Below the pieces are notes generated by a model, which saw only the letters and a program-made list of their open reading frames with translations, had not been told where the DNA came from and searched no databases. From positions 29,015 to 93,014 of the forward strand of contig JAUNDN010000004.1 in the NCBI GenBank assembly GCA_030526045.1: DNA of 64,000 bases. The letters run 5' to 3'. Made by a program: the position numbers and the translations under genes. Of the stretch, positions 1 to 64,000 are shown piece by piece (positions within the stretch are counted from its first letter, which is position 1; each line of letters starts with the position of its first letter). The DNA comes from Bacillota bacterium (GTDB lineage Bacteria; Bacillota; Clostridia; Lachnospirales; Lachnospiraceae).

Positions 1-53
1 TCAAATTCCAGCATTCCTGCAAATGCTGTCTCATAATAATATTTCTCTCTCAT
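1..53 (-). CDS. Start of an unidentified protein, cut by the window edge
   Basis: An ATG at 53 opens a frame that reads MREKYYYETAFAGMLEF and runs off the window after 17 codons. GGAGG and AGAGGAA lie just upstream, so initiation here is plausible. The gene sits behind a promoter, a structured leader and a terminator-like hairpin, the usual layout of a gene controlled by attenuation. The peptide is too short for me to recognise a family, and I assign no function. Confidence 0.5.
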   Translation of the reverse strand, partial: MREKYYYETAFAGMLEF

Positions 54-92
54 TTCCTCTGTCTTTCCTCCAATAGGAATATTTTGTGGCGC

Positions 93-121
93 AAAAAAAG
101 CATAACCATACGGTTATGCTT
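93..121 (-). terminator. Intrinsic terminator or attenuator hairpin
   Basis: A perfect 10-bp stem (98-107 with 112-121) has a 4-nt loop and is followed on the minus strand by seven Ts (99-93). It lies between the structured leader and the gene starting at 53. It may act as a conditional attenuator as well as ending read-through from the GH13 gene. Confidence 0.75.
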
Positions 122-149
122 CTTCTCATCTTATCCAATCTATTTTAGG

Positions 150-292
150 GTATGTTAAGCATTTCGCGTGGCAGAAAAAGGGTACACTACAAGCATAAAA
201 ATACCTGTGATTCACCCTTGCAACTGTTTAGTTGTCCTGATTCTCCATTCTTACGACGCTTAACATAAACGACCTCTCTTTCCTGTCAACCT
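150..292 (-). promoter_or_regulatory. Candidate structured leader RNA (riboswitch-like)
   Basis: In the minus-strand transcript a 10-bp closing helix (258-267 with 151-160) encloses two hairpins. One is CAACT-AAAC-AGTTG (232-219). The other is a long arm closed by AAGGGT/ACCCTT. The element starts just after a good promoter and is followed by a terminator hairpin and then a start codon at 53. I checked it by eye against the riboswitch classes I know (purine, TPP, FMN, SAM, lysine, THF, ZTP, c-di-GMP, T-box) and matched none. Confidence 0.45.
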
Positions 293-298
293 ATATTC

Positions 299-327
299 AC
301 TATAATTCATATAAATATTGATGTCAA
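299..327 (-). promoter_or_regulatory. Sigma-A-type promoter for the leader and truncated gene
   Basis: TTGACA at 327-322, a 17-bp spacer and TATAGT at 304-299, read on the minus strand, just after the GH13 stop codon. A second possible promoter, TTGACA (289-284) with TATGTT (267-262) and a 16-bp spacer, overlaps the 5' strand of the leader's closing helix. Confidence 0.7.
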
Positions 328-335
328 GGAATTTT

Positions 336-1874
336 TCACAGTCTGATAAAGCTCACAGATGCTGCCGGTGCGCTCACAACGCCCTCCTTAAGCTCTGCTT
401 TTCTGCCAAGCACATAAATTGCCTCGCCGTTCTTCCCATCAAAGGAAAAGCTTTCATCTCTGCCGGACGGATTGATTACCACAAGAATTCTCTCACCCTC
501 ATAGCTTCTTACATAGGCGAAGGGATAAGCATTTTCCTTCACACAGACAAATTCGATTTCTCCCTTGCTCTGCAATGCTTTACAGGATTGTCTTACCCTG
601 ATCAGCTTCCTGACTTCATTGAAAAGGGAATTCTCATCCTGCATCTGCTTCTGTACCGTAGGTCGATCCTGATCCTCATCCTGCCTGATATAAAGTTTTT
701 CCGAAGGAGCCGCACTGAAGCCTGCATTGACGCTGTTATCCCACTGCATGGGGCTGCGGGAGCCGGTTCTGTTAAAGCCGCCCTCCACAGAGGTCAGGCC
801 TTCCACATAACGCATACCGATTTCGTCGCCATAATAAACAAACGGTGCGCCGGGCATGGACAACAGGAAGGCAAAAGCCACCTTCATCTCCTCCTGATCC
901 AGGGTTCTTGCCAGTCTGTCCATATCATGGTTACCGGAGGGAATGCAAATGAGACCTTTCTTCTCGGACTTCTCGTAGTTTTCCAGATATTTTGCAACGA
1001 ACTGTGAAATATCTCCTTTTCCCTCTCTTGTGAAATAAGGATGCGCACAGCGGAACAGATCATTGTAGTGAGAGGGACCAAAGTGAAGCAGGAAATCCAT
1101 ATGGAAACCGCCCTGCAGAGACTTATCCGGCTCTCCCCACTCAGATACCATGGCAGCATCCGGAAACTCCTCATCAAGGAAGCTTCTAACCTTCTTCCAG
1201 AGCCCGATTGTTCCCTTCCCATCCTCGTCATTTTTAACCAGGGAGCCTGCCATATCTACACGGAAACCGTCGCATCCCATAGTCAGCCAGAATCGCATCA
1301 CATTCTTCATTTCCTCCAGAGTTGCTTTCGGTCCCGGTGCATCAACTGACTGCTGCCAGGATTTTTCCGGCTTATAGTAGCCGTAATTGAGCGCAGGCTG
1401 CATGGAAAAGAAGTTTACCGCGCAAGCTCCGTCCCTGTCGGAAATTCCTCTGATGCTTGCCATATCTTCTGGGGATTCCCAGACGCTGTCTGTCCACACA
1501 TAGCGGTCTGTAAATTCATTTTTTTCCGCCTTCATGGATTCCTTAAACCACCTATGTTCTACCGAGGTATGTCCCGGAACCAAATCCAGAAGGATATGCA
1601 TATCTCTTTTATGTACTTCTTCAAACAATCTCTTGGCATCCGCATTGGTTCCGTATCTGGGCGCAATTGTATAATAGTCTGCCACATCATAGCCTGCATC
1701 ACCAAAGGGTGATGTAAAACAGGGATTCAGCCAAAGGGCGTTGCAGCCCAGTTCCTTAATGTAATCCAGCTTCTCAATAATTCCCTGCAGATCACCAATT
1801 CCATCTGCATTGGTGTCATGAAAAGACTGGGGATAAATTTCATAAAAAACTGCATTGTCTAACCATTTTGCCAT
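336..1874 (-). CDS. GH13 alpha-glucosidase/alpha-amylase family enzyme
   Basis: A 512-residue retaining alpha-glycosidase with the GH13 (beta/alpha)8 barrel. All three catalytic acids are visible: nucleophile Asp207 in GFRVD, acid/base Glu245 in VSEWGEP and the transition-state Asp317 in SGNHD. There is no signal peptide, so it is probably a cytoplasmic oligosaccharide hydrolase. Start: ATG at 1874 behind AAGGAGAG. It is divergent from the AraC-type gene at 2030, which may regulate it. The exact substrate (maltooligosaccharide, isomaltose, trehalose or sucrose) cannot be read from the sequence. The N-terminal WLDNAVFYEIYPQSF resembles oligo-1,6-glucosidase and trehalose-synthase-like subfamilies. 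Confidence 0.9.
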   Translation of the reverse strand: MAKWLDNAVFYEIYPQSFHDTNADGIGDLQGIIEKLDYIKELGCNALWLNPCFTSPFGDAGYDVADYYTIAPRYGTNADAKRLFEEVHKRDMHILLDLVPGHTSVEHRWFKESMKAEKNEFTDRYVWTDSVWESPEDMASIRGISDRDGACAVNFFSMQPALNYGYYKPEKSWQQSVDAPGPKATLEEMKNVMRFWLTMGCDGFRVDMAGSLVKNDEDGKGTIGLWKKVRSFLDEEFPDAAMVSEWGEPDKSLQGGFHMDFLLHFGPSHYNDLFRCAHPYFTREGKGDISQFVAKYLENYEKSEKKGLICIPSGNHDMDRLARTLDQEEMKVAFAFLLSMPGAPFVYYGDEIGMRYVEGLTSVEGGFNRTGSRSPMQWDNSVNAGFSAAPSEKLYIRQDEDQDRPTVQKQMQDENSLFNEVRKLIRVRQSCKALQSKGEIEFVCVKENAYPFAYVRSYEGERILVVINPSGRDESFSFDGKNGEAIYVLGRKAELKEGVVSAPAASVSFIRL

Positions 1875-2029
1875 GATTCTTCTCTCCTTCTCTTTACCAG
1901 CGGTGCGCTGTCTGCTATACTCTTTATAAATAGAATGATACTACAATATTTTCAGGATAATCTTGCATTATTCTGTTAAAAAATAACACTATCCTTAGAT
2001 ATATTGATGTAAAGGAAGGTGAGACCGTC

Positions 2030-2917
2030 ATGACAAAGGAAAACCTGTATGAAAAGAAACTCCACGGGGATCTTCTTTTCCCCTTTCAGCATTACACCAT
2101 GGTAACGGACAGCTGTAATATTTTTGTTCCTTACCACTGGCACAAGGAAATTGAAATCATCCTTGTCATGGAGGGGGAGGTTGAACTGCTCCTCGATGGA
2201 AATAAGCAATTCCTCAAAAAGGGAGACATTATATTTGTCAATTCCGGACAGTTACATCAGTATACCAGTCTGACCAGGAGACTTGTTTATTATGCCTACG
2301 TGTTTCCCATGGATTCTTTAAAATTTGAAAATGAGGATATAACGCAGACTACCATTATCGAACCCCTGTGCCAACAGGAGCTCTGCTTTCCGACTGTGCT
2401 TCCCCGTGCCAGTTCATGCTATGAAAGAGTGCATCAGTTGATCCGTTCCATCATTTGTTCCAATGAAAAGCAGGAGGAAAGCTTTCAGCTTCTTACCAAG
2501 GCTTATCTATATGAAATGATCGGACTTCTCTCTCAAAACGGCCTTCTTACAAGACAGCTGAACCCCTCCAGGGAGCTTACCACCTATCGAAAAATACTTC
2601 TCTATATTCAGGAGCATTATCAGGATCGGATCACGGTTGCAGATATTTCCGGTCATCTCTGTATGTCCGCAAACTATTTCAGTGCCTATTTTACCAAGCA
2701 TTTCGGCAGGAATTTCGTGGACTTCCTGGTTCATTACCGTATCGAAAAAGCCTGCGTGCTTCTGGCAGCTGGTGATGACTGTTCTGTCACACAGGCTGCC
2801 TTGCAGACAGGCTTTGAAAATATCAGCTATTTTATCAAACGCTTTAAAGCCGTTACCGGCATGACACCGGCAGCCTACCGGAAATCTCAGCGCTCCGGCA
2901 GCCACACCCTCATCTGA
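2030..2917 (+). CDS. AraC-family transcriptional regulator with N-terminal cupin
   Basis: A 295-residue regulator. Residues about 10-100 form a cupin-like sensing domain (PYHWHKEIEIILVMEGE, then GDIIFVNSGQLHQY). The last 100 residues are the paired helix-turn-helix AraC domain, with VADISGHLCMSANYFSAYF as the first HTH and a second ending in FKAVTGMTPAAYRKS. The ATG at 2030 follows AGGAAGGTGAG. The gene is divergent from the GH13 gene and overlaps the last 31 bp of the convergent GH127 gene. The likely role is sugar-responsive control of one or both glycosidases; the inducer is unknown. Confidence 0.9.
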   Translation: MTKENLYEKKLHGDLLFPFQHYTMVTDSCNIFVPYHWHKEIEIILVMEGEVELLLDGNKQFLKKGDIIFVNSGQLHQYTSLTRRLVYYAYVFPMDSLKFENEDITQTTIIEPLCQQELCFPTVLPRASSCYERVHQLIRSIICSNEKQEESFQLLTKAYLYEMIGLLSQNGLLTRQLNPSRELTTYRKILLYIQEHYQDRITVADISGHLCMSANYFSAYFTKHFGRNFVDFLVHYRIEKACVLLAAGDDCSVTQAALQTGFENISYFIKRFKAVTGMTPAAYRKSQRSGSHTLI

Positions 2918-4815
2918 TTCAGGCCCCGGTTTCCCCAGGTATAGTAGGGAATTGCCGTAATCCGGCAGGGCTTTTTCTCCGGCTTTATCATGGAGTAATT
3001 CCCGGTCGAGGAAAGGCTCCTGCCCTCATGGGTCCGATATCCATCTGCCGTAATTCTGACGGTTCCGCCAAGAAGTGCAGGCTCATACGCTACTGCCTTC
3101 ATACTGCCATTCTCAGCATAGGATAAGGAAAGCACATCCATCTCATTATCAGTTCCTTCCACACAATATACCAAGGGTCCTCTTTGTAAAGTCACGTAAC
3201 CGGTATCACTGGCAATTTTCGTGGAAGCGTACAGCTTTTTGATCTCATCATCCAGGAATATTTCTACCTTGTCTCCCGCCTTCAGATCCTTCAGATAATA
3301 ATAACCATTCTTTTCTTCCGCTGCTGCCTTAGTTCCGTTTACCAGAATCCGGTAACTGCTGCTCCAGTCAGGCCTTCTGACTGCCATCTCTCCGCTGCCT
3401 TTTGTGACCTTATACTCCACCTTAAATTCATAAGGATACCCTGTCTTACACTCCAGCACCATTCCATTTTCAAAGGTAATCCTGCCCTCCACAAACAGAT
3501 GCACAAATGCGGTCCTCTCATTTTCACCGTAAGCATACTTTCCAAGGGAGGCAATGCACCTTGCCACATTGGGTGGACAACAGGCGCAGGCATACCAGCC
3601 CGGACGCTGGGGCAGATCATGTCTGTGCGTCTTAATCTCTCCGGAAATACCCGGGAGAACTTCCAGCGGATTGACATAGAAAAACCGCTTTCCATCCAGT
3701 TGCATTCCCGCCAGCACCGTATTATAAAAGGCTCTTTCCATCACATCTGCGTATTTGGAATCTACTTCCGCCTCCAGCATTTTAGAAGCAAAGAACATCA
3801 GACCGATGGATGCACAGGTTTCCGCATAAGCCGTATCGTTGGGAAGATCATAATCCACCGTAAAGGCTTCCCCCTCAACGGTAGAACCGATTCCTCCTGT
3901 CACATACATCCTCCTGTCCGCAATACTTTCAAAAAGCTGCCGACAGGCATTCAAAAGCTCCTGATCCTCCGTCCTGGCCGCCAGATCTGCCATCCCTGTA
4001 TAAAGGTAAACCGCACGGACACTGTGACCTGTAGCATCACGCTGCTCTCTAACCGGCTTTCCCGATTGCTGGTAATCGTAATTAGACGCGTCATTCCCCC
4101 AGACGCACCAATCTCTTCTTGCAATCTCATCCTCATAAAAACGGTTGTTTACGCCACGCACATCGATGAAGTGCTTGGCAAGTGTAAGGCATTTCTCATC
4201 TCCTGTAGCATGGTAAAGCCTGAGCAACGCCAGTTCGACCTCCGGATGTCCCGGATAGCCTTCATGACCTTCTGTCACAAAGTGCTGATAAATATGTGCC
4301 GCATTCTTCTGCATCACACGAAGAAGCTTATCCTTACCGGTGGCTTCGTAGTAGGCAACTGCGGCCTCCATCATATGTCCGGAGCAGTACAGTTCATGTC
4401 CCTCCAGCAGATTGGTCCATCGCTTATCCTTATCCTTGATGGTATAGTAGGTATTCAGGTATCCGTCCGTATCCTGTGCCGCTTCAATCTTTTCAATCAG
4501 GCTGTCAGCCTTTGCTTCCAGATCAGCATCCGGAAAATTAACAAGACTGTAGGCCACAGCTTCAAGCCATTTAGCAGCATCACTGTCCTGAAATACCATT
4601 CCGTAAAAGCCGTCCCCTATATCCTCCCCGCGCACAGCCTTTGCTGCATTCTCGAAATTTGCCACGACATGACTCTTTTCAACACCCTCCACCTGATCAT
4701 GAAGGACTGCATACTGGTAAGGAATAACGACTTCCTTTATGAGCTTCTGATAACGGTAAATAAACCCTTGTGTGCTTTCAAAATGTTTCACATCTATTTG
4801 TCTTTGCTGTTTCAT
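2887..4815 (-). CDS. GH127 beta-L-arabinofuranosidase-type glycoside hydrolase
   Basis: A 642-residue enzyme of the family typified by Bifidobacterium HypBA1, which releases beta-L-arabinofuranose from plant hydroxyproline glycans. The family's zinc and catalytic residues are present: Glu332 and Cys334 in AETCAS, and the pair Cys412-Cys413 in YACACCPPN (Cys413 would be the nucleophile by homology). There is no signal peptide, so it probably acts on imported oligosaccharides. The ATG at 4815 has AGAGGTG just upstream; a longer frame to 4848 lacks a good RBS. It is divergent from the AraC gene at 4911, a likely regulator. Specificity within GH127 is inferred. Confidence 0.88.
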   Translation of the reverse strand: MKQQRQIDVKHFESTQGFIYRYQKLIKEVVIPYQYAVLHDQVEGVEKSHVVANFENAAKAVRGEDIGDGFYGMVFQDSDAAKWLEAVAYSLVNFPDADLEAKADSLIEKIEAAQDTDGYLNTYYTIKDKDKRWTNLLEGHELYCSGHMMEAAVAYYEATGKDKLLRVMQKNAAHIYQHFVTEGHEGYPGHPEVELALLRLYHATGDEKCLTLAKHFIDVRGVNNRFYEDEIARRDWCVWGNDASNYDYQQSGKPVREQRDATGHSVRAVYLYTGMADLAARTEDQELLNACRQLFESIADRRMYVTGGIGSTVEGEAFTVDYDLPNDTAYAETCASIGLMFFASKMLEAEVDSKYADVMERAFYNTVLAGMQLDGKRFFYVNPLEVLPGISGEIKTHRHDLPQRPGWYACACCPPNVARCIASLGKYAYGENERTAFVHLFVEGRITFENGMVLECKTGYPYEFKVEYKVTKGSGEMAVRRPDWSSSYRILVNGTKAAAEEKNGYYYLKDLKAGDKVEIFLDDEIKKLYASTKIASDTGYVTLQRGPLVYCVEGTDNEMDVLSLSYAENGSMKAVAYEPALLGGTVRITADGYRTHEGRSLSSTGNYSMIKPEKKPCRITAIPYYTWGNRGLNQMRVWLPER

Positions 4816-4910
4816 GCGGCACCTCTTTCCTTTTTCCTTTATATGCATTATAATCCTTATATCACATATATAAAATAGATTTTATTCCTATAAATATGGA
4901 GAATTTTCTG

Positions 4911-5765
4911 ATGAATGAAATAATCATTGATACCTGTTCCCTTCCGGCCGTAATCTCCGGCGCCTATGAAGTTGCTTCCGTTCCCTTTATCCACGCAGAC
5001 CGCACCACAGACTTTCATGTATTGATTTATGTCACTGAAGGCTACATCGGTGTAACAGAAGATGAACAGGATTATACCATACAAAAAGGAGAATTATTTT
5101 TCTTAAAAAGCGGTCTTCATCATTACGGTAAGGTGGAAATCCCCCAAGGAACCGCATGGTACTATATCCATTTCCGCACTTCACAACCCTCAAAAGACTG
5201 CCAGCCCTTTCAGATAATCAATGAGCCGGGAAATCAAGGCTTTTTCCCGGCTTCCTATACCTATATATTAACTTTACCCAAACACTCCTATGTTCCCTCC
5301 GATTCTTCTCTTGCAGAAGAAATCCGTGATTTTGTCCATTATCTGAACTCTACAGACCCTCTTCGTCGGTGGAATCTAAATCAGAAGCTGTTTCAATTGC
5401 TTTCAGAGGCTGCTTTTACTTCCTTTGCGGATATTCCGAAGGAGACATCCCTTGCCGATCAGATCTGCCATTTCTTAGCGGATCATACACAGAAGCCTTT
5501 TAAAGCCTCTGATCTGGAAAATCACTTTCATCTGAGCTATAAGCATCTCGCTACCTGCTTTAAAAAGGCCACCGGAACAACGATTCAGGCTTATCATACT
5601 CAATTAAAAATGAACCTCGCCTGCACGCTGCTCCGCTCTACCCTTTTGCCCATTAAGGAAATCAGTTTACGGCTGGGTTATCAGGACATGCTTTACTTTA
5701 GCAGGGTATTTCATGCAAAACTGGGAGTAAGCCCCAGTGCTTATCGGAAGCAGATCTGGCTCTGA
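4911..5765 (+). CDS. AraC-family transcriptional regulator
   Basis: A 284-residue regulator with an N-terminal cupin-like ligand domain (VTEGYIGVTEDEQDYTIQKG, LKSGLHHYG) and a C-terminal pair of HTH motifs ending FHAKLGVSPSAYRKQ. The start at 4911 is preferred to 4896 because GGAG (4898-4901) lies 9 nt before it. It shares a 95-bp divergent intergenic region with the GH127 gene, so local regulation is the simple reading. Its stop codon sits a few bases from the truncated end of a DUF1848 pseudogene, which suggests a past deletion or insertion at that junction. Confidence 0.88.
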   Translation: MNEIIIDTCSLPAVISGAYEVASVPFIHADRTTDFHVLIYVTEGYIGVTEDEQDYTIQKGELFFLKSGLHHYGKVEIPQGTAWYYIHFRTSQPSKDCQPFQIINEPGNQGFFPASYTYILTLPKHSYVPSDSSLAEEIRDFVHYLNSTDPLRRWNLNQKLFQLLSEAAFTSFADIPKETSLADQICHFLADHTQKPFKASDLENHFHLSYKHLATCFKKATGTTIQAYHTQLKMNLACTLLRSTLLPIKEISLRLGYQDMLYFSRVFHAKLGVSPSAYRKQIWL

Positions 5766-5769
5766 CCTT

Positions 5770-6226
5770 CCTATCACACATTTTTCTGTGTAACCGTTCA
5801 ATGCTTCTGCAATCTGCGAAAACGCCTTTCTGTGATATTCCTCCGTGTATACATCCGTAAAAAGAATCGGATTATATCTCCAGATAACCTTTTCTTTCCC
5901 AATCTTCTTTGACAGTCTTTGGAAGATCGGAATCATCTCATCCCTTTTGTGAGGAACATTGTTTTCTATATCCTTCCCGTATCCGGTAGCGTGAACTGAA
6001 AGTAATATTGATAATCCTTTAACTCATCCAGTCTGTCCATCATAGGTTCAGGATTTTTGGTCCAGAACACAATACAGTCCACTGCCTCCGGCGATAGGTT
6101 GATTCTGCTGATCTGGTGCGGATTCATGGGATTGCGCACAAAAAGCCAGCCTGCTTCTATCCTATGATAGAACCAGGCTGAATAGTAATTAGAGATATCA
6201 GTTCTTCTGCTGGCACTGATAATCAT
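5770..6226 (-). pseudogene. DUF1848 family gene, frameshifted and truncated
   Basis: The first 86 codons (6226-5966) read MIISASRRTDISNYYSAWF, then the DUF1848 core VRNPMNPHQ and VFWTKNPEPM. A one-base loss near 5985-5995 shifts the frame. In the other frame the homology continues as GYGKDIENNVPHKRDEMIP and on to RVIWRYNPILF-like sequence and GYTEKCVI near 5775. There it stops, where the family normally continues for well over 100 residues. The missing 3' part ends at the AraC gene. Intact relatives are proteins of about 270-300 residues with late cysteines, thought to be Fe-S related. This copy cannot make one. Confidence 0.8.
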
Positions 6227-6262
6227 TTTCTATCCCTCATTGGCATATAAGCACTGCCTTCC

Positions 6263-7066
6263 CTACCATGTTCTTGAGTTCAGCTGTCTGAACTGAGCAA
6301 CTGTGGAAACATGGGAATTCAGTCCGCCATCCACATTGATGATCTGTCCACTGACATAACTGCTCTCATCTGAGGCAAGGTAAACACACATATTTCCGAT
6401 GTCCTCAGGGCACCCATAACGATTGACCATAATATTACTCAGGAAAATATCCTTAAGTGCCTGCGGTACATTTGCCTCATTCTGCGGTGTAACAATCAAA
6501 CCGGGGCGTACACAATTACAGCGGATATTCTGCTTTCCATACTGGGTTGCGGTTGACTGTGTCAGCATATCCACACCTGCCTTGGCACAAGCATAAGCAG
6601 TTGAGCCAAGATCACCGCCGCAGGATGCCATGGAGCCTATATTGACAATGGAACCACCTGTTTCATTCTTCTGCATATACGGAAGTACACATTTGGTCGT
6701 ATAAAAAGTTCCACGCAGATCGCTCTGAAGCACATGATCCCACATTTCCAAGGTCAACTCATCCACACGACCATCCTTCAACCCTACATTTGCTGCATTA
6801 TTAACAAGCACATCAATTTTTCCGTACTTTTCTGCCGTATCAGCAAAAAGCTTCTCAACACTTTCCGGAACGGTGATATCCATAAAGTGGTAGAATGCTT
6901 CTCCACCTTCTTTTGTAATACTTTCGACAACTGCCTGGCCTTTTTCTTCTCTTCGTCCGCAGATGACTACCTTAGCACCTTCTGATGCAAACAATCTGGC
7001 AATTCCGATGCCGATTCCGCTGGTAGAACCTGTAACGACTGCAACCTTGTCTTTTAATCTGTCCAT
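6263..7066 (-). CDS. Short-chain dehydrogenase/reductase (SDR)
   Basis: A 267-residue classical SDR. The cofactor motif is TGSTSGIG (12-19), then NNAA (89-92), with catalytic Ser145, Tyr158 and Lys162 (YACAK). CGRRE after beta-2 suggests NADP preference. The usual tetrad Asn, in the NLxGxF motif, is replaced by Asp116 (SDLRGTF). The C-terminal INVDGG is typical. The ATG at 7066 follows AGGAGGG. It appears to be transcribed alone from a clear promoter. The substrate is unknown: sugar alcohol, steroid/bile acid and fatty acyl reductases all share this fold, and I see no residue that decides. Confidence 0.88.
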   Translation of the reverse strand: MDRLKDKVAVVTGSTSGIGIGIARLFASEGAKVVICGRREEKGQAVVESITKEGGEAFYHFMDITVPESVEKLFADTAEKYGKIDVLVNNAANVGLKDGRVDELTLEMWDHVLQSDLRGTFYTTKCVLPYMQKNETGGSIVNIGSMASCGGDLGSTAYACAKAGVDMLTQSTATQYGKQNIRCNCVRPGLIVTPQNEANVPQALKDIFLSNIMVNRYGCPEDIGNMCVYLASDESSYVSGQIINVDGGLNSHVSTVAQFRQLNSRTW

Positions 7067-7137
7067 AATGTAAACCCTCCTAGTTTTAGTTTCTATGATG
7101 TTCCATGAGAATACACACAGAATATCCTGTTAATCTA

Positions 7138-7166
7138 AATATAACGCTTTGAAGAAAATAATTCAA
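7138..7166 (-). promoter_or_regulatory. Promoter of the SDR gene
   Basis: TTGAAT at 7166-7161, a 17-bp spacer and TATATT at 7143-7138 on the minus strand, about 70 nt upstream of the SDR start codon. Confidence 0.6.
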
Positions 7167-7222
7167 TATTTGCTTTTCATAGCTTCCGAAGGAACTTATT
7201 TATTCATATTGGTCAGATAAGT

Positions 7223-7702
7223 TTAGTAATTTCCTTTTTCTTTTATTATTTGTTTTAACCTGAGGTTATTATCAAATACGTTTTCCGTCAGATTATTAAT
7301 TTCTAACAAACTATGAATACACCATTCAGGATCCTGCGTATGAAACGAATAGTATACATCATTCATTTGCTTATAATTAAATAGCTTCATAATAAATTTT
7401 GTAGATTGTTCTCTTGTATATGAAATATATCTATACATATAGCCCATCCAAAATAGTGCGCTTTTTGAATATTTCACTTTACCATAGTCAGAATTCCCGA
7501 ATTGTTCTAAAATACTATTAATCCCCTCACTTACATCAAGAGATAAGTATGATGAATTATTTGTATCTAATTTTTTTAGCAAATCAGAATGCAAAAATCT
7601 TCTAATATACACTCCGGTAGAGCAGCTCAATTCATTCGATTTTTCGAATAGTTTTCCTTGATATTCAGCAAGCAATAGTCCGTTATGATCAAAATTTCTC
7701 AT
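7223..7702 (-). CDS. Uncharacterised partner of the HTH-DUF3990 protein (putative antitoxin or second subunit)
   Basis: A 159-residue soluble protein, AT-rich in codon use (many AAA, AAT, TTT) unlike the neighbouring genes. I do not recognise a named family. Visible features are a central YSKSALFWMGYMYRYISYTRE segment rich in aromatics and SFHTQDPEWCIHSLLE near the C-terminus. Its ATG overlaps the stop of the upstream DUF3990 gene by 4 nt, so the two are translationally coupled. The pairing with a predicted ADP-ribosyltransferase-fold protein suggests an antitoxin role, but this is inference from context only. Confidence 0.6.
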   Translation of the reverse strand: MRNFDHNGLLLAEYQGKLFEKSNELSCSTGVYIRRFLHSDLLKKLDTNNSSYLSLDVSEGINSILEQFGNSDYGKVKYSKSALFWMGYMYRYISYTREQSTKFIMKLFNYKQMNDVYYSFHTQDPEWCIHSLLEINNLTENVFDNNLRLKQIIKEKGNY

Positions 7703-8550
7703 TTTAATATTTCCTCAATATATAAACCGGTTTTAAACTCTCTTTTTGCAAGCTTCAATTTAGTATCTATTTCATAGCTTCGCTCATTTAAGAGTCTCCT
7801 ACAATCTTCACGTTCAGGATTAGACAGATAGTATTTTTCAATTGGAACTAAATTTTGCAATGCTTTATCTGTTTTAAATATAAATTGGAGTCCCAACTTT
7901 GATGCTGATAACGAGTGAAGCGCAACATCTGCATTTATTTCGCCATCAGTAAATTGCGCCATTACATAAAACATTTTATTATCAGCAATAGGAGCAATAA
8001 TCACATCTGCAGCTTCTATTTCGGCTATTATTTTTCTAACCATCTGATTTGAGGCGTATTCTCTTAATGTTCCACGATAATAACAAATAGCAATCATCCA
8101 TTCCAGATTACAATCAAATCTCTTTATCTTTAAACCACTAAGTGAATACTTAAACGAATACACAGAAGATTTTTCTTTTTCACAAACAAACGATAATGCT
8201 TGATTATATGTTTCTCCCAGATAAAAGCCTCTTCCAAAATCACAATTATCTCTTGAACCACTAATCGTAACCTCTGATAAACCATCCTTAGAACCATGAA
8301 ACAATACATCACGATATTTTTCTTTTATCAACTCTTCTTTAACGGAGTTTATTCTGTATTTATTTTCATAAACATACGAATATATTTTTTCACAAACATC
8401 ATCCCTAGCCTTACCCTTTTTCTCTATTACATCTAACGTAGTCCTTGATACCTTTGTTCTTTCAGACAATTCAATGCTATTTATTTTTTCTGTTTCTAAT
8501 ATAAACCCAATGTCTTCCTTTATATTATAATCACAATCAACTTTAATCAT
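7699..8550 (-). CDS. HTH-DUF3990 protein, predicted ADP-ribosyltransferase-fold toxin
   Basis: 283 residues. Residues about 15-55 look like an Xre-type HTH (IELSERTKVSRTTLDVIEKK). Residues 83-235 match DUF3990, a family in the ADP-ribosyltransferase clan: LFHGS with His85, FGRGFYLGE (105-113), an APIADN loop (186-191) and the typical FIFKTDKAL. An H-Y-type active site is possible; the third catalytic residue is not clear. The start at 8550 has GGAG 9 nt upstream. It is first in a two-gene operon with its own promoter and operator. DUF3990 proteins are often found in toxin-antitoxin-like pairs; fusion to the HTH would allow autoregulation. Confidence 0.78.
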   Translation of the reverse strand: MIKVDCDYNIKEDIGFILETEKINSIELSERTKVSRTTLDVIEKKGKARDDVCEKIYSYVYENKYRINSVKEELIKEKYRDVLFHGSKDGLSEVTISGSRDNCDFGRGFYLGETYNQALSFVCEKEKSSVYSFKYSLSGLKIKRFDCNLEWMIAICYYRGTLREYASNQMVRKIIAEIEAADVIIAPIADNKMFYVMAQFTDGEINADVALHSLSASKLGLQFIFKTDKALQNLVPIEKYYLSNPEREDCRRLLNERSYEIDTKLKLAKREFKTGLYIEEILK

Positions 8551-8576
8551 ACCTATCTACTCCTTCGATAAGACCA

Positions 8577-8619
8577 ATTATAAACCAAAAATCTTGTTTG
8601 TTCAAGTTGTACAAACAAG
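8577..8619 (-). promoter_or_regulatory. Promoter and operator of the DUF3990 cassette
   Basis: TTGAAC (8605-8600), a 17-bp spacer and TATAAT (8582-8577) on the minus strand. A perfect inverted repeat, CTTGTTTGT (8593-8601) and ACAAACAAG (8611-8619) with a 9-nt gap, covers the -35 box. This is the expected place for an autorepressor, here probably the HTH of the downstream protein. Confidence 0.7.
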
Positions 8620-8640
8620 TTTTTCTTATTTGCAAGCAAA

Positions 8641-8671
8641 AACACTCCAGAGCAAAAGTTCTGGAATGTTT
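8641..8671 (-). terminator. Second hairpin after rpsI
   Basis: A 10-bp stem with one mismatch (8642-8651 with 8660-8669) is followed by GTTTTTGC on the minus strand. It lies just downstream of the main rpsI terminator and upstream of the DUF3990 promoter, so it may insulate the two units. Confidence 0.5.
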
Positions 8672-8696
8672 TGCATTCTAATGAATCAAAATGCAT

Positions 8697-8732
8697 AATA
8701 AAAAGCCCGTGAATGCAAGCATTCCGGGCTTT
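8697..8732 (-). terminator. Terminator of rplM-rpsI
   Basis: A long stem (8702-8709 with 8725-8732, and inner 8711-8716 with 8719-8724) is followed by TTTTTATT on the minus strand, 31 nt after the rpsI stop. Confidence 0.85.
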
Positions 8733-8762
8733 CCATATGCATTTCGATTCGCAAGTAACTGC

Positions 8763-9158
8763 TTATCTCTTTGAAAATTGGGGTGCTCTTCTTGCGGCTT
8801 TGAGACCGTATTTCTTTCTTTCTTTCATACGAGGGTCTCTTGTTAAGTAGCCTGCTTTCTTCAGAACCGGTCTATAGTCTGCATCTACCTGAAGCAGTGC
8901 TCTTGCAATACCGTGTCTGATTGCACCTGCCTGACCTGTGTATCCGCCACCGTGAACGTTAACCAGTACATCGTACTTGTCAACAGTATCGGTAGCTACC
9001 AGAGGCTGACGAACGATAACCTTAAGTGTCTCTAATCCAAAATATTCATCGATAGATCTCTTGTTGATCTTAATCTCACCTTTACCGGGTACTAAATATA
9101 CTCTGGCGATTGATTTTTTTCTTCTACCAGTACCATAAAATCTTGCTGCTTTAGCCAT
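8763..9158 (-). CDS. rpsI: 30S ribosomal protein S9
   Basis: 131 residues, full length. It starts [21 protein letters not shown] and ends in the basic tail APQFSKR. By family knowledge this tail reaches the P-site tRNA on the small subunit head. It lies 23 nt downstream of rplM and the two form the conserved L13-S9 operon, which ends at the hairpin at 8697-8732. The ATG at 9158 follows AGGAGAAG. Its sequence looks ordinary for Clostridia. Confidence 0.97.
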
Positions 9159-9181
9159 TTTATTCTTCTCCTTTCAGTCCC

Positions 9182-9610
9182 TTAAAATGTCAATACTTCG
9201 GGCTTCTGAGCTGCATGCTGATGCTCAGGACCTGCGTATACATGAAGCTTTGTGTACATCTGTCTTCCTAAAGGTCCTTTGGGAAGCATGCCCTTAACAG
9301 CAAGCTCAACAACCTTCTCAGGCTTCTTAGCCATCATCTCACGCAAAGTAGCTTCCTTCATGCCACCTACGTAATCTGAGTGATGGTAATAAATCTTCTG
9401 ATCCAGTTTCTTACCTGTTACTTTAACCTTGTCAGCATTTACAACGATTACATAATCGCCTGTATCAATATGAGGGGTAAAGATTGCCTTATTCTTACCT
9501 CTTAAAACTTTAGCAACTTCTGAAGCTAAACGACCAAGTGTCATATTTGTAGCATCAACTACATACCATTTTCTCTCGATGGTAGCAGGACTAGCCATAA
9601 ATGTTTTCAT
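9182..9610 (-). CDS. rplM: 50S ribosomal protein L13
   Basis: 142 residues, the usual length. Conserved stretches are [20 protein letters not shown] near the N-terminus, [18 protein letters not shown] and the C-terminal [18 protein letters not shown]. It is an early-assembly large-subunit protein that binds 23S rRNA. First gene of the rplM-rpsI operon, preceded by a promoter and a folded leader that could mediate autoregulation. The start ATG at 9610 has GGAGG upstream. Confidence 0.97.
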
Positions 9611-9639
9611 TTCATTACCTCCGTAAAATTATGCATGTG

Positions 9640-9779
9640 TAAGACACATTATTCCTTCCGATAACCACTCTTCCTCCGTCGGATGTCCGGGCCGCCGGGT
9701 TCTGTTGGTAATCCGGAAGATACTCTATTTATAACACTTCAACTAGGGATTGATGAAGTGTTACCAAACGTCGCCACAT
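9640..9779 (-). promoter_or_regulatory. rplM (L13) leader RNA
   Basis: The transcript begins with an 8-bp hairpin (AACACTTC at 9737-9744 with GAAGTGTT at 9754-9761). It then has a helix pairing CTTCCGGAT (9718-9710) with ATCGGAAGG (about 9662-9654) around a GC-rich middle, and a small hairpin (ATGTGT-CTT-ACACAT) close to the RBS. Firmicutes are known to carry an L13 leader at this site; the match here is by position and shape, not by a model search. Confidence 0.6.
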
Positions 9780-9785
9780 TGAATA

Positions 9786-9814
9786 ATTATATTATACGCT
9801 TCCACGTGTGTCAA
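9786..9814 (-). promoter_or_regulatory. Promoter of rplM-rpsI
   Basis: Consensus TTGACA (9814-9809), a 17-bp spacer and consensus TATAAT (9791-9786) on the minus strand. It lies just below the truA stop codon, so the rplM operon can be transcribed separately from truA. Confidence 0.85.
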
Positions 9815-9823
9815 CCATCTTTT

Positions 9824-10561
9824 TCACAAAAAATCATATTTCACTAGGGTTAGACCGCATGCCGGCGCTGTCGGTCCTGCCATAGTACGATCTTTTGCCT
9901 CAAGAATCTCCTTCATCCTCTCCGGCTCCAGATTGCCGCGTCCGACCTCCATCAGAGTTCCTGCAATGATTCTAACCATATTATAGAGAAAACCGTTGCC
10001 GCATACCCGTATCACGATCTCATCATTTTCTCTCACCACGGTCGCTTCATACAGGGTCCGGACTGTCGTTTCCACCACTGCCGCCGTCGCACAGAAGCTT
10101 TTAAAATCATGTTCTCCGACCAGGTATGATGCTGCCTTTTCCATTCTGCTTACATCAAGGGGGACATAGGTAAAATAGGAATATAGCCTCCTTGTGGGAA
10201 GCGGGAACTCTCTGTTCAGAATCCTGTATTCGTAAGTTTTTCTGCTATCACAATGTCTGGGATGAAAATCAGTCCCCACCTCACAGGAGCTTTGAATTCT
10301 GATATCCTCAGGTAATCTCTGGTTAAGTGCATAAGAAAGCTTTTCCGCCGGGATTCTGGTATCGGTATCAAATACTGCCACATTACACAACGCATGCACG
10401 CCGGAATCCGTCCTGCTGGCACCGATGACCTGTATCTTCTCCTGCAGAAGCTCCGATAGCGTCCTGTTCAGTTCTCCTTCAATGGTTCTTGCCCCGGGCT
10501 GGATCTGCCATCCATGATAAGCTGTTCCATCGTAAGCAACAACCAGCTTTACTCTCTTCAT
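9824..10561 (-). CDS. truA: tRNA pseudouridine(38-40) synthase TruA
   Basis: 245 residues from the ATG at 10561, chosen because GGAG lies 5 nt upstream; a longer frame reaches 10579. TruA converts U38-U40 in the anticodon arm of many tRNAs to pseudouridine. The catalytic Asp52 is in GASRTDSGVHA, and GNGFLYNMVRIIAGTL near the C-terminus is the family's second signature. It follows ecfT by 36 nt in the common Firmicutes order ecfA1-ecfA2-ecfT-truA-rplM-rpsI. Confidence 0.96.
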   Translation of the reverse strand: MKRVKLVVAYDGTAYHGWQIQPGARTIEGELNRTLSELLQEKIQVIGASRTDSGVHALCNVAVFDTDTRIPAEKLSYALNQRLPEDIRIQSSCEVGTDFHPRHCDSRKTYEYRILNREFPLPTRRLYSYFTYVPLDVSRMEKAASYLVGEHDFKSFCATAAVVETTVRTLYEATVVRENDEIVIRVCGNGFLYNMVRIIAGTLMEVGRGNLEPERMKEILEAKDRTMAGPTAPACGLTLVKYDFL

Positions 10562-10597
10562 TTTTTCTCCACATATCAAGATTTCAATGAAATATTT

Positions 10598-11401
10598 CTA
10601 CAACAGAATCTTTCCAAATGTAATACAAATCACAAGATAGCACGCAACTGTACCGTATGCCAATGCATCTGCCTTCCGATAGATCAGCGGTTTCATCTTT
10701 GTTCTGTGCTCACCGCCCCTGTAGCATCTAGCTTCCATTGCCATGGCAAGATCGTTGGCACGTCGAAAAGCCGATATAAACAGAGGCACCAGAAGGGGAA
10801 CCAGGCTTTTGGCCTTTCTGATCAGGTTTCCACTTTCAAAATCAGCACCTCTTGCAATCTGTGCCTTCATGATTTTGTCTGTCTCTTCCAACAGAATTGG
10901 GATAAAACGAAGTGCAATGGACATCATCATGGCTATTTCATGCACAGGTACCTTCAGCACCTTAAGCGGTCCCAAAAGCTTTTCTAATCCGTCCGTGAGA
11001 TTATTGGGCGTTGTGGTAAGTGTCATTATCGATGAGCCCATGATCAAAAAGACCAGCCTTACTGCCATAAAAGCAGCAAATCTGATACCTTCTCTGGTGA
11101 TCTTCAGCTTCCAGAAGGAAAGTACCACTTCTCCCGGTGTTAAAAACAGATTAAATACCGCTGCAAAAATCAAAAGAAATAAAATTGATTTCATTCCTCT
11201 TATCATAAACTTGAAGGGTACCTTGGATAGCCTGATGATCATCAGCAGGAACAGACCTGCAATCAGATATCCTATCCAATTATCCACCAGAAACAGAGAA
11301 ATAATAAAGCAGACTGTGGTCACAAGCTTGACCCGCGGGTCCAGTCTGTGTATCACGGAATCTGCCTGATAATATTGTCCCAGTGTAATATCTCTTAACA
11401 T
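10598..11401 (-). CDS. ecfT: ECF transporter transmembrane subunit EcfT
   Basis: 267 residues from the ATG at 11401, which has AGAGG 7 nt upstream and gives the usual N-terminus (MLRDITLGQYYQADSVIHRLDPR). A GTG at 11452 overlapping the ecfA2 stop is the alternative. EcfT links the two ATPases to exchangeable vitamin-binding S-components. Several hydrophobic helices are visible. The two cytoplasmic coupling motifs are ARG (QIARGADFESG) and a variant ARC (MEARCYRGG). No S-component lies nearby, as expected for a shared group II ECF module. Confidence 0.93.
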   Translation of the reverse strand: MLRDITLGQYYQADSVIHRLDPRVKLVTTVCFIISLFLVDNWIGYLIAGLFLLMIIRLSKVPFKFMIRGMKSILFLLIFAAVFNLFLTPGEVVLSFWKLKITREGIRFAAFMAVRLVFLIMGSSIMTLTTTPNNLTDGLEKLLGPLKVLKVPVHEIAMMMSIALRFIPILLEETDKIMKAQIARGADFESGNLIRKAKSLVPLLVPLFISAFRRANDLAMAMEARCYRGGEHRTKMKPLIYRKADALAYGTVACYLVICITFGKILL

Positions 11402-11444
11402 CCTTCTACCTCTGCTGTCTGAAAAACGTCCTTTTCTATCAGAT

Positions 11445-12293
11445 TTATCCACGAAGTGCCTTCAGTATTGCTATCCTCGCTTCTTCAATAGTGGTTATGT
11501 CCGTATCCACGTCAAGCCCTTTTTCCTTTAATGCCTGCATAATGTACGTTACCTGTGGTGCTGCAAGTCCCACTGCTTCCAGTTCTTTGTAATGCCCAAA
11601 GACTGCCTTGGGCGCATCATCAAACATAATCTGCCCCCGGTTCATGACAATGATACGATCCACATACTTTGCCACATCCTCCATACTGTGCGACACCAGG
11701 ATCACAGTGATTCCGGTCTCTTTGCGCAATTTGGCAATCTGATCTAATATCTCATCCCTGCCTTTGGGGTCAAGTCCTGCTGTCGGCTCATCCAGAATCA
11801 GCACCTCCGGCTTCATGGCAAGCACACCGGCTATTGCCACTCTTCGCTTCTGACCGCCGGAAAGATCAAAAGGTGACTGATAGAAATATTCATCCTCAAT
11901 CCCCACCTGTTTTAAGGCCGCGTAAGCCCGAAGCTCTACTTCCTTCTTGTCCAGCCCAAGATTCTTCGGGCCAAAGCAGACATCCGAAAAAACATCAATC
12001 TCAAACAGCTGATGCTCCGGATACTGAAATACCAGTCCTACCTTGCTGCGAAGCTTTTTTTTATCAAAATCCTTTTCATGAATATCAGCGCCATTAAAAT
12101 AGACACTGCCGCTTGTAGGTGCAAGCAGTCCATTCAAATGCTGTACCAGTGTGGATTTCCCGGAACCGGTGTGACCGATCAGTCCAATGAACTGTCCGTC
12201 CGGTATGACCAGATTGATATCCTTCAATGCCGCATGCTCCATCGCCATGCCTTCTTCATAAATATGACTTACGTGATCTAAAATAATCGACAT
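11445..12293 (-). CDS. ecfA2: ECF transporter ATP-binding subunit EcfA2
   Basis: 282-residue ABC ATPase. Walker A GHTGSGKST (40-48), Q-loop in FQYPEHQLF, signature LSGGQKRR, Walker B VLILDEPTAGLDP and switch His in LVSHSMEDV. The C-terminal extension about residues 225-282 is typical of ECF ATPases. It forms a heterodimer with EcfA1 that powers vitamin and micronutrient uptake through EcfT. It sits 21 nt after ecfA1 and overlaps or abuts ecfT. Confidence 0.95.
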   Translation of the reverse strand: MSIILDHVSHIYEEGMAMEHAALKDINLVIPDGQFIGLIGHTGSGKSTLVQHLNGLLAPTSGSVYFNGADIHEKDFDKKKLRSKVGLVFQYPEHQLFEIDVFSDVCFGPKNLGLDKKEVELRAYAALKQVGIEDEYFYQSPFDLSGGQKRRVAIAGVLAMKPEVLILDEPTAGLDPKGRDEILDQIAKLRKETGITVILVSHSMEDVAKYVDRIIVMNRGQIMFDDAPKAVFGHYKELEAVGLAAPQVTYIMQALKEKGLDVDTDITTIEEARIAILKALRG

Positions 12294-12314
12294 ATTTTAC
12301 CCTTTGCCTTATTG

Positions 12315-13163
12315 TTATGAAAGCCCAAGTGCCTTAACCAGCTCTTCCTTTGTCAAAATACCTTCCGGGATCGGAAACCCGCTTTCCCTAAGCTCATGTG
12401 CCAGCAACGTTACCTGCGGCACATCCAGCCGGAGCTTCTTGAGCTTATCCACCTGGCTGAAAATCTCCCTGGGCGTTCCCTCCATGGCAATTTTCCCTTT
12501 ATCCATTACAAATACCTTGTTTGCATGGATGATTTCTTCCATATAATGAGTGATGAGAATCACTGTAATGCCTTCCACATCATTCAGCGCACGCACTGCG
12601 CGGATGACTTCTTTTCGACCGTTGGGATCCAGCATCGCCGTCGGCTCATCCAGCACGATGCACTTGGGATGCATGGCAATGACACCGGCAATGGAAACCC
12701 GCTGCTTTTGCCCACCTGACAGCTTATTCGGAGAATACTTTCTGAACTCATACATCCCGACAGCTTTCAGACTTTCCTCCACACGCTCCCAGATTTCCTT
12801 TGTGGGAACTCCCAGGTTTTCAGGACCAAAACCTACATCCTCCTCAACAACCTGACCGATGATCTGATTGTCCGGATTCTGAAAGACCATACCGGCCTCC
12901 TGACGGATATCCCACAGGTTTCCTTCATCAGAGGTGTTCTTGCCATCCACAAAGACCGTTCCCTCCGTCGGATAAAGAATTGCATTGATGTGCTTTGCAA
13001 GTGTAGACTTACCGGAGCCATTGTGTCCCAGAATTGCCACAAAATCCCCCTGCTTCACATCCAGACTGACCTCATCCACAGCTCTCGTGATACCCTCTAC
13101 ATTGCCCTCTTCATCTCTTCTGATGTATTCAAAAACCAGCTTGTCTGTCTTTACAATTCCCAT
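12315..13163 (-). CDS. ecfA1: ECF transporter ATP-binding subunit EcfA1
   Basis: 282 residues from the ATG at 13163, with AAGGAAG just upstream. Walker [11 protein letters not shown]-loop FQNPDNQI, signature LSGGQKQR and Walker [14 protein letters not shown] are complete, and LITHYMEE holds the switch His. It pairs with EcfA2 and is first in the ecfA1-ecfA2-ecfT-truA unit. A promoter lies 48 bp upstream. In many Firmicutes this gene directly follows rplQ; here 6 kb of other genes separate them. Confidence 0.94.
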
Positions 13164-13210
13164 TTGTCTTCCTTCGCCAACTGCTGTATTTCCCTTTTTG
13201 CCTGTCACTT

Positions 13211-13239
13211 ATTGTACAAGATATTGTTTCCATTTGCAA
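13211..13239 (-). promoter_or_regulatory. Promoter of the ecf operon
   Basis: TTGCAA (13239-13234), a 17-bp spacer and TACAAT (13216-13211) on the minus strand. The -35 hexamer is its own reverse complement and also serves the plus-strand promoter at 13234-13262. Confidence 0.65.
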
Positions 13240-13262
13240 TAGATAGTGATTTATCGTATCAT
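13234..13262 (+). promoter_or_regulatory. Promoter of the M15 carboxypeptidase gene
   Basis: TTGCAA (13234-13239), a 17-bp spacer and TATCAT (13257-13262). It shares its -35 box with the divergent ecfA1 promoter. Confidence 0.55.
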
Positions 13263-13311
13263 AGTCACAAAAGCCCTTTTACCCTATTTCGATGAATGAG
13301 GTGACAATCGT

Positions 13312-14247
13312 ATGAATAAATGGCTAAAGCCCCTCGTGGGACTTGTGTTCCTTATCTTAATATGTGCCGTCAGCGTCAGACTTCTGACCAGAGGCGAAAC
13401 CCTGGATCAATATGCGCAGGCAAATCCGGAGGTTGCCTATGCAACTCCCTCCAAAACCGAAGCGCCGACTGCATCGCCTTCCGCATTGCCTGACTCTTCT
13501 CCTGAAGCCATGCCCACCGCAACCCCCGATGATACCTCTGCTTCAGAACCGTTTCTTATGACTGACACGGAATCCGCTGAAAGTACGCATTTCGCAGACG
13601 GATTCTTCTATCAGCCCCTTACGGATGCCGTTGTAGCCAGAATTACCGGAATTTCCTATCCGGTTTCTGAGACAATTGCCCCGGCGCTTTCCCTGCAGGC
13701 AACCAACATTGTCCCCGATGATAAGGAAATTGCCATTTCCTATGAAGAGCTTAGCTATATGAATGTACTTTACTATGATTTTAACGGTGAGGTTCAAATC
13801 GGAGAATTGATTTGCAATCAGAAAATAGCCCAGGATCTCATAGAAATTTTCTATGAGCTGTACCAGAATGAATATCAAATTGAAAAGATCAGATTGATTG
13901 ACGAATACGGCGGCGATGACACAGCTTCTATGATGGATAACAATACCTCCTGCTTTAATTACAGAGCTGTAGACGGTACCAGCAGTCTCTCCAAGCATGC
14001 CATAGGATGCGCCATTGACATCAATCCCTTTTATAATCCTTATGTTGTCTTTCACAAAGATGGAAGCGGTGAAACCTACATCTCCCCCGAAGGCAGTGAG
14101 ATCTACGCTGACCGCTCCCAAAATTTCCCTTATAAAATTGACGAAAACGATTTGTGCTACAAATTATTTAAAGAGCACGGCTTTGTCTGGGGCGGTGACT
14201 GGAATTCCTGTAAGGATTACCAGCACTTCCAGAAGGTGGTGAAATAA
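13312..14247 (+). CDS. M15 family D-Ala-D-Ala carboxypeptidase-like protein
   Basis: 311 residues. One N-terminal membrane helix (about 6-24), then a Pro/Ser/Thr-rich linker (about 45-80), then a C-terminal M15 zinc peptidase domain. The zinc motif SxHxxGxAxD is visible as SKHAIGCAID (His229, Asp236), and the last ligand is His305 in DYQHFQ. The domain is therefore placed outside the membrane, where it would trim peptidoglycan stem peptides (VanY-like). RBS GAGGTGA precedes the ATG at 13312. It is transcribed alone and converges on the chemoreceptor gene 11 nt away. Confidence 0.85.
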   Translation: MNKWLKPLVGLVFLILICAVSVRLLTRGETLDQYAQANPEVAYATPSKTEAPTASPSALPDSSPEAMPTATPDDTSASEPFLMTDTESAESTHFADGFFYQPLTDAVVARITGISYPVSETIAPALSLQATNIVPDDKEIAISYEELSYMNVLYYDFNGEVQIGELICNQKIAQDLIEIFYELYQNEYQIEKIRLIDEYGGDDTASMMDNNTSCFNYRAVDGTSSLSKHAIGCAIDINPFYNPYVVFHKDGSGETYISPEGSEIYADRSQNFPYKIDENDLCYKLFKEHGFVWGGDWNSCKDYQHFQKVVK

Positions 14248-14258
14248 TATATTTTCCC

Positions 14259-15950
14259 CTAAATCTCAAATATCTGCATACTGTCATTCAATTTCTCTGC
14301 AATGCTCTTAAGACTATTGGCATCTCCGGCAATTGTCTGAATGATTTCGCTTACCTGGTTTACAGAAGCAGCAGATTCCTGTGTGCTTGCCGCATTCTCC
14401 TGCGCTACTGCAGTCAGATTTTGTACGGTATCTGTCACATTGATTCTTGCTTCATTGAGCTTATCTGTTCTCTGTGCAACTCTTCCGATTGCTTCAATTG
14501 CCTGCTCAACCTGATGAAGTACTTGATTAACCTGTTCATCAGTTTTCTTCATATTTTCATTTTGCGTACCGATGATTGTTTTTACCTCGTCCATCGTCTC
14601 AACAGCCTTTGCTGAATCCTCTAACAGAGAGGTAATGATTTCTTCAATCTGCCTTGCGGATTCATTAGACTGCTCTGCCAGCTTCTGAATCTGAGCAGCT
14701 ACAACTGCAAATCCCCTTCCCTGCTCACCGGCTCGTGCCGCTTCAATAGATGCGTTTAATGACAGTAGATTCGTTTCTTCTGCAATATCAGTAATAAGTT
14801 CTGTCGCTTCCTTAATTTTTTGTGCTGATGTATTAGTCGTATTAGTCTGCTCAAAAATGATATCAATAGAGGTCTTTGTCTTCTGATTGATTTCCTGAAG
14901 CTCCTGAAGAGACCGAATAGCCGTATTCCCAAGCTGTTTAATCTGCTGGGCATTTTCATTCATTGTATTAATCTCATCTGTAGTCTCTTCGATCATATTG
15001 CCCATGACAATAATATTTTCTGTTGCCTTCTGCGTCTCTTCAGCCTGTCCGCCGGCTCCCTGTGCAATTTCCTCAACTGCACGTTCCACCTGCATAATAT
15101 GTTCAGAGCTTTCCGTAGCGCCCTCATTCAACCGATCGGAGGATTCATGCAGTTCCCCACTCTGCTGCATGATATTGGAAATAATGCCAAGGAGTTCCTG
15201 TTTTAAAGACTGAATTGCACGGTTAATATTTCCGATTTCATCCTTGCGCTTTAATGCCTTTTCACTCAATTCTATATTGAGTTTTCCTTTGGATACCTGT
15301 TCAAGAGCTTCAGCACCGGCTTTGAGACCATTAACCATACTGTTTACCGCGAAGACGATACAAATAATGCAGAGCAACGTTACAACTCCCGAAACAGCTC
15401 CCAGTAGCGAGGTGATACTTAGAATCTGAGCCTTTGCATCTGCCTGAGGCATTCCCGTAAATATCATGCCCACAACATTACCTGCGTCATAAAGAGGAAC
15501 ATAATATCCAAAATAATGATGTCCTTCTACATTGACATCTGTGGAGAAATACTCATTTCCACCTTTCAGTACGGTATTGATAACTGCCTCACCCGCTTGT
15601 GTCCCTACTACACGGTTCCCATTTGCATCAAGAACAGAAGTCATATAACGGGTATCGCCATAAAAAACAGTCACATCCATATCAGAAGCAGCTTTAATGT
15701 TATCTGCAATCTGTGTTGCATCACTGACATTAAATTCGCCTTTATACAGCTTATCCTCTACGAGCTGATAGCTTCCCTCATCGACACAGCCAAGCGTATC
15801 TCTCACGGAAACTGCCGCCCCTTTCAGACCATTTTCGATGGTGCCGGTCACTACTTCAGTAATCCTGACCTTTCCCAGAAGAATCGTAAATAATCCCAGA
15901 AAGAATAAAGGTACTACCGCCATAGCAAGAATCTTAGGTTTCATCTTCAT
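14259..15950 (-). CDS. Methyl-accepting chemotaxis protein with a Cache sensor
   Basis: 563 residues from the ATG at 15950, which has AAGGGG upstream; a TTG at 15959 is the alternative. The order is TM1 (about 8-28), an extracellular sCache-like domain (about 35-180, with [16 protein letters not shown] and [12 protein letters not shown]), TM2 (about 182-208), a HAMP-like linker and a long coiled-coil signalling domain. The conserved tip [23 protein letters not shown] contacts CheA and CheW. No flagellar or che genes lie in the window. The ligand is probably a small molecule, unknown. Confidence 0.92.
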
Positions 15951-16077
15951 AATGTTCAATCCCCTTATTGTATAATTTGCTAAAATTATATGATAATTTA
16001 TACTACCACATTGGAGAAAATTGTCAATAATTTATGGTAAGAAACAGCTTTTTTAACAAAAAATATATAAAGGACTT

Positions 16078-17286
16078 TTACTGTATTACCAGTTCTCCCC
16101 ATGTGTCCGAAGGTACAAGAACGATGTAGGTCTTTCCGGTATTCAGTTCTATTTCTTCCCCGGTGGCCTTATTCTTATATACAGTAACTGCAGTTTCATC
16201 CGCCTTGCTCCATGTGATGGGAATTGCCTGTCCGTTTGTCAGATAATAGCCCTCATCACCGCTTCCTACCACATGATAGATGAGATAGCCATTTTCATCA
16301 TACTGGGTAAAGGAACAGCTCTGGATGATAACATTCTTAAAGCCGGTGACGGCATCGCCCTCAAGAGGATCTGTATGTGCTTTTCCATACTCATAATACT
16401 CATACTCACCGGCAGATGCGTTATAAGAAAGCTTGGAGCTGTTATGCGGAAAGGGAAATGCGATTTCTGTTGCCTGCTGCACATCCGCCTCCCCTGATAA
16501 ATCAAGCCCAACCGCCGCAAACTTAAAGTGGGCACCCGGATAATATTCATTATAGGTCTTACTGTATCCGGATTCCTCTATCCTTTGCACCAGACCTTCG
16601 TAGGTCTTTCCCTTGTTCTGGTTGGTATAGCTCTGCGCAGTAATATATTCCGTAAACTCTGTTGCCTTACCGTTGGAAAATCTGGCAAATCCGCCGCTTA
16701 AATTATTCGTGTAGGGCTTTGCGATATATTCATCATTATAAAAGGGACCACCATCATGGCACAAAATCGCATTCCATTCAGCCGCCAGAAGGAAATTGGT
16801 TGGACGGGTACTTCTCACACTGCCAAGCTGCTCTATATTCGCCCAGTCCTTGACAATTACCATGAGTCGGGTAATTCTACCGTTGGCTGTGCTGTTCATC
16901 AGTTCATATACCACATCTGCACTGTTTACGCCATAATGGGGAAGCGCTGTGCTTTCATTATCCACCATAACTGCAATGGGACGCTGATCCTTAAGACTCT
17001 CGTCGATCCACTCATTCGTCAGCTCACTGCGGTACATTCCTTCCCTGATTTCTTCTTCCTGTACTTCTTCCACGTTTTCTTCCGAAGGCTCAGAGGTGGG
17101 AATCGGTTCCCAGCCAAGTCCCATCCCTGTATCCTGTGCTGTATCATCCGTTCCTGAAGCTTCTGTTCCTGTAATCTCTGATGCGATCTTTGTTTCATCA
17201 TCTTTATCACAGCCGGTCATTACAGATGCCGTAAGCAAGGTGCCAAGCAGCATAACTGCAAGTAATTTTTTCCTGATTCTTTTCAT
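16078..17286 (-). CDS. DUF3048 lipoprotein (YerB-like)
   Basis: 402 residues from the ATG at 17286, which follows GAGGAAAG. The N-terminus is a lipoprotein signal: basic KRIRKK, a hydrophobic stretch and lipobox ASVMTGC. An acidic linker follows, then the DUF3048 domain (PIAVMVDNESTALPHYGVNSADVVYEL, IEQLGSVRSTRP, CHDGG) and a C-terminal DUF3048_C domain ending in a conserved LNTGKTYIVLVPS. It is anchored on the outer face of the membrane. Function is unknown; YerB relatives sit in various envelope contexts. A second DUF3048 protein lies at 48823. Confidence 0.85.
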   Translation of the reverse strand: MKRIRKKLLAVMLLGTLLTASVMTGCDKDDETKIASEITGTEASGTDDTAQDTGMGLGWEPIPTSEPSEENVEEVQEEEIREGMYRSELTNEWIDESLKDQRPIAVMVDNESTALPHYGVNSADVVYELMNSTANGRITRLMVIVKDWANIEQLGSVRSTRPTNFLLAAEWNAILCHDGGPFYNDEYIAKPYTNNLSGGFARFSNGKATEFTEYITAQSYTNQNKGKTYEGLVQRIEESGYSKTYNEYYPGAHFKFAAVGLDLSGEADVQQATEIAFPFPHNSSKLSYNASAGEYEYYEYGKAHTDPLEGDAVTGFKNVIIQSCSFTQYDENGYLIYHVVGSGDEGYYLTNGQAIPITWSKADETAVTVYKNKATGEEIELNTGKTYIVLVPSDTWGELVIQ

Positions 17287-17312
17287 TGGTGCTTTCCTCG
17301 ATATCATCATTC

Positions 17313-18671
17313 TTATAAAAATATATACTTACATACAAACAATACCGCCAGCACGTACATAAGTGGTGTAATCTTCTTTGCTTTTCCACACACCAGATTC
17401 AGGATTACGTAGGAGATCACACCGATTGCGATTCCTTCGGAAATGCTGTACATAAGCGGCATGCACAGCAGGCAAAGATAAGCAGGAATTGCTTCTGTAA
17501 GGTCATTGAAATCAATTTCTGTTACGGATGTCATCATCAGAAATCCCACAAAAATTAAAGCCGGGGCTGTTGCAAAGGCCGGAATGGCACAGAAGATCGG
17601 TGCCAGGAAAATGGATAACAGGAACAGGAATCCCGTAACCACGGAAGCAAGACCCGTTCTTGCACCTGCCACCACACCGGCAGAGCTTTCCACAAATGTT
17701 GTAGTGGTGGAGGTGCCAAGCACCGCACCTGCACTTGTGGCAACCGCATCAGCAAGGAGAGCCTGCTTGATTCGCGGAAGCTTTCCGTTTTCATCCAGCA
17801 TGTCAGCTTTGGTAGCAACGCCGATCAGCGTTCCTAGGGTATCAAACATATCTACGAAGAGAAAAGCAAACAGCACCACAATAAAATTGAGAATACTTAC
17901 ATTTGAAAAATCTGCCTTAACCAACTGTCCAAAGGTCAGAGAAAGAGCTGAAAAATCTGTCATTGCAAAAACCGGATAGAGAGAATAAAATCCATTTTCC
18001 ACATCCACTGTATAAAGTCCTGTTGCCTGGCAGATCATACCGAGTATCCAGGTCACAACAATTCCCACTAAAATGGAACCTTTTATCTTTTTGATATATA
18101 AGATTGCTGTGACAAACAAACCGATCAGTGCAAGGATCGCACAGATTCCTTTGGTATGGAACTCACCTGCAAAGTCCACATAGCTTACAAGAGTGGAAGA
18201 ATTACCAACCACAATATGCGCCCCCTGCAGACCGATAAATGCAATAAAAAGGCCGATACCGGCGCTCACTCCCTTTTTCAGGGTAAGCGGAATGGCATTA
18301 AAGATTGCTTCACGCACATTGGTCAGTGACAATACAATAAAGATCAGACCTTCTGCAAAGACTGCCGCCAGAGCCACCTGCCAGGAATAACCCATGGCAC
18401 CGCACACAGTAAAAGCAAAATAAGCATTCAATCCCATGCCCGGTGCCAGAGCAAAGGGATAATTGGCAAGCAGTGCCATCAGCAAAGTTCCTACGAAGGA
18501 TGCAATTGCCGTGGCCAGAAGAACAGCTGTCTTGTCCATTCCTGCAGCGGACAGCATGGTTGGGTTGACAGCCAAAATGTATGCCATGGTCATAAATGTG
18601 GTAATACCACCGATTACTTCTGTTTTAACAGTTGTGTTATTTTCCTTTAGCCGAAACAGTTTCTCTAACAT
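17313..18671 (-). CDS. NCS2-family purine permease (AzgA/PbuG type)
   Basis: 452 residues from the ATG at 18671; AGGAGG lies upstream, and earlier Met codons lie within or before it. About 12-14 hydrophobic helices are visible. Conserved NCS2 motifs are GMGLNAYFAF and FVDMFDTLGTLIGVA. It probably imports hypoxanthine, guanine or adenine with protons. It directly follows apt (31-nt gap), which fits a purine salvage pair: the permease brings in the base and Apt traps it as a nucleotide. I found no purine riboswitch ahead of the pair. Confidence 0.9.
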   Translation of the reverse strand: MLEKLFRLKENNTTVKTEVIGGITTFMTMAYILAVNPTMLSAAGMDKTAVLLATAIASFVGTLLMALLANYPFALAPGMGLNAYFAFTVCGAMGYSWQVALAAVFAEGLIFIVLSLTNVREAIFNAIPLTLKKGVSAGIGLFIAFIGLQGAHIVVGNSSTLVSYVDFAGEFHTKGICAILALIGLFVTAILYIKKIKGSILVGIVVTWILGMICQATGLYTVDVENGFYSLYPVFAMTDFSALSLTFGQLVKADFSNVSILNFIVVLFAFLFVDMFDTLGTLIGVATKADMLDENGKLPRIKQALLADAVATSAGAVLGTSTTTTFVESSAGVVAGARTGLASVVTGFLFLLSIFLAPIFCAIPAFATAPALIFVGFLMMTSVTEIDFNDLTEAIPAYLCLLCMPLMYSISEGIAIGVISYVILNLVCGKAKKITPLMYVLAVLFVCKYIFL

Positions 18672-18702
18672 TTTTCTTGATATCCTCCTCATCATAAGTT
18701 TT

Positions 18703-19227
18703 CTATTTACCTTCATAAGTTATAACGCTGTCTATATCATAGCCCTTCAGACGTTCTCTTCCCCTCAGTCCTGCAAGCTCTAATAAAAAAACAATCTTCA
18801 CAACTTCTCCACCGAGAGCCTCAATCATTCGAATACTGGCTTCAATGGTTCCTCCCGTAGCGATCAGATCGTCAATCAGTACTACTCTGTCCCCGGGCTT
18901 AATTGCATCTTTATGCATTTCAATCGTTGCACTTCCATACTCAAGGTCATAGGTTTCCGAAATGGTCTCACAGGGTAGTTTTCCCTTTTTGCGGATCGGC
19001 ACAAATGCCTTATGAAGTGCATATGCGATGGGCATGCCAAAAATAAAACCTCGCGACTCCGTTCCGGCAACCACATCGAAATCTACGCCATCAAGCTTTT
19101 GTTTCATAGAATCAATCGCCAGCGCAAGTCCGTCCGGATCCTGTAGCACACTTGTCACATCCCGGAATATAATGCCTTTTTCCGGGAAATCCGGAATGCT
19201 TCTTACATATTCTTCCAACCTTTTCAT
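18703..19227 (-). CDS. apt: Adenine phosphoribosyltransferase
   Basis: 174 residues, the normal length. Apt makes AMP from adenine and PRPP. The PRPP-binding motif VVLIDDLIATGGTIEAS is intact, and KGIIFRDVTSVLQDP and AGTESRGFIFG are family signatures. It is cytoplasmic and heads a unit with the downstream purine permease. A TATAAT lies 45-50 nt upstream but its -35 partner is weak. It is separated from rplQ by a terminator at 19315-19344. Confidence 0.96.
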   Translation of the reverse strand: MKRLEEYVRSIPDFPEKGIIFRDVTSVLQDPDGLALAIDSMKQKLDGVDFDVVAGTESRGFIFGMPIAYALHKAFVPIRKKGKLPCETISETYDLEYGSATIEMHKDAIKPGDRVVLIDDLIATGGTIEASIRMIEALGGEVVKIVFLLELAGLRGRERLKGYDIDSVITYEGK

Positions 19228-19314
19228 ATGCAGTATCTCCGTTTCTGATCATATTGTAAATATTGATAATTTCATTATATTGGTTTATTGCCAAAAAAAC
19301 AACCTTCTGAAATT

Positions 19315-19344
19315 GAAAAGAGACTGTTACAAAACAGCCTCTTC
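19315..19344 (-). terminator. Terminator at the end of the ribosomal superoperon
   Basis: An 11-12 bp stem with one G-T pair, AAGAGGCTGTT and AACAGTCTCTT on the minus strand around a short loop, is followed by TTC and AATTTC. It begins 11 nt after the rplQ stop. Confidence 0.75.
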
Positions 19345-19354
19345 TGACATCTTA

Positions 19355-19891
19355 CTATACTAACTCAAGAACTACTTCCATAGCTCCGTCGCCCTTACGC
19401 TGGCCAATCTTGATGATTCTTGTGTAACCACCGTTGCGGCTTGCATACTTAACACCGTACTCGTCAAAAAGCTTGGCAACAAGATCAACTTCCTTGGTGC
19501 CTCTCTTTCTTCCTGCTAACGTCCCCGGAACCTCTGTTACAGGATAAAGAACCTTGAGTATCTGGCGTCTTGCATGTAATCTGGAAGGAAGATCCTTCTT
19601 GATTTCCTTCTCAACGGTTTCAAATTTAGTAACCTTCTTACCGTCAACTACTTCTTTTACTCTCTTTCCGTCTTTGTCCTTTACAGGAACCTTAGCGGAA
19701 ACCTTAACTGTTTCGTAGTTATCCTTTTCCTTTACTGCAAGTGCAATCAGTCCGTCAACGATCTTCTGGACTTCCTTTGCTCTGGCCTGTGTGGTAACGA
19801 TCTTTCCCTTATAAATAAGGCTTGTTACCTGACTTCTGAGTAATGCTTTTCTCTGGTCTGATGTTCTTCCCAGTTTTCTGTATTTTGCCAT
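19355..19891 (-). CDS. rplQ: 50S ribosomal protein L17 with a charged insertion
   Basis: 178 residues from the ATG at 19891 (AAAGGAG 6 nt upstream). Ends are canonical: AKYRKLGRTSDQRKALLRS and GGYTRIIKIGQRKGDGAMEVVLELV. B. subtilis L17 is about 120 residues; the extra length here is mostly a Lys/Asp/Val-rich stretch at about 55-95 (VKDKDGKRVKEVVDGKKV) before LHARRQ. L17 lies near the exit tunnel. It is last in the superoperon, after rpoA. A 154-nt gap with two hairpins precedes it, which could allow separate control. Confidence 0.95.
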   Translation of the reverse strand: MAKYRKLGRTSDQRKALLRSQVTSLIYKGKIVTTQARAKEVQKIVDGLIALAVKEKDNYETVKVSAKVPVKDKDGKRVKEVVDGKKVTKFETVEKEIKKDLPSRLHARRQILKVLYPVTEVPGTLAGRKRGTKEVDLVAKLFDEYGVKYASRNGGYTRIIKIGQRKGDGAMEVVLELV

Positions 19892-19929
19892 TTTCGGCTC
19901 CTTTCTCAACGGGACTAATGCCCTTCATG

Positions 19930-20030
19930 GTACATCCGGCAACGCTCTTTGGCCTTACTTGCCGAACGCAGTTATTCTCCATTTATGAGAACGCGGCGTG
20001 CGCACTTTGGTCTTACCGCGCCGTGCTTCA
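19930..20030 (-). promoter_or_regulatory. Tandem hairpins with a repeated loop motif ahead of rplQ
   Basis: In the rpoA-rplQ gap two hairpins stand side by side. One has stem 19937-19942 with 19959-19964; the other has 19994-19998 with 20019-20023, extendable to about 9 bp. On the minus strand both loops hold the same motif, GTAAGRCCAAAGWGCG. Two copies of one loop inside different stems suggest a protein-binding site, possibly for L17 or another ribosomal protein. No function is proven. Confidence 0.55.
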
Positions 20031-20045
20031 CAACATGTTAATGCT

Positions 20046-21005
20046 TTAAGCCTCATCACTCGGATTCAGCTGTAATCCTAATTCTTTTAACTTAGCCAAA
20101 ACTTCTTCCAAGGATTTACGACCCAGATTACGAACCTTCATCATATCTTCGGAAGTCTTATTGGTTAATTCTTCAACTGTATTGATACCAGCTCTCTTTA
20201 AGCAGTTATAGGAACGAACTGACAATTCTAACTCGTCAATGCTCATTTCCAATACTTTTTCCTTCTCATCCTCTTCCTTCTCTACCATAACCTCTGCGGT
20301 CTTGGCATTTTCAGACAAATCAATGAAAAGACTTAAATGTTCGCTAAGTACTTTTGCAGCTAAGCTAACCGCTTCATCAGGCACCAGGGTTCCGTTTGTG
20401 TAAACATCCAGTGTCAGCTTGTCAAAATCTGTAATCTGACCAACACGTGTATTTTCAACGGTTACGTTAACCCTCTCCACAGGCGTGTAGATAGAATCGA
20501 TCGCAATAACACCGATTGGTAAATCATCGCTCTTATTCTTATCTGCGCTCACATATCCTCTTCCTCTTGTAATGGTAAGTTCCATATAAAGCTTGGTATT
20601 CTTTCCATTGAGAGTTGCAATTGTAAGATCGGGATTTAAAATTTCAATGTCCTGATCACACTGTATATCGGATGCCTTTACTACTCCATCTCCCTCATAC
20701 TCGATATATGCGGTCTTTGGCTCATTTGTATCACTGTTATTTCTGATAGCAAGGCTCTTGATATTCATGATAATCTCAGTTACATCTTCCTTGACACCCT
20801 CAATGGAACTGAATTCATGAAGTACGCCTTCAATCTTAACCTGGCTCACAGCAGCGCCGGGAAGAGAAGAAAGCATAATTCTTCTGAGTGAATTACCAAG
20901 TGTAATACCATAACCTCTCTCAAGCGGTTCTACGACAAATTTGCCATACTTTTTATCCTCAGAGATTTCTGCCACCTCAATATTTGGTCTTTCAAAATCA
21001 AACAC
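20046..21005 (-). CDS. rpoA: RNA polymerase alpha subunit
   Basis: 319 residues with a GTG start at 21005 behind AAAGGAGG. The N-terminal assembly domain (about 1-230) shows [22 protein letters not shown] and GRGYVSAD. The C-terminal domain (about 245-310) shows the two helix-hairpin-helix elements [20 protein letters not shown] and [12 protein letters not shown], which bind UP-element DNA and activators. The linker is acidic (EKEEDEKEK). It is in the standard alpha-operon position between rpsD and rplQ. Confidence 0.97.
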
Positions 21006-21044
21006 TGCAAATACCCTCCTTTACGAACAATACGATTCGTGGAA

Positions 21045-21638
21045 TTACTTAGAATATAATTCGACGATAAGCATCTCATTTACAGGAACATCAATCATTT
21101 CTCTTGTAGGAAGGTTCTTAACTGTTCCCTTTAATGCTTCCTGATCCACATCAATCCATTCAGGAACCAGTCTTCCTGCAGTTACTTCAAGGATATCTTT
21201 GTATCTCTGTAAGGATTTGGATTTTTCTCTGATTTCAATTACATCGCCGGCTTTCACCAGGTAAGAAGGAATATTCACCTGCTTACCGTTAACCAGTACA
21301 TGCTTATGACCAACGATCTGTCTTGCTTCTCTTCTGGTTCTTGCAAATCCCATTCTGAAAACAACACTGTCCAGTCTGCTCTCAAGCATGGTCATCAGGT
21401 TTTCACCTGTCATGCCTTTCATTCTGTCAGCCTTCTCGTAATAATTTCTGAAGGGTTTCTCAAGTACGCCGTAAATGAACTTTGCTTTCTGCTTTTCTCT
21501 CAGCTGAAGACCATATTCACTTACCTTCTTGCCTGCTCTTGTGTTTGTTCTGTTAGACTTCTTGTCATATCCTAAAAATACAGGATCAAGACCAAGGGAT
21601 CTGCATCTCTTTAATACCGGGGTTTTATTTACTGCCAT
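21045..21638 (-). CDS. rpsD: 30S ribosomal protein S4
   Basis: 197 residues from the ATG at 21638, which has AGGAGG 8 nt upstream; an ATG at 21644 is too close to it. The S4 RNA-binding domain is seen as [33 protein letters not shown]. The N-terminal zinc-binding cysteine set is absent, so it is the zinc-free form. S4 nucleates 30S assembly and is a repressor of its own operon in several bacteria. Here rpsD lies inside the alpha operon between rpsK and rpoA. Confidence 0.96.
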
Positions 21639-21711
21639 TTTCATTTCCTCCTAATATTGTTTACAGCGCTTTGCGCCTTCTTCCAACTTATGTTACTACT
21701 ATGCTACTATA

Positions 21712-22110
21712 CTAAACACGGCGACGCTTGGGCGGACGGCATCCGTTATGGGGAACAGGAGTTACGTCTCTGATGCTGGTAACTTCAATTCCGCATGCGG
21801 AAAGAGCACGGATTGCTGCCTCGCGACCTGATCCGGGTCCTTTAACCATAACATCAACTGTCTTTAAACCGTGTACCAGTGCAGCCTTTGCAGCTGTCTC
21901 TGCTGCCATCTGTGCTGCGTACGGAGTAGATTTCCTTGAACCTCTAAATCCAAGACCACCGGCACTTGCCCAGCTAAGAGCATTTCCTTCGCTGTCTGTC
22001 AATGTAACAATTGTATTGTTAAATGAAGACTGGATATGTGCCTGTCCATGTTCAACGTTTTTCTTGACACGTTTCTTTGTCACTTTTTTTGTAACTTTTT
22101 TTGCTGCCAT
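21712..22110 (-). CDS. rpsK: 30S ribosomal protein S11
   Basis: 132 residues. A Lys-rich N-terminus ([19 protein letters not shown]) precedes the conserved core [44 protein letters not shown] and the typical C-terminal [18 protein letters not shown]. It forms part of the platform near the mRNA exit channel. It follows rpsM by 91 nt and precedes rpsD, the usual alpha-operon order. Confidence 0.97.
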
Positions 22111-22201
22111 TTAAACTAACCTACTTTCTCATTCATTCAATCATTTTCATGTAACAATAATAATTTTGCAAATTGTCCTCTAAGCGAACCTTCTATATTG
22201 C

Positions 22202-22570
22202 TTACTTCTTCTTATTAGCAACTGTTCTCTTAGGACCTTTTCTGGTTCTTGCATTTGTCTTGGTCTTCTGTCCACGTACAGGGAGACCTTTTCTATGACG
22301 GATACCTCTGTAGCATCCGATTTCCTGAAGTCTCTTGATGTTCATGGCAACTTCTCTACGAAGATCACCTTCCACCATGTAACCAGCGTCAATTACTTCG
22401 CTGATTCTCTTCACTTCATCGTCTGTCAATTCTCTTACACGAGTATCAGGATTAACCTTTGCTGCTTCCAGAATCTTATTGGCACTTGCCCTTCCAATTC
22501 CATAAACATAAGTCAAACCAATTTCAACACGTTTTTCTCTCGGTAAGTCAACACCTGCAATACGAGCCAT
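22202..22570 (-). CDS. rpsM: 30S ribosomal protein S13
   Basis: 122 residues. N-terminus [25 protein letters not shown], an H2TH-like region, and the C-terminal basic tail [23 protein letters not shown], which contacts P-site tRNA and the intersubunit bridge B1a. ATG at 22570 follows GGAGG. It is preceded by a 247-nt non-coding gap after rpmJ that holds strong hairpins. Confidence 0.97.
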
Positions 22571-22817
22571 TTACGTTTCCTCCATTTTCCTTATGCACAT
22601 CCTGTGTGCTGATACTAATTGATTGGGGCAGTCTTTTTTTGCCCAATCGGATTTCCCGATCTTACGCGAATTTTCACGAATCAAGAAGTAATCACTAAGG
22701 CTCCGTCGTACAATTATATAAATCAGTACAGCTTACCAACAAGCTGCACTGCAGCCGCTTCATACTAATTGGACAAGAACCCTCCTGCTTCTACATAAGT
22801 AGTGCTAACGCAGTGGA
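22571..22817 (-). promoter_or_regulatory. Structured rpmJ-rpsM intergenic region, candidate leader
   Basis: Three strong hairpins stand out. One pairs 22724-22734 with 22741-22751 (11 bp, one G-T pair). A second pairs 22621-22630 with 22640-22648 around an A-rich loop. A third, ATCGG-loop-CCGAT (22646-22660), overlaps the second, so the two are mutually exclusive. In E. coli S4 represses from a leader at this same place; whether this region does so is unknown. No open frame was found here. Confidence 0.45.
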
Positions 22818-22931
22818 TTATCCTTGTCTCTGCTTGTGCTTCGGATTCTCACAGATAACTCTGATACGTCCTTTTCTCTTGATGATTTTGCACTTTTCGC
22901 AAATCGGTTTTACTGATGATCTAACCTTCAT
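22818..22931 (-). CDS. rpmJ: 50S ribosomal protein L36 (zinc type)
   Basis: 37 residues: [20 protein letters not shown] and then [17 protein letters not shown]. The zinc ligands are Cys11, Cys14, Cys27 and His32, so this is the zinc-binding form. It is small and completes the 50S subunit late in assembly. ATG at 22931 follows AAAGGAGGG. It sits in its standard place between infA and rpsM. Confidence 0.95.
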
Positions 22932-23024
22932 GTTAAACCCTCCTTTCAAAAAAGACCGTTTTACATTATAGCATGGAAAAATCATAAATGCAAGACTATT
23001 CTTGCATCTATTTCACATCTATTT

Positions 23025-23243
23025 TTACTTATCTCGCCAAATGATTCTTCCCTTGCTCAGGTCATAAGGTGACAGTTCCAAAGTAACCTTATCACCGGGA
23101 AGAATACGGATAAAATTCTGTCTCAGCTTTCCGCTGATATGTGCCAGTACCCTGTGTCCATTTTCCAGTTCTACCTGAAACATGGTGTTGGGAAGCTTTT
23201 CTACTACAGTTCCTTCAATTTCAATTACATCTGCTTTAGACAT
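23025..23243 (-). CDS. infA: Translation initiation factor IF-1
   Basis: 72 residues, an S1/OB-fold protein: [42 protein letters not shown] and [20 protein letters not shown]-1 occupies the A site of the 30S subunit and helps select initiator tRNA. Its start codon overlaps the end of the upstream KOW-protein gene by 8 nt, so translation is probably coupled. GAGGTAAC lies just before the ATG at 23243. Confidence 0.97.
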
Positions 23244-23508
23244 GTGTTACCTCCTCATTTTTTCTGATCTTAATGGCTGATTTGATTTCTTCATCATATA
23301 TCTTCTGCTTGTTTTTAAGCTTTTCTGCCAGTGAAATATCTATATCTTTCTTTACCGTCTGTACGTGCTTTTTCTTTTTCTTTTTGGGATTTTCAAGTTT
23401 TCTGATTTTCCCGTCAACAAGACAGACCATGTCAGCCTCTTCGCCAACAATAAGATACATTTGTCCCTTGTCATGTCCCGCCAGAGAAATGGCAAATTCT
23501 CCTATCAT
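23236..23508 (-). CDS. KOW-domain RNA-binding protein (L14e-like)
   Basis: 90 residues. Residues 1-40 form a KOW/SH3-like barrel ([34 protein letters not shown]). A run of lysines (KKKKKK) and a helical charged tail follow. Proteins like this are common between map and infA in Clostridia and resemble the start of archaeal and eukaryotic L14e. A role on the ribosome or in its assembly is inferred from position and the KOW fold. It lies 33 nt after map and overlaps infA. Confidence 0.8.
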
Positions 23509-23541
23509 TCCGTTTCCTGCCTTTCTGCGAAAGCATACTTG

Positions 23542-24300
23542 TCACCTTACAGGCAAAGTAAGAATCTCAGGCTCTCCCTGCGTGATCAGCACCGTATTTT
23601 CATAATGTGCTGAAAGGGATCCGTCTGCCGTAACCACTGTCCAGTCGTCATCAAGCCACACAACCTCATATGTTCCCATGTTAATCATCGGTTCAATTGC
23701 AAGTGTCATGCCTGCCCTGAGCTTGATTCCCCTTTTCCACTGTCTGAAATTGGGAATCTGCGGGTCCTCATGAAGGCTGGTTCCGATTCCGTGACCTACC
23801 AGATCTCTTACCACACCATATCCGAACCTTTTACAATATGCATCAATGGCATTTGAGATGTCGTACAGATGACATCCTTCCTTTGCATATTTGATTCCTT
23901 CAAAGAAGCTCTGCCTTGTGACCTCGATCAGCTGCGCCGCTTCTTCACTGACCTTTCCTACCGGATAGGTTCTTGCCGCATCAGAATGGTAACCTTTATA
24001 GATAAGTCCGGCGTCCAGACTGACAATATCCCCTTCTGCCAGGATTCTGTCCCGGGAAGGGATTCCATGAACCACCTCATCATTTACAGAAACACAGATA
24101 GAAGCCGGATAGCCATTATAATGAAGAAAATTAGGTACACATCCATAGCTGCGTATCAGCTTTTCACCAAGGGCATCGATTTCCCCGGTAGATATACCGG
24201 GTTTTATCGCCTCTCCCAGTTTTGCATGAACTTCTGCAAGAATTTTGCAGGATTCACGCATCAACTCAATTTCACGTTCCGATTTAATTGATACAGCCAT
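23542..24300 (-). CDS. map: Type I methionine aminopeptidase
   Basis: 252 residues. The five metal ligands are in place: two Asp in SLDAGLIYKGYHSDAART, His in VGHGIGTSLHEDP, Glu in LAIEPMINMG and Glu in LSAHYENTVLI. It removes the initiator Met from new proteins in the cytoplasm, next to the exit tunnel. There is no N-terminal zinc finger extension. It sits 15 nt after adk in the usual secY-adk-map order. Confidence 0.97.
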   Translation of the reverse strand: MAVSIKSEREIELMRESCKILAEVHAKLGEAIKPGISTGEIDALGEKLIRSYGCVPNFLHYNGYPASICVSVNDEVVHGIPSRDRILAEGDIVSLDAGLIYKGYHSDAARTYPVGKVSEEAAQLIEVTRQSFFEGIKYAKEGCHLYDISNAIDAYCKRFGYGVVRDLVGHGIGTSLHEDPQIPNFRQWKRGIKLRAGMTLAIEPMINMGTYEVVWLDDDWTVVTADGSLSAHYENTVLITQGEPEILTLPVR

Positions 24301-24315
24301 TCAAAGACCTGCCTT

Positions 24316-24957
24316 CTATCCCAGAATTGCAACAATTGCCGCAAATACATCCTTCATATCTACAGTGCCGTCTACACTTCTTAAAATGCCCTTAGCCTCA
24401 TAGAAATCAATCAGCGGTTGTGTCTGCTTGTGATAAACATCCAGACGATTCTTTACTGTTTCAGGCTTATCATCATCACGCAAAACCAGTTCCTTACCGC
24501 AGACATCACAAATCCCCTCCTGCTTCGGCGGGATATGTTCGATATGATAAGTAGCTCCACAGCTTAAGCAGGCACGTCTGCCTCCCATTCTTCTGATAAT
24601 ATTCTCATCCGGGACATCTACATTGATTGCAAAGTCAATTTTGTCGCCGATTTCGGTAAGCGCTTTATCAAGAACCTCTGCCTGGGGAATAGTTCTCGGG
24701 AAACCATCAAGGACATAACCGTTTTGGCAGTCTTCCTTAGCCACTCTGTCAAGCAGAATCTTAACCGTCAGTTCGTCAGGCACAAGAAGTCCCTGATCCA
24801 TATATTTTTTCGCTTCCATTCCCAGCTGTGTGCCGTTCTTGATATTGGCTCTGAAAATGTCGCCTGTTGAAACATGCGGAACACCGTACTTTTCTGCAAT
24901 CATCTTTGCCTGTGTGCCTTTTCCGGCACCGGGTGCACCTAACATAATAATCTTCAT
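24316..24957 (-). CDS. adk: Adenylate kinase (zinc LID form)
   Basis: 213 residues from the ATG at 24957 (AGAGGAA upstream; a TTG at 24963 is the alternative). P-loop GAPGAGKGT (7-15), DGFPRT and the long LID. The LID carries CLSCG and CDVCG, a four-cysteine zinc site typical of Gram-positive enzymes. It interconverts ATP+AMP and 2 ADP. Encoded between secY and map within the spc operon. Confidence 0.97.
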   Translation of the reverse strand: MKIIMLGAPGAGKGTQAKMIAEKYGVPHVSTGDIFRANIKNGTQLGMEAKKYMDQGLLVPDELTVKILLDRVAKEDCQNGYVLDGFPRTIPQAEVLDKALTEIGDKIDFAINVDVPDENIIRRMGGRRACLSCGATYHIEHIPPKQEGICDVCGKELVLRDDDKPETVKNRLDVYHKQTQPLIDFYEAKGILRSVDGTVDMKDVFAAIVAILG

Positions 24958-25064
24958 AATCAATTTCCTCTTTCCTAACGTAATATAGAGGCAAAGGAAA
25001 AGGCAAAGCCCTAAGACTCCGCTTTCCTTTTACCTCTAATATATTTTAGTGAACAAACAATTCT

Positions 25065-26375
25065 TTAGTCATTTAAGAAACCTTTATAATTACGTACCAG
25101 CATCTGAGATTCAATCTGCTTTAATGTCTCAAGTACTACGCTGACAATAATGATCAGGCTGGTTCCGCCGAAGGATACCTTTGCGCCAAACACACCATTG
25201 AATACAAAAGGAATGACACACACAATGGTAAGGCCGACAGCACCGATAAAAATAATGTAGTTCAGAATCTTTGTCAGATACTCACAGGTAGGCTTTCCGG
25301 GTCTGATACCGGGAATAAATCCACCCTGCTTTTTCATGTTTTCTGAAATCTCCAACGGATTAAAGGTAAGTGATGTGTAGAAGTAGGCAAAAAAGATCAC
25401 CAATACAATATACACAACAAGACCGATGGAATAAACAGGTTCACTGGGCTTGCACCAGTTTCCGGAATTCAGTCCCTTTAAAATCTGTGCCCATACACCG
25501 GTTCCTTTGTAGAAGAAGCTGCTGATTACGATAGGCAGCTGGAACAGAGATGAAGCAAAGATGATCGGGATAACACCGGCGGTGTTTACCTTCAGGGGAA
25601 GAGATGAGGTCTGACCTCCAACCATTTTTCTTCCCTGAACCTTCTTTGCATACTGAACAGGTATCTTGCGTACACCGTCATTTAAGATGATGACCAGGAT
25701 AACCATTGCAAGAATAATTGCAATGATTACAATCGCTGAAACAACACCGATTGCAATTGCCTTGCCAAAGACAAACTGTTCAAACAACATTGAAATATCC
25801 TGTGGAATACTGGAAATGATATTAATTACCAGCACAATTGAAATACCGTTTCCAACACCATTTTCTGTGATTCGTTCACCCACCCACATCAGGAAAGCAC
25901 TTCCTGCCGTGAGTGCTGCAATTACAGTAATCACGTTGAGCGCATTAAAGTTCTCAAGTAATCCATTATTTCCGAAAGCAATTGCCATTGCGGAGGATTC
26001 GATCAGAGCAAGACCAACCGTCACATAACGGGTAATGGCTGCTATCTTCTTTCTTCCGTCCTCGCCTTCCTTCTGCATTTCTTCCAGCTTCGGAATAGCG
26101 ATTGTGAGCAGCTGCATAATAATGGAGGATGTGATGTACGGTGTAATATTCAATGCCAGAATGGACATATTAATAAAGGAACCACCCGTAAAAGCATTGA
26201 AAAAATTGAACGCATCGCCTGTCTGCTGCGCAAACCAGTTAGAAAAATAATGTCTGTCTACACCGGGCACAGGCAGCTGTGATCCAAGACGGATCACAAC
26301 AAGCATGCCGAGTGTAAATAATAATTTATTTCTGATTTCTTTGATTTTGAATGCGTTTTTCAAGGTTGTAAGCAT
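25065..26375 (-). CDS. secY: Preprotein translocase subunit SecY
   Basis: 436 residues with ten predicted membrane helices. N-terminus AFKIKEIRNKLLFTLGMLVVIRLGSQLPVPGVD; GIVNGISI-like stretch seen as ENGVGNGISIVL; conserved KKVQGRKMVGGQTSSLPLKVN and GFIPGIRPGKPT loops that contact the ribosome and SecA. It forms the protein-conducting channel with SecE and SecG, encoded elsewhere. Its ATG lies 1 nt after the rplO stop, giving tight translational coupling. Confidence 0.97.
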   Translation of the reverse strand: MLTTLKNAFKIKEIRNKLLFTLGMLVVIRLGSQLPVPGVDRHYFSNWFAQQTGDAFNFFNAFTGGSFINMSILALNITPYITSSIIMQLLTIAIPKLEEMQKEGEDGRKKIAAITRYVTVGLALIESSAMAIAFGNNGLLENFNALNVITVIAALTAGSAFLMWVGERITENGVGNGISIVLVINIISSIPQDISMLFEQFVFGKAIAIGVVSAIVIIAIILAMVILVIILNDGVRKIPVQYAKKVQGRKMVGGQTSSLPLKVNTAGVIPIIFASSLFQLPIVISSFFYKGTGVWAQILKGLNSGNWCKPSEPVYSIGLVVYIVLVIFFAYFYTSLTFNPLEISENMKKQGGFIPGIRPGKPTCEYLTKILNYIIFIGAVGLTIVCVIPFVFNGVFGAKVSFGGTSLIIIVSVVLETLKQIESQMLVRNYKGFLND

Positions 26376-26376
26376 A

Positions 26377-26820
26377 TTACATCACCTCTGCAGTTCCACC
26401 AACAGCTTCAATTTTTTCTTTTGCGGATGCACTGAAAGCATTTGCCTTTACTGTAAGCTTCTTGGTAATTTCTCCGTTTCCGAGGATCTTAACGCCATCT
26501 TTAGGATTCTTAACAATGCCTGTCTCAAGTAAAGCCTCGATATCTACAACAGCACCGTCTTCAAATCTGTCATTCAGTACTCCTAAATTAATTCCTACGA
26601 TTTCCTTAGAGCTGGGGCAGGTAAAGCCTCTCTTGGGAATTCTTCTGTATAAAGGCATCTGACCACCTTCAAAGCCGGGTCTGGGCGCTCCTGAACGTGC
26701 CTTCTGACCTTTGTGACCTTTACCGGCCGTCTTACCATTTCCTGAACCGTGTCCACGACCTCTTCTAAAATTATCATTCTGGTTAGAACCTTCTGCAGGT
26801 CTTAAATTTGATAATTCCAT
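26377..26820 (-). CDS. rplO: 50S ribosomal protein L15
   Basis: 147 residues. The Gly/Arg-rich N-terminal extension ([26 protein letters not shown]) threads into 23S rRNA, and the C-terminal globular part has [21 protein letters not shown]. Standard length and place, between rpmD and secY. The start at 26820 follows GGAGGTG. Confidence 0.97.
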
Positions 26821-26839
26821 GCTGACACCTCCTTATCTT

Positions 26840-27028
26840 TTAAACTTCTTCTACTTTTACTAAATGTCTGATCTGCTGAATCTGACCTCTTGTAGCTGCA
26901 TTATCAGGCAGTACAATGGACTTGTTCAGCTTTCTAAGTCCCATGGATTCTACAGTAGCTTTATGCTTGGGAACTGCACCGATAGTAGACTTAACTAAAG
27001 TGATTTTTAACATTTTCTGCTCTGCCAT
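26840..27028 (-). CDS. rpmD: 50S ribosomal protein L30
   Basis: 62 residues: LKITLVKSTIGAVPKHKATVE, then LGLRKLNKSIVLPDN-like sequence and RGQIQQIRHLVKVEEV. It is the short bacterial form. It sits 12 nt after rpsE and 19 nt before rplO. An internal Met at residue 6 is an alternative start, but GGGAAC before 27028 favours the longer form. Confidence 0.96.
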   Translation of the reverse strand: MAEQKMLKITLVKSTIGAVPKHKATVESMGLRKLNKSIVLPDNAATRGQIQQIRHLVKVEEV

Positions 27029-27040
27029 CTCAGTTCCCTC

Positions 27041-27547
27041 CTATGCCATAATTTCTTCTAATGATTTTCCACGTCTCTTAGCCACTTCTTCCGGTGTCTT
27101 GAGTTCGCTTAAGCCTGCAATAGTTGCAAGAACAACATTCTGCTTATTGTTGGATCCCAGAGATTTTGTACGAATATTTTTAATACCTGCAAGTTCGCAC
27201 ACAACACGTGCAGGACCTCCTGCAATAATACCGGTACCTTCGGGAGCCTTCTTTAAAAGCACATTTGCGGAACCGTATTTTCCGATAAAGTCATGTGTGA
27301 TTGACTTATTCTCATCAAGAGCAATGCTTACAATGTGCTTCATAGCATCTTCTTTTCCCTTACGGATTGCTTCGGGAATTTCTACAGCCTTACCAAGTCC
27401 TGCTCCGACATGACCGTTGCCATCACCTACAACAACAAGTGCAGTGAATCTCATGTTACGACCACCCTTTACAGTCTTTGTTACACGCTTGATTGCAACG
27501 ACCTTATCAGTTAACTCTAACTGGCTTACATCTATGATATTCTTCAT
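27041..27547 (-). CDS. rpsE: 30S ribosomal protein S5
   Basis: 168 residues. The N-terminal dsRBD-like S5 domain has [33 protein letters not shown], and the C-terminal domain has [20 protein letters not shown]. It helps in decoding accuracy and mRNA unwinding at the entry channel. It is in the spc operon between rplR and rpmD and is of the usual length. Confidence 0.97.
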
Positions 27548-27565
27548 GATCTGTGTCTTCCTTTC

Positions 27566-27934
27566 CTAGAATTTTAAGCCAGCTTCTCTGGCTGCTTCAG
27601 CTAATGCTGCAATCTTACCCTGGTATATAAAGCCGCCTCTGTCAAAAACAACGGTATCGATACCCTTTTCAATTGCTCTCTTAGCAATAACTGTTCCCAA
27701 GTATGCTGCTGCATCAACGTTATTGGTTTTATCCAGCTGAGCCTTTACTTCCTTTTCAACAGTAGAAGCTGCAACTAAAGTATTTCCAACTGTATCGTCA
27801 ATAATTTGAGCATACATATGATTATTACTTCTGAATACTGCAAGACGAGGTCTTTCAGCGGTACCGCTAAAGCGGTTACGTATTTTCATGTGCTTTTTTA
27901 CACGAATTTTTTGTCTTGACTCTTTACTAACCAT
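27566..27934 (-). CDS. rplR: 50S ribosomal protein L18
   Basis: 122 residues, 5S rRNA-binding. Conserved stretches are RNRFSGTAERPRLAVFRSNNHMYAQIIDD and DRGGFIYQGKIAALAEAAREAGL. The basic N-terminus (SRQKIRVKKHMKIR) binds RNA. It lies 17 nt after rplF and 18 nt before rpsE. Confidence 0.97.
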   Translation of the reverse strand: MVSKESRQKIRVKKHMKIRNRFSGTAERPRLAVFRSNNHMYAQIIDDTVGNTLVAASTVEKEVKAQLDKTNNVDAAAYLGTVIAKRAIEKGIDTVVFDRGGFIYQGKIAALAEAAREAGLKF

Positions 27935-27951
27935 CTTTACACTCTCCTTAT

Positions 27952-28494
27952 CTATTTCTTACCAGTCTTACCAACTTTACGTCTGATTACTTCATCAGCA
28001 TACTTGATACCCTTGCCCTTGTAAGGCTCAGGTCTTCTCTTGTCTCTGATTTCAGCTGCGAATTGGCCAACTTTTTCTTTATCAATACCCTTTACGATGA
28101 TGATGTTCTGACCATCCAGTACCGTTTCAATACCTTCAGGGTCGATCATCTCAACAGGGTGGGAATATCCTAAAGATAAGGTTAACTTATTGCCGGACTT
28201 AGCCGCTCTGTAACCAACACCGTTTACTTCCAGTTTCTTCTCAAAGCCGTTTGTAACACCGACTACCATGTTGTTGATCAGTGTTCTTGTAAGGCCGTGT
28301 AAAGATTTCATTTTCTTTAAATCGTTCGGTCTTGAAACAATTACCTCTGCTCCTTCAACCTTGATTTCCATTTCAGCCGGAAGCACTCTCTCCAGTGTTC
28401 CTTTAGGACCTTTTACAGTCACTTTGTTATTTTCTGCAACTTCTACAGTTACGCCTGCAGGAATTGCGATTGGCATTCTTCCTATACGTGACAT
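27952..28494 (-). CDS. rplF: 50S ribosomal protein L6
   Basis: 180 residues with two repeated L6 domains. [18 protein letters not shown] opens it, and the signature [19 protein letters not shown] closes it. It sits near the factor-binding region of the large subunit. ATG at 28494 follows GGAGGTAC. Order rpsH-rplF-rplR is standard. Confidence 0.97.
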
Positions 28495-28574
28495 GCCCGT
28501 ACCTCCTATTTGTTTTCATTACATACATTTATTGGTTTCAGACTTGAAAACGGCATTTGCTGCAAAGCTGCTTC

Positions 28575-28976
28575 TTACCATACGTAAGCCAGCACTTCGC
28601 CGCCTACCTGCAGCTCTCTTGCCTTCTTGTCAGTGATAACACCCTGGTTTGTGGAAATGATAGCAATACCAAGTCCTCCAAGCACTCTGGGAAGCTCTTC
28701 CTTACCGGCATAAATACGAAGACCGGGCTTGGAAATTCTCTTAAGACCACTGATGATCTTTTCATTTCTGTCTGCACCATACTTTAATGTGATGCGAATT
28801 GTCTTAAAGTTGCCTTCATCAATCAGGTCATACTTTTTGATATAACCTTCTTCCAGAAGAATATCAGCGATAGCCAATTTCATTTTGGAAGAGGGAACGT
28901 CTACTGTATCATGCTTTGCAGTATTTGCATTACGGATTCTTGTAAGCATATCTGCAATAGGATCACTCATTGTCAT
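28575..28976 (-). CDS. rpsH: 30S ribosomal protein S8
   Basis: 133 residues. [16 protein letters not shown] at the start and [34 protein letters not shown] at the end are diagnostic. S8 binds helix 21 of 16S rRNA and in E. coli represses the spc operon. The start at 28976 has AGGAGG 7 nt upstream; the Met two codons later is less likely. Confidence 0.97.
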
Positions 28977-29015
28977 TTTATTTCCTCCTGTACAATTTTC
29001 AATGCAATATCCTTT

Positions 29016-29201
29016 TTACCAGCTGGCTTTCTTTACACCGGGGATCTGTCCCTTATAAGCCAACTCACGGAAGCAAATTCTGCAAATTCCGTATTTTCTT
29101 AAAACAGAATGTGGACGTCCACAAACCTTGCAACGAGTATATTCTCTTGTAGAGAATTTCGGTTTACGCTGCTGCTTAATCTTCATTGATGTTTTAGCCA
29201 T
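29016..29201 (-). CDS. rpsN: 30S ribosomal protein S14, zinc type Z
   Basis: 61 residues, the short zinc-binding form. The four ligands are CKVCG and CRICF (CxxC plus CxxC). Lys/Arg-rich N-terminus [20 protein letters not shown]. It is part of the 30S head. Position between rplE and rpsH is standard. Confidence 0.97.
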
Positions 29202-29215
29202 GAATTTACCTCCTC

Positions 29216-29755
29216 CTATTTCGCAAATGGCATATTAAATAATCTTAATAATTCACGTGCTTCTTCATCTGTCTTTGCTGTTGTAACAAAGATAACGTCC
29301 ATTCCTCTTACTTTGTCCACCTTATCGTATTCGATTTCAGGGAAAATAAGCTGTTCTTTGATACCCAGTGAGTAATTGCCTCTTCCATCAAATGCATTGG
29401 GGTTTACACCTCTGAAGTCACGTACACGGGGTAATGCAAGATTGATAAGACGATCTGCAAAATCATACATCTTCTCCCCACGTAAGGTAACTTTACATCC
29501 GATAGCCATACCTTCTCTGATTTTGAAGTTAGCAACGGACTTTTTCGCTTTTGTAAGTACAGCCTTCTGACCTGTGATTGTCTCAAGATCCTTGACAGCA
29601 GATTCCAATACCTTTGCATTGTCCTTTGCTTCGCCAACGCCCATGTTAATAACAATCTTGTCAAGCTTCGGTACTTCCATGATATTCTTATATCCGAACT
29701 TCTTGATCATAGCATCTACGATCTCGTCTTTATACATAGTTTTAAGTCTGCTCAC
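29216..29755 (-). CDS. rplE: 50S ribosomal protein L5
   Basis: 179 residues with a GTG start at 29755, preceded by GGAG. Conserved [20 protein letters not shown], and [30 protein letters not shown]. It binds 5S rRNA and forms bridge B1b with S13. It lies 24 nt after rplX and 14 nt before rpsN. Confidence 0.97.
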
Positions 29756-29779
29756 GCTTCCAGTTCTCCTTTCCTAGAA

Positions 29780-30091
29780 TTAATCAATAACCTCACCTGT
29801 TGATTTTGCGAAACGTACCTTCTTGTCACCTTCCATCTTGAATCCGACTCTTGTAGCCTGACCCTTATGAACGTACATTACGTTTGATAAATCAATGGGA
29901 GCTTCTTTTTGAATAATTCCACCATTCTGGTTAGCTGCAGAAGGCTTTGTATGCTTGGTAATCATGTTAGCGCCCTCAACGACAACCTTATTGTTCTTAG
30001 CGTCAACAGAGAGTACCTTTCCTTCTGTTCCCTTATCTTTTCCGGCGATGATCTTAACAGTATCGCCTTTCTTAATCTTTAATGTTGCCAT
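29780..30091 (-). CDS. rplX: 50S ribosomal protein L24
   Basis: 103 residues. The KOW motif is at the N-terminus (KIKKGDTVKIIAGKDKGTEGKV). NMITKHTKPSAANQNGGI and AP-rich middle parts match the family. It is an assembly initiator for the large subunit near the exit tunnel. Placed between rplN and rplE. Confidence 0.97.
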   Translation of the reverse strand: MATLKIKKGDTVKIIAGKDKGTEGKVLSVDAKNNKVVVEGANMITKHTKPSAANQNGGIIQKEAPIDLSNVMYVHKGQATRVGFKMEGDKKVRFAKSTGEVID

Positions 30092-30102
30092 TCCTGCACC
30101 TC

Positions 30103-30471
30103 CTATAATACTTCGGGAGCCAGGGAAACAATTTTCATAAACTGTTTTTCACGAAGCTCTCTTGCTACCGGTCCAAAAATACGTGTTCCTCTGGGAGTCT
30201 TATCATCTTTAATGATAACAGCAGCATTTTCATCAAATTTAATATAAGAACCATCTTTACGACGTGCGCCCTTAACGGAACGAACAACTACAGCCTTTAC
30301 AACGTCACCCTTTTTTACAACGCCGCCTGGTGTTGCATCTTTGACCGTAGCAACAATCACATCGCCGATATTTGCATATCTTCTTGTAGATCCACCCATA
30401 ACTCTGATGCAAAGGATTTCTTTTGCACCTGTATTGTCAGCGACTTTCAGTCTGCTTTCCTGTTGAATCAT
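30103..30471 (-). CDS. rplN: 50S ribosomal protein L14
   Basis: 122 residues, the standard length. [18 protein letters not shown] and the signature [21 protein letters not shown] are clear, ending in [12 protein letters not shown]. It lies at the subunit interface and is the docking site of silencing factor RsfS. It is 24 nt after rpsQ. Confidence 0.98.
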
Positions 30472-30495
30472 GCCAATTCTCCTTCCAACGTTTAA

Positions 30496-30750
30496 TTATT
30501 TAGCTCTCTCAACGATTTCAACAAGTCTCCATCTCTTGTCCTTGGATAAAGGTCTTGTTTCCATCACTTTAACGGTATCACCGATACGGCATTCATTATT
30601 CTCGTCATGTGCTTTCAGCTTGTAGGTGTTCTTTACGACTTTCTTGTAAAGAGGATGCTTAACATGCTCTTCAATTGCAACAACGATTGTCTTATCCATC
30701 TTATCACTGACAACCTTACCGGTACGTGTTTTTCTCAAATTTCTTTCCAC
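30496..30750 (-). CDS. rpsQ: 30S ribosomal protein S17
   Basis: 84 residues with a GTG start at 30750 behind AAAGGAG. OB-fold protein: [26 protein letters not shown] and [25 protein letters not shown]. It is a primary 16S rRNA-binding protein of the 30S body. It lies between rpmC and rplN. Confidence 0.97.
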
Positions 30751-30800
30751 GATGTTATGTCTCCTTTCTTTGACATTCCTGCAACATAATTATCTGATCT

Positions 30801-31007
30801 TTAAGCTTCTTTCTGCTTCTGTGTGATCACGGTCTGAATTCTTGCAATGTTTCTTCTGACTTCTTTGATTCTTGCGGTATTGTCCAGCTGGTTTGTTGCA
30901 TTCTGGAATCTCAAATTGAAAAGTTCTTTCTTAGCAGCCACTAAGTCTTCAGCCAGTGCTGCAACTGATTTTGCCTGTAAATCTTCTACATACTTGTTAG
31001 TCTTCAT
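30801..31007 (-). CDS. rpmC: 50S ribosomal protein L29
   Basis: 68 residues from the ATG at 31007. The frame stays open to 31133 within rplP, but the conserved protein starts [20 protein letters not shown], so the long form is rejected. [29 protein letters not shown] is the L29 signature. It is a coiled protein by the exit tunnel. Its start overlaps the last 11 nt of rplP, so the two are coupled. Confidence 0.95.
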
Positions 31008-31434
31008 TTGATGCACCACCTTCCAAGTCTGCCTTAGAAACGATCTTGCACTTGCAAGGAAGCTTATGTGTTGCAAGACGTAAAGCTTCTTTTGCGATTT
31101 CTTCGGAAACTCCTGCGATTTCAAACATAACACGTCCGGGCTTAACTACTGCTACCCAGTATTCAAGAGTACCTTTACCGGAACCCATACGTGTTTCTGC
31201 GGGTTTAGCTGTTACTGGTTTATCAGGGAAAATCTTAATCCAAACCTTACCACCACGCTTGATGTAACGTGTCATTGCGATACGGGCAGCTTCGATCTGG
31301 TTTGATTTGATCCAACATGGTTCTGTTGCAACAATACCGTACTCACCGTAAGTAATTGTATTACCACGTGTTGCTTTTCCTCTCATGGTGCCACGGAACT
31401 GTTTACGACGCTTAACTCTTTTAGGCATTAACAT
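30997..31434 (-). CDS. rplP: 50S ribosomal protein L16
   Basis: 145 residues from an ATG at 31434 that overlaps the rpsC stop (TAATG); GGGAG in the end of rpsC lies 9 nt upstream. A second ATG at 31428 is possible. [22 protein letters not shown] and [22 protein letters not shown] are diagnostic. L16 organises the peptidyl transferase centre and A-site tRNA binding. Confidence 0.97.
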
Positions 31435-32105
31435 TATTTATCGCTCCCTTCCTGCACTGTCTTTTCTTCATTCTTCTTGGTAGGAAGTACTTCACCCTTG
31501 TAGATCCATACCTTAACACCTACTTTACCATAGGTTGTATCAGCCTCTGCGAAACCGTATTCGATATCTGCACGCAGTGTCTGAAGCGGGATTGTTCCTT
31601 CGCTGTAGAACTCTGTACGAGCCATATCAGCACCGCCAAGACGTCCTGAACAGGAGGTCTTGATACCAAGAGCGCCTGCCTTCATGGTTCTGCCCATGCA
31701 GGACTTCATGGCACGTCTGAAGGAAACACGGTTTTCAAGCTGCTGAGCAATATTTTCTGCAACAAGCTGTGCATCCTTATCAGGTCTCTTGATTTCCTTG
31801 ATGTCAACCAGAACCTTCTTTCCTGTCATCTTGGAAAGCTCTTTCTTGGTCACTTCAATTTCAGCACCGCCCTTACCGATTACGACACCGGGCTTAGCAG
31901 TATAAATTACAACCTTTACTCTGCCTGCAGCTCTTTCGATCTCAATCTTGGAAACTCCGGCACTGTATAACTTCTTCTTAAGGAATTTTCTGATATTGTA
32001 GTCCTCTACCAGGAAATCAGAAAATTCTGCATCTGCATACCATTTAGAATCCCAATCCTTAATAATACCGACTCTTAAGCCGTGAGGATTAACTTTCTGT
32101 CCCAT
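31434..32105 (-). CDS. rpsC: 30S ribosomal protein S3
   Basis: 223 residues. The N-terminal part [24 protein letters not shown] leads to a type II KH domain with the loop [13 protein letters not shown], and the C-terminal domain has [28 protein letters not shown]3 lines the mRNA entry tunnel and has helicase-like function with S4 and S5. Overlaps rplP by 1 nt. Confidence 0.97.
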
Positions 32106-32117
32106 TCAATCTTCCTC

Positions 32118-32522
32118 CTATCTTTCATCAAGCACAACTGTGATGTGGCTCATTCTCTTCTCGATCCTGTAAGCCCTGCCTTGTGCTCTCGGTTTAACTC
32201 TCTTCATTGTAGGTCCCTTATCTGCATAACATTCTGCAACATAAAGGTGTTCCGGATTCGGGTACTTCGTGGGATCCTGGCTGTACAAATACTCAGCATT
32301 TGCACGGGCAGACTCCAGTAACTTTTTAATGATGCTGGAAGCATATCTGGGATTGTACTCTAAAATTCCCAGTGCAGTTTCCACATCCTTGCCTCTGATG
32401 GCATCTAATACGAAACATGCTTTCTGAACAGACACTCTCGCGTAAGATAACTTAGCTGAAGGTCTTATATCTTTCTGCGCATTTCTTTCTCTCTTAATTT
32501 GGGATCTATGTCCTTTTGCCAT
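32118..32522 (-). CDS. rplV: 50S ribosomal protein L22
   Basis: 134 residues. The N-terminal extension (AKGHRSQIKRERNAQKDIRPS) is slightly longer than the E. coli protein. The core has KLSYARVSVQKACFVLDAIRGK, and the long hairpin PTMKRVKPRAQGRAYRIEKRMSHI reaches into the exit tunnel. It lies between rpsS and rpsC. Confidence 0.96.
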   Translation of the reverse strand: MAKGHRSQIKRERNAQKDIRPSAKLSYARVSVQKACFVLDAIRGKDVETALGILEYNPRYASSIIKKLLESARANAEYLYSQDPTKYPNPEHLYVAECYADKGPTMKRVKPRAQGRAYRIEKRMSHITVVLDER

Positions 32523-32538
32523 GATGAAACCTCCTATC

Positions 32539-32820
32539 TTATCTTACTTTAGACTTCTTTTCGTCTTTGCCGTGTCCTCTGTAGGTTCTGGTTGCTACAA
32601 ACTCACCTAACTTATGACCAACCATATCCTCTGTTACATATACAGGCACATGCTTTCTACCGTCGTGTACTGCAAATGTGTGTCCCACAAAAGAGGGGAA
32701 GATTGTAGAACGACGGGACCAGGTCTTAATAACCTGCTTCTGTCCTGCTGCATTCATTGCATCTACTTTTTTCAGCAAACTTGCATCTGCAAAAGGTCCT
32801 TTTTTCAGTGATCTAGCCAT
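32539..32820 (-). CDS. rpsS: 30S ribosomal protein S19
   Basis: 93 residues. [18 protein letters not shown] and [30 protein letters not shown] are diagnostic; [22 protein letters not shown] is the usual tail. It sits in the 30S head and contacts S13. Between rplB and rplV. Confidence 0.97.
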
Positions 32821-32839
32821 TTTCTTCTCTCCTCCTTAA

Positions 32840-33682
32840 TTATTTGATGGCCTTGCCGTCTCTTCTTCTTACAATCAACTTGTTAGAAGCTTTTTTCTTC
32901 TTACGGGTCTTAAGTCCAAGAGCAGGCTTGCCCCAAGGTGTACAAGGGCCGGGACGTCCGATACCGGTCTTTCCTTCACCACCACCATGAGGATGGTCAT
33001 TCGGGTTCATAACAGAACCGCGCACTGTAGGACGGATACCCATGTGACGCTTACGTCCTGCTTTACCGATCTTAACCAGGCTGTGATCAACGTTACCTAC
33101 GATACCGACAGTTGCTCTGCAGACAACCGGTACCATTCTCATTTCGCCTGAAGGAAGACGAAGTGTTGCATACTTTCCTTCCTTAGCCATTAACTGTGCG
33201 CTGTTTCCGGCAGAACGTACCAGCTGGCCGCCCTTTCCGGGATATAATTCAATGTTGTGTACCTGAGTACCAACAGGAATGTTAGCTAAAGGCAGGCAGT
33301 TACCCACTCTCACTTCGGCTTCGGGTCCGTTCATGACCTTCATGCCGTCCTTCAAGCCTTCAGGAGCAAGGATATAAGCCTTTTCTCCGTCTGCGTAACA
33401 GATCAAAGCAATGTTTGCTGTTCTGTTAGGATCGTACTCAATTCCGATTACCGTTGCGGAAACTCCTTCTTTATTTCTCTTGAAATCTACAAGTCTGTAT
33501 TTTCTCTTGGAACCGCCTCCGCGGTGTCTTACTGTGATTTTACCCTGATTGTTACGACCAGAGTTCTTCTTTAAAGAAACAACGAGTGACTTCTCAGGTG
33601 TTGTTTTTGTGATTTCTGAGAAATCAGAACCGGTCATATTTCTTCTGGAAGGTGTATATGGGTTATATGTCTTAATTCCCAT
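32840..33682 (-). CDS. rplB: 50S ribosomal protein L2
   Basis: 280 residues. [20 protein letters not shown] starts it; [20 protein letters not shown] and the peptidyl-transferase-near loop [33 protein letters not shown] are complete. The conserved His in the [11 protein letters not shown] loop is present. It binds domain IV of 23S rRNA. Between rplW and rpsS. Confidence 0.98.
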
Positions 33683-33771
33683 GACTCTTTCTCCTTTCGA
33701 GTTCTACATTTATTATCGCACTTGTCTGTGCATATCTACATTTTTCAATGCTTTAAAGACTTCTTTTGATC

Positions 33772-34071
33772 TTAGAGTCCTGCAAAGATTTCGATTTCCT
33801 TGCTGTCCTCTGTCAGCCATACGATCGCCTTCTTGGTCTTTGCAGTCTTGCCGACTGTCATGCCACGTCTTTTGCTCTTTCCATCCATGTTGATGGTATT
33901 GACTCTGGCAACCTTTGTTCCTTCGAACATCTTTTCAACGGCTTCTTTGATCATTGTCTTGTTTGCTTCGGGATGAACAAGGAAGGTATACTTCTTGTCT
34001 CCCATACCAGCCATACTCTTCTCTGTGATAACCGGCTTAAGGATTACGTCATAATAATGAATTGCTGCCAT
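33772..34071 (-). CDS. rplW: 50S ribosomal protein L23
   Basis: 99 residues. [33 protein letters not shown] and the arm [30 protein letters not shown]23 sits at the exit tunnel and docks trigger factor and SRP. Its ATG overlaps the rplD stop by 1 nt (TAATG), giving coupling. An 89-nt gap separates it from rplB; nothing notable was seen in it. Confidence 0.97.
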
Positions 34072-34691
34072 TATGCATACACCTCCTCAATCTTGGCTAC
34101 TGCGTCCTTTGTCAGAACCAGTGTGTCGCCCTTCAGGATATCGTAAACATTGATCGTGTTAACCAATGCCGTCTTAACTGTAGGGATATTTCTGGCGGAC
34201 TTAACAACTTTCTCATCATTCTCACCAAGCACTACCAGTGCCTTGTTTACCTTTAAGTTGTCCATAACCGCTTTGAATTTCTTGGTCTTGATCTCGTCAA
34301 ACTTAAGTTCATCGACAACGATCAGCTTTCCATCCTGTGCTCTGCTTGTAAGAGCGGACTTAAGAGCTGCTCTCTTTTCCTTTTTGTTTAACTTGAATGA
34401 ATAATCTCTCGGTACGGGAGCAAATACTACACCGCCACCTGTCCACTGGGGAGCTCTTGTTGAACCCTGTCTTGCATGACCGGTTCCTTTCTGTCTCCAG
34501 GGCTTTCTACCACCACCGGAAACCTCAGAACGTGTTTTAGCCTTCTGTGTTCCCTGACGATTGTTTGCAAGCTGCTGTACAACTGCCATGTGTACCAGGT
34601 GTTCATTAACCGTAACACCGAATACCGCATCGTTTAATTCAATTGTGCCAACTTCCTTGCCTTCCATATTATAAACAGATACGTTTGCCAT
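34071..34691 (-). CDS. rplD: 50S ribosomal protein L4
   Basis: 206 residues. The extended loop [40 protein letters not shown] reaches the exit tunnel constriction. [21 protein letters not shown] and the C-terminal [16 protein letters not shown] are typical. In E. coli it represses the S10 operon, so it is a candidate ligand for the leader ahead of rpsJ. Confidence 0.97.
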
Positions 34692-34719
34692 CTGAATGGT
34701 CCTCCTTTCATCTATCAGC

Positions 34720-35403
34720 TTAAGCCATAGTCTTTACAGTTTCTTTAATAGTAACTAAGGCTTTCTTGGGTCCGGGTACGGCACCCTTTACAAGAAGCAG
34801 ATTCTTTTCAGCATCCACTCTTACAACTTCCAGGTTCTGTACGGTAACCTTTACGCAACCCATGTGACCGGGCATTCCTTTTCCCTTGAATACACGGCTC
34901 GGTGAGGAGCAGGCACCGTTGGAACCCTGATGACGATGGAATTTAGAACCATGAGCCATGGGGCCTCTGTGCTGTCCGTGTCTCTTGATCGCACCCTGGA
35001 ATCCTTTACCCTTGGAAATAGCAGATGCATCGATCTTATCGCCAACTGCGAAGATGTCAGCCTTGATCTCGCTTCCAAGTGTGTATTCCTCTGCATTTTC
35101 AAACTTGAACTCTCTGACATATCTCTTGCAGGATACGCCTGCCTTGTCAAAATGTCCTTTCATAGCCTTATTAACGCCATGTCTGTGAACGATTTCCTTT
35201 TTACCGCTCTTGTCCTTGTTGACGATTCTTTCCTTCTTGTCAACAAAACCAACCTGTACTGCACTGTAACCGTCATTTTCAACCGTCTTGATCTGTGTCA
35301 CTGCACAGGGTCCGGCCTGAAGTACAGTTACGGGAACCAATGTTCCGTCTTCATTGAAGATTTGAGTCATTCCGACTTTGGTAGCTAAAATAGCTTTTTT
35401 CAT
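34720..35403 (-). CDS. rplC: 50S ribosomal protein L3
   Basis: 227 residues, somewhat longer than the common 205-210. [31 protein letters not shown], the internal loop [29 protein letters not shown] (near the peptidyl transferase centre) and [19 protein letters not shown] are clear. The extra length comes from a middle stretch around [20 protein letters not shown]. It lies between rpsJ and rplD. Confidence 0.97.
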
Positions 35404-35472
35404 TTCTTTACCTCCGTTTGTTTCTACAGCGGGCCCCTATCGGGCCATTCTAGTGTAAGGGGTTGCGAAAAA

Positions 35473-35790
35473 CTATTTGTTTTTCATTTTGATATCAATG
35501 TACACACCGGCAGGCATTTCCAGTCTCTGCAGAGCATCAACTGTCTTGGGTGTAGGTGTGATGATATCGATCAGTCTCTTGTGCGTTCTCTGTTCGAACT
35601 GCTCTCTGGAATCCTTGTATTTGTGAACCGCTCTTAAGATTGTAACAACTTCCTTCTTGGTGGGAAGAGGTACCGGTCCGCTTACCTGTGATCCATTCTT
35701 CTTGACTGTTTCGATGATTTTTTTGGCAGATGCATCAACCAACTGATGATCGTAAGCCTTGAGTGTGATTCTCATTACTTGACTTGCCAT
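35473..35790 (-). CDS. rpsJ: 30S ribosomal protein S10
   Basis: 105 residues, first gene of the superoperon. [43 protein letters not shown] and [25 protein letters not shown] are diagnostic. S10 (NusE) also takes part in transcription antitermination with NusB. The ATG at 35790 follows GGAGG by 11 nt. A long structured leader and a promoter precede it. Confidence 0.97.
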
Positions 35791-36093
35791 AAAAAAAGTC
35801 GCCTCCTTTTCGCACTTTTAATAAGATATAAGTACGACAAGCGGTGACTGTACACTCTGCCGTGCGTGTCCTGCTCTTCCACAAAGTTAAGTGCAGCTTT
35901 CTGCACACTTTACTTGAGCACGCTTAACGCCCGTGTTTCTGCCTCACTTGGCAGACAATAGGTTTGTACAGTGACTTGCCGTCAGGTTCTTAGGCCCGGC
36001 ATTGCCGGCCTCTTGACATTCGCTCCACGGAAAACCTGCAAAGCCTCTCGACCATGCAGCAACCTCACGCTTCATCGCTATCATGCCACAGCA
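35791..36093 (-). promoter_or_regulatory. Structured leader RNA of the S10 operon
   Basis: About 300 nt lie between the promoter and rpsJ. A long-range helix, ACTGTACA with TGTACAGT (about 35966-35973 with 35847-35854), extended by CAAG/CTTG, closes a domain. Inside are TCTGCC/GGCAGA, GCGTG+CTC with GAG+CACGC, and GTGCAG-AAAG-CTGCAC within a longer AAAGT/ACTTT stem. Upstream of the domain is a GC-rich hairpin (about 35991-36011). This looks like a regulatory leader; L4, L3 or S10 would be candidates for the ligand. Confidence 0.55.
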
Positions 36094-36099
36094 TTAGTT

Positions 36100-36128
36100 A
36101 GTATACATGATGTTTTCCAATCATGCAA
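36100..36128 (-). promoter_or_regulatory. Promoter of the S10-spc-alpha superoperon
   Basis: TTGCAT (36128-36123), a 17-bp spacer and TATACT (36105-36100) on the minus strand. The DNA upstream (36129-36180) is very rich in A and T tracts, as in an UP element. No other strong promoter was seen ahead of rpsJ. Confidence 0.7.
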
Positions 36129-36228
36129 GCAATTTTTTCAATTTTTTTCACAATTTTTTGTATTCATTTCTGTGCAATATATACATAGTGGATTTTTATC
36201 ATCCGGGCACTAAATATTGTGGAAAACA

Positions 36229-36952
36229 TTACTCGGTAAGCTCCCTATGGGTTCTTTGAATCAAAAAGATTGCAATCACAAATGTCAGTATATCCGATAC
36301 CGGCATGGAATACAATACCCCATAAAGGCCGTAAAACACAGGTAGGATAAGCGCAAAGCCCACACCGAATACAACCTCACGGATCATGGAAAGCGCCGTA
36401 GATGCAGCTGCTTTTCCCATTGCCTGAAGAAAAATGAAACAGGCTTTATTGACGCATGCCAAAATGATCATGCACAGATAGGTACGAAATGCTTTCACAG
36501 CAAACTCTGTATAGTAAACACTCTCATTCGCAGCTCCAAAAATTGCAATCAGCCGGCGGGGAAGGAACTCAACCAGAACAAACGCAATGGCACCGACTGT
36601 TGCTTCGGAAATCAAAAGCTTCGTGAACAATTCCTTCACACGTTTTTTTAGCCCTGCTTCCATGTTGAAGCCCACAATAGGAGTGCAGCCGGCAGCCATA
36701 CCAACAACGATGGAAATCACGATCTGGAAGAACTTCATAACAATTCCAACGACAGCCATGGGAATCTGGGCAAGCTCTTCCTGTCCAAAAACAGGATCGG
36801 CAGCACCATATTTACGAAGCATATTATTGATTGCTGCCATGGCCGCCACAAGGCTGATCTGGGAAAGAAAAAATGATGCAGGGAACTGCGTATTGCTTCA
36901 TCACCTTTCCAATACGTTCAGTCCCCAGATATTGATTTGAGTTTCTTTCCAT
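36229..36952 (-). pseudogene. MATE-family efflux transporter, internal deletion and frameshift
   Basis: The 5' part, from the ATG at 36952 with AAAGGTG upstream, reads MERNSNQYLGTERIGKVMKQ and YAVPCII, the normal start of a MATE protein. It then joins out of frame near 36875 to the middle of the family (FLSQISLVAAMAAINNMLRK, DPVFGQEELAQIPMAVVGIV) and continues to the normal C-terminus. About 200-230 residues of membrane helices are missing compared with usual 440-460-residue MATE proteins. The gene cannot make a working transporter. It still keeps a promoter and a hairpin leader. Confidence 0.85.
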
Positions 36953-36969
36953 AGATTTCACCTTTCCTT

Positions 36970-37036
36970 TGCTCGCAAAAAAAGCGTGTCGCCAAACGTC
37001 GCTGGATTTACGCCGTAGGCTACACGCTTTCTTGTA
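36970..37036 (-). terminator. Hairpin with T run between a promoter and the MATE pseudogene
   Basis: AAAGCGTGT pairs with ACACGCTTT, with an inner GCC/GGC and a loop of about 24 nt, followed by TTTTTTT on the minus strand. As it lies after a promoter and before the MATE start codon, it could be an attenuator. It would also stop read-through from the EamA gene. Confidence 0.65.
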
Positions 37037-37048
37037 TTTTCTCCCAAT

Positions 37049-37078
37049 ATTATAATAATTTTTTAGTTCTCTTTGCAA
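37049..37078 (-). promoter_or_regulatory. Promoter of the MATE pseudogene
   Basis: TTGCAA (37078-37073), an 18-bp spacer and TATAAT (37054-37049) on the minus strand, 20 nt after the EamA stop. Confidence 0.55.
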
Positions 37079-37097
37079 AGGACATTTTGCACAAAAA

Positions 37098-38018
37098 TTA
37101 TTTCTGTTTATTCTTCCAGTTAATCAAAACGATTGACCCCAACACCAGACAAATACCGATCACATTCTGCAACGACATTTCTTCCTTATAAATCAGAATG
37201 CCGACAAGAGTGGCCACCACCGGCTCAATAGATGCCAGCACGGAGGCAGTTCCGTTTTCCATGCCCTTAAGGCCTCTGGTATAACTTAAATAAGGAAGTA
37301 ATGTTACCAGCAGCACTAACAGAACCGTTTTCACAGTCAGCTGCAGGCTGCTGCCGATCGTGACAAGAACCTCCTTTGCATCCACAAAAAATAGGGTGGA
37401 TACAGAGGCAAACAGGAAGGTATAAAAGGAAATCGTCACGGAACTGTAATTTTTCTCCAGGGCATACCTTCCAAAAATACTGTACAGTGCGTAACCAAAA
37501 CCGGCTCCCAGACCAAACAGAATTCCCGAAGCAGATAACGTTTCCGCTCCTCCCACAATCCCCGAGACAAAAGCACAGCCAACAAATGCAAGCCCAAGTG
37601 CAACAAGTTTTCTCGCAGATAACCTTTCGTGAAATAAGACTGCTGACATAAGCATCACAAATGCCGGTGCCGTATAAAGGAGTACTGCCGCTACCGACAG
37701 GGAAGTAAACGTCATCGTCTTAAAATAGCAGTAATTAAAAAAGGAAACACTGAAAGCGCCTGTCCCGATAAAACACCACACATCTCTGATTTTCATTTTA
37801 AGTGCCTTCCGGTCAAAAATAAGAAGACCAAAAAACATCGTTATCAGAGTTATGACCGCCCGCACAAAGCAAATCTCCATGGATGCAAGTCCTACGCGAT
37901 TCAGAGTCCTGACAAGAAGTCCCATGAATCCCCAAAGGCTTCCGGCTGCTAAAACAAACAGAGCAGAAGGATTCAGGCCTTTATGACCTGAATCCTTCGT
38001 TAAAACTTCTTTTTTCAT
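37098..38018 (-). CDS. EamA-family (DMT) transporter
   Basis: 306 residues with ten predicted membrane helices in two EamA repeats (about 15-145 and 160-300). Typical motifs are AAGSLWGFMGLLVRTLNR at the start, LLYTAPAFVMLMSAVLFHERLS at the end of repeat 1 and SVLASIEPVVATLVGILIYKEE at the end of repeat 2. It probably exports amino acids or related metabolites. It follows putP by 22 nt and may share its promoter. The substrate is unknown. Confidence 0.88.
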   Translation of the reverse strand: MKKEVLTKDSGHKGLNPSALFVLAAGSLWGFMGLLVRTLNRVGLASMEICFVRAVITLITMFFGLLIFDRKALKMKIRDVWCFIGTGAFSVSFFNYCYFKTMTFTSLSVAAVLLYTAPAFVMLMSAVLFHERLSARKLVALGLAFVGCAFVSGIVGGAETLSASGILFGLGAGFGYALYSIFGRYALEKNYSSVTISFYTFLFASVSTLFFVDAKEVLVTIGSSLQLTVKTVLLVLLVTLLPYLSYTRGLKGMENGTASVLASIEPVVATLVGILIYKEEMSLQNVIGICLVLGSIVLINWKNKQK

Positions 38019-38040
38019 AAGAGCTTATGCCCTTCTTTCT

Positions 38041-39591
38041 TTATTCTTCATCAAAATTGATTCTTCTGAGACTGACATCATCAAATTCTTCTATCATCTC
38101 AGCAGTAGGTGCAGGTGTCACCAGGCTGACGATCACGATTGCAGCAAGACTGATCACAAAGCCAACAGCCAATGAATAAAGACCTGTCATGCTTCCCAGA
38201 GTCTGACCGCCGACAAGTGGAATGTAGTCCCACAGAATGACGGTAAGCGCACCGGAAACAATTCCCGCAACAGCTCCCTGGAAGTTTGTACGCTTCCAGT
38301 AAAGAGAAAGTAATACCGTAGGTCCAAATGCCGCACCAAGTCCTGCCCAGGCATTGGAAACCAATCCCATGATCGAGCTGGTAGGATCCAGTGCAATCAA
38401 GTAAGCCAGGATTGCAATTACCACTACAGTAATCTTGCTGATCTTAAATATGGTTTCTTCCTTGGCATCCTTCTTCACGATTCCCTTCACAATATCCTCT
38501 GCCACGCTGGAAGCACTGACAAGAAGCTGTGAATCTGCCGTAGACATGATCGCTGCAAGCACACCGCACAGGAAAAGTCCTGCAATGATCGGTGCTTTTA
38601 TATCAGTTGTAAACACCTTAATGATCATATTGATAAAGACCTTTTCCTCTTCACCGTCGCTTAAAACCTCCGGCATCAGATAAGCACGTCCCACAATTCC
38701 GATCACCCATGCCAGAATCAGGGAAAGAAATACCCATACAATCGCAACACCCTTGGATTTATTTAATTCCTTCTCATTCTTTACAGCCATAAAGCGAACC
38801 AGAATATGAGGCATACCGCAATAGCCGAGTCCCCATGCAAGACCGGATATGATATCCACTGCGCGATAAGGCTCACCACCGTTTGAGAAAAGGCTCATGA
38901 ACGCTTCCGATCCTCCTGCCACACCACTCTGTTCAATTGCCGGCATGACATTGGCAGGTCCCATAATAGCAAGTGCTGCCATCGGCACTGCAAGGAGCGC
39001 CACCAGCATCAGCATGCCCTGAATAAAATCGGTAGTACACACTGCAAGGAAGCCTCCCAGAAAGGTATATGCGAGAATAACGATCGCGCCAATCGTCAGG
39101 GCGATTCGATAATCAATTCCGAACACAGATGTAAAAAGCTTTCCGCCGGCAGCCAGTGCAGATGCGGTATATACCAGGAAAAATACCACAATTGTTACAG
39201 AAGAGATAAAGAGCAGTACTCTCTTCTTATCATGAAATCTATTTTCAAAATAGGTAGGAAGTGTCAGCGCATTGTTGGCACGAATGGTATACCTGCGAAG
39301 ACGCCCTGCAATGAATATCCAGTTCAAAACCGTACCGATAAAAAGTCCGATAGCGATCCATGCCTGACCGGTTCCCAATGCATAAATGGAACCCGGAAGT
39401 CCCATCAAAAGCCAGCCGCTCATATCAGAGGCCTGAGCCGACAGTGCTGCCACCCAGCCGCCAAGCTTTCTTCCTCCCAAAAAATAATCCTCTGTACTGT
39501 TATTTGACTTTGCACACACTGCACCGATCACAATCATCAACAGAAGATATAATCCAAATGCTACAATAATCCATCCAATTGAATTGCTCAT
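38041..39591 (-). CDS. putP: Sodium/proline symporter PutP
   Basis: 516 residues from the ATG at 39591, which has GGAGG 6 nt upstream. It is an SSS-family protein with 12-13 membrane helices. STEDYFLGGRKLGGWVAALSAQASDMSGWLLMGLPG is the PutP signature, with the Na+ site region QASDMSGW and GMPHILVRFMAVKN further on. It imports proline with Na+. It is divergent from the DUF1015 gene and followed by the EamA gene. Confidence 0.93.
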   Translation of the reverse strand: MSNSIGWIIVAFGLYLLLMIVIGAVCAKSNNSTEDYFLGGRKLGGWVAALSAQASDMSGWLLMGLPGSIYALGTGQAWIAIGLFIGTVLNWIFIAGRLRRYTIRANNALTLPTYFENRFHDKKRVLLFISSVTIVVFFLVYTASALAAGGKLFTSVFGIDYRIALTIGAIVILAYTFLGGFLAVCTTDFIQGMLMLVALLAVPMAALAIMGPANVMPAIEQSGVAGGSEAFMSLFSNGGEPYRAVDIISGLAWGLGYCGMPHILVRFMAVKNEKELNKSKGVAIVWVFLSLILAWVIGIVGRAYLMPEVLSDGEEEKVFINMIIKVFTTDIKAPIIAGLFLCGVLAAIMSTADSQLLVSASSVAEDIVKGIVKKDAKEETIFKISKITVVVIAILAYLIALDPTSSIMGLVSNAWAGLGAAFGPTVLLSLYWKRTNFQGAVAGIVSGALTVILWDYIPLVGGQTLGSMTGLYSLAVGFVISLAAIVIVSLVTPAPTAEMIEEFDDVSLRRINFDEE

Positions 39592-39626
39592 TTTTCTCCT
39601 CCCGTACTTCATTACTTTTTCTATAT

Positions 39627-39656
39627 ACTATATATGACTTTCCCCCGGTGAGTCAA
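39627..39656 (-). promoter_or_regulatory. Promoter of putP
   Basis: TTGACT (39656-39651), an 18-bp spacer and TATAGT (39632-39627) on the minus strand, about 35 nt before the start codon. Confidence 0.55.
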
Positions 39657-39694
39657 TAAAAATTTATCAGAGTATTGTGATAAAGTGAGAAACA

Positions 39695-39724
39695 TTGACA
39701 CCATACCCCCGTACACTTTATAAT
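39695..39724 (+). promoter_or_regulatory. Promoter of the DUF1015 gene
   Basis: Consensus TTGACA (39695-39700), an 18-bp spacer and consensus TATAAT (39719-39724), about 70 nt before the start codon. Confidence 0.7.
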
Positions 39725-39793
39725 GAGGCTACACAAAAGGGCTGTTCTGTCAACTGATGCAGTCCTCTACATTTTATCAACGGAGGAATCAAT

Positions 39794-41035
39794 ATGCCTA
39801 AAGTTACCCCATTTCGAAGCATTCGTCCCAATCCGGAGCTGGCACACCGCATTGCCGCCCTTCCCTATGATGTATATAACCGCAAGGAAGCCCTGGCAGA
39901 GGTACAAAGAGAGCCCCTCTCTTTCTTAAAGATAGATCGTGCCGAAACCCAGCTATCCGATGACGTAGACACTTACGATCCAAGAGTTTATGAAAAGGCA
40001 AAGGCGACTCTGGATTCCATGATTGCAGACGGTTCCTTTATTATAGAAGAAACTCCCTGCTACTATATCTATGAGCTGACGATGAATGGACGTTCCCAGT
40101 CCGGCATTGTGGCCTGCTCTTCCATCGATGATTATCAAAATCAGATTATCAAGAAGCATGAAAACACCCGGGAAGATAAGGAATTAGACCGTATCCGCCA
40201 TGTGGATGTGACAGATACGCACACCGGTCCTATTTTTCTCGTCTACCGCTCCAAGCAGGAAATCAATAAGATCGTAGAGGCTGCCAAGCAGGAGACTCCC
40301 ATCTATGATTTCACTTCTCCTGATGGAATTACCCATCGGGCATGGTGTATTTCAGACAGCAATCAAATTTCTGAAATTCAGACTGCTTTTGACCGAATTG
40401 CGTGCACCTACATAGCCGATGGCCATCACCGCTGCGCTTCTGCTGTAAAGGTTGGCTTAAAGCGACGAGCAGAACATCCTGACTATACAGGTGAAGAAGA
40501 ATTCAACCGCTTTTTATCCGTTCTTTTCCCGGATGATCAGCTCTATATCATGCCTTACAACAGGGTTGTCAGGGATTTAAACGGCTTGTCCAAGGATGCT
40601 TTTCTGAAAGCCCTTTCGGATGCCGGCTTCTCTGTTACCTGTAACGGAAACATACCTGTTTCCCCTGACAAAAAAGGAACCTTCGGTATGTATCTTGATG
40701 GGAACTGGTATCTTCTTTCCGCCGGAGAAGAAATGCTCTCCCAAGATCCCGTAAAAGGTTTGGATGTTTCCATCCTTCAAGATCATCTCCTGCAGCCCAT
40801 CCTGAATATCCAGGATCCCCGTACCGATAAACGGATCGATTTTGTTGGCGGAATCCGGGGGCTTGGTGAACTGGAGCGTCGGGTCCGTGAGGATATGACC
40901 GTTGCCTTTTCCATGTACCCGACTTCCATCGAAGAGCTTCTGTCAGTTGCCGATGCCGGTCTTCTGATGCCACCAAAATCCACTTGGTTTGAGCCCAAGC
41001 TCAGGAGTGGTCTGTTTCTTCACAGCTTGTCCTAA
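39794..41035 (+). CDS. DUF1015 family protein (SerK-like)
   Basis: 413 residues. The DUF1015 core is clear: VTPFRSIRPNPELAHRIAALPYDVYNRKEA, IIKKHENTREDKELDRI, HTGPIFLVY and YIADGHHRCASA. The family belongs to the ParB/sulfiredoxin-like group that includes the archaeal free-serine kinase SerK, and is often found beside serine biosynthesis genes. No serA or serC is near here, so kinase activity is only a suggestion. The ATG at 39794 follows GGAGG. It is transcribed alone and ends at the hairpin at 41045-41097. Confidence 0.85.
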   Translation: MPKVTPFRSIRPNPELAHRIAALPYDVYNRKEALAEVQREPLSFLKIDRAETQLSDDVDTYDPRVYEKAKATLDSMIADGSFIIEETPCYYIYELTMNGRSQSGIVACSSIDDYQNQIIKKHENTREDKELDRIRHVDVTDTHTGPIFLVYRSKQEINKIVEAAKQETPIYDFTSPDGITHRAWCISDSNQISEIQTAFDRIACTYIADGHHRCASAVKVGLKRRAEHPDYTGEEEFNRFLSVLFPDDQLYIMPYNRVVRDLNGLSKDAFLKALSDAGFSVTCNGNIPVSPDKKGTFGMYLDGNWYLLSAGEEMLSQDPVKGLDVSILQDHLLQPILNIQDPRTDKRIDFVGGIRGLGELERRVREDMTVAFSMYPTSIEELLSVADAGLLMPPKSTWFEPKLRSGLFLHSLS

Positions 41036-41044
41036 TGAAACGCA

Positions 41045-41097
41045 AAGCCGGTGGTGGTATCTATATGTAAGGAGCACATAGATACCACCACCGGCTT
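41045..41097. repeat. Hairpin of 23-nt arms, short relative of the 49.9-50.4 kb palindrome
   Basis: Arms 41045-41067 and 41075-41097 pair at 22 of 23 positions around a 7-nt loop (TAAGGAG). The same 23-nt arm occurs at 50061-50083 with one difference. The loop matches the sequence next to that arm in the right half of the large palindrome. It lies between the convergent DUF1015 gene and proB and probably acts as a two-way terminator. Confidence 0.8.
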
Positions 41098-41106
41098 CCA
41101 TTTTTC

Positions 41107-41907
41107 CTACGCCCGAAACAGTGTTCCGATCTCTTCCCCATTTAAAATTTTCCTGATATTGGTAATATCATCTCCGTTCGCGATCACCATGTCCACTCCT
41201 GCTACCCCTGCAAGCTTTGCCGCAGCAATCTTTGTGGTCATTCCACCCGTTCCGAAGGTTGTATCTGCTCCTTTAGCCATCGCTTCCAATTTATCATCAA
41301 TATTATCCACATAGCTGATAAATCTGGCATTCTCATTTTTCCTGGGATCATCCGAGTAAAGTCCGTCAATATCGGAAAGCAGTATCAGCAGATCTGCCTG
41401 CACAAGCTCGGCAACATTTGCTGAAAGTGTATCATTATCACCGAAATTTTCTTCCTGAATCTGATCTGTGGAAATCGGGTCATTTTCATTGACTATGGGG
41501 ATGACTCCCAGCTTCAGCAGCTCCTGAAAGGTATTCTTGGCATTTGCCAGACTGATTTCATTGAGCATAATCCGCTTCGTAATCAAAATCTGCGCAATCA
41601 CCTGATTGTATTCTGCAAACAGCTTCTGATAAATCATCATCAGTCTTGCCTGTCCCACAGCGGCACACGCCTGCTTAACGGAAAGTGTCTTAGGCTTTTC
41701 CTGGATGCCCAGCGCTTTTCTTCCGGCTCCAATGGCACCGGATGACACTACTACGATCTCCTTATCCTGATTTCTGATATCCGTCAATACACGGACAAGC
41801 CTCTCCAGTTTTTCCAGGTTCAGGCTTCCCGTACCTTCATGCGTAATGGTTGATGTACCGATTTTTACAACAATTCTTTTTTTATCCTTCAAGAAACTTC
41901 TGTCCAC
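41107..41907 (-). CDS. proB: Glutamate 5-kinase, short form without PUA domain
   Basis: 266 residues with a GTG start at 41907 (AGAGG 8 nt upstream). It is the amino-acid kinase domain only: RIVVKIGTSTITHEGTGSLN, VVSSGAIGAGRKALG, NENDPISTDQIQEENFGDNDTLSA and GTGGMTTKIAAAKLA. It makes gamma-glutamyl phosphate, the first step of proline synthesis. The C-terminal PUA domain of E. coli ProB is absent, as in many Firmicutes. proA is not adjacent. putP nearby handles proline uptake. Confidence 0.93.
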   Translation of the reverse strand: MDRSFLKDKKRIVVKIGTSTITHEGTGSLNLEKLERLVRVLTDIRNQDKEIVVVSSGAIGAGRKALGIQEKPKTLSVKQACAAVGQARLMMIYQKLFAEYNQVIAQILITKRIMLNEISLANAKNTFQELLKLGVIPIVNENDPISTDQIQEENFGDNDTLSANVAELVQADLLILLSDIDGLYSDDPRKNENARFISYVDNIDDKLEAMAKGADTTFGTGGMTTKIAAAKLAGVAGVDMVIANGDDITNIRKILNGEEIGTLFRA

Positions 41908-42004
41908 TTTTGTATCCTCTCCTCTGACACACTTTTCGCCGAGCCTTCCCTACGGATCGGCACATGCACTATGATACTCTTAAACCTGTCAAAAAGCAAT
42001 CTGC

Positions 42005-43438
42005 TTAAATCCTTTTCAGTGCCATTGCTTGCATGAAATACTCCTGAAAGCTCTCTTCTTTCGCAAGCTCAATATGACGGATCTGACTGGCATCCTCTTC
42101 CATCTCCTTCATGATTTTCCCGGAAAAAAGAGCCATCAACGCTCCCGTGCCTGCACAGTTGCCCACATGAGTGATCCTTTCTTGTGAAATATCCGGCAAA
42201 AGGCCGATCTCTACCGCACTTTCTATCTTAATATAGCTTCCGAAAGCACCTGCCAGATAAAGATGCGCGATATCATCCTTTTTTATCTTTTCCTTCTGAA
42301 GAAGAATCTCAATTCCGGCACGAATTGCTCCCTTTGCAAGCTGAAGCTGTCTGATATCGTCCGATGTTATGTAAACCGGATTGTCCGTATTGGTTAAGAG
42401 GAATCTTTTTTCTCCTTCAGGCTCCACAATCCGGCGGCAGATCTGCTCCCGCACCCCCGCCTTCCTTGCCTCCTCCGCACTTCTTAAATAGCCGTTTGTC
42501 TCAACCACACCCAGCTTCAATAATACCGCCAATGTATCTACAAGTCCGGAGCCACAGATTCCTTTGGGCTTTGTTCCTCCTATGACTTTACAGTAAATAT
42601 CTTCTCGCGGAAAGCTTCCGGCAAGCTTTATTTCTTCAATCGCCCCCGGGACCGCGCCCATTCCCTGATATACAGCCGCCCCCTCAAGTGCCGGTCCTGC
42701 TGCCGCTGAGCAGGCATAATCCTGACCGTCTCCAAATAGGAGAATTTCACCGTTGGTTCCGATGTCCACTGCCAAAACATACCTTTGGTTATCCTTATGC
42801 TTTATATAAGTGTGTACCGCCAGTGCATCCGCACCAACAAACCCTTCTATGGCAGGAAGAACTGTGATCCGGGCTTCCTTCAGGAATGAAAAACCAAGCT
42901 CACTTCCCCTTTTCCCGACACAGCCCTCATACGCTTTATGAAAAGGTGCCCTGGCAAGCCCTTCTACGGAAACGCCAAGAAGGAACTCGCACATCACCGT
43001 ATTCCCTACAAGAACAACCCGCTTGATCCGCTCTTTGCTGTTCCGGTCTTTCTTCCACCATTCATCCCGAATGCACTCAAGCAATTGTCCGGCCATCTCG
43101 TCAAGCTTGTCCACCAGAATCCGCTGCATTCTTTGCCTGTTCTCAGTACACTCTCTGACATACGAAATTCTGCTGATCACATCGCTTCCCGCAAATCTGC
43201 CCGGATTGACTATGGTCTTTGCGGCAAGTTGCTCTTTCTTGCTAAGATCCCATAAAAGCCCTGCAATCGTCGTGGTCCCCACATCAAAGACAAGTCCCAG
43301 CCCGGTATCCTCCTCCGGTTCAAAATCCATCGGGAATACCGCGTTTTTTCCCTTTCCATTATGAAGCTGTCCTGCTAAATAGCAGCCTGTGCAGGTTTTC
43401 TTTCTGCAGCCTGCACATTTATTACCTGTCATTTCCAT
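42005..43438 (-). CDS. ASKHA-domain activase (RACo/DUF4445-like) with a four-Cys N-terminus
   Basis: 477 residues. Near the start is CAGCRKKTCTGC, a compact CxxC-x4-CxxC site, in place of the plant-type [2Fe-2S] domain of classic corrinoid activators. The rest is the DUF4445 ASKHA fold: VFDVGTTTIAGLLWDL, VVLVGNTVMCEFLLG, VLAVDIGTNGEILLFG, GICGSGLVDTLA and YLAGAFGSYIK. RACo-type proteins use ATP to reduce inactive Co(II) corrinoids for methyltransferases. No corrinoid protein or methyltransferase partner is near, so the target is unknown. Start ATG 43438 has AGAGGA upstream. Confidence 0.82.
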   Translation of the reverse strand: MEMTGNKCAGCRKKTCTGCYLAGQLHNGKGKNAVFPMDFEPEEDTGLGLVFDVGTTTIAGLLWDLSKKEQLAAKTIVNPGRFAGSDVISRISYVRECTENRQRMQRILVDKLDEMAGQLLECIRDEWWKKDRNSKERIKRVVLVGNTVMCEFLLGVSVEGLARAPFHKAYEGCVGKRGSELGFSFLKEARITVLPAIEGFVGADALAVHTYIKHKDNQRYVLAVDIGTNGEILLFGDGQDYACSAAAGPALEGAAVYQGMGAVPGAIEEIKLAGSFPREDIYCKVIGGTKPKGICGSGLVDTLAVLLKLGVVETNGYLRSAEEARKAGVREQICRRIVEPEGEKRFLLTNTDNPVYITSDDIRQLQLAKGAIRAGIEILLQKEKIKKDDIAHLYLAGAFGSYIKIESAVEIGLLPDISQERITHVGNCAGTGALMALFSGKIMKEMEEDASQIRHIELAKEESFQEYFMQAMALKRI

Positions 43439-43557
43439 CTGTCATTGTCCTCTTCTTGCTTTCCTGCTCCCTTTACGATAATTTTCTTGCTTTTTTCCCT
43501 GTTTTTATCTATTATCAAAAAAGAGTCATATAGGATAGGAAAGGAATTAACCATACC

Positions 43558-44421
43558 ATGTGGATTGCCGATAACTGGAAAGATTACGAAGTGATAGATA
43601 CCTCAAGGGGGGAAAAACTGGAGCGTTGGGGAAAATACATTCTTCTGCGCCCCGATCCTCAGGTCATCTGGAATACACCAAGGGAGGTTAAAGAGTGGAA
43701 AAAGCTGAACGGACACTATCACCGCAGCAGTAAGGGTGGCGGTGAGTGGGAATTCTTTGACCTTCCAAACGAATGGAGCATTCACTATAAATCTCTGACC
43801 TTCCATTTGAAACCCTTCAGTTTTAAGCACACAGGTCTTTTCCCGGAGCAGGCTGTCAATTGGGACTGGTTTTCTGAGATTATTCAGAATGCCCACCGTC
43901 CCGTCAAGGTGCTGAATCTTTTTGCCTACACCGGCGGAGCTACCCTGGCTGCCGCAAAAGCAGGTGCCGCAGTCACCCATGTAGATGCCTCCAAAGGGAT
44001 GGTGGCCTGGGCTAAAGAAAATGCAGCCGCCTCCGGTCTTGCGCAGGCTCCTATCCGCTATCTGGTAGATGATTGTGTAAAGTTCGTGGAAAGAGAACTT
44101 CGCCGCGGAAACACCTATGACGGCATCATCATGGATCCGCCCTCCTATGGAAGAGGTCCCAAGGGTGAAATCTGGAAGATAGAGGACAGTATCTATCCCT
44201 TCCTTGAACTGACTGCCCGGCTTTTATCCAAGGATGCCCTGTTCTTTTTGATCAACTCCTATACTACGGGACTCCAGCCCGCCGTCCTCACTTATCTGTT
44301 AAACACTGCCGTTGTGAAGGGACATGGTGGCAAGGTAGTTTCCTCCGAGATTGGTTTGCCTGTAACACAAAACGGACTCATTCTTCCCTGTGGTGCTTCC
44401 GGCCGCTGGATACATGAATAG
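43558..44421 (+). CDS. Class I SAM-dependent methyltransferase, RlmI/RlmK-like
   Basis: 287 residues. The N-terminal part (1-110) is family-specific. The Rossmann domain has motif I LNLFAYTGGATLAAAKAG (119-136), HVDASKGMV and motif IV DPPSYG (193-198), the signature of RNA or N-methyltransferases related to RlmI. It lacks an N-terminal PUA domain. It probably methylates 23S rRNA or another RNA; the exact base is not deducible. ATG at 43558 follows AGGAAAGGA. It is divergent from the ASKHA gene. Confidence 0.85.
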   Translation: MWIADNWKDYEVIDTSRGEKLERWGKYILLRPDPQVIWNTPREVKEWKKLNGHYHRSSKGGGEWEFFDLPNEWSIHYKSLTFHLKPFSFKHTGLFPEQAVNWDWFSEIIQNAHRPVKVLNLFAYTGGATLAAAKAGAAVTHVDASKGMVAWAKENAAASGLAQAPIRYLVDDCVKFVERELRRGNTYDGIIMDPPSYGRGPKGEIWKIEDSIYPFLELTARLLSKDALFFLINSYTTGLQPAVLTYLLNTAVVKGHGGKVVSSEIGLPVTQNGLILPCGASGRWIHE

Positions 44422-44433
44422 TATCGTTTTGGC

Positions 44434-44928
44434 CTAAGGCAATTCAGCTTTCCAGGAACGAATATCTGCCAGCAGACGATTCATGAACTCCCGATAACCG
44501 GGAACAAAGTAGGCACACAGGTTATCCTGCTGATACACATAAGGTGCTCTTTCCGGAAAATAGTGATACATTCCATAAGCATAAACCGCCAACAGGAAAA
44601 GAATCACCACCGGCAATACAAACCTGAAGCCTTTTATCTCCGTTCCCTTAATATAATGAAAATATCCGCAATACAGCAGGAAAACGAGAACGGCAAATAT
44701 GGAAGGATTGATATTGGCTGCGCGCAACACCTGCCCTTTCAGTAAATATAAACCTGCTCTGGTCAGCCCGCATCCGGCGCAGGGAATCCCTGTCAGAATC
44801 AACATGGGACAAAAAGCGTGAAAAATAGAGTGTATTATCAGATACAGCAACGCAAGCACCATCGCCACTGCAAGGATTCCTTTCAGGTCAGCCTTTATTC
44901 TGTTAACGATTTCTTTTATTTTTCCCAT
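44434..44928 (-). CDS. DUF2752 membrane protein
   Basis: 164 residues from the ATG at 44928; a TTG at 44940 is possible. Three or four membrane helices are visible. The family signature is CPMLILTGIPCAGCGLTRAG, with Cys and Gly conserved, followed by a helix and a short tail. Function is unknown. Its start lies inside the end of the TrkA-like gene (about 26-nt overlap), so it is probably the third gene of the ktrB-trkA operon, though a link to potassium transport is only contextual. Confidence 0.8.
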   Translation of the reverse strand: MGKIKEIVNRIKADLKGILAVAMVLALLYLIIHSIFHAFCPMLILTGIPCAGCGLTRAGLYLLKGQVLRAANINPSIFAVLVFLLYCGYFHYIKGTEIKGFRFVLPVVILFLLAVYAYGMYHYFPERAPYVYQQDNLCAYFVPGYREFMNRLLADIRSWKAELP

Positions 44929-45586
44929 GTTCAAATTCAAATTTCTTAAGAAGACGTTCCACGTCCTCGATTCTTCCGATTACCATTAAGTGCTCTTTGT
45001 CATTAAACTCATGATCTGCCATGGGCAGCAGTCTGGTGTTTCCGTTCATTTTAATTCCCAGAATACTCACCTTGTACTTGGCACGGAAATTCACTTCACG
45101 AATCGTCTTTCCAATCCATTCATCCGCTACCGGTATTTCAAAAATGGAATATTCATCGTTTAACTCTATATAGTCAAATACATGATTGGCACTGTAACGC
45201 ACCGCCACCTTCTCGGCAATATCCCGATCCGGGTAGATCACCTCGTCAGCCCCGTTACGCAGAAGAAATTTTGCCTGAATATCTCTTGTCGCCTTACTGA
45301 CCACATACTTTGCACCGTTTTCCTTCAAAAGTGATGTAATTTCCAGACTGCTTTGGAAATTGGTTCCGATACACACAAAGCAAATATCAAAATTACCGGG
45401 ACCAATGCTCTTTAGTACCTCCACGTTGGTACAGTCCCCAATCTGCGCATTGGTCACGATCGGCATCATTGCCTCTACGTTTTCTTCCTTAACGTCAATC
45501 ACCATGACCTCATTCTTAAGCTTCACCATATTCTGGCAAAGATGCTGTCCGAATCTGCCAAGTCCGATTATTAATACTGATTTCAT
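44903..45586 (-). CDS. TrkA/KtrA-type potassium channel regulatory protein
   Basis: 227 residues from the ATG at 45586, which has GGAGG 5 nt upstream. The RCK-N Rossmann domain is SVLIIGLGRFGQHLCQNM, with an acidic VIDV after beta-2 for nucleotide binding, and the RCK-C domain follows (about 135-215, GKTIREVNFRAKYKVSILGIK). It gates the membrane subunit in response to ATP/ADP, NAD(H) or c-di-AMP, depending on the subfamily. It lies 37 nt after the KtrB gene. Confidence 0.92.
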   Translation of the reverse strand: MKSVLIIGLGRFGQHLCQNMVKLKNEVMVIDVKEENVEAMMPIVTNAQIGDCTNVEVLKSIGPGNFDICFVCIGTNFQSSLEITSLLKENGAKYVVSKATRDIQAKFLLRNGADEVIYPDRDIAEKVAVRYSANHVFDYIELNDEYSIFEIPVADEWIGKTIREVNFRAKYKVSILGIKMNGNTRLLPMADHEFNDKEHLMVIGRIEDVERLLKKFEFEHGKNKRNR

Positions 45587-45623
45587 TTCTTCCTCCATTC
45601 CTTATCGTTTACCGCCCACGCGG

Positions 45624-47000
45624 TTAACCTATCATCACTTTTTCCACCGGAAATTCCACCGGTGCCACCTTTTTCCGCTCCGTAAAGGAAAGGGCAAAGG
45701 ACATACTTCCGATTCTTCCGCAGTACATCAGGAGAATGATCACAATTCTGGAACCGATCGTCAAATCTCTTGTGATTCCCGTGCTCATCCCCACCGTTCC
45801 GATTGCGGAAAGCACCTCAAAAATGACATCCTCCGCGGGAAGCGCAGGCTGCATATAGCTGATGGCAATTACTGCCGTCACCGCCATAATGAGACTGATC
45901 ATTACCACACTACTCGCTTTTTTGATTGTATCATCATCAAGTCTGCGACCAAAAATATTGGTGCCCCTGCCGGCTCTTAAGTTTGACCAGACATATGCAA
46001 GAAGAACTGCAATCGTAACCGTCTTGATTCCGCCGGCTGTCGATCCTGGGTTTCCGCCGATCAGCATCAGCACGCCCGTAAGCAACTTAGAAGCTGTGGT
46101 CAGCTTCCCCGTATCAATCGTATTAAATCCTGCTGTTCTTGCCGTTACGGAGCTGAATGCTGCAGCAAGAAGCCGCTCCTTCCCATCCATACCGGAAAGC
46201 AGATTGTCCTTTTCAAAAATAAGAAAAAGAACCGTACCCAGAATCACCAGAAAACCGGTCATAAAAAGCACAATTTTGGTATGTAGCATATATTTTTTCC
46301 AATGAAAGCCGTTTTTCTGCAGATCGCCCCATACAAAAAAACCAATGCCGCCAACGATGATCAGCAGCATAACTACGATATTTACCATGCTGTCATCGTA
46401 AAAAGCAGCCAGCGAAGAATACTGCCCTGAATAAGTACCCATCAGATCAAAGCCGGCATTGCAGAACGCGGAAACAGAATGGAAAACGGAAAAACAGATT
46501 CCCTTTCCGGCTCCGAATACCGGTATAAACCTTGGCATAAGAAGTAACGCCCCCACACCTTCAATCAAAACGGTTCCCGTAAATGCCATCTTAACCAGAC
46601 GAACAATACCGCCCATCTGCATATAATTCATGCTTTCCTGTAAAAGCCCTCTCGTTCTTAAGGAAATCTTCTGTCGAAGCAGCAACGCCATCATCACACC
46701 CATGGTCATAAAGCCCAATCCGCCAACCTGAATCATCAACAAAATGACGGTTTGTCCAAAGACTGTCCAGTGTGTTGCCGTATCCACTACCACAAGCCCG
46801 GTCACACAGGTAGCACTGGTAGCCGTAAACAATGCCGTAAGAAACTCCGTACCTTTTCCATCTGTAGCTGCTGCCGGAAGCATTAATAGCAATGTACCTG
46901 CCAGAATTACCAGCAAATATCCCATGGCAATGATCCGCACATAGGTCAGCTGCCCTTGTATATGCTTTGCAAAATTTCCCTTCACTCTTAAATACTCCAT
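45624..47000 (-). CDS. KtrB/TrkH-type potassium transporter membrane subunit
   Basis: 458 residues in the SKT fold of four M1-P-M2 repeats. The four selectivity-filter glycine motifs are visible: ATCVTGL, AFCNAGF, ARTAGF and VGMSTGI. The chain length and Gly residues are typical of KtrB. It imports K+ (with Na+ coupling in KtrB) under control of the adjacent RCK protein. The start at 47000 has only a weak RBS. There are no signs of decay. Confidence 0.93.
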   Translation of the reverse strand: MEYLRVKGNFAKHIQGQLTYVRIIAMGYLLVILAGTLLLMLPAAATDGKGTEFLTALFTATSATCVTGLVVVDTATHWTVFGQTVILLMIQVGGLGFMTMGVMMALLLRQKISLRTRGLLQESMNYMQMGGIVRLVKMAFTGTVLIEGVGALLLMPRFIPVFGAGKGICFSVFHSVSAFCNAGFDLMGTYSGQYSSLAAFYDDSMVNIVVMLLIIVGGIGFFVWGDLQKNGFHWKKYMLHTKIVLFMTGFLVILGTVLFLIFEKDNLLSGMDGKERLLAAAFSSVTARTAGFNTIDTGKLTTASKLLTGVLMLIGGNPGSTAGGIKTVTIAVLLAYVWSNLRAGRGTNIFGRRLDDDTIKKASSVVMISLIMAVTAVIAISYMQPALPAEDVIFEVLSAIGTVGMSTGITRDLTIGSRIVIILLMYCGRIGSMSFALSFTERKKVAPVEFPVEKVMIG

Positions 47001-47122
47001 CTTTCTTTTACCTGATATTTTATTATTTTATAATAAAGGGATATTAAAGTCCATTGTTCTATTTTATTTTATGCAATTTATTTATAGGAAAATTCCTCGT
47101 TATAGTGTATAATGATGATTAA

Positions 47123-47140
47123 CATGCCCGTACGGGCATG
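47123..47140. promoter_or_regulatory. Perfect palindrome at the trpS promoter
   Basis: CATGCCCGTACGGGCATG is an 18-bp perfect palindrome, one base longer on each side if A-T pairs are counted. It lies 9 nt after TATAAT (47108-47113), so at the likely transcription start. It may be an operator or a 5' stabilising hairpin. No T-box features were seen. Confidence 0.55.
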
Positions 47141-47166
47141 ATCAAACGCAAAAAGGAGTTACAGCC

Positions 47167-48252
47167 ATGTCCAAAATAATACTGACCGGCGACAGACCTA
47201 CCGGCCGCCTTCATGTGGGGCACTATGTAGGTTCCCTGAAAAGAAGGGTAGAACTGCAAAATTCCGGTATGTTCGATAAGATTTTTATTATGATTGCAGA
47301 TGCACAGGCTCTCACTGACAACGCAGAACAGCCTGAAAAGGTACGTGAGAATATTGTAGAGGTTGCTCTAGACTACTTATCCTGCGGACTTGACCCCGAG
47401 CAGTCGACGCTCCTCATCCAGTCCCAGATTCCTGAGCTCTGCGAGCTTTCATTCTACTATATGAATCTGGTTACGGTTTCAAGGTTGCAGAGAAATCCTA
47501 CCGTGAAATCCGAAATCCAGATGCGTAATTTTGAGGCAAGCATCCCTGTGGGCTTCTTTACCTATCCCATCAGTCAGGCTGCCGACATCACAGCATTTAA
47601 AGCAACCACCGTTCCTGTCGGTGAAGATCAGCTTCCCATGCTGGAGCAGACGAAAGAGATCGTGCGCAAATTCAATTCGGTATACGGTGAAACTCTTGTA
47701 GAACCTGATATCCTGCTTCCGGACAATAAAGCATGTCTGCGTCTCCCCGGTATTGACGGAAAGGCTAAAATGAGCAAGTCTCTGGGCAACTGTATCTATC
47801 TTTCCGATACGGAAGAGGATGTGCGCAAAAAGGTAATGTCTATGTTTACCGACCCCAACCATCTGCAGGTTTCCGATCCCGGTCGCGTAGAAGGGAATCC
47901 GGTATTTATCTATCTGGATGCCTTCTGCAAGGACGAGCTGTTTGCAGAATATCTTCCTGAATATGCAAATCTGGATGAACTAAAGGCTCACTACACCAGA
48001 GGCGGACTGGGCGATGTTAAAGTCAAAAAATTCCTGAACAACGTGCTTCAGGAGGAGCTTTCACCGATACGTGCCAGAAGGAAAGAGTGGGAGAAGGATA
48101 TCCCTGCCGTATACGAAATTTTACATAAGGGAAGCCTTGCAGCCAGAGAGGTCGCAGCCAAGACGCTGGATGATGTAAAGAAGTCTATGAAGATCAATTA
48201 CTTTGATGACCATGCGCTCATTGCCGAACAGGCAGAAAAATATGCGCAGTAA
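47167..48252 (+). CDS. trpS: Tryptophan-tRNA ligase
   Basis: 361 residues. Class I synthetase motifs: HVGH (HIGH equivalent) in [16 protein letters not shown] and KMSKS in [13 protein letters not shown]. Conserved [21 protein letters not shown]. It belongs to the longer, type-II-like bacterial form (about 360 residues instead of 330). ATG at 47167 follows AAGGAG. Two further genes of other function follow closely, so it may head a small operon. Confidence 0.96.
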
Positions 48253-48266
48253 AGCGGGAGTCATTT

Positions 48267-48770
48267 ATGAAAGCCTATCGAATCAAGGATGTAAAAAATT
48301 TTATGGGAAAGCTGCTCGGAAGTGAGTCCTTTGACTCCTTCCTGTTAGCGGAGGGTACCATTACCACCTACAATACCTTTATCATTGATGGGCATATGGT
48401 AAAAGAATTTTTCACAGGAGATGTGAACGACGATAACGATTTACCTCCCTACGAATTTTCCGAATGGAAGACTATGCGCTCCCTATGCTTTGATCTGATC
48501 AAAGGGAAACGTACTCCTGTAAGCTTCAAGCTGGTTCTCCATTTGAAACCGGAAATTGTGTCTCAAATTTTGGCGAATGGAGATTCTGCCATTTCCGTTT
48601 CCGACATCAAAGCCTTTGTACTGAATATAAAATACGATGGCAGTGTGCTTACCTGCATCACTGCCACCGCTTTTCACAGCTTTCTTCCTGATAAAACACC
48701 TGACAGACAATGGGATGAATATATCACCCTCTTTTTGACTTCCAAGGCGATTGATTTTGAAGAAATCTGA
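48267..48770 (+). CDS. DUF5721 family protein
   Basis: 167 residues, soluble, no signal peptide. It begins KAYRIKDVKNFMGKLLGSES and contains TYNTFIIDGHMVKEFF and PYEFSEWKTMRSLCFDLIKGKR. It matches, from memory, the DUF5721 proteins widespread in Lachnospiraceae, whose function is unknown. It lies 14 nt after trpS, with GGGAG before the ATG at 48267, and just ahead of a DUF3048 gene. I assign no role. Confidence 0.75.
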   Translation: MKAYRIKDVKNFMGKLLGSESFDSFLLAEGTITTYNTFIIDGHMVKEFFTGDVNDDNDLPPYEFSEWKTMRSLCFDLIKGKRTPVSFKLVLHLKPEIVSQILANGDSAISVSDIKAFVLNIKYDGSVLTCITATAFHSFLPDKTPDRQWDEYITLFLTSKAIDFEEI

Positions 48771-48822
48771 TCAACCAAGTATGATGTTTTATATCACCAT
48801 TTTTATGAGAAAGGGGTTTCCT

Positions 48823-49896
48823 ATGTACAAAAAGCAATTAACTCAGAAATTTTTTGCAGCAGGATTTGCTTTCGCATTCTGCGCTTTGGCTGTTCTTCTG
48901 TCTCCCTCTGCCACGGTTAAAAGTAATAAAGTCCTGGCAGATGAACAGGTCCACAGTGTCTACACCAATGAACTGATCTCTTCTGCTCAGGCTTCCCAGC
49001 GTCCCATCGCTGTTATGATGCCCACGGACAAGGCGGCACAGCCTTCCTACGGAATCGGAAATGCCAAGATTCTTTATGAGATCATGGAGGAGGGTGAGAT
49101 TTCCCGTCAGCTTGCAATCATTGATGACTGGCAGGGGCTTAACAGAATCGGAAATATCCGGAGTTGTCGTGACTACTATATCTCGATTGCCACTGAATGG
49201 GATCCGATTCTGATCCATTTCGGCGGAGTATGCTATATGAAGGATCGTATCACGGCACCTGATATCAATAACCTGTCCGGTACTTATGAATACGGTGTCG
49301 GCGGTGACAGACCGGGATCGGGTCAGTTCTTCCGCTCCACTGACAGAAAGGTACCACATAACGCTTACATCAGCGCTGAAGGGGTCACGAAAGCCTGCAA
49401 TAATCTGGGATATTCCCTTACAACCAGACCGGAATACTACAACACCTCCCATTTCAGCTTTGCAGAAGGCGTAAATACGCTGGAACAGTATGGAAATGCA
49501 ATTCCCGGTAACGTAATTGACCTTTCAGGCATCTTTACCTACACCAAGAGCTATTTTACATACGATCCGGCAACCGGATTATATAATAAGAACCTTCACG
49601 GTAAAGCACAGGTTGATGGTCTGACCGGCCAGCAGCTGACCTTTGCCAATGTTATTATCCAAAATACCAAATGGTCCAAGCGCGATGCCAAGGGATATCT
49701 TGCTTTCCAGACCATCGATTCCACCGGAGACGGTTATTACTTTACCAAAGGGCGCGGAATCCACATCACCTGGAAAAAGACCTCTGACTATTCGCCTACA
49801 AAATATTATGATGACAACGGAAATGAGATTCAGCTGAACACCGGCAAAACCTACATCGGAGTTGCACAGGCCGGCCGGGCTGTTGCATATTCCTGA
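48823..49896 (+). CDS. Secreted DUF3048 protein
   Basis: 357 residues from the ATG at 48823, which follows AAGGGG; the frame is open from 48751. The N-terminus is a signal peptide or anchor (FFAAGFAFAFCALAVLLSPSA) without a clear lipobox. The DUF3048 domain has PIAVMMPTDKAAQPSYGIGN, GLNRIGNIRSC and HFGG; the C-terminal part ends in LNTGKTYIGVAQ, nearly the same as the paralogue at 16078. The two differ in anchoring. Function is unknown. The gene ends 22 nt before the giant palindrome. Confidence 0.85.
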   Translation: MYKKQLTQKFFAAGFAFAFCALAVLLSPSATVKSNKVLADEQVHSVYTNELISSAQASQRPIAVMMPTDKAAQPSYGIGNAKILYEIMEEGEISRQLAIIDDWQGLNRIGNIRSCRDYYISIATEWDPILIHFGGVCYMKDRITAPDINNLSGTYEYGVGGDRPGSGQFFRSTDRKVPHNAYISAEGVTKACNNLGYSLTTRPEYYNTSHFSFAEGVNTLEQYGNAIPGNVIDLSGIFTYTKSYFTYDPATGLYNKNLHGKAQVDGLTGQQLTFANVIIQNTKWSKRDAKGYLAFQTIDSTGDGYYFTKGRGIHITWKKTSDYSPTKYYDDNGNEIQLNTGKTYIGVAQAGRAVAYS

Positions 49897-49918
49897 TCCA
49901 ACATTCTTAGCTGACAAG

Positions 49919-50410
49919 CACAAATAACAAGAACCGTTACCGAATCAGTCTGCCCCCTTGAGAGCATGTATCCTTCCTTCCGTAAAACATATAGACGATT
50001 TGGATGGATTTGGCAGAAACAGCCGGTGCAATAATGTCATTGTCCGGATGACTGTCCGAAAAGCCGGTGGTGGTATTTATGTGCTCGTCACACGCAAAAC
50101 GGGCAAGAAAAATCTAACCCGCGCATGAAAAATAAGAACAGCTCTCAGACTTTAAACTCGCTTCGCTTCGAACAGGTAAAGTCTGAGAGCTTTATTTTTC
50201 ATTGCGCGGGTTGATTTTTTACGCCCGTTTCCGAATTGTTCCTTACACATAAATACCACCTGCCGGCTTTGAGTTTCATCCGGACAGTGTAATAAGCATT
50301 TGCACCGGCGGGGTTCGCCAAATCCCGAAATCGTTTATCGTTTTACGGAAGGAAGGATACATGCCTTTAAGAGGACAGCCGATTTCGGCAACAGTCCTTG
50401 TTAATTTGTG
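49919..50410. repeat. Giant imperfect palindrome filling the intergenic region
   Basis: Left arm about 49919-50154 and right arm about 50177-50410 are imperfect reverse complements over some 230 nt each. The perfect core (50141-50154 with 50177-50190, 14 bp) has a 22-nt loop. Well-matched blocks include GCATGTATCCTTCCTTCC (near 49964 and 50370), CTGTCCGGATG-type and TGGTATTTATGTG sequences. Many differences are A/G, which keep G-U pairs in RNA. It contains no open frame and reaches the last codons of the EAL gene. It could be a structured RNA, a MITE-like repeat or a large two-way terminator. Confidence 0.85.
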
Positions 50411-52329
50411 TCATTTCTATCCTTCAGGAACTGGATAAACTGATCAGCAGGAATCGGCCTTGAATAGTAATAGCCCTGTAAATAATCAACCCCATGCTCC
50501 ACCAGATAATTGACCATTTCCTCCGTCTCGACACCTTCCGCCACGATTTTCATTCCGATCGACTTAATCAGACTGATGGCAGAAGCCAGAAGCCGCTCGG
50601 CCTTTTCGTTTTCAATGCCATCCTCTTCCGTCTCAAACACCGGCCAGATCAAGCTCTTGTCCAGCTTCACCAGGTCATACCTAATGCGGTTCATCTGTGC
50701 TATATTGGAATAGCCGGTTCCGAAATCATCCATGGAAAAGCTGAAGCCCAGCGCTCGCAGACTGCTGATATTCTTTTCAAAGGTTGCACCGAAATTTACA
50801 GTAGCCGTCTCCGTGATCTCCAGATTGAAAAAGGATGCCGGAATTCCATATCGGTCGATGATACGCTCTAACCTCTTATCAAGGTGAGGAATAACAGCCT
50901 GGATTGCAGAGAGGTTCACTTCGATATACTTAATCGGAGATCCGACAAGATTCTTTTCTTTTGCCATTTTTGCCACCAATTCAAGCGCACGGTCTCCTAT
51001 CTCATTGATCAGCCCCTTTTCCTCCGCAAGAGGAATAAATTCCTCCGGAGAAACAAATCCCAGCTCCCCGCAATTTTTTAAACGTATCAAGGCCTCTGCT
51101 GATGTAAATTTCTTTTCTTTGCTGTTATAGATAGGCTGGTAAACCATCTCAAATCCGTCTCCGGCTATCGCCTCATCCAAAAGTGCATCAATCTTATCTC
51201 TTCTTTGCTTTTCCTTTATGATCTCCTCACTTAAAAAGCAGATCTTACATTCATTTCCCAGCATTCTTTCTGTTAGGAAATCAAGCAGCTCATCCACCTG
51301 TGTCCATGATGTTGTATATTTTCTCACATCCAGCACGCTGATAAAGCAATTCATCTGGATATCACTATATTCTTCCTTCTTAAGTTCTAACTCCAGTTCA
51401 TGCAGTTTTTCGATCTCCTGCCTGATATCTTTCTGAATAAAAATGCTCAGACACTTATCACTGGAATGATAAACCTCTTTTCCGGTATGCTTTGCTAAGG
51501 CCTCTTTCAAACTTACTAAAGCCTGAATTCCTTTTTCCCTGCCGGCAATTTTATAGACTCTGTCAATATTTCTACAGGTGAGGGTTACCACATAAAGTGG
51601 TTTTTTTCTGGCATAATTTTCTGCCAGCATTTTGTGAAATGCATTGCGATTAAAACACTCTGCTTCCGAATCAAAATTCTCCTTCTGATTTTCTCCCGAA
51701 AAATAAAATGCAAGGATCATCAGAACAAATCCCAGACCTGACAGGAGAAGTCGTGGGAATATCGCCTGTATTGCCAGTACAGTAATCCAGATAATACAGC
51801 CGATCATTACAGAGGACCTTTGCCTCGGGGTAACATATCCATGCTTGTTGGAAATCAGCTTAAACACCATAATCAGATAGATCAGCCCACAGGCATAAAT
51901 TGCAGTCAGCAATGGTCCGTAGGAATATGCATAAATCCCATCTGAATAGTAATAGAAATCCCCTCTCAAAATAATAATCAAAGAAACTGCAATCGGTAAA
52001 ACAGAAAGCAACGCTTCCCGCTTTTCCAGACGCTTCTGATTACTAGCGAGCATCCTTATGTAAAGGTACTCGAAAAAGAGGGCAAAGATTACACTTGCAT
52101 AAAACAATTGATGAAACACCCGGTTCCAAAACATCGGAACAGTATCAAGATGGGTAACGGTATATACCGTAATCATATCCAGAGTCAGATTGACAGCCGT
52201 CGTCCCCAGCATAATACAGAAATATCTGGATGAATTCAGCTTCAAATGAGGATTTTTGATATAATCGATCACAATTGTAAGAAGCACAAGCATTGCTGCA
52301 ATCTGAAATCTGATGTTTAACGTAAACAT
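50401..52329 (-). CDS. Membrane EAL-domain c-di-GMP phosphodiesterase with degenerate GGDEF
   Basis: 642 residues from the ATG at 52329 (AGGGGG upstream). Seven or so membrane helices (about 1-215) precede a degenerate GGDEF domain in which the active site reads SSDKC, so no cyclase activity is expected. The EAL domain is complete: SAEALIR, NLEITE, DDFGTGYSN, KLDKS, AEGVETEE and LQGYYYSRP. It should hydrolyse c-di-GMP, with the membrane part as sensor. Its stop codon lies in the end of the giant palindrome. Confidence 0.9.
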   Translation of the reverse strand: MFTLNIRFQIAAMLVLLTIVIDYIKNPHLKLNSSRYFCIMLGTTAVNLTLDMITVYTVTHLDTVPMFWNRVFHQLFYASVIFALFFEYLYIRMLASNQKRLEKREALLSVLPIAVSLIIILRGDFYYYSDGIYAYSYGPLLTAIYACGLIYLIMVFKLISNKHGYVTPRQRSSVMIGCIIWITVLAIQAIFPRLLLSGLGFVLMILAFYFSGENQKENFDSEAECFNRNAFHKMLAENYARKKPLYVVTLTCRNIDRVYKIAGREKGIQALVSLKEALAKHTGKEVYHSSDKCLSIFIQKDIRQEIEKLHELELELKKEEYSDIQMNCFISVLDVRKYTTSWTQVDELLDFLTERMLGNECKICFLSEEIIKEKQRRDKIDALLDEAIAGDGFEMVYQPIYNSKEKKFTSAEALIRLKNCGELGFVSPEEFIPLAEEKGLINEIGDRALELVAKMAKEKNLVGSPIKYIEVNLSAIQAVIPHLDKRLERIIDRYGIPASFFNLEITETATVNFGATFEKNISSLRALGFSFSMDDFGTGYSNIAQMNRIRYDLVKLDKSLIWPVFETEEDGIENEKAERLLASAISLIKSIGMKIVAEGVETEEMVNYLVEHGVDYLQGYYYSRPIPADQFIQFLKDRNDTN

Positions 52330-52440
52330 ATTCTCTCTTCCCCCTGCTAAAGGAACCCAATATCTATATTCTATGAGAGCAACATTTTGTCGCTTATGCA
52401 AGAATTATATCAGATTTTGGGGTATAGATAAATACATAAT

Positions 52441-53229
52441 TTACGCTGCAAGGTCTCTCCTTCGATAAATCCCAGCCGCCAGTACTATACACAGTATTGT
52501 AACTCCGATACTGATTCCTGCCATACTACCGCTTACAGAGGACTCCACAAAAATATCGGTGGCATTGGAAAAATAATACGGAGTCACATATTTCAGACAT
52601 TCAATATCAGGAATGATCCTGCACATCAGGTCCATCACATAAAGAAGAACGGACAATCCCAGTGCGGTTCCGATCTGCTTTCGTTTGGAAATTGATGAAA
52701 TCAGAAAACAGATGCTCCCCACCTCCAGATGCATCAGAAGCTGTGCCCCATGAAAAAGCCAGAAATCTTTGGCAGGTATCGTACTTCCCGCTCCCGCAAA
52801 CCCAAGTCCGCACCAACAGATACAGATCGCATCAAAAAGAAGAATCAGAAGAACGACCGCAACATATTTCCACAACACAATATACCCTCTCCCAAAGGGC
52901 AGCGTATTCAAAAATTCCGAGGTATGTCCCTCCTCCTCCTTGGATAAGATCACCGCGCCTGTCATTGCAGCAAACATAGCTCCTCCCACGGCAAAGATCA
53001 GTGCTATCTCTGTGGCATAGTAGCCTTCCATGGTACTGATACTGATCCGGTCCATGCCAAGTGCAGTGGAGAAGCTTCCCATCTGTGAAAATGCTCCCGC
53101 CATTTCACTCATGTTTTCTTCTATGCTGTGATACAACAAAATACATCCGAAGCAGGTAAAGCCTACACACACCGTCCAGATCAACAGTGATTTTAAATTC
53201 ATTTTTATCTCATGCCTTAGCAGTGTCAT
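52441..53229 (-). CDS. ABC-2 type transporter permease
   Basis: 262 residues with six predicted membrane helices. The region SKEEEGHTSEFLNTLPFGRGYIVLWK is typical of ABC-2 permeases (loop with a conserved Glu next to the ATPase). Its ATG overlaps the stop of the ATPase gene by 4 nt (ATGA). It would export or protect against an antimicrobial or lipid substrate together with the ATPase; the LytTR-DUF3021 genes in the operon suggest stress-inducible use. Confidence 0.88.
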   Translation of the reverse strand: MTLLRHEIKMNLKSLLIWTVCVGFTCFGCILLYHSIEENMSEMAGAFSQMGSFSTALGMDRISISTMEGYYATEIALIFAVGGAMFAAMTGAVILSKEEEGHTSEFLNTLPFGRGYIVLWKYVAVVLLILLFDAICICWCGLGFAGAGSTIPAKDFWLFHGAQLLMHLEVGSICFLISSISKRKQIGTALGLSVLLYVMDLMCRIIPDIECLKYVTPYYFSNATDIFVESSVSGSMAGISIGVTILCIVLAAGIYRRRDLAA

Positions 53230-54083
53230 ACTCTCTCCTCCTCATGTGCTTCCTGTTCATAATAATGCATAAAAAGCTCGTCAAGAGACGGTTCTTCGAT
53301 CAGAAGATCCTCAATATTTCTTCCTTCAAGCTCCCCGATCAGCTTTTTCATCTCTCCGGTATAGGAAAATGCTTTTTCCTGTCCGTTCTCCCAAATCCTT
53401 ACCCGGCGGAGATTGGACTTTGAAAGGTTTTCCACGCTGTCCACCCGGATAATTTTTCCTTCCTTGATAATTGCTGCATTCTTACAATATTTCTTCACCT
53501 CTGAAAGAACATGTGAGGATAAAAAGCAGGTTGTTCCCTGACTGTTGTATTCCAGGATCAGCTTAAAGAAAGCCTCCTGCATAAGCGGATCCAGACCGGA
53601 GGTGGGTTCGTCCAGGATCAAGAGCTCCGGCTTATGCTGCATGGCACAGACGATGCTCACCTTTTTCCGGTTTCCAAGCGAAAGCTCCTCTATCCTCTTA
53701 TCCATATTTACTTCAAGGAGCTGACAGATTCTGTCTGCCTCCTGTGTACAGTCAAGATTCCTTGCCTTAGCTGCAAACCGGATCACATCCTTTGCCCTCA
53801 TGGAGGGATAGAACATTGCCTCTGACGGCATATAGCCTACCTTGCGCAAAATCTCCTTCTGCTGCTTTACGGCATCCATCTGTAGAATTTTGATCGTGCC
53901 CTCCTGAAATTTCAGCATTCCCAGCATACTTCTGATCGTGGTCGATTTTCCTGCTCCGTTGGGACCCAGGAATCCAAAAATATCTCCTTTTTTTACCTCT
54001 AAAGAAATCCCGCTCACACCCCGGTTTTTCCCATAGGTTTTGGTAAGATTACTGATTGCAATTGCATTTTCTACCTTATTCAT
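53226..54083 (-). CDS. ABC transporter ATP-binding protein
   Basis: 285 residues. Walker A GPNGAGKST, Q-loop, signature LSLGNRKK (a variant of LSGGQ), Walker B LLILDEPTSGLDP and switch His in SSHVLSEV. It belongs to the BcrA/CcmA type that pairs with ABC-2 permeases. The C-terminal part (about 210-285) is the usual regulatory tail. It overlaps the DUF3021 gene by 8 nt and the permease gene by 4 nt. Confidence 0.93.
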   Translation of the reverse strand: MNKVENAIAISNLTKTYGKNRGVSGISLEVKKGDIFGFLGPNGAGKSTTIRSMLGMLKFQEGTIKILQMDAVKQQKEILRKVGYMPSEAMFYPSMRAKDVIRFAAKARNLDCTQEADRICQLLEVNMDKRIEELSLGNRKKVSIVCAMQHKPELLILDEPTSGLDPLMQEAFFKLILEYNSQGTTCFLSSHVLSEVKKYCKNAAIIKEGKIIRVDSVENLSKSNLRRVRIWENGQEKAFSYTGEMKKLIGELEGRNIEDLLIEEPSLDELFMHYYEQEAHEEERV

Positions 54084-54537
54084 GGACTTCTCCTTTCTTA
54101 AATTCCGTCAGCAGATGATTCAGCCTATTTGTGTCAATCACTCTTTTAATCTTATTGACCAGAAAAACACACAAATAGATGCTGATCATATAAACAAAAA
54201 ACAGCGCCGTAACAAACAGATTTCTGTCAAACCAATTCCAGAAATAAGACATAACTGTATAGAGCAGGACACAGCACAGTATCCCCAGCAGCCTGCTTAA
54301 GCCAAGTCTTTCAGCCTCGTCCGGATTTCCCAACAGGTAATACTGAATATACACAATCACATAGGCTGAGCAGAACATTTGAAGTAAAAAGAAGATATCT
54401 GCACTGTATATTCCACAGCAAAGCAGATAAATGCAGTAAAAAACCATGATACATAAGGTGTAGAGACTGGCCTTGTATTCAATTGCAATTTCATTGCTTA
54501 AAACCCTTTTCAGCTTATCTTTCAGACTATTCTTCAT
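54076..54537 (-). CDS. DUF3021 family membrane protein
   Basis: 153 residues from the ATG at 54537 (GGAGG 10 nt upstream; a GTG at 54549 is unlikely). Four membrane helices are visible, with short loops, and a basic C-terminal tail. DUF3021 proteins are regularly encoded beside LytTR regulators and are thought to hold or modulate them. Here the start overlaps the end of the LytTR gene by 11 nt and the end overlaps the ABC ATPase gene. Confidence 0.8.
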   Translation of the reverse strand: MKNSLKDKLKRVLSNEIAIEYKASLYTLCIMVFYCIYLLCCGIYSADIFFLLQMFCSAYVIVYIQYYLLGNPDEAERLGLSRLLGILCCVLLYTVMSYFWNWFDRNLFVTALFFVYMISIYLCVFLVNKIKRVIDTNRLNHLLTEFKKGEVHE

Positions 54538-54982
54538 CTCTGCCGGCACCTCCCTTCAAAATTTGTCGCAGGGTCTTTGCATATTTTCTGGAGATTATGA
54601 CCTGTTCACCATTTTCCATGGTGGCACGGATACGGTTTCCCGGTTCACTTTTTAGATACCCGATTTTATAAATGTTAATAATCATGGATTTGGAGCATCG
54701 AAAAAAGCCTCTGCTTCCATAGTACATGGACAATTCCAGCAGACTCATCTGCACCCTGCACACCTTATCCTGTAAATAGGCAAAGGTCACGCCATCCACA
54801 CTTTCCATATAAAAAATATCCTCCGGCGATAACAGAAACTGCTTTCCCTGTTCGAAAGCGTTTATTTTACAGCCTGCTCCCTGGACGATCCCGGCAATAG
54901 CTTCAATCTGTTCATTCATTTCCCGATACCGGATGATCACCTCATCCTCGCCCCGGGCTATCCTGTTCATTGTCAGCTTCAT
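54527..54982 (-). CDS. LytTR-domain transcriptional regulator
   Basis: 151 residues from the ATG at 54982 (AAAGGG upstream). A short N-terminal part without receiver domain precedes the LytTR DNA-binding domain (LSPEDIFYMESVDGVTFAYL, RGFFRCSKSMIINIYKIGYLK). It probably controls its own operon together with the DUF3021 protein. First gene of the LytTR-DUF3021-ABC operon, with a promoter 30-60 nt upstream. Confidence 0.88.
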   Translation of the reverse strand: MKLTMNRIARGEDEVIIRYREMNEQIEAIAGIVQGAGCKINAFEQGKQFLLSPEDIFYMESVDGVTFAYLQDKVCRVQMSLLELSMYYGSRGFFRCSKSMIINIYKIGYLKSEPGNRIRATMENGEQVIISRKYAKTLRQILKGGAGRDEE

Positions 54983-55012
54983 CTGAATCCCTTTCTTATC
55001 GGTTCTATCTGC

Positions 55013-55040
55013 ATTGTAGCAAATTATCATTTCTACACAA
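55013..55040 (-). promoter_or_regulatory. Promoter of the LytTR-DUF3021-ABC operon
   Basis: TTGTGT (55040-55035), a 16-bp spacer and TACAAT (55018-55013) on the minus strand. Just upstream CCCT-GGCCCGAA-AGGG forms a short inverted repeat, a possible regulator site. Confidence 0.5.
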
Positions 55041-55064
55041 TCCCTTTCGGGCCAGGGTGCACTT

Positions 55065-55937
55065 TTACACCCTTAAGATGCTCTTTTTCTCCTGCCTGCC
55101 ATTGCCACGGGCATTCCTTCGATATTTTCCCGGTGTCATTCCTACCGCCTTCTTAAACTGCTCACTCAGGTAATTGCCATGACAGAATCCTGTCTCCTGG
55201 GCAATCTCCATGATAGATTTGTTCGTTTGGGTCAGGAGTATCTGCACATGTCTGATTTTTACATGCGTCAGATATTCCGTATAAGACATTCCAAGCTCTG
55301 ACTGAAACAGTCTTGAAAAATAAGCTGTAGAAAACCCGGCTATCTTTGCCGTCTCCTGCAGAGAGGGGTCCTTACTGTAGCAGTTTTCCATGTAAGTAAT
55401 GGCATCCATGATCGGTAGGCTTAGCGTTCTTCTGTTTCTGACCACATTTTCATCACGCAGCTTTTCTTCCCACACAGTTGCAAGCAGCCGAAACAGCATT
55501 CCCTGCAAAAGGAATTCCTTGTAAGGTCTGTCCTTTTGAAATTCCTCTGTCATTTCCGTAAAAAGACCAAAAATCTTTTCCTGTGCCTCCTTCGTAAAGT
55601 GGCAGACTCTGCTCTCATATAGATCATCAAATGTCTTTCGTCCCACATTTTCAATAAAGGGCTTCACAAAATCAGGGGTGTACTTAATCAAAATCCTCTC
55701 ATATGGCTCCCCTGATTCCGCTACAGTTCTGTGATAAACATAAGGAGGAGACATTGCCACATCCCCAGCGTGATAGCTGTAAGTAGCATTGGGAGTGATT
55801 GTTCTGCGGTCACCGCTGATCACATAGCCGATGCTGTAATGATCTGTTGCCATCTCCATGGATGGCATGGCATACTCCGGCTGAAAGCTTTTTCTCTCCA
55901 CATAAATATTGGTTCCTTCCTTAAGAGGTAACGGCAT
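55065..55937 (-). CDS. AraC-family transcriptional regulator
   Basis: 290 residues: N-terminal cupin-like domain (IGYVISGDRRTITPNATYSYHAGDVAMSPPYVYHRT) and C-terminal AraC DNA-binding domain (SLQETAKIAGFSTAYFSRLFQ, then EIAQETGFCHGNYLSEQFKKAVGMTPGKYRR). It is divergent from the ABC exporter gene at 56119, with a 181-bp region between them, so it may regulate the exporter. The ligand is unknown. Confidence 0.88.
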   Translation of the reverse strand: MPLPLKEGTNIYVERKSFQPEYAMPSMEMATDHYSIGYVISGDRRTITPNATYSYHAGDVAMSPPYVYHRTVAESGEPYERILIKYTPDFVKPFIENVGRKTFDDLYESRVCHFTKEAQEKIFGLFTEMTEEFQKDRPYKEFLLQGMLFRLLATVWEEKLRDENVVRNRRTLSLPIMDAITYMENCYSKDPSLQETAKIAGFSTAYFSRLFQSELGMSYTEYLTHVKIRHVQILLTQTNKSIMEIAQETGFCHGNYLSEQFKKAVGMTPGKYRRNARGNGRQEKKSILRV

Positions 55938-56118
55938 CTTTTCCCATCCTTTCCCGGTATCTTTTCAATTGCTACATTAATAATGTCATGAAAACGTAGT
56001 TTTTTCAAGAAATATTGTGAAATTGTTGGATGAATTGCTAAGTTTTTATGCTTTATACTAAGATTATTATGAAAAATGTTATGAACCAGAATGATCTGCT
56101 TTCTGAAGGAGGATTTCC

Positions 56119-57900
56119 ATGACAGAGCCAAAAAAGCTTCACCCGGCCCTCCGCACTTTGACATATATCAACCCCCACTGGTACCTGATCCTGCTCTCTA
56201 CCGTCACAGGTGTCATTAAGCTGACCCTGCCACTTGTTTTGCCTCAGGTAATGAAATATTTTACCGATGAGGTTCTTCCTGCAGGCAGCCTTCTTTCAGA
56301 CGTACAAAAGCTTCAGGAAATTTATAAATGGCTGTTTCTCTTATTAGCCATGTTTCTATTTATCTACATTCCTGCTGCTTTTTTGCGTGAAGCCGGTTCC
56401 CAGGAGGTTTCCAACCGTATCATGCATACCATGCGCTGCCAGCTCTATGAGCATCTGCAGCTTATGTCTGCCCGCTTCCACCAGGAAAACAAGTCCGGTG
56501 CTCTGGTGACAAGGATCAACAGCGATGTGGAGCAGGTACATGGCTTTATCTGGAGCGTAGCCACCAATATATGGATCGATTCCATTATTCTGATCGTATA
56601 TCTGATTTTGATGCTTCGAATCAATATTACGCTTACGATCATTGCTTTCATCACCCTGCCGATCTCTGTCATTGTAACCAAAAAGATCCGCTCCCATATT
56701 CGTCAGAACAGTAAAAAGGCGCAGGGCGAAATATCTGACATTGCGGGTTATCTGCAGGAACGCATGGCAGGCTATGCCGTTGTTAAGCTGTTTCATATGG
56801 AGGAACATGAAAAAGAACAATATAATGGTATCTCCCAGGCAATCTACCGCTTTACAAGGAAGCGCAACCGCTTTTCCTCTCTGGGGGTCGCCATTACAGG
56901 AGCCTTCTCGGAGGTAATCAGTTCCATCGTCATCTGCTTATCTGCAGCCATAATCGTAAAGGGGAATATGACAATCGGTGATATGATCGTGTTTTATTCC
57001 TACCTCGGTTATCTGGTAACACCGCTTCGGCGCTTTGCTGAGCTAAATGTCACCTATGCAAGAAGCATTGCTGGGATTGAGCGGGTCTATGAGATACTGG
57101 ATACGCCCCCTGACATTGTGGAAAAGGAAAATGCCGTGCCGCTCATGCCGGATGCTCCTATGAATATTGCCTTTGATCATGTCTTTTTCCAATATGACCC
57201 GGACAGTGATATTCAGAATTTGAGTGATATCAGCTTTTCGATCAAAGAAGGGGAACAGGTTGCACTGGTAGGCTCCAGTGGCTGCGGGAAAACCACCGTC
57301 GTCAATCTGCTTGCCAGATTTTATGATATTGACAGCGGTTCTATCCTGATAAACGATAAAGACATCACAGATTACACTCTCGCTTCCCTGTACGAACAGA
57401 TGGGAATGGTTTTCCAGGACACGATTCTTTTCTCCGGAACCATCGCCGAAAATCTGAAATACGGGAAACCGGATGCAACCATGGAAGAAATGATCGCAGC
57501 TGCCAAAGCGGCTAATGCCTATGAATTTATCATGAAGGCGCCGGATGGCTGGGATACCCTGTTGGGTGAACGCGGAATTGGTTTGTCCGGCGGTCAGAAG
57601 CAGCGGCTTGCCATTGCAAGAGTTTTCCTGCGCAATCCACGCCTGCTGATTCTGGATGAGGCTACCAGCGCTCTGGATTCCGAATCAGAAACTCTCGTTC
57701 AGAGTGCGCTTGATAATCTGATGCAGAACCGTACCTCCATCATCATCGCCCACCGACTTTCCACCATCATCAATGTGGATAAGATTATTGTCATGGATAA
57801 GGGAAAAATTGTCGAAGTCGGAAATCACGAAAACCTTCTTGCCAGAAATGGCAGATATACTGAGTTATACCACATGCAGTTCAAGGATGTGCTTGTCTGA
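56119..57900 (+). CDS. ABC exporter, fused membrane and ATPase domains
   Basis: 593 residues, a half transporter of the MsbA/BmrA type. The membrane domain with six helices (about 20-310) is followed by the ATPase (about 335-593): Walker A GSSGCGKTT, Q-loop FQDTILF, signature LSGGQKQR, Walker B LLILDEATSALD and switch His in IAHRLST. It probably works as a homodimer, as no partner gene is adjacent. Substrate may be a drug, lipid or peptide. ATG at 56119 follows GGAGG. It ends at a clear terminator. Confidence 0.93.
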   Translation: MTEPKKLHPALRTLTYINPHWYLILLSTVTGVIKLTLPLVLPQVMKYFTDEVLPAGSLLSDVQKLQEIYKWLFLLLAMFLFIYIPAAFLREAGSQEVSNRIMHTMRCQLYEHLQLMSARFHQENKSGALVTRINSDVEQVHGFIWSVATNIWIDSIILIVYLILMLRINITLTIIAFITLPISVIVTKKIRSHIRQNSKKAQGEISDIAGYLQERMAGYAVVKLFHMEEHEKEQYNGISQAIYRFTRKRNRFSSLGVAITGAFSEVISSIVICLSAAIIVKGNMTIGDMIVFYSYLGYLVTPLRRFAELNVTYARSIAGIERVYEILDTPPDIVEKENAVPLMPDAPMNIAFDHVFFQYDPDSDIQNLSDISFSIKEGEQVALVGSSGCGKTTVVNLLARFYDIDSGSILINDKDITDYTLASLYEQMGMVFQDTILFSGTIAENLKYGKPDATMEEMIAAAKAANAYEFIMKAPDGWDTLLGERGIGLSGGQKQRLAIARVFLRNPRLLILDEATSALDSESETLVQSALDNLMQNRTSIIIAHRLSTIINVDKIIVMDKGKIVEVGNHENLLARNGRYTELYHMQFKDVLV

Positions 57901-57906
57901 GACTGC

Positions 57907-57934
57907 AAAAGAGCCCGCATGCGGGCTCTTTTTT
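57907..57934 (+). terminator. Terminator of the ABC exporter gene
   Basis: An 11-bp perfect stem (57908-57918 with 57921-57931) with a 2-nt centre is followed by a T run. It can also serve the convergent YbaK gene, since an A run precedes it. Confidence 0.85.
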
Positions 57935-57936
57935 GT

Positions 57937-58410
57937 TTACGTTTCCATCAGCTTGCACACATCAACCCAGCCTTCCTCACCGGCATACTTCTCCATCTCG
58001 GGAATCGTAAGCTCAATGGCACTGTTACTGCTGCCGCAGGCGGGAAACACCGTTTCAAAGCGTTTCAGGGATTCATCCAAATAGATCTTTACGCCATCGT
58101 TTACCGCAAACGGACAGACACCACCGATGGCATGTCCGACCATCTCATTCACCTCATCCGGCGAAAGCATCTTTGCCTTTGTGCCGAACTGTTTCTTATA
58201 TTTTGTATTATCAATCTTCACATCCCCTGCTGCCACGATCAAAATTGCCTGTCCGTCCACCATAAAAGACAACGTCTTGGCAATCCTTTGAGGCGCGCAG
58301 CCAAGCGCCTGTGCCGCAAGTGCTACCGTTGCACTGGACACATCAAATTCCTGAATTCTATCTTCCATCCCATATTTTTTGAAATATTCTCTTACCTTAT
58401 CAATTGCCAT
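57937..58410 (-). CDS. YbaK/EbsC family aminoacyl-tRNA deacylase
   Basis: 157 residues. The family core shows AKTLSFMVDGQAILIVAAGD, KAKMLSPDEVNEMVGHAIGGVCPF and the conserved Lys of the deacylase site (AKTL). Relatives remove mischarged amino acids from tRNA(Pro) in trans. GGVCPF, with Cys for the common Ser, is normal in this subgroup. Which tRNA it edits cannot be told. It converges on the exporter gene. Confidence 0.88.
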   Translation of the reverse strand: MAIDKVREYFKKYGMEDRIQEFDVSSATVALAAQALGCAPQRIAKTLSFMVDGQAILIVAAGDVKIDNTKYKKQFGTKAKMLSPDEVNEMVGHAIGGVCPFAVNDGVKIYLDESLKRFETVFPACGSSNSAIELTIPEMEKYAGEEGWVDVCKLMET

Positions 58411-58433
58411 TTTATGTCCATTCCTTTCTGAGC

Positions 58434-59576
58434 TTATCTTTCAAAAACCATTTCCTTTTTGTCAAGATCCTCCTGCACCTTCAATAAATCCCTACGGATC
58501 TTAAGCTTCTGCGGACATGCTTTTTCACACTTGCCGCATTGAATACAGTTCTTAGCCTGATGCTCCGCTCCCATTTCATGCTCCCATTTCCAGTCTACAG
58601 CATAATAATTCTGGTACATATGATAGGTATTCCATACGCTGAAGCACCCGGGTATATCGACTCCTGCCGGACATGGCATACAGTATCTGCAACCGGTACA
58701 GCCGTTCTGCACCCGGCTTCTGATCGTCTCTACCACTTTGCCAATTGCCTTTTCCTCTTCCTCGGACAACGGCTTAAATCCGCGGAAGGTCTTCAAATTA
58801 TCCTCCACCTGCTCCATCGTGGACATTCCGCTTAAAATCACCTTAACTCCCGGTTTGCTTCCCACCCAGCGAAGCGCATAAGATGCTGCCGACGCTTCCG
58901 GATCAAATTGATGAAAATACTCCATTATATCATCGGAAAAAGCCGCCAGAGAACCGCCCTTGACAGGCTCCATGATGATAAGAGGAATCTTCCTGTCTGT
59001 TGCCAGCTGATATCCCTTCATCCCCGCCTGTTCATCAGTGTCCATGTAATTTAACTGAATCTGGCAGAAGTCCCAGTCTCTGCTGCAAAGCATTTCCTCA
59101 AACACCTCATAGCTGTCATGAAAAGAAAATCCAAGATATTTAATTTTTCCTTCTGCCTTCAATTTCTCCAGCCGCTCCACGCAGCCGATCTCCTTCATCT
59201 TCTCCCAGCGTTCCTGATTCATGGCATGCAGGAGATAAAAGTCTATGTATTCCACCTGAAGTTTCTGAAGCTGCTCCTCAAAAAGCCTGTCCACATCCTC
59301 CACTGTATTTACCAGCCAGACAGGAAGCTTGGTAGCCAGATAAAAAGAATTTCTTTCATATTTTTTCAGTATCTTGCCTACTACCACCTCACTTAGTCCG
59401 TCGTGGTAAGGATAGGCCGTATCAATATAATTGACGCCCTCGGCAATTGCCCGGTCAAGCATTCTCTCTGCCTCTGCCTCATCAATTTTCCCATCTGCCA
59501 TCGTGGGAAAACGCATACAGCCGAATCCCAACAGGGAGGTTTCAATTCCCAGATTTTCCATTCTTCTCTTTTCCAT
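58434..59576 (-). CDS. Aldo/keto reductase with C-terminal 4Fe-4S domain
   Basis: 380 residues from the ATG at 59576 (GGAGG 5 nt upstream). The AKR barrel (1-285) has the motifs LGFGCMRFP, YIDTAYPYHDG (catalytic Asp and Tyr), DFYLLHAM and QIQLNYMD. A C-terminal extension holds two cysteine clusters, CxxCxxCxxCP (CTGCRYCMPCP) and CxxCxxCxxxCP (CIQCGKCEKACP), each able to bind a [4Fe-4S] centre. This form is common in anaerobes and may take electrons from ferredoxin. Substrate unknown. Confidence 0.9.
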   Translation of the reverse strand: MEKRRMENLGIETSLLGFGCMRFPTMADGKIDEAEAERMLDRAIAEGVNYIDTAYPYHDGLSEVVVGKILKKYERNSFYLATKLPVWLVNTVEDVDRLFEEQLQKLQVEYIDFYLLHAMNQERWEKMKEIGCVERLEKLKAEGKIKYLGFSFHDSYEVFEEMLCSRDWDFCQIQLNYMDTDEQAGMKGYQLATDRKIPLIIMEPVKGGSLAAFSDDIMEYFHQFDPEASAASYALRWVGSKPGVKVILSGMSTMEQVEDNLKTFRGFKPLSEEEEKAIGKVVETIRSRVQNGCTGCRYCMPCPAGVDIPGCFSVWNTYHMYQNYYAVDWKWEHEMGAEHQAKNCIQCGKCEKACPQKLKIRRDLLKVQEDLDKKEMVFER

Positions 59577-59656
59577 GACATCCTCCTCTTCACTATAGAC
59601 CTGAAGTAGCAATCCTATCTATCTTATCACTTAGCCTCTCGACTGTAAATATTTTA

Positions 59657-61072
59657 CTATTCTCCTGTTGCTTCCCGATATGCGGTGTCTCCCACATCCT
59701 CCCATGCATGCCTGCCGGATGCAAGTACCTCTCCGGTTTCCCTGTTCACTGCATACATATCCTCGATCGCAGTTGCAGTTTCGTTTCCGTCCGCATCATA
59801 ATAGGTTTTATACTGCACAAACAAATGACATTTTCCGTTTTGAGACACACGGTCATACACTACAGTCTGTTCGTAATTCATATCAACTGTCATGCCGTCA
59901 GCCGTAGTCCTTTCCTCCCTACCACTGCCCAGGACAGCATAAAAATTACCTTTTGCATTATAGTAGCCGTTATAGTCATAACCCTGCTTACTATACACCT
60001 CATCATACAGCCGCTTGTAGGATCCTTCCACCGTTTCCGATGTGGTAATATCCGGCTCCTGAGCCAGTTCCGCCTCCTTTTTGATCTCCTCAAGTCTTAC
60101 AGGACTGCTGTTTTCCTCAAAGGCTTCGCAGAATACCTGATATAAATATACTGCTCTCTCATCCTCCGGAATATGTTCATATTCCTGCATTTCCACACAT
60201 ATTTCCCGATTGTATCCACCGGCTTTCTTCACGTTCCCGCATAGGTATACCCTGCCGCTTTGTGTTTCCGATGGCAAAAGTGCCTCATTTAAGCATTCTG
60301 CCAGAAGCTCTGATACTGTTTGAAATTTCTCCGGCTCCTGCACTGCAATTACCGGAGCCATTCCATTGGGTATACTCTTGTCATAAATCTGAAAGGTTGT
60401 TTGGACCCCATCCTCTCTCATTTCCAGGTAGGGCAATAGTTTCGTGCACTGCTGCAGCTTATGATTTACCCTTGCCTGTCCATAATCATCCATAAACTCA
60501 TAGAACACATTCAGTCCGAACATATGCATTTCAAGGGTAGGATCCGATGCCGGATATAATGTATAGATACTGACCTTCTCCGTCTTCTCCCTGCGCAGGT
60601 CTTTTTCACTAACTACAAACTCTTCCCCATATTTTTCTTCCGCTTTCAGCTTGACAATATTGGAAATTTCTTGATATTTCCTTTTCACAAAAGGACTGTA
60701 GCAACTGTAATATTCATGGTAACAGGTACTCCCCAAATCAGCGAAGACCTCACACTCTATAACGTTCTCCTGTATAAAGTTCTCCTTCTCCCAATGAGGC
60801 ATTCTGATCCCGGAGAAAAGAACAAGAAATACCGCCAGGAAAATTGCCATTCCAAGTATTCTTTTCCATAGCTTCCCCTTAAGGAAAAAGGACAATATGG
60901 ACAACGGAAGCACAATAAAACTGACAATATCTCCCAACACAATGACCCAGGTGCGATAGTATATATCCATCATTTTCAGCCACTGTGAACTGACAGCATA
61001 AGCAATGGTCAGAAAGATTGCAGCATACAGAATCCCTGCTTTAATTTTGAAAAAAGTCCTCTTTTCCATCAT
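59657..61072 (-). CDS. Uncharacterised membrane protein under TetR control
   Basis: 471 residues from the ATG at 61072 (GAGGG 6 nt upstream). Three membrane helices lie in the first 95 residues, followed by a large hydrophilic domain of about 370 residues, probably outside the cell. I do not recognise a family. Visible features are acidic loops, several cysteines (CYHEYYSCYSPF) and a C-terminal part that reads like a beta-rich domain (YKTYYDADGNETATAIEDMYAVNRETGEV). It follows the TetR gene by 19 nt in the same operon. Confidence 0.65.
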   Translation of the reverse strand: MMEKRTFFKIKAGILYAAIFLTIAYAVSSQWLKMMDIYYRTWVIVLGDIVSFIVLPLSILSFFLKGKLWKRILGMAIFLAVFLVLFSGIRMPHWEKENFIQENVIECEVFADLGSTCYHEYYSCYSPFVKRKYQEISNIVKLKAEEKYGEEFVVSEKDLRREKTEKVSIYTLYPASDPTLEMHMFGLNVFYEFMDDYGQARVNHKLQQCTKLLPYLEMREDGVQTTFQIYDKSIPNGMAPVIAVQEPEKFQTVSELLAECLNEALLPSETQSGRVYLCGNVKKAGGYNREICVEMQEYEHIPEDERAVYLYQVFCEAFEENSSPVRLEEIKKEAELAQEPDITTSETVEGSYKRLYDEVYSKQGYDYNGYYNAKGNFYAVLGSGREERTTADGMTVDMNYEQTVVYDRVSQNGKCHLFVQYKTYYDADGNETATAIEDMYAVNRETGEVLASGRHAWEDVGDTAYREATGE

Positions 61073-61091
61073 AAAAAGCCCTCTTTTTGCT

Positions 61092-61655
61092 TCAGTCCAA
61101 ATCACCTTTTAACAGCATTCCCCGCACCGTCTGCACAAAATGTTCTGCAGTTTTCTCCTCAAAAGGAATCACCCGCGACCACATCCGAAGCCCCTGATAG
61201 TAATACAGAATCATATCCGTAACCTGATCCGCATTGACTGATCTGAATTCACCGGACTCCATCCCGTACTCGATCAGACTATTCCAGCGCTTTTTGGCCT
61301 TTTCTTGAATCTCCTCAAAAAAAGCTGCATTTCCCTGATTCGCATATTCATAGATTGCAAGGCTCAGGGAGTTCTCCTTATCCGGTATTTCCTTCTTTAT
61401 TTCCGCAAGCATATCCTTAAGGATTTCCGTGGCACTTTCCTGTTTTTCAATCCGGTCTGCAATTACATATTCCTCTGAAAGAATCTCTGCAAAAATCTCA
61501 GCTGTGCCGGAATAGTGCCTGTAGAGTCCGCCTCGGCTGAGCCCTGTTCTCTCACAGATATCCTTCATGGTCACTTCCTTAAAGCCTTTTTCAGCAAAAA
61601 GCTTATATGCCTCCTGCCGAATCAGCTCTTTGGTCTTTTCTCCCTTAACGCCCAT
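61092..61655 (-). CDS. TetR/AcrR-family regulator
   Basis: 187 residues. The N-terminal HTH (TKELIRQEAYKLFAEKGFKEVTMKDICERTGLSRGGLYRHY) is typical, and the helical C-terminal part is a ligand pocket without clear relatives. It lies 3 nt after the GNAT gene and before the membrane protein. Two palindromes in the operon promoter (62199-62244) are probable operators, so autorepression is likely. The inducer is unknown. Confidence 0.9.
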   Translation of the reverse strand: MGVKGEKTKELIRQEAYKLFAEKGFKEVTMKDICERTGLSRGGLYRHYSGTAEIFAEILSEEYVIADRIEKQESATEILKDMLAEIKKEIPDKENSLSLAIYEYANQGNAAFFEEIQEKAKKRWNSLIEYGMESGEFRSVNADQVTDMILYYYQGLRMWSRVIPFEEKTAEHFVQTVRGMLLKGDLD

Positions 61656-61658
61656 GAT

Positions 61659-62180
61659 CTAGTCCTCAATTTCTTCCCGCAGAAGCGAATACATGCAATA
61701 GGAAAAAACCTTTCCGTTTTTGTACACACCGTTTCTCATGGTTCCCTCATAGGTAAACCCGGCTTTCTCCAGTACACCCCTGGAACCTGCATTATAGTCA
61801 AAGGGCTCCGCATAAATCCTGACGATATCAAACCTCGCAAACGCTTCCCTACATATTTGCCTGACAGCTTCGGAGGTGATCCCCTGCCTCCAGTAATCCT
61901 CCGAGAGCCAATAGCCAAGCTCTGCGGATTTCTCATATACATCATCCCTTACAAAGACACCGATGCTGCCCACCGCATTGTCGTCTACTACGATTGCCCG
62001 TGCAAGCTGCCCCTCTCCCTCATGCTCCATACAGTCATTCACATACCACTTTGCATCATCAAGCGTATAAGGATTGGGAAAAACATTTCTCAGATTTGCT
62101 GCAATTTTAGGATTATTGGCGGCTTCTGCCACGCTCGATGCATCCTCCTGTCTCCACGGTCTTAAAATAAAATTTTTCAT
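61659..62180 (-). CDS. GNAT-family N-acetyltransferase
   Basis: 173 residues of the RimJ/RimL type. FILRPWRQEDASSVAEAANNP starts it; the acetyl-CoA motif is seen as LSEDYWRQGITSEAVRQICREAF, then ARF, RIYAEPFDYNAGSRGVLEKAGFTYEGTMRN. Substrate may be an N-terminal or small-molecule amine. First gene of the GNAT-TetR-membrane protein operon, with GGGAGGA before the ATG at 62180. Confidence 0.9.
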   Translation of the reverse strand: MKNFILRPWRQEDASSVAEAANNPKIAANLRNVFPNPYTLDDAKWYVNDCMEHEGEGQLARAIVVDDNAVGSIGVFVRDDVYEKSAELGYWLSEDYWRQGITSEAVRQICREAFARFDIVRIYAEPFDYNAGSRGVLEKAGFTYEGTMRNGVYKNGKVFSYCMYSLLREEIED

Positions 62181-62198
62181 AATTCCTCCCTTTTAAAA

Positions 62199-62250
62199 GC
62201 GACACCTGTGTTTCTTTTCATATTATGCGACACTTGTGTCTCTTTGTCAA
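62199..62250 (-). promoter_or_regulatory. Promoter with two TetR-type operator palindromes
   Basis: TTGACA (62250-62245), a 17-bp spacer and CATAAT (62227-62222) on the minus strand. GACACTTGTGTC (62229-62240), a perfect palindrome, fills the spacer. A close copy, GACACCTGTGTT (62201-62212), lies just downstream of the -10. On the minus strand both read RACACARGTGTCGC. Confidence 0.7.
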
Positions 62251-62271
62251 GAGTTCTTTATGAAATAATCC

Positions 62272-63744
62272 CTACTTTTTATTAATAATTCTCCACGCCG
62301 CAAATTTCCCCATCGCTGCTGCGGTCGGAAGTCCCCCCGGTCCCATAAGCCACTGGCTTGCAAGCAGCACATTCTTAAGGCCTTTGATCGTTCCCGGAGC
62401 AGTAATACTCTTTGCCTGTTTCGTTGTGACAAAGCTCATATACGCTCCCTTATAGGAATTGCAATAGCGGGTATAGGTCATCGGCGTCCACACATCCAGT
62501 ACCCGAATCTTTCCCTCCAAAGCAGGATATTCCACAACCACTCTTTCAAGCGCCTGCCCGGCAATTTCCTTTTTCTTTTGTTCATATGCGGTCCTGTCAG
62601 AGTAAAGAGATTCCCAATAGCTGTAGTCCTCCTCAGTCTGTGCAAAATTGGACTGCAAAACCATCTTTCCCTCCGGTGCAAAAGCGGGTTCGTAATAATA
62701 GGATTGAATACTCATCCTCTGCACTGTATGACTTCCGACCCGAATCTCCTCACAAGAAAAAATTCTCGTGTCGGTGATTTCCGGGAAAACCCCATCCACG
62801 GCATAGGCAATCTGGAATCCACTCCCAACCGGATACTTGTCCCTTTCATCATACTGCTTTTTCAAGGCTTTCGGCATGTACCCACCGGGCAGAAGTGCGC
62901 GGAAGGTATAGTCGGTATCGCAGGCACATACCACATAGTCTGCCTCCACCCTTGTTCCATCTGCTAAAAGCACACCTTCTGCCTTTTTCCCATTCAGAAG
63001 GACCTTCGCTACATCCGCATTGGTGTGCAAGATTCCACCGCTTTCCCGGTATCTGTCCGCAATGCGCATTGCCATAGCCAGAGAACCACCCTTGGGAATA
63101 TCCCCGTTTCCACCTGTTACGGTTCCGTAAGAGACAATAAATGCATAGGCCTGGTATCCGGGTGGCATATAGTCCACAATTGCATGCTGAATAAGCGGAT
63201 GTCGAAAACGCATGGCAAGCTCTTTCAGATCCATATTTCCATATTCCTTCATCACCTTGCCCATCTCCTTCATGGACATACCAAGCTTCATAAAGTCAAG
63301 CAGGTTCATGGCATCAAAAGGCTTATCCACCGGAACCGTCATCGTTTCTGCCATTTCCACATAATCTATCAATTTGTTAATCTCCTTTTCATCCTCCGGG
63401 GAAAGGGCAAGCAGCTCTCTCCTGGTGCGCTCCTTATCCCTCCAGAAGGTCAGCACCTCCCCATCCAGCTTAGCGGAAAAAAACATTTCTTTTTCATACA
63501 CCTCTACGCCATCGCCCAAGGCACCAATCTCTTTCCACAGCTCATGCAGCCCGCTGCCTTCCCTGGTTCCTGTCAGCCAATGAATACAATTGTCAATCAA
63601 GTACCCTTCCCTTTTCCAACCGGTGCACTGCCCGCCGGGTACTGCATTCTTTTCAAATATTTCTGTTGCAAACCCTGCTTTTTGCAGCAGAATGCCTGCC
63701 GTCATACCGGCAATTCCGCCACCCACGATCACTACTTTTTTCAT
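62272..63744 (-). CDS. CrtI/phytoene-desaturase-like FAD oxidoreductase
   Basis: 490 residues. The N-terminal dinucleotide-binding fold is VVIVGGGIAGMTAGILLQKAG with an acidic EIFEKN after beta-2, and PGGQCTGW follows, as in CrtI-type and amine-oxidase proteins. The C-terminal part has GLKNVLLASQWLMGPGGLPTAAAMGK, the second FAD motif. No carotenoid genes are near, so the substrate may be something else, such as an isoprenoid or lipid. Its ATG lies 7 nt after the stop of a TetR gene, whose end supplies AGGAGG as RBS. Confidence 0.88.
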   Translation of the reverse strand: MKKVVIVGGGIAGMTAGILLQKAGFATEIFEKNAVPGGQCTGWKREGYLIDNCIHWLTGTREGSGLHELWKEIGALGDGVEVYEKEMFFSAKLDGEVLTFWRDKERTRRELLALSPEDEKEINKLIDYVEMAETMTVPVDKPFDAMNLLDFMKLGMSMKEMGKVMKEYGNMDLKELAMRFRHPLIQHAIVDYMPPGYQAYAFIVSYGTVTGGNGDIPKGGSLAMAMRIADRYRESGGILHTNADVAKVLLNGKKAEGVLLADGTRVEADYVVCACDTDYTFRALLPGGYMPKALKKQYDERDKYPVGSGFQIAYAVDGVFPEITDTRIFSCEEIRVGSHTVQRMSIQSYYYEPAFAPEGKMVLQSNFAQTEEDYSYWESLYSDRTAYEQKKKEIAGQALERVVVEYPALEGKIRVLDVWTPMTYTRYCNSYKGAYMSFVTTKQAKSITAPGTIKGLKNVLLASQWLMGPGGLPTAAAMGKFAAWRIINKK

Positions 63745-63751
63745 ATGATAC

Positions 63752-64000
63752 TTACCTCCTTCTCACCAGATCTACCACCCAGTCTGCTTCCGGCAGATCA
63801 ATCTCCCGATTTGTCGCATATCTTTCCGCAATTCCCTGAATGCAGCACCAGAAGGCGTTGGAAATCACCAGCGGATCGCCTTCCCTGATCGTCCCCTCCT
63901 GCTGTCCCCACTCAATGATAGGTACAAACTGCTCAATGGTGTTGACCTTTAGGGCAATCTCTCTGATATGCGCCGGCGTTGCCTCACTTCTCTGGGCTTC
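63752..64000 (-). CDS. C-terminal part of a TetR-family regulator, cut by the window edge
   Basis: 82 codons are visible to the stop at 63752. The frame reads EAQRSEATPAHIREIALK and so on, through QFVPIIEWGQQEGTIREGD and ISNAFWCCIQGIAERYATN to LVRRR. This pattern (a helix with F-x3-I-x-W-G-x2-E-G-x-I-R-x-G-D, then a helix of ligand-pocket residues) is typical of TetR C-terminal domains. The HTH lies outside the window. It probably regulates the oxidoreductase that follows it by 7 nt. Confidence 0.7.
   Translation of the reverse strand, partial: EAQRSEATPAHIREIALKVNTIEQFVPIIEWGQQEGTIREGDPLVISNAFWCCIQGIAERYATNREIDLPEADWVVDLVRRR

Follow-up and report, generated by a model that had tools for sequence, protein, structure and literature searches.

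A dispersed family of large polar hairpins near gene 3' ends, found almost only in one Lachnospiraceae genus, is probably mobile

The window, by which we mean the whole 64,000-nt stretch of DNA that was analysed (a Lachnospiraceae genome, GenBank assembly GCA_030526045.1, contig JAUNDN010000004.1), carries two convergent genes, one for a DUF3048 protein and one for an EAL-domain protein, with a palindrome of almost 500 nt between them (Table 1). A first-pass annotation, made from the sequence alone, had described arms that pair over nearly their full length around a 22-nt tip, contain no open frame and extend into the last codons of the EAL gene. All of this was borne out: inverted-repeat alignment recovered the pairing of the arms, no ORF of at least 60 aa lies wholly within the palindrome, and the right arm contains the last codons of the EAL gene (10 nt overlap). 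The predicted RNA fold of the palindrome reached -268.9 kcal/mol, compared with -125.8 +/- 5.7 kcal/mol for 100 dinucleotide shuffles, none of which was as low (z = -25). Its identity to its own reverse complement is 74%. The difference of about 26% between the arms, and the location of many copies of the element inside contigs, make an assembly artefact unlikely.

Table 1. Features of the palindrome and of the genes beside it, in window positions
Feature	Position	Strand	Basis or detail
Whole palindromic element, 492 nt	49919..50410	+	Inverted-repeat arms, fold, dispersed copies
Left arm	49919..50154	+	Inverted-repeat blocks I1, I3, I9, I6, I2, I7
Right arm	50177..50410	+	Final 10 nt are the EAL gene end including stop codon
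Conserved 20-nt tip AACTCGCTTCGCTTCGAACA	50155..50174	+	Common to hairpins in other phyla
Apical terminator-like hairpin	50140..50191	+	15-bp stem 50140-50154/50177-50191 (block I7)
Core matched by covariance model R1	50083..50247	+	131.5 bits; G000:C6:79097-79261
Middle and basal stems with conserved asymmetric internal loops	50006..50325	+	Stem blocks 50006-50031/50300-50325 and 50038-50051/50276-50289 (I3, I9); conserved islands
Left convergent gene, DUF3048 protein	48751..49896	+	ORF list, domain search
Right convergent gene, EAL-domain protein	50401..52401	-	ORF list, Pfam EAL

The apical stem is preceded by A-rich and followed by T-rich sequence, and on sequence inspection the apical hairpin with its flanks reads on both strands as a terminator, a G+C-bearing hairpin with a T tract after it; a terminator pattern scan with a loop limit of 3-8 returned none at the window apex, and a pattern scan found no promoter-like site. 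The Rfam search proposed in the first pass gave no family at gathering score at the palindrome; with relaxed thresholds only implausible sub-threshold matches appeared on it, and related elements at eight loci gave no credible match. The sole Rfam match at gathering score in the window was an S10-Clostridia ribosomal protein leader at 36002-36083 (- strand).

In the window's own genome (G000), DNA search located 13 places, the window copy included, and a covariance model of the central part of the element (R1, built from 15 non-redundant cores) located 14. The family consists mostly of 250-500-nt polar hairpin elements; self-palindromes measure mostly 250-650 nt under a permissive alignment that can run into flanks, and stricter arms extend 155-249 nt on each side in nine copies. 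The main copies are 84-96% identical when compared in the same orientation, and opposite arms about 67-74%; copies in the same orientation thus resemble each other more closely than the arms of a single copy do, so the palindrome predates its dispersal and moved as a polar whole. The closest relative found (G033) carries a 96% identical copy at the orthologous site (L020) and further copies elsewhere, and diverged relatives with the same layout occur in other species of the genus. Among the 37 genomes of the genus set, G000 included, R1 was positive in 13 (12 with more than one match) and gave no match in 24; in the order set, searched with stricter filters, 2 of 196 genomes matched, namely G000 and one weak case. 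The element is nearly confined to a single Lachnospiraceae genus. A tree of 72 cores revealed lineage-specific bursts, with 18 window-subfamily copies of G000 and G033 sharing one long branch; the nearest core lay in the same genome for 38 of 75 loci, and copies of G000 and G033 often paired together. No description of the element or its tip was found in the literature searched, which includes few subscription journals.

We compared the gene context of the copies. Of 75 model-matched loci we examined 72, and for 69 of these a gene could be called to the left and to the right: 39 copies lay between convergent, 24 between codirectional and 6 between divergent genes, those between codirectional genes pointing either way (14 and 10). 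When G000 and G033 are combined, 26 of the 31 analysed copies were between convergent genes; for the background, a similar ORF method found 10 of 66 pairs of genes to be convergent in the window, and 10 of 87 among the other pairs near elements. Many copies adjoin stop codons, and most of the window subfamily span the gap from stop codon to stop codon.

Comparison between species shows this dispersal together with orthologous sites that are empty. At the L037 site of G033 the element adjoins a still-intact terminator; seven other species (G016, G031, G027, G021, G018, G026 and G009) have a gap of 124-182 nt from which the element is absent, with a short hairpin in most and a right flank match that is weak in some. 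The corresponding 131-nt gap in G000 may be a deletion remnant, and no alignment for G011 was usable. The 3' end of a gene that, from its sequence, we take to be pyrD-like is filled in G007, G017 and G012 and empty in 10 genomes, with gaps of 23-69 nt and no predicted hairpin in G023, G003, G000 and G030; the L294 site is likewise empty and free of a hairpin in G030 and G003. For the window copy itself, a search for orthologues of the EAL protein gave paralogues only among the genomes searched, a set without G033.

The L297 site is the most informative about the mode of entry. Here the close relative G007 has an ordinary terminator with a 12-bp stem (AAAAAAGTGGTA/TACCACTTTTTT) and the loop GTTT, and in G017 the outermost arms of a 471-nt palindrome (AAAAAGTGATA and TACCACTTTTT) are the two halves of the G007 terminator with one change; a hairpin that ends in TACCACTTTTTT is also retained in G016, G026 has just the right half, and the hairpin of G015 is a different one. 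With terminator halves flanking the insert, the element entered the terminator loop, which is direct evidence of such an insertion at this one site. The loop was rejected as the only target, since several empty sites have no hairpin and the L037 copy stands beside an intact terminator. No target-site duplication was visible by eye at L037 or L297, where flank divergence blurs the edges. Three sites hold differing copies in two species: L298 and L306, at a presumably clpX-like site, are in opposite orientation, as are L301 and L293, which have their outermost ~20 bp in common, and L294 and L305 belong to different subfamilies. Such differences would mean either recurrent insertion or later exchange or flipping, and a single old insertion that was subsequently converted or flipped could also account for them.

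The outer parts of the element are less uniform than its core. Nine copies of the G017/G007 group are alike only to about 147-216 nt left and 155-214 nt right of the tip, apart from one pair whose likeness continues into common flanking DNA; in six of the nine the self-palindrome reaches 226-249 nt and so outruns the common part, from which it follows that the outer stems pair although they are for the most part specific to each copy. The target terminator supplied the outermost 11-12 bp at the L297 site, and an inverted duplication of the target is a possible source of the outer stems. In the window subfamily several copies have related ends (TTGCATAAATC-like). Decay was also seen, with the apex or an arm lost at L014, L016 and the L018 and L012 sites. 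In L014 (G000:C8 ~84975-85145) the apex is lost and the hairpin is now perfect, the middle part of one arm being an exact inverted copy of the other, as template switching predicts; L016 is a short perfect hairpin. Three ~650-nt composites (L025, L027 and L031, in G032/G031) hold two adjacent giant hairpins in a common outer stem, with ends like AAATTAACGTTTAGC; two ~75-nt hairpins of G033 (L087 and L089), whose ends resemble those of the window subfamily (CTGTTGCATAAATC), are either element remnants or typical target terminators; and ~53-nt near-repeats (AGCCACGCGGTGAAGCGACGTAGCG-like) precede an element remnant near L015 (2230-2450).

Covariation, which the first pass had proposed to look for, is strong in the core: double changes were found at 30 of 49 consensus pairs, the covariation score was 0.474 compared with 0.193 for shuffled and 0.07-0.16 for slid alignments, and 91.7% of alignment cells were paired relative to 75.5% in shuffles. 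Four orthologue pairs of G000 and G033 had 0, 0, 1 and 9 double changes in their arms, few events for a judgement on concerted arm evolution. The first pass had further argued that many A/G differences between the arms keep RNA pairing through G-U. In a strand-specific RNA stem, G-U should be far better tolerated than A-C; the two mismatches were instead equally frequent in 16 loci (81 G-U and 80 A-C) and, in arm alignments made without regard to G-U, over 75 loci (242 and 239) and 34 non-redundant loci (94 and 93), and for this reason the argument fails and RNA-strand selection by G-U bias was rejected. Looser scoring gave 365 against 325 (p = 0.14) and 167 against 155. The + strand of the window copy has 6 G-U and 10 A-C mismatches when the arms are aligned slightly beyond the ends in Table 1. 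Split by distance over the loci, A-C lead by 103 to 73 within 90 nt of the tip, and farther out G-U lead by 169 to 136. Pairs chosen by a folding program did favour G-U over A-C (53 to 22 in set A1, 194 to 98 in set A2), an excess on which we do not rely because such a program permits G-U when choosing pairs. The A/G arm differences are plain transitions, with neither strand preferring RNA pairing, and the mismatch pattern fits a DNA-level palindrome or constraints that weigh equally on the two strands. During replication, template switching is described as able to create and repair stems and to yield double changes (PMC8794818). The internal-loop islands and the tip are conserved while the stems change; this speaks against a wholly mutational explanation and suggests that some structure is under selection.

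Candidates for a mobilising enzyme were sought by gene presence and by terminal sequence. Of the 13 carriers 7, and of the 24 non-carriers 14, have the Y1 (RAYT-type) transposase domain PF01797, which was not found in the carriers G000, G005, G012, G015, G018 and G031; neither Y1 nor IS110 transposases track the presence of the element, and both were rejected as its mobiliser. In a search for an autonomous element, the terminal 16-mer, with up to 2 mismatches, was located at 6 places in G000 and 14 in G033; in these draft genomes no pair stands at transposon distance on one contig except around elements or small hairpins, and none was seen to enclose a stretch the size of a gene.

The distribution of the tip is wider than that of the element. 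In a collection of 84,980 species genomes the 20-nt tip was found in 105 stretches, and in none of the viral contigs searched; outside the Lachnospiraceae, Tannerella forsythia, Proteiniphilum, Clostridium frigidicarnis, a Desulfuromonadaceae MAG and others carry multiple copies of it. For 69 of 101 distinct tips, the AAAAATCT block of the Lachnospiraceae is not present within 90 nt; these 69 include some giants, and a stem of at least 8 pairs directly flanks 56 of the 69, compared with 4.1% when the 14-nt flanks were shuffled. The shorter hairpins have the tip in common with the giants, but not the stems; in the set L092-L196 the same tip caps unrelated stems (for example L097, L101, L106, L122 and L141), and several of these hairpins show a CTAAA block before the stem and a T-run with TTTTA after it. 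A sister tip, AACTYGCTNCGCTYRRACA, is one base shorter than forms capping some giants of the genus; this form is absent from G000 and was found in 14 of the 398 genomes of the phylum set (G436, G260, G278 and G499 among them), up to 36 times, and its reversed control pattern in none of the genomes listed. The 36 copies are in G436, and several of the copies listed sit at the ends of contigs, where assembly-breaking repeats are expected.

Taken together, we consider it probable, at roughly 70%, that the palindrome is a MITE-like, non-autonomous mobile hairpin which inserts at the 3' ends of genes, in some cases into terminator loops, and brings with it a two-way terminator-like apex. Of the three options left by the first pass, the MITE-like palindrome is the best supported, by the copies, the empty sites, the patchiness and the bursts; the G-U basis for its structured RNA did not hold. 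Copies and covariation, whose absence the first pass had named among the grounds for refutation, both exist. A transposase or recombinase acting in trans would move the element, probably by recognising hairpin DNA, and insertion would be tolerated, or harmless, since a two-way terminator-like apex comes with the element. The arms may stay complementary largely by template-switch (quasipalindrome) correction rather than by RNA selection. The remaining option, a giant bidirectional terminator, is a plausible by-product, because the apex looks like a terminator whichever way it is read and many copies lie next to the 3' ends of genes.

Three other explanations were weighed against the mobile hairpin. 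Selection on RNA pairing could keep the hairpin as a structured non-coding RNA (3'-UTR element or sRNA), which would account for the core covariation (30 of 49 pairs, 0.474 against 0.193), the conserved islands and tip, and the G-U excess of A1 and A2; however, that excess vanishes in unbiased arm alignments (242/239 and 94/93), there is no Rfam match at gathering score and no credible one below it, 24 of 37 congeners do not have the element, copies beside codirectional genes face either way (14 and 10), the scan gave no promoter-like site, and template switching can also make compensatory changes (PMC8794818), all of which make us regard this reading as unlikely. A bidirectional terminator might instead have grown in place by repeated template-switch inversion, without mobility, as the many stop-to-stop copies of the window subfamily, the apex that is terminator-like on both strands, the perfect recopied arm of L014 and the short perfect hairpin of L016 would suggest. 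Such growth is already weakened by the shared cores, since the ~165-nt core would have had to arise separately at every locus, and homologous cores at unrelated loci, subfamily bursts, the 30 of 69 copies that are codirectional or divergent and the orthologous sites with plain short gaps speak against it, making it the least probable of the explanations considered.

Sites of the attC kind, which act as folded strands and are recombined by a dedicated integrase, offer a further comparison. An attC-like DNA site, folded as a single strand, with a site-specific recombinase reading the tip and the asymmetric loops, could spread by recombination between sites; polarity with conserved extrahelical positions, the tip on unrelated stems across phyla, mismatches without RNA-strand preference and opposite orientations at shared sites are all consistent with it. 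No linked recombinase gene was identified, and we give this mechanism only a very small chance. Returning to the mobile hairpin, a bolder extension, which we put forward tentatively and think doubtful, is that the tip marks a phylum-spanning class of mobile hairpins moved into gene 3' ends by one undiscovered hairpin-recognising machinery. Within this extension, that machinery would be the reason why AACTYGCTYCGCTTCGRACA and AACTYGCTNCGCTYRRACA are multicopy and patchy in Lachnospiraceae and other Bacillota and why AACTYGCTYCGCTTCGRACA occurs also in Bacteroidota and Desulfuromonadaceae on unrelated stems, and the Lachnospiraceae giants would be the largest members seen, with extra conserved internal-loop modules. 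If the tip marks one machinery, the spread of palindromic repeats without a known transposase becomes testable.

As a mobile hairpin, the element would add a large class to the mobile palindromes, with entry into a terminator loop directly evidenced at one site; such entry would explain these repeats as near-neutral passengers between convergent genes. It also offers a natural case for testing whether strong covariation in a stem must imply a functional RNA; here covariation is strong and G-U no commoner than A-C.

Among known systems, GTAG- and CGTC-tagged REPs are described as 20-40 bp long, dispersed and mostly extragenic, with a tetranucleotide tag at one end, lying mainly between convergent or unidirectional genes near 3' ends in several phyla, the CGTC REPs without a known dedicated transposase (PMC3733652). 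By that description the element resembles REPs in being dispersed, multicopy and palindromic, in lying near 3' ends between convergent genes, in reaching several phyla and in having no known transposase; it differs in its size of mostly 250-500 bp, in a signature that sits at the tip and in a presence independent of Y1 genes. The bcr1-bcr3 repeats of the Bacillus cereus group, described as MITE-like and often part of UTRs (PMC3446304), are likewise short, non-coding, multicopy and intergenic. Our element agrees with MITEs in being short, non-coding and multicopy and in that orthologous sites are filled in some species of the genus and empty in others; unlike MITEs and bcr1-bcr3, it is a near full-length palindrome with outer stems that are copy-specific in several copies, prefers 3' ends, showed no fixed terminal repeats across subfamilies, and in the sites and draft genomes searched revealed neither target duplication nor autonomous partner. 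Stem-loop families from a survey of 40 genomes, in which 67 of 92 models measured 31-200 bp (PMC2267715), are also repeated and fold as stem-loops; compared with them by description only, the element is larger, nearly genus-restricted and shares its tip across phyla. IS1397, ISKpn1 and IS621 are reported to insert into REP palindromes, often between convergent genes (PMC1525189), a likeness in the use of an extragenic palindrome as target, but they carry transposase genes, whereas the element is a non-coding hairpin for which loop insertion was shown at one terminator only. Too large for a REP, not following RAYT-type genes and without proven terminal repeats, the element is filed among the mobile palindromic repeats.
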